Shown here: positions 1 through 35,628 of the stretch, one piece after another | Numbering within the stretch: position 1 is the stretch's first letter | Layout: each line of letters opens with the position of its first letter | Assembly: GCA_905235465.1 (NCBI GenBank) | Contig: CAJOLP010000004.1 | Location: 1-35,628, forward strand | Source: an uncultured Lachnospiraceae bacterium | GTDB taxonomy: Bacteria > Bacillota > Clostridia > Lachnospirales > Lachnospiraceae | DNA: 35,628 nucleotides | Reading direction: 5' to 3' | The notes under the pieces: model-generated | The model's input: the letters and a program-made list of their open reading frames with translations, nothing else | Told to the model about the DNA's origin: nothing | Database searches by the model: none | Program-made: the position numbers and the translations under genes

Positions 1-12
1 GGGTGAGGATAA

Positions 13-1773
13 ATGGCAAGTTTGGAAAAGGATAGAAAAGCAGATCAGCATATCATCAAGGAGTCCTATTTTCGGCTGGTGATCATAAACATTATCGTGC
101 TGATGGCGAGCACAATGAGCGGCCTGGTCGACAACCTCGTGATAAGCCGCGAGCTCGGGGAGGAGGCGCTTGCCGCCGTGGGGTTTTTTGCCCCGGTCCT
201 GGCGCTGGTGGGGATCGGTTATGTCATCGTCATGGGCGCGGCCGTTTTGTGCGGCAATTACATAGGGGCCGGCCAGCAGGGAAAAGTGAGCGCCCTGTTT
301 AACAGCGCGGTGCGGGTCCTCACCGGTTTTTATCTCGTCTTCGCCCTGATCCTGGTCTTTGGGCGGGTGCCTTTGGCCACGCTTCTGGGCGCCAGGGGCG
401 TCGCCAATGAACTGCTCCAGGCATACATGGCCGGCTACGGGCCCAGTGTCCTCTTCACTATGGTGGCGGCGCTGCTTTTGTCCCTGGCCTCCTTCAACAA
501 CGAGCTCACCCGCTCCTATATCTCGGCGGCCCTACTGTTTGTCGCGAGCATTGTCTTTGACCTGGTGCTCGTAAAACCGCTGGGGATCTTCGGCATCGGT
601 CTTGCCACCACCCTGAGCAACGCGATTCCCGTCGTGGTCCTTCTCCCTGTATTTTTAAAGAAGGAGGCGACGGTACACTTTGAAAAAGGACGGACAGATC
701 TGAAGCTCGTGGGGGAAGCCGCCAAGAGAGGCATGCCCGCACTGTTCTTCACCGCCGGCATGCTGATCAAGAACAGCCTTCTCAATTATTCCCTGGCGGT
801 CAGCGCCGGCGATGCGGCCATCGCGGTCGTCAATGTCATGGGATCGGTCTGCGGCATCGGGGGAACGTTTTCGGGAGGCTTCGTGAACGCCTATTCCGTA
901 CTGGGAAGCCTGTACTACGGGGAAGAGGACAGAGGGGGATTTGTAGATCTCTTCTGCACCTCGATCCTTTATGGCACCATATTCCTGACGGCGGCCGCCG
1001 CGGGGATAGCCTTCGCCTCCAAGCCGCTTGCCGGCATCTTCTTCGCCCCGGGTACTGATATCTGGCAGATGGGGCAGCGGATGTTCCTGCTGGGATTTTG
1101 GTTCCTCCCGCTCACGTTTATTTTTAACCTTTTGATCAATTCCTATAAGATCCAGGACAGAATGACGCTTGCCAATATTCTGTCCCTTCTCGAGCCGGGG
1201 CTGTGCGGCGTGTTCGCCCTGCTGGCGGTGCCCGGGTTCGGCACGGATGCCGCATGGCTGACCTGCACATGGAGCGACGTGGTCATGATCGGGATCGTCC
1301 TCATCTCAGTATTTGTATGGAAGAAAAAGGTGACCTTCCGCCCGGAGGATATCTTAAAGCTCCCGGACGACTTCGGCGCGGCCGAAGATGAGTATGAGGA
1401 ATTCAACGTCACCCGCAGAGAACAGGTCTCCGAGATCTCGGAGGAGGTCTGGAATTTCTGCAAGGAGCGGGGAGTGGATGAAAAGAAAGCCTACTGGGCG
1501 AGTCTGTGCGTCGAGGAAGTGACCAGAAATATCTTTGACTTCGGGACGCCGGGCAAAATGTTTTTCGCCATCGATGTCCGTGTTGTCTGCAAAGATGAGC
1601 TGACCATCCGCTTCCAGGACAACTGCCGCAAATTTGATCCCTGTGATTATATGAAGATGATGCATCCCGACTCGCCCGAACAGAACATCGGACTGCGCAT
1701 GGTTTCTAAAGTGGCCTCCTACATGGATTACTTCAACAACGCGGGGATCAATACGCTGATTCTGAAAATTTAG
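13..1773 (+). CDS. MATE-family efflux transporter with C-terminal HATPase_c (RsbW/SpoIIAB-like anti-sigma kinase-type) domain
   Basis: 586-aa ORF; N-terminal ~440 aa polytopic with MATE-like organisation (SGLVDNLVISRELGEEALAAVGFFAPV); C-terminal part has ASLCVEEVTRNIFDFG, RFQDNCRKFDP and NIGLRMV, resembling the N box and G boxes of small HATPase domains. Confidence 0.85.
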   Translation: MASLEKDRKADQHIIKESYFRLVIINIIVLMASTMSGLVDNLVISRELGEEALAAVGFFAPVLALVGIGYVIVMGAAVLCGNYIGAGQQGKVSALFNSAVRVLTGFYLVFALILVFGRVPLATLLGARGVANELLQAYMAGYGPSVLFTMVAALLLSLASFNNELTRSYISAALLFVASIVFDLVLVKPLGIFGIGLATTLSNAIPVVVLLPVFLKKEATVHFEKGRTDLKLVGEAAKRGMPALFFTAGMLIKNSLLNYSLAVSAGDAAIAVVNVMGSVCGIGGTFSGGFVNAYSVLGSLYYGEEDRGGFVDLFCTSILYGTIFLTAAAAGIAFASKPLAGIFFAPGTDIWQMGQRMFLLGFWFLPLTFIFNLLINSYKIQDRMTLANILSLLEPGLCGVFALLAVPGFGTDAAWLTCTWSDVVMIGIVLISVFVWKKKVTFRPEDILKLPDDFGAAEDEYEEFNVTRREQVSEISEEVWNFCKERGVDEKKAYWASLCVEEVTRNIFDFGTPGKMFFAIDVRVVCKDELTIRFQDNCRKFDPCDYMKMMHPDSPEQNIGLRMVSKVASYMDYFNNAGINTLILKI

Positions 1774-1887
1774 CTTCCGGATGGGCGGCGCACCGAAAAA
1801 TAAACACATTCACACCTTTCTGAATTGTTTTTTTCTGTGTATTATTAGTGTGTAATGTTTTCTCTGGTACTGAAAAAGAGGTGCAGG

Positions 1888-2553
1888 ATGATCGACGAAT
1901 TTGAGACCAGGGTGACCATGGACACCAGAGGCTTTGTGCTTTTGGGTGATTATGTCCCGGGCGTAGTGCAGGAGATCCGGTACTATTCCACTTACAATTT
2001 TGTCGGGGACAGGATCAACGGTTACGACGAACCGTGTGCCATGCTCACCAAAGAAGCGGCAAGGGCGCTGCAGGCCGTCAGCAATGAGATGAACGTACAG
2101 GGCTATCGCCTCAAGATATTCGACGCTTACCGTCCCGCGAGAGCGGTGAAACACTTTGTGATGTGGAGCATCGACGACCTGGATCTTCGCATGAAACCGT
2201 TTTTCTATCCGGATCTGGATAAGAGCGATCTGTTTGAGCGGGGGTACATCGCCAGGCATTCCAGTCACAGCAGGGGCAGCACCGTCGATCTGACGCTGAT
2301 CGATATGACGACCGGCAAGGAGATGGATATGGGGAGCAGTTTCGATATGTTCAGCGAGATCTCGCACCCCGGCTACAGGGGGGAGAAGATCACGGACGAA
2401 CAGTACGAGAACCGGATGTTCCTTCAAAACGCGATGGTTCGCAGCGGATTTGAGCCCCATGACAACGAGTGGTGGCACTTTACCCTCCAGTATGAGCCGT
2501 ATCCGTACACCTACTTCGATTTTCCCGTATCCTCTGAATATATGAAAAGATAA
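1888..2553 (+). CDS. D-alanyl-D-alanine dipeptidase, VanX/DdpX-like (peptidase M15D)
   Basis: Motifs DAYRP, SSHSRGSTVDLTL and NEWWHF are the VanX-type zinc/catalytic signatures. ORF is open from 1855, but the ATG at 1888 has a good RBS (AAGAGGTG). Confidence 0.88.
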   Translation: MIDEFETRVTMDTRGFVLLGDYVPGVVQEIRYYSTYNFVGDRINGYDEPCAMLTKEAARALQAVSNEMNVQGYRLKIFDAYRPARAVKHFVMWSIDDLDLRMKPFFYPDLDKSDLFERGYIARHSSHSRGSTVDLTLIDMTTGKEMDMGSSFDMFSEISHPGYRGEKITDEQYENRMFLQNAMVRSGFEPHDNEWWHFTLQYEPYPYTYFDFPVSSEYMKR

Positions 2554-2578
2554 AAGGAAGAAATAGGGAGGGGGGCAT

Positions 2579-3988
2579 ATGTTTCTTGATATTCTGACAA
2601 AGATCGATGATGTAATGTACTATCCGATCCTCATCATCGTCATGGGGGTGGCCGGTCTTTACTTCACCTTCAGGACAGGCTTCGTTCAGATCCGCCTGTT
2701 TAAGGAGGCCTGCAGACTGATCATGGAGAAACCCGCTGACAAGGAGCACGTTTCCTCCTTTCAGGCGCTGATGGTCTCCACGGCCTCGCGCGTGGGCACG
2801 GGCAACATCGTCGGCGTATCGACCGCGATCTGTCTGGGCGGCCCGGGGGCGGTCTTCTGGATGTGGCTCATGTGCATTATAGGCGCGTCATCCGCCTTTG
2901 TGGAGAGCACGCTCGCGCAGATCTATAAGAGAAAAGAAGAGGATGGCGGCTGTTACGGCGGCCCGGCCTACTATATCGAGCAGGCGCTGCGCGCCCCGGC
3001 CCTTTCCATTATTTTTTGTATTTGCCTCATCGCCACTTACGCGGTCGGCTTCAATATGCTCTGCTCCTACAACCTGCAGTCCACGTTCGCGGCCTACAGT
3101 TTTTATGATGAGAAGATGACGCCCATCATCGTCGGACTGATCCTCGCCGCGCTGGTGGGGTACTGTGTGATGGGAGGCGGCAAAAAGATCGTGAGGCTGA
3201 CAGAAGTGGTCGTCCCGTTCATGGGCCTTTTCTATGTCGCGATCTCCCTGATCGTGATCCTTTTCCATATCACGAATATCCCGCACATGTTTGCGCTGAT
3301 CTTCAGCGACGCCTTTAATTTCAAGGCGATCTTCGGCGGTGTTTCGGGATCCTGTATGATCTACGGCATCAAGAGAGGCCTGTACTCCAACGAGGCCGGC
3401 GTGGGCTCGGCGCCCAACGCGTCCGCTTCCGCCATGGTGACCCACCCCGTCAAGCAGGGGCTGGTCCAGACGGTCTCGGTGTACATCGACACGATGCTCC
3501 TGTGCACGGCGACAGCGCTTATGTGCCTTAGCTCCGGCGCGGAGATCTCCGCGGAGGTGAGCGGTACGCCCTACGTGCAGAACGCTATTTCTACCGTATT
3601 CGGCGCGATCGGCCCGGTCTTCATCACCCTCGCGATGACGCTGTTCGCGTTCACAACGCTTCTGGGAAATCTTTACTATGTCGACAACGCGCTGATCTAT
3701 ATGAATGGCAAGAAGAAGCCCTCGGATCTCTTCATGAGGTGCTTTTATGTGGCCTGCGTGCTCGTCATTTTTGTCGGCGCCACGATCCCGATGGACGCGG
3801 CCTGGGCGACAGCGGACATCACAATGGGACTTATGACCATCATCAACCTGCCCTGCTGCTTCATCCTTTTCGAAACGGCAAGGCGCGCGCTGGGGGACTA
3901 TGAGAAGCAGCTGGGTGCCGGCAAAAATCCCCAGTTCCACGCAAAAGATATAGGGCTGGATGAGAAAAAGCTCAGCTTCTGGCAGTGA
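2579..3988 (+). CDS. AGCS family sodium:alanine (amino acid) symporter
   Basis: 469-aa polytopic protein; motifs SRVGTGNIVGVSTAI, GGPAYYIEQ and SNEAGVGSAPNASASA typical of AGCS transporters; strong RBS GGGAGGGGGG. Confidence 0.9.
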   Translation: MFLDILTKIDDVMYYPILIIVMGVAGLYFTFRTGFVQIRLFKEACRLIMEKPADKEHVSSFQALMVSTASRVGTGNIVGVSTAICLGGPGAVFWMWLMCIIGASSAFVESTLAQIYKRKEEDGGCYGGPAYYIEQALRAPALSIIFCICLIATYAVGFNMLCSYNLQSTFAAYSFYDEKMTPIIVGLILAALVGYCVMGGGKKIVRLTEVVVPFMGLFYVAISLIVILFHITNIPHMFALIFSDAFNFKAIFGGVSGSCMIYGIKRGLYSNEAGVGSAPNASASAMVTHPVKQGLVQTVSVYIDTMLLCTATALMCLSSGAEISAEVSGTPYVQNAISTVFGAIGPVFITLAMTLFAFTTLLGNLYYVDNALIYMNGKKKPSDLFMRCFYVACVLVIFVGATIPMDAAWATADITMGLMTIINLPCCFILFETARRALGDYEKQLGAGKNPQFHAKDIGLDEKKLSFWQ

Positions 3989-4021
3989 GCTCCCGGCAGT
4001 GAGCGGGAAACGAAGACAGAG

Positions 4022-4052
4022 CGGCAGCGACTTGGATCGCTGCCGTTTTTTT
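4022..4052 (+). terminator. Rho-independent terminator after AGCS gene
   Basis: CGGCAGCGA-CTTGGA-TCGCTGCCG followed by TTTTTTT. Confidence 0.9.
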
Positions 4053-4077
4053 GTCCTTTCCCGGGATCTGCCCGCCC

Positions 4078-4106
4078 TTGACAATCGTCGCATCCTACGA
4101 TAAAAT
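4078..4106 (+). promoter_or_regulatory. Sigma-A-type promoter upstream of MarR gene
   Basis: TTGACA - 17 bp - TAAAAT. Confidence 0.75.
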
Positions 4107-4148
4107 GGGGTCAGCTTAAAGGTTCACGCACACGAAGGGAGACCGGGA

Positions 4149-4580
4149 ATGAACATTGACAAGGCAGCAATTCTGATCAAAAAGGCAACGCTGGAATTTG
4201 AAAAGCTTTCAAACGCGGAGCTGGAAAAATACGATCTCACATCGCCCCAGTTCAAGGTGATGAAATATCTGTTTGACGAGGCGGAAAACGGGGTCAGGAT
4301 CGTCGATCTCGAGAAGTATTATTCCATGTCCCACCCCACGACGATCGGGATCGTGCAGAACCTTGAGAAGAAGGGGCTGGTGGAGTACAGGGACAATCCG
4401 CACCACGCCCGCAGCCGCTACATTGCGCCGACCCAAAAGGGCATGGAGCTCAAAGAGGAGCTCGAGAGCGTCGGGGATGAGCTGGAGGCGGAGCTGACGA
4501 GGAACCTGACGGACAAAGAGCGCCTGCGCCTGATCGCCCTTTTAAAGAAAATGATGGGGATCGGGCCGGACGAGGGGTAG
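4149..4580 (+). CDS. MarR family winged-helix transcriptional regulator
   Basis: 143 aa; LTSPQFKVMKYL, YSMSHPTTIGIVQNLEKKGLVEYRDNPHHARSRYIAPTQKG is a typical MarR HTH-wing. Confidence 0.88.
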   Translation: MNIDKAAILIKKATLEFEKLSNAELEKYDLTSPQFKVMKYLFDEAENGVRIVDLEKYYSMSHPTTIGIVQNLEKKGLVEYRDNPHHARSRYIAPTQKGMELKEELESVGDELEAELTRNLTDKERLRLIALLKKMMGIGPDEG

Positions 4581-4649
4581 ACGGTTCCGGAACAGGGACG
4601 CATGACAGACAAGGCAAAGCGGATCAATGGATCGGGAAGGAGATTTGCA

Positions 4650-5654
4650 ATGAGGATCATCACACTGGAAGAACACTATGCGGATCAGCATATCATGGAC
4701 GAGAACAACGCTTTTCGCGGGGAGCAGCCCGCGCTGCCGCCGGAGCAGGCGGAGGCGATGAAGTTTCTGATGTCCCGCGCTTTTCCGGGGCCGGAGCTTC
4801 TGGATTTTGAGAAGAGAGTGGAGTACATGGACCGGAACGGGATCGACGTGCAGGTGCTCTCGGTCACGACACCGGTTTCCGACAACGTGCCCGCCGCTGA
4901 CGCCATCCGGATCATCCGCGAGGCGAATGACATCACGAAGAAGCATATGGAAGAGCATCCGGGGCGCTTCGAGGGCTTTGCCGCGCTGCCGATGATCGAT
5001 CCGGAGGCGTCGGCCAAAGAGCTGGAGCGGTGCGTGAAGGATCTCGGTTTCTGCGGCGCCATGATCGCGGGCAGGAGCAGGGGCAGATTTTACAACGAAA
5101 AGGAGTTTTTCCCTGTATTTGAGAAGGCGGCGGAACTGGACGTGCCGATCTACTTCCACCCCGCGCTGATCCCGATGGAAATACAGCAGACCTACTATAT
5201 GTCCGACGCGTATTCCTTTGCCGTCGGGTCGGAGCTGGCGTCGGCCGGGTACGGCTGGCACTCCGAGGTCGGGATCCAGGTCTCAAGAATGATCCTCTCC
5301 GGCATCTTTGACAAGCTGCCGACCCTGAAGTTCCTCTCCGGCCACTGGGGAGAGACGATCCCGGCGTTCCTTGAGCGCATGGACACCATACTGGACCGGG
5401 AGCTGACAGGGCTCGACAAAAAGTTCTCCGAGTATTATAAGGAGCACGTCTACATCACGCCCAGCGGCATCATGTCCAATGACCAGCTGGAATACATCGT
5501 CAAGGTGATGGGGGCGGACCACGTGCTCTACGCCATCGATTATCCTTATATGAAGCCGGAAAACGTGTACGAGTTCCTGATGGACAGCAGCCTTTCGGAT
5601 GAGGACAAAGAACTGATCGCGCACAAAAACGCGGAGAAACTGCTTCACATATAA
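4650..5654 (+). CDS. Amidohydrolase-2 family protein, gamma-resorcylate/2,3-dihydroxybenzoate decarboxylase-like
   Basis: TLEEHYA, IYFHPAL, LSGHWGETIPAFLERMD and YAIDYPYMKPE match metal/active-site motifs of ACMSD-type decarboxylases. ATG at 4650 has RBS GGAAGGAGA; ORF is open from 4602. Confidence 0.82.
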   Translation: MRIITLEEHYADQHIMDENNAFRGEQPALPPEQAEAMKFLMSRAFPGPELLDFEKRVEYMDRNGIDVQVLSVTTPVSDNVPAADAIRIIREANDITKKHMEEHPGRFEGFAALPMIDPEASAKELERCVKDLGFCGAMIAGRSRGRFYNEKEFFPVFEKAAELDVPIYFHPALIPMEIQQTYYMSDAYSFAVGSELASAGYGWHSEVGIQVSRMILSGIFDKLPTLKFLSGHWGETIPAFLERMDTILDRELTGLDKKFSEYYKEHVYITPSGIMSNDQLEYIVKVMGADHVLYAIDYPYMKPENVYEFLMDSSLSDEDKELIAHKNAEKLLHI

Positions 5655-5682
5655 ACAAATGATTTGAAGGGCCATAGAGAAT

Positions 5683-6759
5683 ATGAAAAAGATAGTCAGT
5701 ATTATAGCAGCAATGACTTTGGCCGCCGGCCTTGTGAGCTGCGGCACCCGCGCGGACGCCGCCGCGGAGACGGAGCAGACGGAGATCACTGAGGACGCGC
5801 AGGGCGCGCAGGACGCGCAGGACGCCGCTGCAGAGGCGGAAGGCGAGATCGCCGAGGACGCGCAGAGTTCTATGGCGGAGGCGTCCGCGGATGTCACGGC
5901 GGAGGGCCTCCCCGCGGCAGAGCCCGGCAAAGCGGCTTCAGGACTGAGCGAATACGTCGATTCGAACGGGGAGAGCGCGACGATCCCGGCCGGATTCGTT
6001 GTTTCTAAGGAGAAAGACGAACAGGTCATCAATGAGGGGCTTGTCGTGATCGGGCCTGACGGCAGCGAGTACGTCTGGATCCCCACCACCGTGACAGAGC
6101 TTGCCCAGAGGGATTTCGGGGCATTCTTCTCCGGCGGGGACTCCATCTCCAATTATTATGATGAGACGGATCTTCCGGAATACCGGGCGATGGCGGACAG
6201 CGTAGACCGCTTCGGCGGATTTTACTTCAGCCGCTACGAGATCAGCCGCTCGGAGAATGATCTTCCCGCCAGCAGGCAGGTAACGGACGGAAAGCCCTAT
6301 AAGATCTGGACCAACTTCTCTCCGCAGGACGCGACGGAGATCTGCGCGAAGCTGTACGCGGACAACGATACGGTGCAGGGCTTTTTCCCCTGGGGAAGCA
6401 ACTGGGACACCGTTCTGCAGTGGCTCATCGATACCGGGAACAAAGAGCCGGCCCAGATCAGTTCCGACAGCTCGGGCTGGGGCAATTACGCGAACGACAG
6501 CTTTTCCGTGAATGCGAACAACCGATCCACCGGCATCTGGGAAGAAGCCGAGGCCAACAATATCTGTGACCTTGCCGGCAACAACTGGGAGTGGACGCAG
6601 GAGCGCTGCGGGTCAAGCTATGTCATGCGCGGCGGCGGCTGCACCCTGATGGGCGGCGGCTGCAACGGCAATGATTACCCCGCCGCGGTGCGCGATCCCC
6701 TGCCGGGGAACAACCACCATCCGAATGTGGTCGTTCGCGCGGGACTGTTTATAAAGTGA
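5683..6759 (+). CDS. Lipoprotein with formylglycine-generating-enzyme/SUMF1-like domain
   Basis: Lipobox-like signal MKKIVSIIAAMTLAAGLVSC; acidic/alanine-rich linker; C-terminal CDLAGNNWEWTQERCGSSYVMRGGGC...VVVRAGLFIK resembles the FGE-sulfatase fold. Confidence 0.7.
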   Translation: MKKIVSIIAAMTLAAGLVSCGTRADAAAETEQTEITEDAQGAQDAQDAAAEAEGEIAEDAQSSMAEASADVTAEGLPAAEPGKAASGLSEYVDSNGESATIPAGFVVSKEKDEQVINEGLVVIGPDGSEYVWIPTTVTELAQRDFGAFFSGGDSISNYYDETDLPEYRAMADSVDRFGGFYFSRYEISRSENDLPASRQVTDGKPYKIWTNFSPQDATEICAKLYADNDTVQGFFPWGSNWDTVLQWLIDTGNKEPAQISSDSSGWGNYANDSFSVNANNRSTGIWEEAEANNICDLAGNNWEWTQERCGSSYVMRGGGCTLMGGGCNGNDYPAAVRDPLPGNNHHPNVVVRAGLFIK

Positions 6760-6834
6760 GCACTGCGTGACCATTCGTCGGCGCAAGTGGAGCAAGAAGG
6801 AGGGTGTATGCAATGAAAAGACTACGGTTGTGTT

Positions 6835-7972
6835 CTATTCCGCGCAAAGGCACAGATACAGCTGGACGTCTGTATTCATGTCTTCCAGATCCAGGTCAAA
6901 GAGATCTCGTATGCGCTGGAGACGGTAGTAGAGCGAATTCCTGTGCAGGTTCATGGCTTTGGCGGTCTCGCTGTAGTCCATCCGGTTGAGGAGCCACATG
7001 CGCAGCTTGGGTGTTGTTTTGCAGGTCATACTGTCTCATCTCAAAGACGCCGGGGTGCGTGAAATCCACGGAGACCGGAACGCCCCGCGTCAGCATCTCC
7101 AGCGCGCACTCCGAAAAGACCCAGTCCGCCTTATTGACGCCGGAAAGGTTTCCGTACCGCAGCGCCGCCGCTGCATGCTCCGCCATTTTTCCGGCGAGCA
7201 GCAGGTCGTGGAAGGGGTAGGAGAGGCCGTACCGGTGGCCCCTGTCCGCGATCCAGGCTTTCAGCGCCTGCAGATCCTTGTTTTGGGCATTTGCCAGCAG
7301 ATAGGTGATCCCCTCATCCTGATACAGAAGCATCCGGGAGCGCGTCTCATCCACCCTGTTTAAGATGAGCTGCGGGGGGAGCTCCGCGGCGAGCACGACA
7401 TAGCGCGCGGCCGGGTAAAAATACCGGTTCCGCTCCGCGTTTTCCAGATCCCGCGCGGTCGCCGAGCCGTGGAAGAGCTTGCTGATGAAGTGCTCCCTTT
7501 GGGTGCCGAGCTGTATTTTGCCCGACTCGCTCGCGCGAAGGACCAGCGCCAGCGCGTCCGCGCAGGCCTGAAGGGCCTCGTCCTGTTCCGGCGTGCAGAC
7601 GCAGTCGTCCACCAGGACGGTGAGCACGCCGAGTATGTTTTTGCCGCTGAAAATGCCGGTGGTCAGGTGCGGGTGGTCCTCAAAGTATCCCCAGTCCACA
7701 ACGATGGTGGTGTGCGGATTTTCGATCATGCTGGAGATCAGGTTGTGCTTCCTGAACAGGTCGAGAAGCTCGCCCGAGACATAGATCTGATCGCCCTTTT
7801 TGTCGAGCATATCGTCGGTGCTTCCCGGATCCTCGTCCGCGGAAAGCACGCGAAAAGAGGTGTCCGTGACGGAAACGGCCGACCCGAAGATGCGGCTGGC
7901 CGCCTTCTGCACCGCCGCAACGCTCCCCTCCTGTACAGCGCGGAATAAAAGCTCGTACATCTCATCATTCAT
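6835..7972 (-). pseudogene. PucR/CdaR-family transcriptional regulator, apparently frameshifted near 7009-7011
   Basis: ORF 6896..7972(-) carries the N-terminal sensory/GGDEF-like region; the HTH (DYSETAKAMNLHRNSLYYRLQRIRDLFDLDL) is in another frame in ORF 6835..7029(-). Removing one C from the CCC (GGG on + at 7009-7011) gives continuous ...DLQNNTKLRMWLLNRMDYSETAKAMNLHRNSLYYRLQRI. Confidence 0.85.
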
Positions 7973-7994
7973 TTCATCTTACCCCAATCAAATC

Positions 7995-8008
7995 TGTGCA
8001 TTTGCACA
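7995..8008. promoter_or_regulatory. Candidate operator palindrome in divergent intergenic region
   Basis: Perfect inverted repeat TGTGCA-TT-TGCACA between the PucR-like gene and the divergent flavoenzyme gene. Confidence 0.45.
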
Positions 8009-8040
8009 AAATGTTTCCCCGCTTTTCATGCTACTGCAAA

Positions 8041-8069
8041 TTGGCGCAAAAGGCAAGGGATGGTACGAT
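8041..8069 (+). promoter_or_regulatory. Candidate promoter for enoate-reductase-like gene
   Basis: TTGGCG - 17 bp - TACGAT; 5' UTR ends at RBS GGAGGG before ATG 8129. Confidence 0.5.
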
Positions 8070-8128
8070 TAAATAGTAAAAGTCTGTTCTGTAAATCGTA
8101 TTTAAATGTAATGGATTGGAGGGTCATT

Positions 8129-10078
8129 ATGAAGAAAGGAAAAGAGCAATTTCCGCATTTGTTTGAACCTCTTCAGATCAAGAGCCTGTATCTGAAGAAC
8201 CGTTTTATCGAAGCGCCGATGGGGACCTTTTCGGAGGAAGTCAACGGCTATCCCAGTTATCAGCAGATTGAATATTACAGGACCCGCGCCAGGGGCGGCT
8301 TCTCGCTGATCATTCCCGAGGCGCAGTTCGTCGTCAGCAAGACGGAAGCGTGGATCGCCCACCAGACCATCGTCGGGACGGCCGACCAGATGCACGGCTG
8401 GCTCGCCATTTCCGAGGCGGTCCACTCCGAGGGCGCCAAGATCATGTGGGAGCTGGGGTGCGGCCTGGGCCGCGAGGCACCGGTCTTTGTCGGAAACGGA
8501 ACGTCTTCAGCTTCCGAGAACCCGCTCTTTTACAATCCGTCCGTGAAGGCGCACGCCCTGACGACCGACGAGGTCCACGAGATCGTGGAGGGATACCGCA
8601 CGGCGGCGAAACACGTCCTGATGGCAGGCGGCGACGCCATTGAGATCCACGCCCACTACGGCTATATGCTGGATCAGTTCATGACGCCCATCTGGAACCA
8701 CAGAACGGATGAGTACGGCGGATCCTTTGAGAACCGCATGCGCCTGGTCAAGGAGGCCTATGAGGTGACCCGCGAGGTGGTCGGCCCCGACTTCCCGATC
8801 TTCATCCGCATGGCTGCGTACCACGATTTCGAGGGCGGACGCACCATGGAGGAGAGCAAGGAGATCATCAAATATCTGGACGCCATTGGCTTTGACGCGT
8901 TTGATATCGACCTGGGCTGCTATGACAGCGGCAGGTGGCTGACTCCGTCGATCTACACCGGCGAGGCTTCGATGCTGCACGCGGCGGCGGAGATCCGGAC
9001 CATTACCGACAAGCCGATCTTCAACGCCGGCATGCATACGCCCGAATCTGCCGAGCAGGCCATCGCGGACGGCAAGATCACGGCGGCTATGTTCGGAAGA
9101 GCCTCCATCGCGGATCCCGAGATCCCCAACAAGATCTGGGCGGGCGCCAGAGAGGATATCCGTCCCTGTCTTGCCTGCAACACGTACTGCAGCGGCCATC
9201 TGGTCGTCAATAAGCCCATCTCCTGCGCGGTCAACGCGGAGGCGAACTATGAGTTTGAGTACAAGATCAAAAAGACTGAGAACCCGCAGAAAGTCGTCGT
9301 CATCGGCGGCGGCCCCGGCGGCATGGAGGCGGCCAGAGTCGCGGCCCTGGAAGGCCACGCGGTGACGCTTTACGAGAAGAGCGGCGAGCTTGGCGGTACT
9401 TTGATCGCCGCGGCGAAGCCCTGCTTCAAGGAGAGGCTCCGTCTTTTCACCGCCTGGCAGAAGCGCCAGCTGGAGAAGCTCCCCGTCAGCATCGTGTACA
9501 ACAAAGAGATCACGGCTGAATCCAAGGAGCTGGAGGAAGCGGACCGGATCATCATCGCCATCGGCGCGGTCCCGGCCAAGATCCCGATCAAGGGCATGGA
9601 CGGCAGCAACGTGGTCAATGTCATCGATTATCATCTGCACAACGAGAAGCTCCACGGGGACAAGATCCTTGTGGCAGGCGGCGGCGCCAGCGGCTGCGAC
9701 TGCGCGCTGGAGCTGGCGATGCAGGGCAAGGACGTCACCATCGTGGAGATGATGGACGATGTCGTCAAGGCGATGGTCTCCTACACGCGTGTCCCGCTTC
9801 TGTATGAGCTGGACAAATATAATGTAAAGATCCTCACCAATACCAAGATCGTGGAGATCAAGGAAGACGGCGTGCTGGCGGAAGTGGACGGTAAGCAGGA
9901 GTTCCTGCCCGCGGATATGGTTGTCGACGCGTTCGGCATGCGGGCGAAGAGGGACGAGGCGAACGCCATTTTCCAAAAGTACGGACACAACGCCGCCATC
10001 ATCGGCGACTGCGACCACGCGGCGCAGATCGGCGAAGCGGTCCGCGGCGGATACTTCGCGGCGTTTGCCATTCACTGA
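8129..10078 (+). CDS. NADH:flavin oxidoreductase / 2-enoate reductase family (BaiCD/FldZ-type, FMN + 4Fe-4S + FAD/NAD(P))
   Basis: N-terminal Old Yellow Enzyme barrel (IEIHAHYGYMLDQFMTPIWNHRTDEYGGSFENRMR), Cys cluster C-x2-C-x3-C-x11-C (CLACNTYCSGHLVVNKPISC), C-terminal VVVIGGGPGGMEAARVAALEGHAVTLYEK dinucleotide fold. Confidence 0.92.
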   Translation: MKKGKEQFPHLFEPLQIKSLYLKNRFIEAPMGTFSEEVNGYPSYQQIEYYRTRARGGFSLIIPEAQFVVSKTEAWIAHQTIVGTADQMHGWLAISEAVHSEGAKIMWELGCGLGREAPVFVGNGTSSASENPLFYNPSVKAHALTTDEVHEIVEGYRTAAKHVLMAGGDAIEIHAHYGYMLDQFMTPIWNHRTDEYGGSFENRMRLVKEAYEVTREVVGPDFPIFIRMAAYHDFEGGRTMEESKEIIKYLDAIGFDAFDIDLGCYDSGRWLTPSIYTGEASMLHAAAEIRTITDKPIFNAGMHTPESAEQAIADGKITAAMFGRASIADPEIPNKIWAGAREDIRPCLACNTYCSGHLVVNKPISCAVNAEANYEFEYKIKKTENPQKVVVIGGGPGGMEAARVAALEGHAVTLYEKSGELGGTLIAAAKPCFKERLRLFTAWQKRQLEKLPVSIVYNKEITAESKELEEADRIIIAIGAVPAKIPIKGMDGSNVVNVIDYHLHNEKLHGDKILVAGGGASGCDCALELAMQGKDVTIVEMMDDVVKAMVSYTRVPLLYELDKYNVKILTNTKIVEIKEDGVLAEVDGKQEFLPADMVVDAFGMRAKRDEANAIFQKYGHNAAIIGDCDHAAQIGEAVRGGYFAAFAIH

Positions 10079-10106
10079 GTATGTAGGTATCCTCCTTTTC
10101 AAGAAG

Positions 10107-10140
10107 AAAGCAGCCGCCGGATTCTTCCGGCGGCTGCTTT
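10107..10140. terminator. Strong hairpin between convergent genes (probable terminator)
   Basis: Perfect 14-bp stem AAAGCAGCCGCCGG-ATTCTT-CCGGCGGCTGCTTT; short T run only. Confidence 0.8.
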
Positions 10141-10235
10141 CGTCTGTCTGCTGTCCGCGGCAGCTTATGGCCGCGGGTCATATCAAAGTCATATCGACAT
10201 CGTATCGACGGATGCGGATGCATGGGAGACGGCGC

Positions 10236-11099
10236 TCAAGCCAGGCCGCACAGCTTCTCGCTGGACTGCCAGAGCTCCCTGGCATTGTCCTCATTGTAGG
10301 AGAGGGGCGAACTCTTGATCGCGTAAATGCTCCGGTCATAATAATTGCCGGAGGTCGTCGCCAGGCTGTCGTTTGTGACAAGCTCCGCATAGGCGTCGGA
10401 GGACTTTTCAAGATCCCCGACGCGGTCCGGCATCGTGATCTTGGCCATGGCCGCGCCCGCCTTGCCCACCGGCGCGAAATTGGTCAGCATCATGCCCGGA
10501 TTGAAGGCGTTCACGGTGACGCTGCTTCCCTCTTCCTTAAGCCGTTTGCCCAGCTCATAGGCAAAGTACAGGTTGCAGAGCTTGGAATAGGAATAGCGAA
10601 GGCGCGACTCCCTGTCCTCCTGAGAGGGATGTGCCAGCGCTTCGGTCCCTCTCCACTCCATCTTGCCCATGGGCGAGTCGTGCATATCGCTGCTGGTGAC
10701 GAAGATCTTTCCGTGATCATCCATATAGGGGAGAAGGAGGTTCGCCAAGAGGAAGTGCCCCAGGTGATTGGTCTGGAAAACGATCTCGAAGCCGTCCTTA
10801 GTCATGCCTGTGTGCATGCCGTTGATTCCGGCGTTGAGCAAAAGGGCGTAGATCCCGCCGATTTCCGCGTCCGCGTAGGCCTTCGCGAATTGGCGGACGG
10901 AGTCAAGAGAAGCCGTGTCCAGCGTCATGCTCATGATGTTCTCGTTTCCTGTCTCTTCCTGTATGGCAAGGACGGCCGCCTGTGCCTTTTCGGGATTCCG
11001 GCAGGCGAGGATCAGCCTGTAATCCTTGTTCTTCGCGATTTTCTTTGCGGTCTCAAAACCAAGACCTGAATTTCCACCGGTAATGATCACTGTGCGCAT
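10236..11099 (-). CDS. Short-chain dehydrogenase/reductase (SDR, protochlorophyllide reductase/retinol dehydrogenase-like)
   Basis: TGGNSGLGFETAKKIA Rossmann motif, NAGING, YSYSKLCNLYFAYELGKRL (YxxxK-type active site); RBS GGGAGG upstream. Confidence 0.9.
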   Translation of the reverse strand: MRTVIITGGNSGLGFETAKKIAKNKDYRLILACRNPEKAQAAVLAIQEETGNENIMSMTLDTASLDSVRQFAKAYADAEIGGIYALLLNAGINGMHTGMTKDGFEIVFQTNHLGHFLLANLLLPYMDDHGKIFVTSSDMHDSPMGKMEWRGTEALAHPSQEDRESRLRYSYSKLCNLYFAYELGKRLKEEGSSVTVNAFNPGMMLTNFAPVGKAGAAMAKITMPDRVGDLEKSSDAYAELVTNDSLATTSGNYYDRSIYAIKSSPLSYNEDNARELWQSSEKLCGLA

Positions 11100-11168
11100 G
11101 GTATTCCTCCCATTCTTCCTTTTTAATATGTATTACTCTGTGATGATGCGGGCCGCCCTGTGATGATG

Positions 11169-11612
11169 TCACAGCGTCTCTGTGTCAAAGAGAAGCGTGA
11201 CGGGGCCCTCATTGACCGACGCCACTTCCATGTAGGCGCCGAACTCGCCGCACTCCACATGAAAGCCTCTGGCGGCGCACTCGGCCTTGAATTTTTCGTA
11301 GAGCGGGATCGCGGTCTCGGGACGCGCCGCGCCGGTAAATCCAGGCCTGCGGCTCTTAAGATTGGCGTACAGGGTGAACTGCGAGACGACCAGAATGGAT
11401 CCGCCAATGGTCGCCAGATTGAGATTCATCTTGCCGTTTTCGTCCTCAAAGACGCGGCATCCGCAGACCTTGTCCGCAAGCCTTACGGCATCCGCTTCCG
11501 TATCCTGAGGCGCTATGCCTAAAAGGACAAGAAAACCCCTGCCGATCTGTCCTTTCACCTTCCCATCGATCGTCACCGACGCCTCGGACACGCATGTAAC
11601 TACTGCTCTCAT
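11169..11612 (-). CDS. dtd: D-aminoacyl-tRNA deacylase (Dtd)
   Basis: 147 aa, MRAVVTCVSEASVTIDGKVKGQIGRGFLVLLGI, VSQFTLYANLKSRRPGFTGAA and VNEGPVTLLFDT match Dtd signatures. Confidence 0.93.
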   Translation of the reverse strand: MRAVVTCVSEASVTIDGKVKGQIGRGFLVLLGIAPQDTEADAVRLADKVCGCRVFEDENGKMNLNLATIGGSILVVSQFTLYANLKSRRPGFTGAARPETAIPLYEKFKAECAARGFHVECGEFGAYMEVASVNEGPVTLLFDTETL

Positions 11613-11760
11613 AGACTGCTCCTGTTCTTAAAGCCGTTTTAGCGGCCGTTACCTCGTCTGCGCTCTGCGCTCTGCGCGGGCAGCGGCAAAACGGCAGATA
11701 CCTTGAAAGGAAATATACCACGGGAACCCCGAACCCGCAATACGAAACAGGGGTCAATGT

Positions 11761-11790
11761 TTGACAAAATACGGCGCATAGTTTTAAAAT
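11761..11790 (+). promoter_or_regulatory. Sigma-A-type promoter upstream of DUF308 gene
   Basis: TTGACA - 18 bp - TAAAAT. Confidence 0.65.
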
Positions 11791-11885
11791 GTTTAAGTTG
11801 GTATAAGGGGGACCGAAAGAATCGGCGGCCAACAAACGGAAACAATGCAGTTTTTGATAGTTTTGAAAGGAAGAGGGAATTAAAA

Positions 11886-12566
11886 ATGAGTACGTTCGGA
11901 AAGATTCTGACCATCATTTTTGGAATCTACATGATGGTCTGCGGACTGTTTTGCATGTTTAATCCGGCGCTTACCTATTCCATGGTTGGATTTCTGGTAG
12001 GCTTCACCATGCTCTTTGACGCGTTCTCCCGCTTTTTTGTCTGGATCGCGGAGAAAGATTACGGTTTTAGTGACACCTGGATGCTTATCAGTGCCATCAT
12101 TTCAGGAATACTCGGCGTTCTGGTCCTTGGGAGCGATGCGCTTCAGATCGGCGTGGAATACTTTATCGTTTACTATGTCGCGATCTGGCTTGTCGTGACC
12201 GGTGTCATCATCGTGGTCCGCTCATTCCAGCTCCGCAATCTTCTCAAGCAGATGAGCACGCTGGATCTGACAAAATACTGGCTTCTGCCGCTGATCGTCG
12301 GCATCCTGATGGCCGTCTTCGGAGCCGTGAGCGTGGCGCATCCCGATGTGATGAGCCAGACGCTCGGCGTCATGATCGGACTTGGCGTGTTCATCAACGG
12401 CGTCAACATGATCGTGCTGGCGACGACAGCTTTCGCGGTGGATTCCAGGCTCAAAGAGATCCAGAACCAGTTGGAAGACCTGGAGCGGGCTGCTATAGAC
12501 CAGCAGCAGAAGCAGCAGCAGAATCAGCAGCAGGATAAGCAGCAGGATAAGCAGCAGAACAGCTGA
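11886..12566 (+). CDS. DUF308/HdeD-like multi-pass membrane protein with Gln-rich C-terminal tail
   Basis: Repeated hydrophobic hairpins with LVGFTMLFDAFSRF / MIGLGVFINGVNMI typical of HdeD/DUF308; tail QQQKQQQNQQQDKQQDKQQNS; RBS AGGAAGAGGG before ATG 11886 (ORF open from 11703). Confidence 0.75.
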   Translation: MSTFGKILTIIFGIYMMVCGLFCMFNPALTYSMVGFLVGFTMLFDAFSRFFVWIAEKDYGFSDTWMLISAIISGILGVLVLGSDALQIGVEYFIVYYVAIWLVVTGVIIVVRSFQLRNLLKQMSTLDLTKYWLLPLIVGILMAVFGAVSVAHPDVMSQTLGVMIGLGVFINGVNMIVLATTAFAVDSRLKEIQNQLEDLERAAIDQQQKQQQNQQQDKQQDKQQNS

Positions 12567-12597
12567 TTCAAAAAGTAAAAGGTAATCGGTATTATAC

Positions 12598-12647
12598 AAA
12601 ACGGACGGGGGGAAACGCGGTCGCGCGGCATCCCTGTCCGTTTTTTT
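12598..12647 (+). terminator. Rho-independent terminator after DUF308 gene
   Basis: AAACGGACGGGG ... CCCTGTCCGTTTTTTT imperfect stem with T tract. Confidence 0.75.
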
Positions 12648-12747
12648 GCTGTTTTTATGGCAATTACTGGACATATCCGCGGAATATGAGAAAATAATGA
12701 GGATAACCGGCCCAAAGTCATTACCGGACGAGACAGCGAGGAAAAAC

Positions 12748-14217
12748 ATGATTCTTTATGTTGTTGCGACTATATTTGCGATCTGTATTTTGGCCGGCGC
12801 GGCAGCCGTCATCCACACGCTCCTGACCCCGGCAAAGCACTCGGACTATAAGCCGGCGCCGGATCCGGAGCGCGCGTCCGCCTACGCGCGGAAGTTGTCC
12901 GCGATGGTGCGCGTGGATACGACTTCGTATCCCTTTGGCCCGGAGCACCCTTTTGAGGAGCAGCAGGCGAGGTTTGCGCAGTACCACGAGGTGCTCAGGG
13001 ACCTTTTCCCGCTGGTGCACCGCCATCTGGAGAGGTTTGACGCGGATGGAAGTCTTCTGTACCACTGGAAGGGGAAGTCCGACCGGTATCCGATCGTGCT
13101 CATGGGGCATCAGGATGTGGTGCCCGTGGAGGGCGAATGGTCAAAGCCCCCGTTTTCGGGGCAGATCGAGGACGGCAAGGTGTGGGGACGCGGATCGGTG
13201 GACACCAAGTGCTCCTGCATGGCGTTTTTCCAGGCGGTGGAGGAACTTCTGGAGGAAGGGTTCGTGCCGCCACAGGACGTGTGGCTCTCCACCTCCTGCA
13301 CGGAGGAGTGGGGAGGACCCGGATGCCCGGCCCTGGTCTCAGAGCTGGAGCGGCGGGGCGTAAAGCCCTGGCTCGTATGTGATGAGGGCGGCGGTATTTA
13401 TACGGATCCGATGTTCGGCATCAAGGGAAATTTTGCCATGATCGGCGTGTCGGAAAAGGGGAGGGCAAATGTGCGCTTTACCGCCCGCGGCAAGGGCGGG
13501 CACGCGAGCACCCCGCAAAAGGGCACCCCCATCGCGCGGCTGGCCGGCTTCGTCACAGAGATAGACAGGCACAGCCCGTTTAAGAGCAGTATGGATCCCG
13601 AGACGAGGGCGATGCTGGAGACACTGGCGCCGGCGGCCTCCTTCCCGATCCGGACGGTCCTGGGGAATCTGTGGCTCTTCAAAAAGCCCATCGAGTGGTT
13701 TACACCCGCCATCAACGGGCAGGCGGCCGCTATGCTGGAGACGACGATCACATTTACCATGGCGTCCGGCTCGAACGCGTGCAACGTGATGCCCCGGGAG
13801 GCGTCTGTGGGCGCCAACATGAGGTTTATCCACCATCAGGACATGGAAGAGAGCATGGCCATTATCAGCAGGATCGCCGCGAAGTATGATCTGGAGACGG
13901 AAGTCCTGCAGGGAACCCCCTGCACGGCGACGCTGGATATAGAGGGAGAGGCATACAAGTTTCTGGAGCGGACCGTGGAAAAGACCTTCCCCGGCTGCAT
14001 CAGCAGCCCGTATGTGCTGACCGCCGCGACGGACGCGACTTTTTATGAGAGGATCTGTGACAACGTGATCCGCTTCGCGCCGATCGTTTACGGGCAGGAG
14101 GAGAAGAGAGGCATCCACGGCGTGGACGAGGCGCTGCGGTACGACTGCCTGCCCGGCGCGGTGGACTTCTTTAAAAATATGATTCGGGATAATCATGGGG
14201 AAAGGACGGATGTTTGA
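12748..14217 (+). CDS. M20 family metallopeptidase (carboxypeptidase S-like), N-terminal membrane anchor
   Basis: MGHQDVVPVEGEW, WGRGSVDTKCSCMAFFQAVEELL, CTEEWGGPG motifs of M20 peptidases; likely start ATG 12748 after GCGAGGA (ORF open from 12646). Confidence 0.88.
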   Translation: MILYVVATIFAICILAGAAAVIHTLLTPAKHSDYKPAPDPERASAYARKLSAMVRVDTTSYPFGPEHPFEEQQARFAQYHEVLRDLFPLVHRHLERFDADGSLLYHWKGKSDRYPIVLMGHQDVVPVEGEWSKPPFSGQIEDGKVWGRGSVDTKCSCMAFFQAVEELLEEGFVPPQDVWLSTSCTEEWGGPGCPALVSELERRGVKPWLVCDEGGGIYTDPMFGIKGNFAMIGVSEKGRANVRFTARGKGGHASTPQKGTPIARLAGFVTEIDRHSPFKSSMDPETRAMLETLAPAASFPIRTVLGNLWLFKKPIEWFTPAINGQAAAMLETTITFTMASGSNACNVMPREASVGANMRFIHHQDMEESMAIISRIAAKYDLETEVLQGTPCTATLDIEGEAYKFLERTVEKTFPGCISSPYVLTAATDATFYERICDNVIRFAPIVYGQEEKRGIHGVDEALRYDCLPGAVDFFKNMIRDNHGERTDV

Positions 14218-14843
14218 TGTTTAAGAAAAGAGCGGTGTTATCCGTGAGATTTAAGTCATTGTTGACGGCGGGGATCCTGGGGATCTCTGTGTTTTTGGCC
14301 CCTGCGGCGGGGATGCCCGCGCGGGCGGACTCCTACAGGGAATTTCCCTACGACACTTCTACGCCGTGGTCCAACGATGATGTGGACGAGATGCTCGATT
14401 ACGCCACGCAGTGGGCGGGGCGGATCTCCTACGCGTCGTCGCAAAACAATACGGACGACGAGGGGCGGCGCTTTGAGGAGCTCCATGACGGCGGCGCGAC
14501 GGACTGCAGCTGGTTTGTCTATCACGTACTTTTCCGCTACGGGCTTGTGGGGGACGAGTTCATACACTCCTATGAGTGGGGGAACGACCCGGGGTGTTAT
14601 CCGGGCGCGTACAATATCGGCTCCGACATCGATGACGCGTCTCCCGGCGACATCATCTGCACCGGAGAAGGGACAAAGCCCCAGAACAGTCATGTCATGA
14701 TCTATATAGGCGACGGGATGGTCGTGGAGTGCGCGGCCGGCTCGGGCGTCAAGATCTCGGGCGCGCCCGGTCATCCCAGGGAGATCGTCCATTTCGGATG
14801 CCTGCCGACGACAGATTCGGACAAGACAGTGGATACGGAATAA
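14217..14843 (+). CDS. Secreted NlpC/P60-like cell-wall hydrolase
   Basis: Signal peptide; ATDCSWFVYHVL (Cys active-site motif), SPGDIICTG, NSHVMIYIGDGMVVECA (His motif). ATG overlaps the TGA of the upstream gene (TGATG). Confidence 0.78.
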   Translation: MFKKRAVLSVRFKSLLTAGILGISVFLAPAAGMPARADSYREFPYDTSTPWSNDDVDEMLDYATQWAGRISYASSQNNTDDEGRRFEELHDGGATDCSWFVYHVLFRYGLVGDEFIHSYEWGNDPGCYPGAYNIGSDIDDASPGDIICTGEGTKPQNSHVMIYIGDGMVVECAAGSGVKISGAPGHPREIVHFGCLPTTDSDKTVDTE

Positions 14844-14861
14844 TAAAAAGGAGAGAAAACA

Positions 14862-16223
14862 GTGATCGATCGGGAAGCGGAGTCGCTTCGTTACAAATAC
14901 AGACACAACCGCGCGGGCTGGATCTGCGGCACGATTCTTGTGCTGGCAGCCCTGGCCGCCGGCATATATTTCGGGTGGTTTTACACAGGATGGGTCGGCA
15001 TTCCGCGGACGCAGTACCTGTATTTTGTGGACCGCGGAATTTTCCTCGAGAACACGTGGATCAGATCCGACGACGGGACCTATTATTACACGGACAGGAA
15101 CGCCAAGATGGCCAGGGGGATCTATGAGATCGACGGGCATTATTATCTGTTCTCTCAAGAGGACGGATCCCGGCAGACCGGCTGGGCGGACGCCGAAGAT
15201 GGCAGGATGCACTTCGGTGAGGGCGGCCGGGCGGACATCGGCTGGGCGCAGATCGATGGAAAAAACTACTATTTCTCCAAAGAGGGCGTCCTTGAGAGCG
15301 GCTGGATCACCGTGGACGGCAAGACCTACTATCTGTCCGCGGACGGGGAGCGCACCGACGGCTGGAAGGAGATAGACGGGAAAAAGTACTATTTTGGCCG
15401 GGACGGCGTGATGCGCACCGGCTGGGCCGAGGCGGACGGCAACCGGTATCTCTTCTCGGAAGACGGGGAGATGCGCGTGGGCGATCAGACGGTGGACGGA
15501 AAGCTCTATCACCTGAAGGAAGATGGGTCGATGCTCACCGGATGGTATGAGACCGACGGCGGAAAGCGCTACCACGATGACACCGGCGCGGCCAAAAAGG
15601 GCTGGGCAGAGATCGACGGGGAGACCTATTTTTTTGACGACAGTTATTTGATGCGGACCGGCGAGGTGGAGGTCGACGGCCACGCCTTCTATCTGGAAGA
15701 GGACGGAACGGTCGCTCCCGGCTGGCACGAATCCGAGGACGGGGACTTTTATGTGTGCAGGGACGGCTTTGTCCTGGATACGGAGGCGGAGACCGGCACC
15801 TTCGGGCGCCTTGTGATAAGGGACTGCGATATTGACGTTGCGGTCTACACAGCGTCGGAGCGGGTCGACTATCAGGACATCGTGGACCGGGAGGACAGCG
15901 CGCTGGCGGTCAGAGAGCGAAGGGACGTGGAGTACGCCGTCGCGGACCGCCGCAGCCAGGGCTTTGTCTTGGACAACGCCAAAGAGGGGAGCCCCGCGTA
16001 TCTGATCCGGCAGAACGGCGATATTGAGGAGTACGTCTGCACCCGGGCGCTGATCGGCACGAACAGCGATGATGATGTGACCGACGAGGAGGGCGTATCC
16101 ATCTGGCGGCAGAATGAGGGCGGCTTTGTGACATACGCGAGCGCCGGTCAGGAGGATAAAGAGAAGGTGTGGATCGCCTTCTGGGACCCCTATCCGGAGG
16201 AGGATTCCGAAGAGGATTCCTGA
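14862..16223 (+). CDS. Membrane-anchored protein with cell-wall-binding (choline-binding-like) repeats and C-terminal possible degenerate sortase-like domain
   Basis: N-terminal TM (GWICGTILVLAALAAGIYFGWF); repeats of GWxxxDGxxYYFxxDG type; C-terminal ~130 aa IDVAVYTASERVDYQDIVDREDSALAVRERRDVEYAVADRRSQGF...YVCTRALIGTNSDDDVTDEEG...FVTYASAG. Confidence 0.8.
   Translation: MIDREAESLRYKYRHNRAGWICGTILVLAALAAGIYFGWFYTGWVGIPRTQYLYFVDRGIFLENTWIRSDDGTYYYTDRNAKMARGIYEIDGHYYLFSQEDGSRQTGWADAEDGRMHFGEGGRADIGWAQIDGKNYYFSKEGVLESGWITVDGKTYYLSADGERTDGWKEIDGKKYYFGRDGVMRTGWAEADGNRYLFSEDGEMRVGDQTVDGKLYHLKEDGSMLTGWYETDGGKRYHDDTGAAKKGWAEIDGETYFFDDSYLMRTGEVEVDGHAFYLEEDGTVAPGWHESEDGDFYVCRDGFVLDTEAETGTFGRLVIRDCDIDVAVYTASERVDYQDIVDREDSALAVRERRDVEYAVADRRSQGFVLDNAKEGSPAYLIRQNGDIEEYVCTRALIGTNSDDDVTDEEGVSIWRQNEGGFVTYASAGQEDKEKVWIAFWDPYPEEDSEEDS
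15060..15780 (+). repeat. Tandem cell-wall-binding repeat region (coding)
   Basis: Approx. 20-aa repeats such as TGWADAEDGRMHFGEGGRADIGWAQIDGKNYYFSKEGVLESGWITVDGKTYYLSADGERTDGWKEIDGKKYYFGRDG. Confidence 0.85.
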
Positions 16224-16312
16224 GGGGATGCCAGGCAAAATTATGGTATACTTTTTTATGGCAGAAACTTGTACCGGGGACCGCATCCGAAGGCGGAAGA
16301 ATGGAGTGAGGT

Positions 16313-18739
16313 ATGGCAGATAATGGCAGGCCCAGAGGAAGAGAGCGACATGTAAGCGGCGTAGGATCCGGCGGAGACATCCGGGGAGAAGGCCTCGGGA
16401 CAGGACCGGTCGGCAGCGGCGGACATATGCCCGGCGGTTCGGGAGGAGGACCTCAGCGCAGCGGCGGCGGCGGCCGGCGGGGCGGAGGCGGAGGCCTCAT
16501 CTTCTTGATCATGGTCGTCCTTATGCTGCTGGGAGGCGGCGGAGGTCTCCTTTTGGGCGGCGGCTCCTCCGGAGGCGGAGAGGACGCATATCCCTCATCG
16601 GGGTCCGGCACCGGGTCCGGATCGATATCCGATTACTACGACGGCAGCGGTTCCTATTCCTACGGATGGGACAATGGCGATGCCTCCCACACAAGTCTGG
16701 ACACCACTGTGGCGGAGGGATCGCGCCTTAAGTATACGACCCTTCGGGGCGGCGGCAAGGATACCGTCACGATCATGGTCTACATGTGCGGCACGGATCT
16801 GGAGTCCGGGAGCGGTATGGCCACCTCCGATCTGCAGGAGATGGCGGCCGCGAAGCTGTCGGACAAAGTGAATCTCCTGGTCTACACCGGCGGCTGCGCC
16901 AGATGGCGCAACAATGTGGTCAGCAGCAGGACAAACCAGATCTATCAGGTGACCGGCGGCGGACTAAAGCCCCTTGTAAAGGACGACGGGAGCGATTCCA
17001 TGACCAATCCCGACACGCTGTCGCGCTATATCCGCTGGGCCGCGTCCAAGTATCCGGCGGACCGCTACGCGCTGATCCTGTGGGATCACGGCGGCGGCTC
17101 GGCAGGCGGCTTTGGTTATGATGAGAAAAATAAGAACAGCGGCTCCATGAGCCTCTCCGACATCGGCAAAGCGCTGGAGAAGGGCGGCGTGAAGTTTGAT
17201 TTTATCGGCTTTGACGCCTGCCTGATGGCCACCCTGGAGAACGCGCTGATGCTGGACAAATACGGCGATTACCTGATCGGCTCCGAGGAGACGGAACCCG
17301 GCGTGGGCTGGTATTATACGGACTGGCTGAACGCCCTGAGCGCGAACACATCCATGCCCACCATCGAGATCGGGCAGAAGATCGCGGACACATTTGTGGA
17401 GGCCTGCGCGGTCAAGTGCAGGGGACAGCAGACGACCCTTTCCGTGGTGGATCTGGCGGAGCTCCATACGACTGTGCCGGATAAACTCAACAAGTTCTCG
17501 AAATCCATCAGCACACTCCTCTCCGGTGAGGATTACGCGTCGGTGTCGAAGGCCCGCAACAACACCAGGGAATTCGCGACGAGCGCGAGGATCGATCAGG
17601 TGGATCTGGTGGACCTTGCGTCCAACATCGGAAATACAGAGGGCAGGGAACTGATCGAGGCGGTTCGCGGGGCGGTCAAATACAACCGCACCTCCACGAA
17701 CATGACGAACGCCTACGGGCTCTCCATCTATTTCCCGTACCGCGCCTCCGCCAAATATGTGGATTCCGTGTCCGACACATACGATCAGATCGGCATGGAC
17801 GCCGACTACACGGCCTGCATCCGCGAGTTCGCCAGCATGGAAGTGTGCGGCATGGCGGGCAGCGGCGGCAGCGGCAGCCCCTACGATTCCCTGTTCGGGG
17901 ATTACGCCGGGGAATTTTCCGGCCTGGACAGCACCGGGAGCGATCAGCTGATCGGCCTGCTGCTGGGGAGCTTTTTGAGAGGGGATTACAGCAGAGTGTC
18001 GGGACTGGACGCGTCCAACGCATCCTTTGTTTCGGACCGCCCGCTCTCCGATGAGCAGATGAAAAAATATGTGCAGGACCATCACCTTGATCCCAACCAG
18101 CTGGGCTGGGTGAGAGAGGACGGCAAGGACAAGATCGTGCTCAGCGAGGACCAGTGGAGGCTCGTCACCGGGATCGATGAGAACCTCTATCTGGACAACG
18201 GCAGCGGCTATATCGATCTGGGCCTGGACAACGTCTTCAGCTTTGATGACAAGGGCAGCATGATCGCGGACAGCGGCAGGGCGTGGCTCGCCATCAATTC
18301 CGAGGCGGTTCCCTACTACCACGAGACAACCGTGGACGACGGGAAAAACTATACGATCACGGGGCGGGTGCCGTGCCTCATTAGCGGGCAGCTGAGCAAC
18401 CTGATCATCGTCTTTGACAACGATCATCCCGAAGGATATGTGGCCGGCGCCTGCGCGGATTACGGCAAGGAAGACGGCGTAAATGTCGCCGCCAAAAATA
18501 TCACAGACCTGCAGGAGGGCGACACGATCGACTATGTCTGCGATTTTTATGGCTATGACGGCTCCTATCAGGATTCCTACAAAAAGGGCGCGCAGGTCAC
18601 CATTAAGGACCCGGACAACCTGGATGAGGAGCTCAAAGTCAGCGACATACAGTTCTATGACAGCGAGCGCACGGTCATGACTTATAAGTTCACGGATATC
18701 TTCGGCAGGGATTACTGGACGGAAGCACTGAAAAAATAA
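16313..18739 (+). CDS. Clostripain-related cysteine peptidase (family C11) with Gly-rich N-terminus and TM segment
   Basis: TVTIMVYMCGTDLESGSGMATSDLQEM, YALILWDHGGGSAGGFGYD (His), DFIGFDACLMATLENA (Cys); N-terminal Gly/Ser-rich plus LIFLIMVVLMLLGGGGGLLL. Confidence 0.9.
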   Translation: MADNGRPRGRERHVSGVGSGGDIRGEGLGTGPVGSGGHMPGGSGGGPQRSGGGGRRGGGGGLIFLIMVVLMLLGGGGGLLLGGGSSGGGEDAYPSSGSGTGSGSISDYYDGSGSYSYGWDNGDASHTSLDTTVAEGSRLKYTTLRGGGKDTVTIMVYMCGTDLESGSGMATSDLQEMAAAKLSDKVNLLVYTGGCARWRNNVVSSRTNQIYQVTGGGLKPLVKDDGSDSMTNPDTLSRYIRWAASKYPADRYALILWDHGGGSAGGFGYDEKNKNSGSMSLSDIGKALEKGGVKFDFIGFDACLMATLENALMLDKYGDYLIGSEETEPGVGWYYTDWLNALSANTSMPTIEIGQKIADTFVEACAVKCRGQQTTLSVVDLAELHTTVPDKLNKFSKSISTLLSGEDYASVSKARNNTREFATSARIDQVDLVDLASNIGNTEGRELIEAVRGAVKYNRTSTNMTNAYGLSIYFPYRASAKYVDSVSDTYDQIGMDADYTACIREFASMEVCGMAGSGGSGSPYDSLFGDYAGEFSGLDSTGSDQLIGLLLGSFLRGDYSRVSGLDASNASFVSDRPLSDEQMKKYVQDHHLDPNQLGWVREDGKDKIVLSEDQWRLVTGIDENLYLDNGSGYIDLGLDNVFSFDDKGSMIADSGRAWLAINSEAVPYYHETTVDDGKNYTITGRVPCLISGQLSNLIIVFDNDHPEGYVAGACADYGKEDGVNVAAKNITDLQEGDTIDYVCDFYGYDGSYQDSYKKGAQVTIKDPDNLDEELKVSDIQFYDSERTVMTYKFTDIFGRDYWTEALKK

Positions 18740-18760
18740 GGAAAATCAGCAGGAAGGCTT

Positions 18761-19678
18761 TTGGCAGACAGGCGTATGGCGAATCAAAAGAAGCGGGTGT
18801 ATAGATCCGCGGGAGTACACTACTCGAAAAATACCATAAATAAGAGCGCGAATAAGAGCGCGGGCAGGAGCGGTGCGTCTGCCGTGATGATCACCTGCCC
18901 GCAGTGCGGCGCGGAATATGAGGCCGGACTTCTCCGCTGCCCCTACTGCAAGTCGGTGGACGACTATCAGGACGAGACGGAGTTCATGGGAGACATGGAG
19001 GAGATCCGCGGCAAAGTGGAGGACCTGCCGCAGGACTTTGAAAAGGAGACGGCGAAGACGGCACGAAAAGAGACCGCGCGGGATATGCACCGCATCTTCC
19101 GCATCGTCTTCGGGATCATCGTCGGCATCGTGCTCCTGTGCGTGCTGGCCGCCTTTATAGACACGAAGCTTCTGGGAAGCGAGGAGGATCAGCAGGAGAA
19201 GAGGCGGGCGGAATATCTCTGGAAAGAGGAGAATTACCCCCTCATGGACGATCTCTACGCGCAGCAGGACTGGGAGGGGCTGCTGTCCTTTGCCGATGAG
19301 GCGAACAGTTCGGCCCTGTATGATTGGGAACACTATTCGGTCATAAGCGGGCTCCGTAAGATTCAGGATATTTCTGCGTATTATATTAAGGAAGCGGACG
19401 AGGCCGCGGAAAAAGACGGAGCGGATTCTCAGAAAGCGCGGGAGGCAAGGACAAGGCTCTTTAGGGAGGAGATCTCCATACGGTTTTGGGAGTATCAGGT
19501 GAAGGACCCGGCGGACGCCGAGATCGTCAAGGGACAGGGCGCGGCGGTCCTTCAGGATCTGGATGAGAGATTTGCCCTGACAGAGGAGGAGACCGAGCAG
19601 CTTCGCACGATCGTGGCCAGATCCGGCGGGATACTGACAACCAAGGAATGTGAGGACTTTTTGGAGAGCAGAGAATGA
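18761..19678 (+). CDS. Zinc-ribbon membrane protein (unknown function)
   Basis: CPQCGAEYEAGLLRCPYCKS double CxxC ribbon; TM IFRIVFGIIVGIVLLCVLAAFI; TTG start with AGGAAGG RBS, or ATG at 18776. Confidence 0.72.
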   Translation: MADRRMANQKKRVYRSAGVHYSKNTINKSANKSAGRSGASAVMITCPQCGAEYEAGLLRCPYCKSVDDYQDETEFMGDMEEIRGKVEDLPQDFEKETAKTARKETARDMHRIFRIVFGIIVGIVLLCVLAAFIDTKLLGSEEDQQEKRRAEYLWKEENYPLMDDLYAQQDWEGLLSFADEANSSALYDWEHYSVISGLRKIQDISAYYIKEADEAAEKDGADSQKAREARTRLFREEISIRFWEYQVKDPADAEIVKGQGAAVLQDLDERFALTEEETEQLRTIVARSGGILTTKECEDFLESRE

Positions 19679-20529
19679 AATGTCAATATTGCGGCGGCGA
19701 CGTCTCGCTGGACGACCGCTTCTGCCCCTACTGCGGGAGAAGGGTCGATCAGGCGGAGCGCCATCAGAAGGAAATGGAGGCATACGAGGGCCGGTTTGAG
19801 GAGACCCGCGAGGAGGCCCTGAAGAAAGCGGACAACGCGGGCGGGGGCCTGGCGACGGCCGTGGGCATTCGCCTGGTGATCCTGGCCGTGCTGATCGTCG
19901 CGATGATCGTGATCGGGACCCGGTACGACTCGTATGAGGTCAACCAGCGGCGGCAGGAAAAAGAGATCACCACCAATGAGCAGCAGTATAAGGCGCTGAT
20001 CGAACAGCTCCTTGAGGACAGGGACTACGCGCAGCTGGCCGCGCTGGAACGCCGCCGGAACATAACGGATTCGAATCTATACAGCGATTATAAGTACATC
20101 ATTTACGCCAGTGACTACTACAACCGCGCCTATCGCGGACTTTTGGGGATCGCCTACTACAGGCCCGGGAGCGAAATGCCCTATTACACGGAGCAGCTCT
20201 CCAAATCCATCGCCTCATTTTATGACCAGATCTCGCCCGACTATTACGAGCGCTACGCCGCGAACCCGGACAAGACGAAAGAGGTGTTCGGGCAGATGGA
20301 GCAGCAAATGCAGATCCTGCTCCGCAGATACCTGGGCCTGTCCGAGGAAGAGGCCGCGTCGTTCAAAGATCTGTCCAAGAGCCGCCGCACGGTCATCATT
20401 GAATCGGCAGTGGATGAGGTCGTCAGCGGGACACCGGATGCCGGCACTGAAGCGCCGGAAGAGACATCGGATGCCGGCACTGAGGCGCCGGTAGGGATTC
20501 CGGATGAGATCGGGCCGACGGAGGAGTAA
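19675..20529 (+). CDS. Zinc-ribbon membrane protein (unknown function)
   Basis: MKCQYCGGDVSLDDRFCPYCGRRV; TM LVILAVLIVAMIVIGT; ATGA overlap with upstream gene. Confidence 0.75.
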   Translation: MKCQYCGGDVSLDDRFCPYCGRRVDQAERHQKEMEAYEGRFEETREEALKKADNAGGGLATAVGIRLVILAVLIVAMIVIGTRYDSYEVNQRRQEKEITTNEQQYKALIEQLLEDRDYAQLAALERRRNITDSNLYSDYKYIIYASDYYNRAYRGLLGIAYYRPGSEMPYYTEQLSKSIASFYDQISPDYYERYAANPDKTKEVFGQMEQQMQILLRRYLGLSEEEAASFKDLSKSRRTVIIESAVDEVVSGTPDAGTEAPEETSDAGTEAPVGIPDEIGPTEE

Positions 20530-20532
20530 AAA

Positions 20533-20991
20533 ATGGCGAAGTATAAGCGAAAAAATACAGCAAAGCCCCGCAGATCCAAGCTGCTGACCGCACTGAACGT
20601 CATGATCGGCATCGCGCTGGCGCTCGTCCTGATGGCGGTCATCGCGACCCTGTCGGACAACCTGGGCTCTTACTACAACCGAAAATTTGACGAAAGCTAT
20701 TCCTATTACAGTCTCCAGAACGGCGACTACGCACAGCTCGTGGAGGATTACTACGACAACTGGGGCATCTTTGGCGAGATCAAAAGCGGAAGCGAGGAGC
20801 TGGCCGCCGTGGCGGATTACGCGGACGCGGCGTTTCGCCTGAGCGCCTGCGAGAGAGAGGGCACGGCGGACGGCCGGAGCATTGTGGATGATTCTATTCT
20901 CACCGGGCTCAGAGAGAGAATGGAGAAGGACAGAGAGCAGATGGGCGTCTATCTGCCGGAGGCGGATAAGATCGACGGGATGCTCCGGTGA
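20533..20991 (+). CDS. Small single-pass membrane protein, ribbon-less relative of the two preceding genes
   Basis: 152 aa; TM MIGIALALVLMAVIATLS; QNGDYAQLVEDYYDN segment resembles DRDYAQLAALERRR of the upstream protein; RBS GGAGG. Confidence 0.65.
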   Translation: MAKYKRKNTAKPRRSKLLTALNVMIGIALALVLMAVIATLSDNLGSYYNRKFDESYSYYSLQNGDYAQLVEDYYDNWGIFGEIKSGSEELAAVADYADAAFRLSACEREGTADGRSIVDDSILTGLRERMEKDREQMGVYLPEADKIDGMLR

Positions 20992-20996
20992 CCGCG

Positions 20997-21025
20997 TTGT
21001 CATTTGCTTTAGAATACGATACAAT
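20997..21025 (+). promoter_or_regulatory. Candidate promoter for xpaC-telA pair
   Basis: TTGTCA - 17 bp - TACAAT (overlapping a TATAAT at 21025-21030). Confidence 0.55.
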
Positions 21026-21115
21026 ATAATGTGAGCGTGTTTTCGCGGAGCCCTGAAGCGCCCCCGAAGACAGACACAGGACAGACGCAGTTTCAGATGA
21101 CGGAACGGATGACAA

Positions 21116-22708
21116 ATGGATATTAATGATCTGTACGAGGCGGGCGGCGACATCATGGACGCCGTGAACGACGCCATCAAATACAATGATTATCAGAATC
21201 TGAGCGACTCGATCAAAAAGACGGTGAATGACGTCACGGAGGCCATCAAGAGGGACGTCCGCGACAGCACGGCCGATTACGCGGGGGGACAGGATGTCCG
21301 CCGCCGCGTGTACCGCAGCACCCGCGGTCAGGGGAATAGTTTTGACGACGATCCGGATGTCTATCGGCGCTATCGCTCCACGGCGCAGCGCGCGGGTCAG
21401 GGAGCGGCGCAGGGAGCAGCCGGGACCCGTAGAAGTTACCGGGTCAAGGATAACGCGTCCAACTTTTTCCAGAAGAAGATCACCAAGAGCAACGGGATCA
21501 GCCACGTTCTGGCGGGCGCGATCGGCATGGTGATCTTCCTGCCTATGGCGCTGTCCAACGCGGCCAGCTTCATCTTCAGCGGCGGCGGATTTGGCGCCGC
21601 GTTCGGTCTTTTGGCCACTACGATGATCACCGCCGCGTCGGCCTACGCCATCATGAACGGCCACAAGGATTCCGGCCTCATCGACCGGTATATGGAGTAC
21701 GGCAAGGTCATCGGCAACGCCGAGTATGTGGAGATCGAGAAGCTCGCGCGGGCCACCGGCAGGACCAGAGACGAAGTGCTGGCAGATCTGCAGAAGATGA
21801 TCGACAGCGGGTTCTTTAAGGAGGCGTGGATCGACGATCAGAAGACGACGCTGATGCTCACGGAGGAAGTCTACAATCAGTATGAGCGCCTGCTGAAGGA
21901 AGAGAGGGAAAGATTCAAGAAGCAGGAGGAGGAGATCCTGAGCGAGGACGCGAATCTTCCCGAGGAGGCGCAGCAGATCCTTCGGGAGGGGCGCAGCTAC
22001 ATTCAGACCATCCATCAGTTCAACGTCGATATCCCCGCTCAGGAGATGAGCGGGAAGCTGGATCAGCTGGAGGACACCATGCTCCGCATCGTGGAGCAGG
22101 TCCGCGAGCATCCCGAGAGCGCGGCAGATCTGCGCAAGCTGATGGGATATTATCTTCCCACGACGGTGAAGCTTCTGAGCGCGTACCGCGAGCTTGACAG
22201 ACAGGCCGGCAGCGGCGACAACGTGGTGAACACGAAGAGGGAGATCGAGGAGGCGCTGGATACGATCAATGAGGCCTTTGAAAATCTCCTTGACAGCATG
22301 TTCCAGGAGATGGCCTGGGATGTGTCGTCCGATATATCCGTCATGCAGACGATGTTCCGGCAGGACGGGCTGACCGGCAGCAGGATGCGCGCGCAGAGCG
22401 GGCAGACCACAGAGCAGAGGGAACAGCAGGTCTACGGAGCCAACGTGGGCCAGGCGGTAGGCGCCGGGCCGGGGCGGGAGACCGCGGCCGGACAGGCACA
22501 GACAGCCGGCCAGGCACAGGCGGCCGGCCAGACGCAGACAGCCGGACAGACGCAGACAGCCGGGCAGACACAGGAAGCCGAGCAGGAAAAGACATGGGAA
22601 GAGAGGCAGCAGGACGGTCAGGTCCAGTCCTCGGGCGGCGTGCAGATGCAGGTCGGCGGCAGTACCCTGGTATGGGGGAATGACTCCTTCTCGGAAGAGG
22701 AAAAATAA
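21116..22708 (+). CDS. XpaC-family protein (5-bromo-4-chloroindolyl phosphate hydrolysis family) with Ala/Gln/Thr-rich C-terminal repeats
   Basis: GHKDSGLIDRYMEYGKVIGNAEYVEIEKLARATGRTRDEVLADLQKMIDSGFFKEAWID resembles XpaC; immediately precedes telA; C-terminal AGQAQTAGQAQAAGQTQTAGQTQTAGQTQ. Confidence 0.78.
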   Translation: MDINDLYEAGGDIMDAVNDAIKYNDYQNLSDSIKKTVNDVTEAIKRDVRDSTADYAGGQDVRRRVYRSTRGQGNSFDDDPDVYRRYRSTAQRAGQGAAQGAAGTRRSYRVKDNASNFFQKKITKSNGISHVLAGAIGMVIFLPMALSNAASFIFSGGGFGAAFGLLATTMITAASAYAIMNGHKDSGLIDRYMEYGKVIGNAEYVEIEKLARATGRTRDEVLADLQKMIDSGFFKEAWIDDQKTTLMLTEEVYNQYERLLKEERERFKKQEEEILSEDANLPEEAQQILREGRSYIQTIHQFNVDIPAQEMSGKLDQLEDTMLRIVEQVREHPESAADLRKLMGYYLPTTVKLLSAYRELDRQAGSGDNVVNTKREIEEALDTINEAFENLLDSMFQEMAWDVSSDISVMQTMFRQDGLTGSRMRAQSGQTTEQREQQVYGANVGQAVGAGPGRETAAGQAQTAGQAQAAGQTQTAGQTQTAGQTQEAEQEKTWEERQQDGQVQSSGGVQMQVGGSTLVWGNDSFSEEEK

Positions 22709-22769
22709 GCGGGAAACGCTTATGATAGAGCGGAACTGAAATAAACCAGCACATAGATGGGAGAAAATT

Positions 22770-23966
22770 ATGGCAGAAGAGAAAATGGGCGGAAGCTTTG
22801 GCGAGTCGGCAGTACAGGCAGATCCGTTTGAGGGCTTTTCGGACAGCGCGCCCACACTGACGTTTGACGCGGAGGAGATGGTGCAGGCCCAGACAGCGCC
22901 GGCGCCCCAGGGGCTCAGCGTGGATACAAAGGAGGAGGAGAGCGTGCTCACTCCCGAGGAACTCCGTCAGGTGGAGGATTTCTCCAAGAAGATCGACATC
23001 AGCAATTCCAAGGCGGTCATGACCTACGGGGCAGGCACGCAGAAGAAGATGTCAGACTTTTCGGAGAAGACGCTTGAGAATGTTCGCACGAAGGACATGG
23101 GCGATGTCGGCAATATGATCACAAGCCTTGTGACAGAGCTGAGGAACTTTGATGTCGACGAGAACGAGAAGGGCATCAAGGGCTTCTTTAAGAAAAAGAG
23201 CAACCAGATGCAGCAGATGCGCACCCAGTACGCGAAGGTGGAGACGAACGTCAACACCATCTCCAATGAGCTGGAGAAGCATCAGGTAGAGCTCCTCAAG
23301 GACGTGGAAGTTCTCGACCGCATGTACGACATGAACCTCAACTACTATAAGGAACTGACCATGTACATCCTGGCGGGCAAGTTAAAGCTCAAGGAAGTGC
23401 GGGAAAAGGAGCTCCCGGTCCTGCAGCAGAAAGCGCAGCAGACGGGACTTGCCGAGGACGCGCAGGCGGCCAAGGATCTGGCGGAGCAGTGCGACCGGTT
23501 CGAGAAGAAGATCCATGACCTGCAGCTGACCCGCGCCGTGGCGATGCAGACCGGACCGCAGATCCGCATGATCCAGTCTTCGGACCAGATGATGGCCGAG
23601 AAGATCCAGTCCACGATCGTCAATACGATCCCGCTCTGGAAGAACCAGATGGTCATCGCGATCGGCATCGAGCACGCGAACCAGGCGGCCAAAGCGGAGA
23701 GAGAAGTCAACGATATGACCAACGCGCTGCTGCGCAAGAATGCCGACAAGCTCAAACAGGCGACTGTGGAAAGCGCCAAAGAGTCGGAGCGCGGCATCGT
23801 GGATATCGAGGCGCTCAAGCATACCAATGAGATGCTGATCTCCACCATGGACGAAGTGCTGGCGATCCAGTCGGATGGAAAGCAGAAGAGAGCGGCCGCC
23901 GAGAAGGATCTGCAAAAGATCGAGGCAGAGCTTCGGGAGAAGCTGCTGCAGGCAAGCAAATCCTGA
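22770..23966 (+). CDS. Toxic anion resistance protein TelA family
   Basis: 398 aa coiled-coil protein; SNAVMTYG-type region (SKAVMTYGAGTQKKMSDFSEKTLENVRTKDMGDVG), MQTGPQIRMIQSSDQMMAEKIQSTIVNTIPLWKNQMVIAIG characteristic of TelA. Confidence 0.92.
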   Translation: MAEEKMGGSFGESAVQADPFEGFSDSAPTLTFDAEEMVQAQTAPAPQGLSVDTKEEESVLTPEELRQVEDFSKKIDISNSKAVMTYGAGTQKKMSDFSEKTLENVRTKDMGDVGNMITSLVTELRNFDVDENEKGIKGFFKKKSNQMQQMRTQYAKVETNVNTISNELEKHQVELLKDVEVLDRMYDMNLNYYKELTMYILAGKLKLKEVREKELPVLQQKAQQTGLAEDAQAAKDLAEQCDRFEKKIHDLQLTRAVAMQTGPQIRMIQSSDQMMAEKIQSTIVNTIPLWKNQMVIAIGIEHANQAAKAEREVNDMTNALLRKNADKLKQATVESAKESERGIVDIEALKHTNEMLISTMDEVLAIQSDGKQKRAAAEKDLQKIEAELREKLLQASKS

Positions 23967-24031
23967 GCGCAGGACGCGCAGGAGGTCAGAGAGATCGGAG
24001 CGCAGGGCGCTCAAAAGATGAGATACCAGGA

Positions 24032-24096
24032 CCGGGATCCCTTCAGGGAGGGAGGGATCCCGGGCTGAACGGACAGACAGGCTGCCGCGGGCAGCC
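24032..24096 (+). other. Two tandem hairpins in leader of first L,D-transpeptidase gene
   Basis: CCGGGATCCCT-N10-AGGGATCCCGG (24032-24063) and GGCTGCC-GCG-GGCAGCC (24080-24096), followed by RBS AAAGGAGCGG. Confidence 0.6.
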
Positions 24097-24109
24097 GAAA
24101 GGAGCGGAT

Positions 24110-25483
24110 ATGAATATGCGCAAAAGGATTTTGGGAGCGGCGACAGCATTAATGCTGGCGCTTTTTGCGCCTTTACCGCAAATTTCCTTTGTGGCAGGGG
24201 GAGTGACCGCGCCGGCAGGAGAAGTGACCGCGCCGGTGGTGAGTATGGCCGCGCCGGCCGTGGAGGCACAGGCCGCGTCAGCCGCCTTTCCGACCGTGAG
24301 CGGCAAGTGGAAAAAGACGTCCAAGGGCATGACCTTCGTCCAGAAGAACGGCGTCGCCGTGAAGGGGAAAATGGTCACCATCAAGGGCAAGGTGTACAGC
24401 TTCAGCGCCAGCGGCTACAGGCAGACCGGATGGGTCTCCTATAAGGGCAAGTGGTACTATATGGACGCCGGCGGCGCGGCGAAGAAGGGCTGGACCGAAG
24501 TCAAAAAGAAATGGTACTATCTGGATCCGAAGACCTACGCCATGCACACGGGGTGGCTCGCCCTGAACAGGGAGCGCGCATTCTACCTCAATAAGAAGGG
24601 AGTCATGCTGACAGGGCCCCAGACGATCAACGGGAAAGCTTATGTCTTTACCTCGGAGGGCGTTCTGAAGGAAGGCAGGGTCAGGATAAAGGGCAGGACC
24701 TACGGTTCCGCCGGCTTCTCCAAACAAAAGAAGAACAAGGAGGGCGGCAAGTGGAATAAGGTCGAGGATCGCTGGGTCTACATGAAGAAGGACGGGTCCT
24801 TTGCCAAAAACGAAAAGCTCAAGATCCTGGGGCAGTACTATCTGTTCGACAGCCAGGGATATATGGTCACCGGCTGGAAAAAGGTGAACGGGAAGTGGTA
24901 TTACGCGGGATCTGACGGGGTGCTGGCCGTAAACTGCTGGAAAAAGATCGATCACGAGGAGTACTATTTTTACAAGGACGGCCATATGGCGGCGAACACC
25001 ACGGTGGACGGCGCCAAGATCCTGGCCAGCGGCGCCAAATACCGGAAGAAGCCCGCGATCGGGGATTCCATCGACGAGAAGGCGCAGGGGTATGAGAGCT
25101 CCACGGACTATCTGATCCTGGTCAACAAGAGTCTCCACAAAGTGGGGATCTATAAGGGCGAGAAGGGATACTGGAACAATATCCGCAAGGTCCTGTGCGG
25201 CGACGGCAAACCTTCGACGCCCACCATCGAGGGAAGCTTTGTTGTGGGACTGAAGATGCGGTATTTTGACTCGGGCGCCGCCAGATGCTGGTACGCCACG
25301 CAGTTTTGCGGCAATTTCCTGTTCCACTCGGTCCTTTATTACCAGACGCAGGCGCCCACCTATGTGATGGACGGCAGAGTCGGGGCGGGCGTATCCCACG
25401 GCTGCGTGCGGCTGCAGCTCGACGACTGTCTGTGGATCTACAATAATATCCCGCGGGGAACCAGAGTGATCGTCTACAGATAA
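24110..25483 (+). CDS. L,D-transpeptidase (YkuD) with N-terminal cell-wall-binding repeats
   Basis: Signal peptide; repeats (GKWYYMDAGGAAKKGWTEVKKKWYYLD...); YkuD domain with FHSVLYYQ and VSHGCVRLQ. Confidence 0.88.
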   Translation: MNMRKRILGAATALMLALFAPLPQISFVAGGVTAPAGEVTAPVVSMAAPAVEAQAASAAFPTVSGKWKKTSKGMTFVQKNGVAVKGKMVTIKGKVYSFSASGYRQTGWVSYKGKWYYMDAGGAAKKGWTEVKKKWYYLDPKTYAMHTGWLALNRERAFYLNKKGVMLTGPQTINGKAYVFTSEGVLKEGRVRIKGRTYGSAGFSKQKKNKEGGKWNKVEDRWVYMKKDGSFAKNEKLKILGQYYLFDSQGYMVTGWKKVNGKWYYAGSDGVLAVNCWKKIDHEEYYFYKDGHMAANTTVDGAKILASGAKYRKKPAIGDSIDEKAQGYESSTDYLILVNKSLHKVGIYKGEKGYWNNIRKVLCGDGKPSTPTIEGSFVVGLKMRYFDSGAARCWYATQFCGNFLFHSVLYYQTQAPTYVMDGRVGAGVSHGCVRLQLDDCLWIYNNIPRGTRVIVYR

Positions 25484-25618
25484 ATACGCCCCCGTATTTA
25501 TTTTTAGAAGAATTTGTTTTAAGTGTGGCGAATCAGGGCGGGGGAAAGTATAATAGTACTATGTGAAATAACCATTTTTGCTGGGGGTTTTAGATTCTTC
25601 AAACAGGAGGAAAAAGTG

Positions 25619-27847
25619 ATGAAGAAACGTATAGCGGCGTTATTGGCAGCAGCGCTCGTGGTCACTTCACTTCCGGGCGGAAGTGTCCTCGCGGCGGAAG
25701 CCGCGGCGGACAGCGCTCAGGAGAGCGTGATCACGGAAGAGGCTGTGGAGCAGGAGGAAGAGGAGCAGGAGCCTGAAGAGGAGGCGCCTGCCATCGAGGA
25801 CGAGACTTCCGAGGAAGGAGAGACCGTGGCACCCGCGGAGGATGAGGAGAGCGAAGACGAAGAGGCTCTTCCCGCGGAGGATGAGGCTGCGCAGGAAGAG
25901 GAAGCAGTCGAAGAGGAGAGCGAAGAGGCGGCTTCTGAAGAAGAGGAAGCAGCTCCTGCCGAGATCTCCGAGGACGAGGAGACCGCAGCCGTCGAGGAGG
26001 CTGTCGTCGAGGAGCCTGCCAAAGAGGCTGAGGCCGTCTCGGACGGCTGGGACAGCACCCACACATATTATTATGTAGACGGGAAGAAGGTCACCGGCTG
26101 GAGGACGATCAGCGGAGCGCGCTACTATTTCCAGGATGAGCGCATCAAGAACTATGTGGCGTCCAACAGAGGCAAAATGGTCTCCGGCTGGCGCACGATC
26201 AGCGACAAGAAATACTATTTCCAGGATCCGCAGATCAAGAATTACAGCAGCTCCAACAAAGGCAAGATGGTCTCCGGCTTTAGGACGATCAATAACAAGA
26301 GGTACTATTTTGTTGACGCTCAGTATCCTGCCAGCACCGCGACCGGCAAGCAGCTGACCGGCTGGAAGACGATCGGCGGCCAGAAGTATTACCTGGGCGA
26401 CGACGGCGTTGTGCGCACGGGATGGCAGACGATCAGCGGCAACAAGTTTTATTTCGGGACAAGCGGCAAGATGGCCACCGGGTTCACGAAGATCAGCGGC
26501 GCGACGTATTTCTTTGATAATGAGGATTACACTGGGTGCAGCAAGACCGGCAAAATGCTGACGGGCTTCAGAACCATCAACAACAAGAGGTACTATTTTA
26601 CCGATTCCAACTACAAAGCCTATAAGGCCGAGAACCTCGGCAAAATGCTGACGGGCTTTAAGACGATCAAGGGATCCAGATACTATTTCATGGATTCCAA
26701 CTATAAGTTGTACAAAGCCGCCAACAGAGGCATGATGATGTCCGGCTTCAAGACGATCGGCGGCAAAGTCTACTACATGATCGACAGCAACTACAATAAT
26801 TATAGGGACAGCAACAAGGGCAAGGTCGTAGGCCAGGGCTGGCAGAAGATCAAGGGATACTACTATTATTTCAACGGTTCAGGTGTGCGCCAGACAGGCT
26901 GGCAGTCCATCGGCGGCAAAGAGTATTACCTCATAGACAACAGATATATATCATACAGCACCTCCAATGAGGGCAGAATGGTCACCGGCTTCAAGACCAT
27001 CAGCGGCAATCGCTTCTATTTCTACAGCGATGGTTCGCAGCAGACGCAGTGGGGCGCGAAGAACATCAACGGAAGTTTTTACTTCTTTGGTGACGGACAT
27101 GTGATCCAGACAAAAACCGGCTGGCTCAGGGACGGAAGCGATTATTATTACGTCAATACGACCAGCGGCAAGCTCAAGACAGGGTGGCTGTCCCTCTCAG
27201 ACGGCACATACTATCTGAGCAAGGGTAACGCCAAGATGTTCAAGGGGCCCAACAAGGTAGACGGCACATTGTATTTCTTTGACACGTCCGGACGCCGCGC
27301 CACGACAGAGGGCTGGAAGACCTACAATGGCAACAAGTATTACAGCTACAGCAACGGCACGCTGGCGCACGACACGGTGATCAATGGTTACAGGATCGGT
27401 TCGGACGGAAGGGCCGTACCGATGGATGGCATGGACGCGAAGGCGTATGATACCACCAGCCGCACGAACTATCTGATCGTGATCGACCGCACCAACTGCC
27501 AGCTCGGCGTATATACGGGAAGTGTCCGGAACTGGACGCGCAGAAACAGATGGAGCTGCTCTGTGGGCAAGTCCTCGACGCCGACCTATACCGGCAGTTA
27601 TGAGATCTCCAGCAAGCAGACATACTTCGATTCCGGGTACGCGCGCTGCTGGTATGCTTCCAAATTTAACGGCAACCAGTTGATCCACTCCCAGCTCTAT
27701 GACCAGACAGACCAGCCGACCCATATCATGGACGCGGACGGAGGTCTGGGCCAGCACAGCACGGATGGATGCGTGAGGCTGTATATCGACAATGCCAGAT
27801 GGATCTATAATAACGTACCCAGCAATACAAGGGTAGTCGTCTACTGA
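25619..27847 (+). CDS. L,D-transpeptidase (YkuD) with acidic N-terminal region and long cell-wall-binding repeat array
   Basis: Start ATG 25619 after CAGGAGG (ORF open from 25523); signal peptide; ~110-aa Glu-rich stretch; many GWxTIxGxxYYF repeats; YkuD domain with LIHSQLYDQ and HSTDGCVRL. Confidence 0.88.
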   Translation: MKKRIAALLAAALVVTSLPGGSVLAAEAAADSAQESVITEEAVEQEEEEQEPEEEAPAIEDETSEEGETVAPAEDEESEDEEALPAEDEAAQEEEAVEEESEEAASEEEEAAPAEISEDEETAAVEEAVVEEPAKEAEAVSDGWDSTHTYYYVDGKKVTGWRTISGARYYFQDERIKNYVASNRGKMVSGWRTISDKKYYFQDPQIKNYSSSNKGKMVSGFRTINNKRYYFVDAQYPASTATGKQLTGWKTIGGQKYYLGDDGVVRTGWQTISGNKFYFGTSGKMATGFTKISGATYFFDNEDYTGCSKTGKMLTGFRTINNKRYYFTDSNYKAYKAENLGKMLTGFKTIKGSRYYFMDSNYKLYKAANRGMMMSGFKTIGGKVYYMIDSNYNNYRDSNKGKVVGQGWQKIKGYYYYFNGSGVRQTGWQSIGGKEYYLIDNRYISYSTSNEGRMVTGFKTISGNRFYFYSDGSQQTQWGAKNINGSFYFFGDGHVIQTKTGWLRDGSDYYYVNTTSGKLKTGWLSLSDGTYYLSKGNAKMFKGPNKVDGTLYFFDTSGRRATTEGWKTYNGNKYYSYSNGTLAHDTVINGYRIGSDGRAVPMDGMDAKAYDTTSRTNYLIVIDRTNCQLGVYTGSVRNWTRRNRWSCSVGKSSTPTYTGSYEISSKQTYFDSGYARCWYASKFNGNQLIHSQLYDQTDQPTHIMDADGGLGQHSTDGCVRLYIDNARWIYNNVPSNTRVVVY
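26060..27370 (+). repeat. Cell-wall-binding repeat array with mixed ~20 and ~30-aa units (coding)
   Basis: Units such as KMVSGWRTISDKKYYFQDPQIKNYSSSNKG, KMLTGFRTINNKRYYFTDSNYKAYKAENLG, KMLTGFKTIKGSRYYFMDSNYKLYKAANRG. Confidence 0.88.
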
Positions 27848-27897
27848 TCCTCCGGATCTGACCGCAAATCGCGGGAAAGTATTAAATAATGATAAGA

Positions 27898-27933
27898 TGG
27901 CCGGTATTTTTTAAAAATATCGGCCATTTTTTT
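27898..27933 (+). terminator. Rho-independent terminator
   Basis: TGGCCGGTATTTTTTAAAAATATCGGCCA followed by TTTTTTT. Confidence 0.88.
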
Positions 27934-28049
27934 GATTTGGGTATGGATTTATTTGTGAAGATGGTGTATTATTAAAAAACAGGAACATTTATGTAATAAA
28001 TGTAAATATTTTGTAATAAGTAAGTTCAGGCAATCAGGAGGGATCAAAC

Positions 28050-29768
28050 ATGAAACGTAGAGTGGCAATGTTATTGGCACTGGCGCTGACATTTTCTTCG
28101 CTGCCTGCCACCGGCGTGATGGCCGCGGACACAACGGCGCAGGAGCCTGTTGTTGAGACAGTGCAGGAAGATGAGGATGCGCTTACGGAAGAGACTGAGC
28201 AGGAAGAAGCGGAAGTCGCCGAGGAGGTCACCGAGGACAGCGCTGAGGGCATCACAGAAGAAGCTGTGGAAGAGCAGGAAGAAGCTGTGATCGATGAGGA
28301 AGCTGTCGCGGAGGACGAGGCGGACGAGCAGGAAGACGCAGCTGAGGCAGAGACTGTCGAGGAGGCAGCCCCCGCTGAGGAGCTGGAGATCGTCGAAGAA
28401 CAGATCGTAGAGGAAGATGCCAAGGATATCCTTGAAGTCGTAGACGGCTGGGACAGCACCCACACACACTATTATGTGAACGGGCAGATGATCAAGGGCC
28501 GCTTTAAGGACATCGGAAACGCGCGCTATTACTTTGACGACAAAGGCAAGATGGCCACGGGCTTTAGGACTATCAACGGCGCCAGGTACTACTTCCAGGA
28601 TGAGAGAGTGGCCGGTTTCTCCGAGGCAAGCCGCGGCAAGATGGTCACCGGTTTCAGGACCATCAGCGGCACGGTATATTATTTCCAGAACGAGAACGTG
28701 GCCAATTATGTGGCCGGCAATCTCGGCAAGAGCGTTTCCGGATGGAGGACCATCAGCGGAAGGCGGTACTATTTCACAGATAAGAGCGTCCGCCGCACAG
28801 GGTTCATAACTGTGAACGACAAGAAGTATTATCTTGTGGACAGCAGATATCCCTCCAGCAAGTACACCGGCATGATGCTGACCGGCGTCAGGACGATCGA
28901 CGGCACCGGCTATCTTTTCAACGACAAGGGCGTTATGCAGAAGGGCTGGGCCAAGTACAACGGCGTATGGGGCTACTATGATCCCTCGACCGGCAAGGCC
29001 GGCAAGACCGGATGGAAAGAGAAAGACGGTGACTGGTACTACATGAGGAAAAACGGCCTGGCCACTGTCGGCTGGCTCAAGCTCAACAGCGAGTCCATTT
29101 TCTACCTCGACAAGTCCCAGGGCGGCAAGATGCTGACCGGCGTTCATAAGATGCCCAGCGGCAAGATCTTCTTCTTCGACGAGGATGGCCGCCGCGCGAC
29201 CACTGAAGGCTGGAAGAGTTTTGGCGATTACACATATTACACCCGCAAGGACGGTACCGTTGCGGTCAATACCACGATCAACGGCATCCAGATCGGCGCG
29301 GACGGCAAGGTCAAGGGGTCTCTGCTTGACATCAAGGCGGCCGGTTATTCCAGTCAGACCAATTATCTGATCCTCGTCAACAGAGGCGAGCACAAGGTAG
29401 CTGTCTTTAAGGGCAAGAAGAATAACTGGACCAAGATCAAGGGCGACTGGATCTGCACGATCGGCGCTTCGGCAACACCCACACCGGCAGGCGAGTTCAA
29501 GACCTACGGACCGACCGGCAGGACACAGTATGGCTGGATGGACTTCCAGTACACAAGTGCCGCGTTCTGCACGGGCGTTACAGCCGGATTCTTCTTCCAC
29601 ACATGGCTCTACACCCTCGGCTCCAGAGGAAATCCGTACTACACGCACATCGAGGATGGTGAGCTCGGCGTCAACCACTCCAAGAGCTGCGTGAGACTCA
29701 GACCCGAGAACGCTGAGTGGATCAGGAACAACATTCCTTCCGGCACGAAGGTCGTTGTCTACAACTGA
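28050..29768 (+). CDS. L,D-transpeptidase (YkuD) with acidic N-terminal region and cell-wall-binding repeats
   Basis: RBS AGGAGGG; signal peptide; ~100-aa Glu-rich region; DGWDSTHTHYYV; repeats; YkuD-like domain with FFHTWLYT and NHSKSCVRLRPENAEWI. Confidence 0.85.
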   Translation: MKRRVAMLLALALTFSSLPATGVMAADTTAQEPVVETVQEDEDALTEETEQEEAEVAEEVTEDSAEGITEEAVEEQEEAVIDEEAVAEDEADEQEDAAEAETVEEAAPAEELEIVEEQIVEEDAKDILEVVDGWDSTHTHYYVNGQMIKGRFKDIGNARYYFDDKGKMATGFRTINGARYYFQDERVAGFSEASRGKMVTGFRTISGTVYYFQNENVANYVAGNLGKSVSGWRTISGRRYYFTDKSVRRTGFITVNDKKYYLVDSRYPSSKYTGMMLTGVRTIDGTGYLFNDKGVMQKGWAKYNGVWGYYDPSTGKAGKTGWKEKDGDWYYMRKNGLATVGWLKLNSESIFYLDKSQGGKMLTGVHKMPSGKIFFFDEDGRRATTEGWKSFGDYTYYTRKDGTVAVNTTINGIQIGADGKVKGSLLDIKAAGYSSQTNYLILVNRGEHKVAVFKGKKNNWTKIKGDWICTIGASATPTPAGEFKTYGPTGRTQYGWMDFQYTSAAFCTGVTAGFFFHTWLYTLGSRGNPYYTHIEDGELGVNHSKSCVRLRPENAEWIRNNIPSGTKVVVYN

Positions 29769-29814
29769 TCACGGACAAGGTGTTTGCAGTCAGCAAAATA
29801 CAGTAAATGAAAAC

Positions 29815-29849
29815 GGCCTCCACATCCGTAAAGGTGTGGAGGCCTTTCT
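29815..29849 (+). terminator. Rho-independent terminator after third L,D-transpeptidase
   Basis: GGCCTCCACA-N10-TGTGGAGGCC followed by TTTCT. Confidence 0.75.
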
Positions 29850-29875
29850 GAAGGAAAGACCACACAAGGAGAGAC

Positions 29876-30895
29876 ATGAATATTATCGTAACCGGCGGGG
29901 CCGGCTTCATTGGCGCCAATTTTGTGTTTTACATGCTTGAGCATCACCCCAAGGACCGCATCATCTGTGTCGACAAGCTCACGTATGCCGGGAACCTGTC
30001 GACGCTGGCGGGCGTTATGGATGATCCGAACTTTCGCTTTGTAAAACTGGATATTTGTGACAGGGACGGCGTGAACCGCCTTTTTGAGGAGGAGCACCCG
30101 GACATAGTGGTCAATTTTGCCGCGGAGTCCCATGTGGACCGCTCGATCGAGGATCCGGGCATTTTCCTGGAGACCAATATCATGGGGACCGCCGTGTTGA
30201 TGGATGCCTGCCGCAAATACGGCATACGGCGCTATCATCAGGTCTCCACCGATGAGGTGTACGGGGATCTGCCGCTGGACAGGCCGGATCTGTTCTTTAC
30301 CGAAGAGACGCCGATCCATACCAGCAGCCCGTACAGCACCTCAAAGGCCTCCGCGGATCTGCTGACAATGGCGTATTACCGTACTTACGGACTGCCGGCC
30401 ACCATCAGCCGCTGCTCCAACAACTACGGCCCCTACCAGTTCCCGGAGAAGCTGATCCCGCTCATGATCGCCAACGCGCTGCATGACGAGCCGCTGCCGG
30501 TCTACGGGGAGGGCCTGAACGTGCGGGACTGGCTGTATGTGGAGGATCACTGCAAGGCCATCGACCTCATCCTGCGGGGCGGCAGAGAGGGCGAGATCTA
30601 CAATATCGGCGGGCACAATGAGATGCGGAACATCGATATCGTGCGCCTGATCTGCGCGGAGCTGGGAAAGCCCGAGTCCCTGATCACCCATGTGACGGAC
30701 CGCAAGGGCCACGATCAGCGGTATGCCATCGATCCCGCGAAGATCCACGGGGAGCTGGGCTGGCTTCCGGAGACTAAATTTGAGGACGGGATCCGCAAGA
30801 CGATCCGCTGGTATCTGGACAACGAGGAGTGGTGGGAGACCATCCGCTCCGGGGAGTACCGGAACTACTACGAAAAGATGTACGCCAACCGATAA
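29876..30895 (+). CDS. rfbB: dTDP-glucose 4,6-dehydratase
   Basis: TGGAGFIGANFV, NFAAESHVDRSIEDPGIFLETNIMGT, STDEVYGDL, SPYSTSKASADLL, ISRCSNNYGPYQFPEKLIPLMI, KGHDQRYAIDPAKI are RmlB/RfbB signatures. Confidence 0.95.
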   Translation: MNIIVTGGAGFIGANFVFYMLEHHPKDRIICVDKLTYAGNLSTLAGVMDDPNFRFVKLDICDRDGVNRLFEEEHPDIVVNFAAESHVDRSIEDPGIFLETNIMGTAVLMDACRKYGIRRYHQVSTDEVYGDLPLDRPDLFFTEETPIHTSSPYSTSKASADLLTMAYYRTYGLPATISRCSNNYGPYQFPEKLIPLMIANALHDEPLPVYGEGLNVRDWLYVEDHCKAIDLILRGGREGEIYNIGGHNEMRNIDIVRLICAELGKPESLITHVTDRKGHDQRYAIDPAKIHGELGWLPETKFEDGIRKTIRWYLDNEEWWETIRSGEYRNYYEKMYANR

Positions 30896-30919
30896 AGAGC
30901 GATAAAAGAAAGTGAAAAG

Positions 30920-30965
30920 AAAGACCTTATCCGGTCCTTAAGAGGAAATGGATAAGGTCTTTTTG
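30920..30965. terminator. Bidirectional-looking terminator between convergent rfbB and SMR genes
   Basis: AAAGACCTTATCC-N17-GGATAAGGTCTTTTTG. Confidence 0.85.
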
Positions 30966-30980
30966 TATCTGAATCGGGAC

Positions 30981-31349
30981 TCAGAGGCGGGAGATGATGA
31001 CGCCCAAAATGATAATGGCCACGCCGATCGCGCGCCGCCGGGAGACGTGCTCCTTCAGGATCAGGATGCTGAGCACGAAGACCCATACAAAGCTCGTCGC
31101 GGTAATGCAGGGCATTACGGAGACGGGGACATAGATCAGCGCCACCTGATTGATCACGAGTGTGGAGAAGAGGAGCGCATAGGACAGGATCACTCTCGGA
31201 TTGAGGAACTTGGCAAAAAAGCCGGATTTCTCCTCCTCTGTGATATTGGCCTGCTGCTTTAAAAGGATCTGGCTCAGGGCCGTCACAAAAGCGCCCAGGA
31301 TCGCCGCCGCGTAACAAAAGGTCGGCGTTATGATATTATTGATGTTCAT
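30981..31349 (-). CDS. Small EamA/SMR-like transporter subunit (ArnE/ArnF-like)
   Basis: 122 aa, four TM segments, ATSFVWVFVLSILILKEHVSRRRAIGVAIIILGVIIS; overlaps the next SMR gene. Confidence 0.75.
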   Translation of the reverse strand: MNINNIITPTFCYAAAILGAFVTALSQILLKQQANITEEEKSGFFAKFLNPRVILSYALLFSTLVINQVALIYVPVSVMPCITATSFVWVFVLSILILKEHVSRRRAIGVAIIILGVIISRL

Positions 31350-31698
31350 CGCTGATACTCACCACCATTCCGATTATGATCACAATAATGCCCAGGATCT
31401 GCTGCAGGGTGATCGTCTCGTGGAAGATCACGGTCGCCCAGACAAAGATCAGGATATAGCTGAAGCCGCGCCGCAGGTAGGCGGTCGTGAGCGGGAGCTT
31501 TTCCAGAATGAGCTGCCAGCACACGGCATAGAAGCACAGGATCAGGACCGCAACGCAAAACCAGGCGATGTAGCCCGGGGACATGAACGGATAGCGGGCG
31601 CCGAGCTTGAGGCAGGGCGAGGTCAGGCTCTCCATAAAGACCGCCAGCATCGCCAGCGCTATAATGTTTCGTCGTTTACTCAGAAAATCATCCAGCAT
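31336..31698 (-). CDS. Small EamA/SMR-like transporter subunit (ArnE/ArnF-like)
   Basis: 120 aa, four TM segments, LPLTTAYLRRGFSYILIFVWATVIFHETITLQQILGIIVIIIGMVV; overlaps the downstream paralogue by 14 nt. Confidence 0.75.
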   Translation of the reverse strand: MLDDFLSKRRNIIALAMLAVFMESLTSPCLKLGARYPFMSPGYIAWFCVAVLILCFYAVCWQLILEKLPLTTAYLRRGFSYILIFVWATVIFHETITLQQILGIIVIIIGMVVSISDEHQ

Positions 31699-31751
31699 TT
31701 ACAAAATTACTCCTGTTTCGATGGTATTTCCGGAGATATTTCCGGACAAAT

Positions 31752-32993
31752 TCATTCCCAGATCAGCGGGCAGACCGATCCGTCCGCCGTCTCCACATCG
31801 ACCTGAAGGGTCTTACGGATCTGCGCGGCGCGCGCCTCGTAGGTTTCCCTGTCCGGCGCGGTCAGTATGAGGCAAAGCCTCGATGTCTTGTCCGTGTGGC
31901 CCTCTTTATTTACCACCCCCACGCGCAGTTTGTCAAGCTGATTGCGGTGGACATAGGGGAGCGAGAGCACCTCGCTCACGCCGTCCACGCGGATCACTTT
32001 GCCGGTGGGAATGTAGAAGGCCATGTAGCCGCAGACGCACTGCTGCGGCAGGATCTCGGGGATCCCCTTCTGCCTGCCGGTGGCGATATCCAGCAAAAAC
32101 TGCTCGGTCTCAAGCCCGCAGGAATAGTGAATGAGGTCGGAGGAGATGAAGACGCCGCCGCCCCGGGCCGCGGTCTCCATGAGATAGATCTCGTCCCCGT
32201 CCATGATAAATTCGCTGTGGGTGATCCCCTGGCGAAGGCCGAAGCCGGTGATGATCCTCTCGTTCAGATCCAGTACCCGCTGCGCCAGCGCGTCGTCCGC
32301 CGTGGTCGGGAAGATCCTGCTCTTGGCGGCGAAGGCGTCCGGCAGGTCAAAATACAGCGTGTCGCCGATGCACAGGTTGCGGAATTCATAGTCCAGCGCC
32401 AGGCCCTCCACGACAAATTCGCGGCCGGTGGCAAAACGCTCCACGATCACTTCGCCGCCGGAGGACCAGCGGGCCGCCTCGGCGTATTTGTCAGCGAGTT
32501 CTCCCGCGCTGCGGCAGATCTGCACGCCGCGGCTTCCCTGGGTGTCAAGCGGTTTAATGATGACGTTTCCGCCGCCGATCTCATCGTAATAGGCCAGCGC
32601 GTCGGAAAGGGAGGTCACCGTGCGGTAGGGAAGGAGCGGGATGCCCAGCGCCGACATCTTTTCCCGCATGAGATTTTTGTCCGTAAAAAGGCGCCCGGTC
32701 TCATATCCGATTCCGGGCAGCCCCATTTCCTGCGCGACATAGGCCACGGCGCGGACGGCGATATCCGTCTGATCCGTGGTGACGCCGCAAATATGATTGT
32801 CTCGCGCGTATCGAAGGATCGCCTCGTTGTCCCGCACATCGGTCAAAAGACGGCCGCTGATGTAGGGCTCAAAAGCCTCAGAGACAACGGGCGCGGCCAG
32901 AAGTACCTCGTAGGACTCGCTGGCTTTCTGTACCAGCGGGAGTTGAAAATCACCGGCGCCGATGATCAGTATTTTGTCCATGTTCATCTCCAT
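31752..32993 (-). CDS. ATP-grasp domain ligase (carboxylate-amine ligase type)
   Basis: DKNLMREKMSALGIPLLPYRTV, NVIIKPLDTQGSRGVQI, VIVERFATGREFVVEGLALD, HSEFIMDGDEIYLMETAARGGGVFISS; start within 32981-32993, overlapping the upstream GT2 gene. Confidence 0.82.
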   Translation of the reverse strand: MEMNMDKILIIGAGDFQLPLVQKASESYEVLLAAPVVSEAFEPYISGRLLTDVRDNEAILRYARDNHICGVTTDQTDIAVRAVAYVAQEMGLPGIGYETGRLFTDKNLMREKMSALGIPLLPYRTVTSLSDALAYYDEIGGGNVIIKPLDTQGSRGVQICRSAGELADKYAEAARWSSGGEVIVERFATGREFVVEGLALDYEFRNLCIGDTLYFDLPDAFAAKSRIFPTTADDALAQRVLDLNERIITGFGLRQGITHSEFIMDGDEIYLMETAARGGGVFISSDLIHYSCGLETEQFLLDIATGRQKGIPEILPQQCVCGYMAFYIPTGKVIRVDGVSEVLSLPYVHRNQLDKLRVGVVNKEGHTDKTSRLCLILTAPDRETYEARAAQIRKTLQVDVETADGSVCPLIWE

Positions 32994-33969
32994 TTCCCGG
33001 CGCGGCGTCCGCTTTGCCGTAGATCTCCCGAATGACAAACTGGGGAGAATTGTTGAGAGAGATATATATCCTGCCCACGTATTCCCCGATGAGGCCCAGC
33101 ATGAACATCAGCATGCCGCCGATGAAAAGCAGAACGGACATCAGGGAGCTGTAGCCGATGGCGACGTTCGGGTTCAGAAGTTTGTGGATCACGGTGTAGA
33201 AGACCATGATGACGCCCAGAAAGGCAAATATGGTGCCGCAGGTCGTCGCCATGCGCAGGGGCTTGACCGAAAACGCGGTGAAGCTGTTCATCCACAGCGC
33301 GAAGGATTTGCCGAAGCTGTAGTGGCCCACGCCGATGGCGCGCTCGCGCTCCTCCATCTCCACGTTGACCACGCGGTTCGTGGAGCGAAGCATGAGGCCG
33401 GAGAGATAGGGGTAGGGGTTCTGATACTTGATGATCTCGTCTTTGACAAAGCGCCGCATCACGGAAAAATTGGAGAACTTGAGGTCCTTGTCCTTGCCCA
33501 GAAGCCAGTTCGCCACGGCGTCATTGACGGCGGAGCCGAAGTTCTTGAACCGCGACTGTGTCTTGTGCGGGTACTTGGCGATGGAGACGTCCGCCTGTCC
33601 GGTGAGCACGGGCTCCATCAGGTCCCAGAGCCTGTCCGTCGGGCACTGCTGATCGTCGTCAATGAAGACGATATAATCGCCGTCCGCGAAGTGACAGCCG
33701 CAGAGCAGGGCGTTGTGGCGCCCTCCGTTGGTGGCCAGGTCGATCGCGGTCACGGCCGGATCCTCCTTAGCCTCGCGACGGATCACGTCCAGCAGATTAT
33801 CCGGCGAGCTGTCGTTGACGGCGATGATCTGATAGGCGAAGTGCGGTCTTTGCGCGACCACCTCGCGGATCTCGTCGATGACCAGACCTACGGAGCCCTC
33901 GCTCTGATAGCAGGGAATGACGAAACTGATCAGTTCCCGCCCCTCTTGATGTATGGCGTCTATATTCAC
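32950..33969 (-). CDS. Glycosyltransferase family 2, polyprenyl-phosphate type (ArnC/GtrB-like) with two C-terminal TM helices
   Basis: ISFVIPCYQSEGSVGLVIDEI, IDLATNGGRHNALLCG, DYIVFIDDDQQ, and C-terminal LFIGGMLMFMLGLIGEYVGRIYISLNNSPQFVIREI. GTG start at 33969 with AGAGGA RBS is likely (ORF open to 34005). Confidence 0.87.
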   Translation of the reverse strand: MNIDAIHQEGRELISFVIPCYQSEGSVGLVIDEIREVVAQRPHFAYQIIAVNDSSPDNLLDVIRREAKEDPAVTAIDLATNGGRHNALLCGCHFADGDYIVFIDDDQQCPTDRLWDLMEPVLTGQADVSIAKYPHKTQSRFKNFGSAVNDAVANWLLGKDKDLKFSNFSVMRRFVKDEIIKYQNPYPYLSGLMLRSTNRVVNVEMEERERAIGVGHYSFGKSFALWMNSFTAFSVKPLRMATTCGTIFAFLGVIMVFYTVIHKLLNPNVAIGYSSLMSVLLFIGGMLMFMLGLIGEYVGRIYISLNNSPQFVIREIYGKADAAPGNGDEHGQNTDHRRR

Positions 33970-33970
33970 G

Positions 33971-35113
33971 TTATCCTCTCTTCCTGTAAAAATCGCGGAC
34001 GGCACTGATCACCGCCTCCTGATCCTCCTTTGTGAGCCCGTAGTACATGGGCAGACGGACCAGACGGTCGCTCTCCGCGGTCGTGTAGATGTCCTCCCCG
34101 TGGAAGCGGCCGAAACGCCGGCCGGCCGGCGAGGAGTGCAGCGGCACGTAATGGAAGACGCTGCTGATGTCTCTTTCCTTCAGATAGTCGATAAAGGCCG
34201 TGCGCTGTGCCAGATCCTTAAGCTTTAGGTAATACATGTGCGCGTTGTGCCCGCATTCCGGCGGAATGACCGGAAGCTCTACAAGGCCCGCGTCCCGAAG
34301 CGGCGCGAAGGCCTCGTGGTAGGCGTTCCAGGAAGCCAGCCTGTTCTCGTTGATGCGGTCCGCCTCCAGAAGCTCCGCCCAGAGGTAAGCGGCGTTTAAG
34401 TCGCTGGGGAGATAGCTGCTGCCGTATTCGACCCAGGTATACTTGTCCACCTGGCCGCGGAAGAAGCGGGCGCGGTTCGTGCCCTTCTCGCGCAGGATCT
34501 CCGCCGGCTCGATATCCGCCTCGTGATTGAGGAGGATGGCGCCGCCCTCGCCCATGGAGTAATTTTTGGTCTCATGGAAGGAGTAGCAGCCGAAATCGCC
34601 GATGGTGCCCAGCGCCCGGCCCTTGTAGGTGGACATGACGCCCTGCGCCGCGTCCTCTATGACCTTGAGGTGGTGGCGGGCCGCGATCTCCATGATCGTG
34701 TCCATCTCGCAGGCCACGCCGGCGTAATGGACCACCATGATCGCCTTGGTGTGGGGCGTGATGGCCTCCTCGATCTTTTTCTCATCAATATTCATGGTAT
34801 CCGGGCGGATGTCCACAAAGACCGGCGTGGCGCCTGTCAGGACCACCGCGGTCGCCGTGCTCGAAAAGGTGTAGCTGGGCAGGATGACCTCATCGCCGCG
34901 CTCGAGGCCGCAAAGCAGGCATGCCATCTCCAGCGCGGTCGTGCCGCTGGTCGTCAGAAGGACGCCGGGCGCGCCGAATCTCTTTTCCATCCACTCGCTG
35001 CAGGATTTCGTAAAGGGACCGTCCCCGCAGATCTTGCGATTCTCGGCGGCCTGTCTGACAAAACCGAGTTCTGTGCCGATATAGGGCGGTATATTAAACG
35101 GGATCTTCGCCAT
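33971..35113 (-). CDS. rffA: dTDP-4-amino-4,6-dideoxygalactose transaminase (WecE/RffA-like, DegT/DnrJ/EryC1 family)
   Basis: IPFNIPPYIGTELGFV, KICGDGPFTKSCSEWMEKRFG, VHYAGVACEMDTIM, VIEDAAQGVMSTYKGRALGTIGDFGCYSFHETKNYSMGEGGA, REKGTNRARFFRGQVDKYTWVEYGSSYLPSDLNAAYLWA closely resemble recalled enterobacterial WecE/RffA. Confidence 0.92.
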   Translation of the reverse strand: MAKIPFNIPPYIGTELGFVRQAAENRKICGDGPFTKSCSEWMEKRFGAPGVLLTTSGTTALEMACLLCGLERGDEVILPSYTFSSTATAVVLTGATPVFVDIRPDTMNIDEKKIEEAITPHTKAIMVVHYAGVACEMDTIMEIAARHHLKVIEDAAQGVMSTYKGRALGTIGDFGCYSFHETKNYSMGEGGAILLNHEADIEPAEILREKGTNRARFFRGQVDKYTWVEYGSSYLPSDLNAAYLWAELLEADRINENRLASWNAYHEAFAPLRDAGLVELPVIPPECGHNAHMYYLKLKDLAQRTAFIDYLKERDISSVFHYVPLHSSPAGRRFGRFHGEDIYTTAESDRLVRLPMYYGLTKEDQEAVISAVRDFYRKRG

Positions 35114-35295
35114 GGATTTTGTGCTCCTTACTTGTTTGGTTTAACGTCATTATACTATCGAAGGGTGAAACTTGCCACTTTTTCATGACGAAATTAGGCG
35201 CATAGTGTACAATAGAAAGGAGTGTAATCTTTTACGGCATGAAAAGACGCGCCGCGGGCGCGGGGATCCAAATACAGAGACAGCGGAGGAATCAG

Positions 35296-35628
35296 ATGAA
35301 CCATCGTGAGAGAGTGATCGACCTGAAAGCACTGTGCAGGAGCGTTTTGATGAAATGGAGGCTTCTGTGCGTGATCGCATTGCTGTGCGCTGTTGTCCTG
35401 GGCGGACGGGAGGCGTATTCGCAGTACAAGGCATATCAGCGGGGACAGGAGGCGTCCGCGCAGCCGGAGGCGGCGGAAGATGAGAAGGGCGCGTCCAAGG
35501 CCGAAGAGATGAAGAGGATCAATCAGATCCTGGATGACCGCAACGCTTATTTTACCAATTCGATCCTGAGTAAGATCGATCCCACCCGGGAAGGATGCGC
35601 GACCGCCGACATGATCGTCCGCTTCGAT
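35296..35628 (+). CDS. Partial membrane protein, possibly Wzz/chain-length-determinant-like; runs off window end
   Basis: Open 111 codons MNHRERVIDLKALCRSVLMKWRLLCVIALLCAVVLGGREAYSQYKAYQRG... to window end; N-terminal cytoplasmic segment plus TM; RBS GGAGG before ATG. Confidence 0.5.
   Translation, partial: MNHRERVIDLKALCRSVLMKWRLLCVIALLCAVVLGGREAYSQYKAYQRGQEASAQPEAAEDEKGASKAEEMKRINQILDDRNAYFTNSILSKIDPTREGCATADMIVRFD

Follow-up and report, generated by a model that had tools for sequence, protein, structure and literature searches.

A clostripain-family protease, a conserved three-gene membrane cassette and xpaC-telA beside choline-binding L,D-transpeptidases in a rumen Lachnospiraceae bacterium

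TcaA of S. aureus combines a zinc ribbon, one transmembrane (TM) segment and an outer domain, and L,D-transpeptidases are peptidoglycan cross-linking enzymes that make 3-3 cross-links. The xpaC-telA pair is known from Listeria (lmo1966-1967), L. lactis (llmg_1115-1116) and B. subtilis (XpaC and YaaN), and has been placed in the setting of envelope stress. In L. lactis, xpaC and telA take part in the CesSR envelope-stress response (10.3-fold and 3.4-fold; PMC3139573), and in E. faecium xpaC is tied through LiaR to envelope stress (7-fold; PMC10269926); for Listeria, an lmo1967 mutant is reported to show a 4-fold increase in nisin sensitivity and a 2-fold increase in tellurite sensitivity (as given in PMC12791056). 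Among proteases of peptidase family C11, PmC11 uses a His133/Cys179 dyad, has Asp177 as its S1 residue, cleaves itself at Lys147 and accepts Arg or Lys at P1 (PMC4850288).

Here we compare with these systems a locus from a rumen bacterium, carried on a stretch of 35,628 nucleotides that was analysed as a whole (the window). A reading of the letters without database searches (the sequence-only reading) had described six consecutive same-strand genes, namely C11, ZR1, ZR2, TMX, XpaC and TelA, and all six open reading frames were found in place; they are not chance frames, because each is conserved as a protein across many species. The identities given there to C11, XpaC and TelA were borne out by Pfam scores above the cut-off: 146.8 bits for Peptidase_C11 (PF03415, cut-off 25.8), 41.6 for XpaC (PF10112, cut-off 29.8) and 412 for TelA (PF05816, cut-off 30). 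ZR1 and ZR2 overlap by ATGA at 19675, and 3 nt (20530-20532) separate ZR2 from TMX. Directly 3' of telA lie three choline-binding L,D-transpeptidase genes that the sequence-only reading had not included.

16313..18739, forward strand: C11, clostripain-family cysteine protease, predicted to be membrane-anchored (PF03415; His259/Cys303; Foldseek)
18776 (ATG; or TTG 18761)..19678, forward strand: ZR1, C4 zinc ribbon by its invariant C41/C44/C55/C58, one TM segment by hydropathy, predicted outer domain
19675..20529, forward strand: ZR2, C4 zinc ribbon by its invariant C3/C6/C17/C20, one TM segment, outer domain all-helical in the AlphaFold2 model
20533..20991, forward strand: TMX, short predicted single-pass membrane protein without a ribbon, third gene of the trio, adjoining ZR2 in nearly all trio loci
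21116..22708, forward strand: XpaC-like protein with two hydrophobic segments (PF10112; hydropathy)
22770..23966, forward strand: TelA, toxic anion resistance family, with no hydrophobic segment (PF05816; hydropathy)
24110..25483, forward strand: choline-binding L,D-transpeptidase 1 (PF03734 and PF19127)
25523..27847, forward strand: choline-binding L,D-transpeptidase 2 (PF03734 and PF19127)
28050..29768, forward strand: choline-binding L,D-transpeptidase 3 (PF03734 and PF19127)

The full order C11-ZR1-ZR2-TMX-XpaC-TelA occurs in 12 species including that of the window (nine loci complete on one contig, three cut by contig ends), all of them Lachnospiraceae assemblies and mostly MAGs, and is limited to one group among the 36 other genomes of the genus; named records of a genome collection complete the tally. 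These genomes form a single clade, with an SH-aLRT support of 98 in the TelA tree and 100 in the concatenated trio tree (both quick trees, with SH-aLRT support and without bootstrap), and the six-gene linkage arose once. The flanks upstream of C11 vary across the six-gene species. Elsewhere in the genus the locus comes apart into C11, the trio ZR1-ZR2-TMX and xpaC-telA: in two genomes with good flanks the three parts sit in three unrelated neighbourhoods (G029, contigs C32, C53 and C54; G010, contigs C18, C28 and C42), in G009 they lie on three contigs, which are short, and in G020 C11 is near XpaC-TelA with the trio elsewhere. The sequence-only reading had made conserved linkage of the C11 and zinc-ribbon genes with xpaC-telA in related genomes its test; since the order is kept in 12 species, it is not overturned outright on this point, and what stands is the order in one clade, with no such order in sister lineages that hold all the parts.

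Across the order Lachnospirales, co-occurrence was assessed with tests that ignore shared ancestry and on a set in which some genomes are incomplete. Among 294 other genomes of the order ZR2 was detected in 12, of which one has TelA against 5.1 expected (p 0.015, two-sided) and three have a full-length C11 against 1.4 expected (p 0.16). The trio is thus mostly found without TelA or full-length C11, which indicates that it can do without both. Full-length C11 and TelA occur together in 22 cases against 15.0 expected (p 0.017 without correction for relatedness).

Two conserved promoter-like elements, which the sequence-only reading had not listed, divide the six genes:

16244..16252, forward strand: extended -10 promoter-like element TGGTATACT upstream of C11, conserved among six-gene relatives
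20997..21025, forward strand: promoter-like site TTGTCA-17-TACAAT upstream of xpaC, matching 10 of 12 consensus positions

An element TGATATACT lies within 150 nt upstream of C11 in eight of nine six-gene relatives (it is missing in L037); in the form TGRTATACT it precedes C11 at 9/10 six-gene loci, and its one copy in the window is the one 5' of C11. None of seven sister-lineage C11 genes has the extended -10 element. The site before xpaC keeps the same spacing, an invariant -35 and a -10 of TACAAT or TAAAAT in every six-gene relative examined, with just 48% identity in the 25 nt upstream of it and the hexamers kept; this pattern, too, has a single copy in the window. No conserved promoter was seen 5' of ZR1 in the relatives compared. 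Most relatives have ZR genes that overlap or all but abut, and C11 and ZR1 are 7-80 nt apart; the tight coupling noted in the sequence-only reading holds within C11-ZR1-ZR2-TMX. The locus would, judging from these elements and spacings, probably be transcribed as two units, C11-ZR1-ZR2-TMX and xpaC-telA. Separate transcription is indicated for the six-gene clade only, because the xpaC promoter-like site was not found in sister lineages, and read-through from TMX into xpaC-telA is possible.

Within the genus, xpaC-telA keeps the downstream choline-binding L,D-transpeptidase as a neighbour more widely than it keeps C11 and the trio. One to three such genes on the same strand follow the 3' side of telA in the six-gene clade and in sister lineages (L044, L126-L132, L134 and L143), that is, in every testable genome from the derived half of this genus, and in none of its basal members; in L143 and L044 telA and the L,D-transpeptidase gene overlap by one base. 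Of six YkuD genes in the genome of the window, three are at this locus. Outside the genus, xpaC adjoins telA at 19 of 20 TelA loci, and C11, the trio or an L,D-transpeptidase of this type was not recognised beside those loci (n = 20). The pair resembles those of Listeria, L. lactis and B. subtilis in Pfam families and gene order, and differs from them in having choline-binding L,D-transpeptidase genes behind it across much of the genus and in a region of about 110 residues ahead of the first hydrophobic segment of XpaC. A PDB sequence search returned no relatives of either XpaC or TelA. No relevant report of telA beside L,D-transpeptidases emerged among the papers screened by title, and we regard the association described here as new. 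It fits the published envelope-stress roles of xpaC-telA, in agreement with the earlier description of the two genes as a recognised pair in that setting, and ties them to a specific class of wall enzyme.

C11 has a Gly-rich N-terminus and one TM segment near residue 63, followed by a caspase-like domain at about 150-500 and a C-terminal beta domain at about 600-808. Its AlphaFold2 model (mean pLDDT 75) matches clostripain (9cip) in Foldseek with E 1.6e-16, and further C11 enzymes of solved structure match as well; the clostripain equivalog TIGR02806 gave 26.2 bits, with its cut-off of 550 not reached. With clostripain, PmC11 and the Bacteroides enzymes (6n9j; iotapain, 6nag) the protein shares the caspase-like fold, the His/Cys dyad and an S1-type Asp; unlike them, it carries a predicted membrane anchor at the N-terminus and, at the C-terminus, a beta domain some 200 residues long. 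The catalytic dyad His259 and Cys303 is kept in 27/27 covered orthologs, and the 27-row alignment shows no change at Asp301 or Lys272. Compared with PmC11, these four kept residues are consistent with cutting after Arg or Lys and with self-activation. By this analogy, C11 is predicted to be an active, self-processing, basic-specific surface protease.

The trio is an unnamed, conserved cassette of membrane proteins to which no Pfam family corresponds, and its description here is new; the sequence-only reading had not set it apart as a cassette of its own. By hydropathy ZR1 and ZR2 have one hydrophobic segment each, with two CxxC motifs, and TMX has one segment and no ribbon. All of 40 ZR2 and 34 ZR1 sequences keep the four ribbon cysteines; we call the proteins zinc-ribbon-like by their cysteine pattern, because those of the window (ZR2, 23.6 bits; ZR1, 15.5 bits) fall under the 25-bit gathering score of the Pfam zinc ribbons PF13240/PF13248. 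ZR1 and ZR2 align along most of their length as clear paralogs (hhalign 99.5%, E 4e-23). TMX had been called their ribbon-less relative; its resemblance to ZR2 is weak (a match at 80% over 46 columns, and at 49% for ZR1), so this kinship is plausible rather than proven. ZR1 adjoins ZR2 in 41/42 loci, TMX does so in nearly all, and the gene order is constant. No constant neighbour of the trio emerged among the 42 ZR2 loci examined; neighbours in other genomes are, by eye, mostly housekeeping genes, given which the trio may have no role in the wall. A GH25 muramidase, VanZ or a class A PBP lies near a small number of copies, too scattered a pattern to count as a lead.

The ZR2 model (mean pLDDT 85) has an all-helical outer domain with no match among PDB folds at E <= 0.001, and Pfam searches with the outer parts of ZR1, ZR2 and TMX gave no family common to many members, nor any family for TMX. 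TcaA-type proteins share the general architecture of the ribbon proteins, and the all-helical outer domain of ZR2, unmatched in the PDB, sets it apart from TcaA; membership of the TcaA family (NCBIfam NF053815) was rejected on score (15.8 bits, where the cut-off is 550). A ZR2 profile matched 13/295 genomes of Lachnospirales, and the search for related loci found the trio in Erysipelotrichaceae too; at E <= 1e-10, a 399-genome sample of the phylum contained it in the genome of the window and one other genome of the same family, with none outside the order. Between the window and the rest of the clade, identity is about 36-49% for the trio proteins, 57-64% for C11 and 72-76% for TelA, and faster divergence is often the case for exposed domains. 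In the concatenated trio tree the copies of this genus fall into three separate lineages, so the cassette was probably lost and gained, or moved.

We lean, with modest confidence, towards reading the locus as two adjacent cell-envelope transcription units whose three constituent parts are separable in evolution, with wall integrity as their presumed shared theme. In the first unit, C11 would act, by analogy, as a membrane-anchored surface protease that cuts after Arg or Lys and activates itself, and the trio would most likely, on the model and hydropathy, form one hetero-oligomeric membrane complex with its zinc ribbons in the cytoplasm and its helical domains outside. In the second, served by its own putative promoter, XpaC would sit in the membrane and probably tether soluble TelA through a putative binding, and the pair would support wall integrity jointly with the choline-binding L,D-transpeptidases encoded downstream and their 3-3 cross-links. 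A single signalling or proteolytic envelope-stress module, as the sequence-only reading had it, with protease, ribbon proteins and XpaC-TelA in one pathway, would agree with the order being kept in 12 species despite varying upstream flanks, with every part being a membrane or envelope protein and with the uncorrected excess of C11/TelA co-occurrence (22 against 15.0). We nevertheless judge it improbable: separate conserved promoter-like elements precede C11 and xpaC, the linkage is confined to one clade of single origin, the parts are unlinked in G029 and G010, and outside the genus 11/12 trio genomes are without TelA and 9/12 without a full-length C11. The claim of one six-gene functional module is therefore not upheld. 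In place of an ill-defined module of unknown function there is now a set of parts open to separate tests, and the genome with the parts at separate loci that we take to be that of an isolate, Sarcina sp. DSM 11001 (G029), would allow single deletions, if genetically tractable.

Within the first unit, C11 might be dedicated to the trio and mature or switch the complex through cleavage of its ectodomains after membrane-proximal Arg or Lys residues. Likely co-transcription in the six-gene clade, basic residues of ZR1 and ZR2 just outside the membrane and the preference of PmC11 for a basic P1 (PMC4850288) all speak for this, yet trio copies that do not adjoin C11 have these basic residues as well, and nine of the 12 trio genomes of the order manage without a full-length C11, so that we hold such a dedication to be unlikely. 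The cooperation of protease and zinc-ribbon proteins suggested earlier is accordingly possible, with close adjacency in its favour and the confinement of that adjacency to one clade against it. Wider still, and in our view about as doubtful as a single six-gene pathway, is a reading of the trio as an undescribed three-protein system of Lachnospirales (and Erysipelotrichaceae), in which fast-evolving helical ectodomains would sense the outside and zinc ribbons would signal inside; in the six-gene clade this system would have come to share a promoter with a surface protease by which it is processed. Finally, the adjacency could be purely historical, the units having been joined once by rearrangement with no shared function, C11 acting on nutrients or other proteins and the trio being unrelated to the wall. 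The single origin of the linkage, the separate distribution of the parts and the absence of constant neighbours of the trio make this a serious, if tentative, alternative; it sits less easily with the way the genes from C11 through telA to the L,D-transpeptidases stayed together as a block despite trio divergence to about 40% identity and changed upstream flanks.

At the junction of the second unit with the wall enzymes, folding of the region 23967-24109 gave a minimum free energy of -64.9 kcal/mol (z -5.7 against shuffles), with one structure standing out:

24027..24067, forward strand: strong RNA hairpin, by folding, with no U-tract, between telA and the first L,D-transpeptidase gene

With this hairpin in between, the L,D-transpeptidase genes of the window may not be coupled to telA.

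In the gap that separates telA from the first L,D-transpeptidase gene, the window carries an RNA structure:

24027-24067, + strand, very stable hairpin

The 143-nt region holding this hairpin gave a folding z of -5.7, and the hairpin lacks a U-tract. An RfbB gene is also present downstream of the six-gene cluster. RfbB genes were likewise found near the copies of the membrane-protein cassette (ZR1-ZR2-TMX, the trio) at loci L155, L156 and L187, the first of which also has choline-binding GH25 muramidase genes nearby. In another genus (genome G270, contig C28), a full-length C11 protease gene lies ~31 kb from the trio on the same contig.

RUG13037, a single MAG, holds two differing trio types, six-gene and standalone (L165 and L182), and UBA3821 likewise has two trio copies (L178, L180), with bin contamination a possibility. 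The gene next downstream of C11 in sister lineages encodes a 215-296 aa protein (L041:10816-11706, L042, L045:6901-7599, L046 and L058), which has no Pfam match and, judged by eye, resembles a papain-type cysteine peptidase.

Towards the 3' end of the window, long + strand ORFs without Pfam matches (30948-34228) face - strand ORFs, among them:

33971-35113, - strand, DegT aminotransferase

The + strand ORFs are probably antisense shadows. At the opposite end (13-1773, + strand), a MATE-type transporter bears a C-terminal HATPase_c_2 domain (PF13581, 3.8e-6), an unusual fusion.
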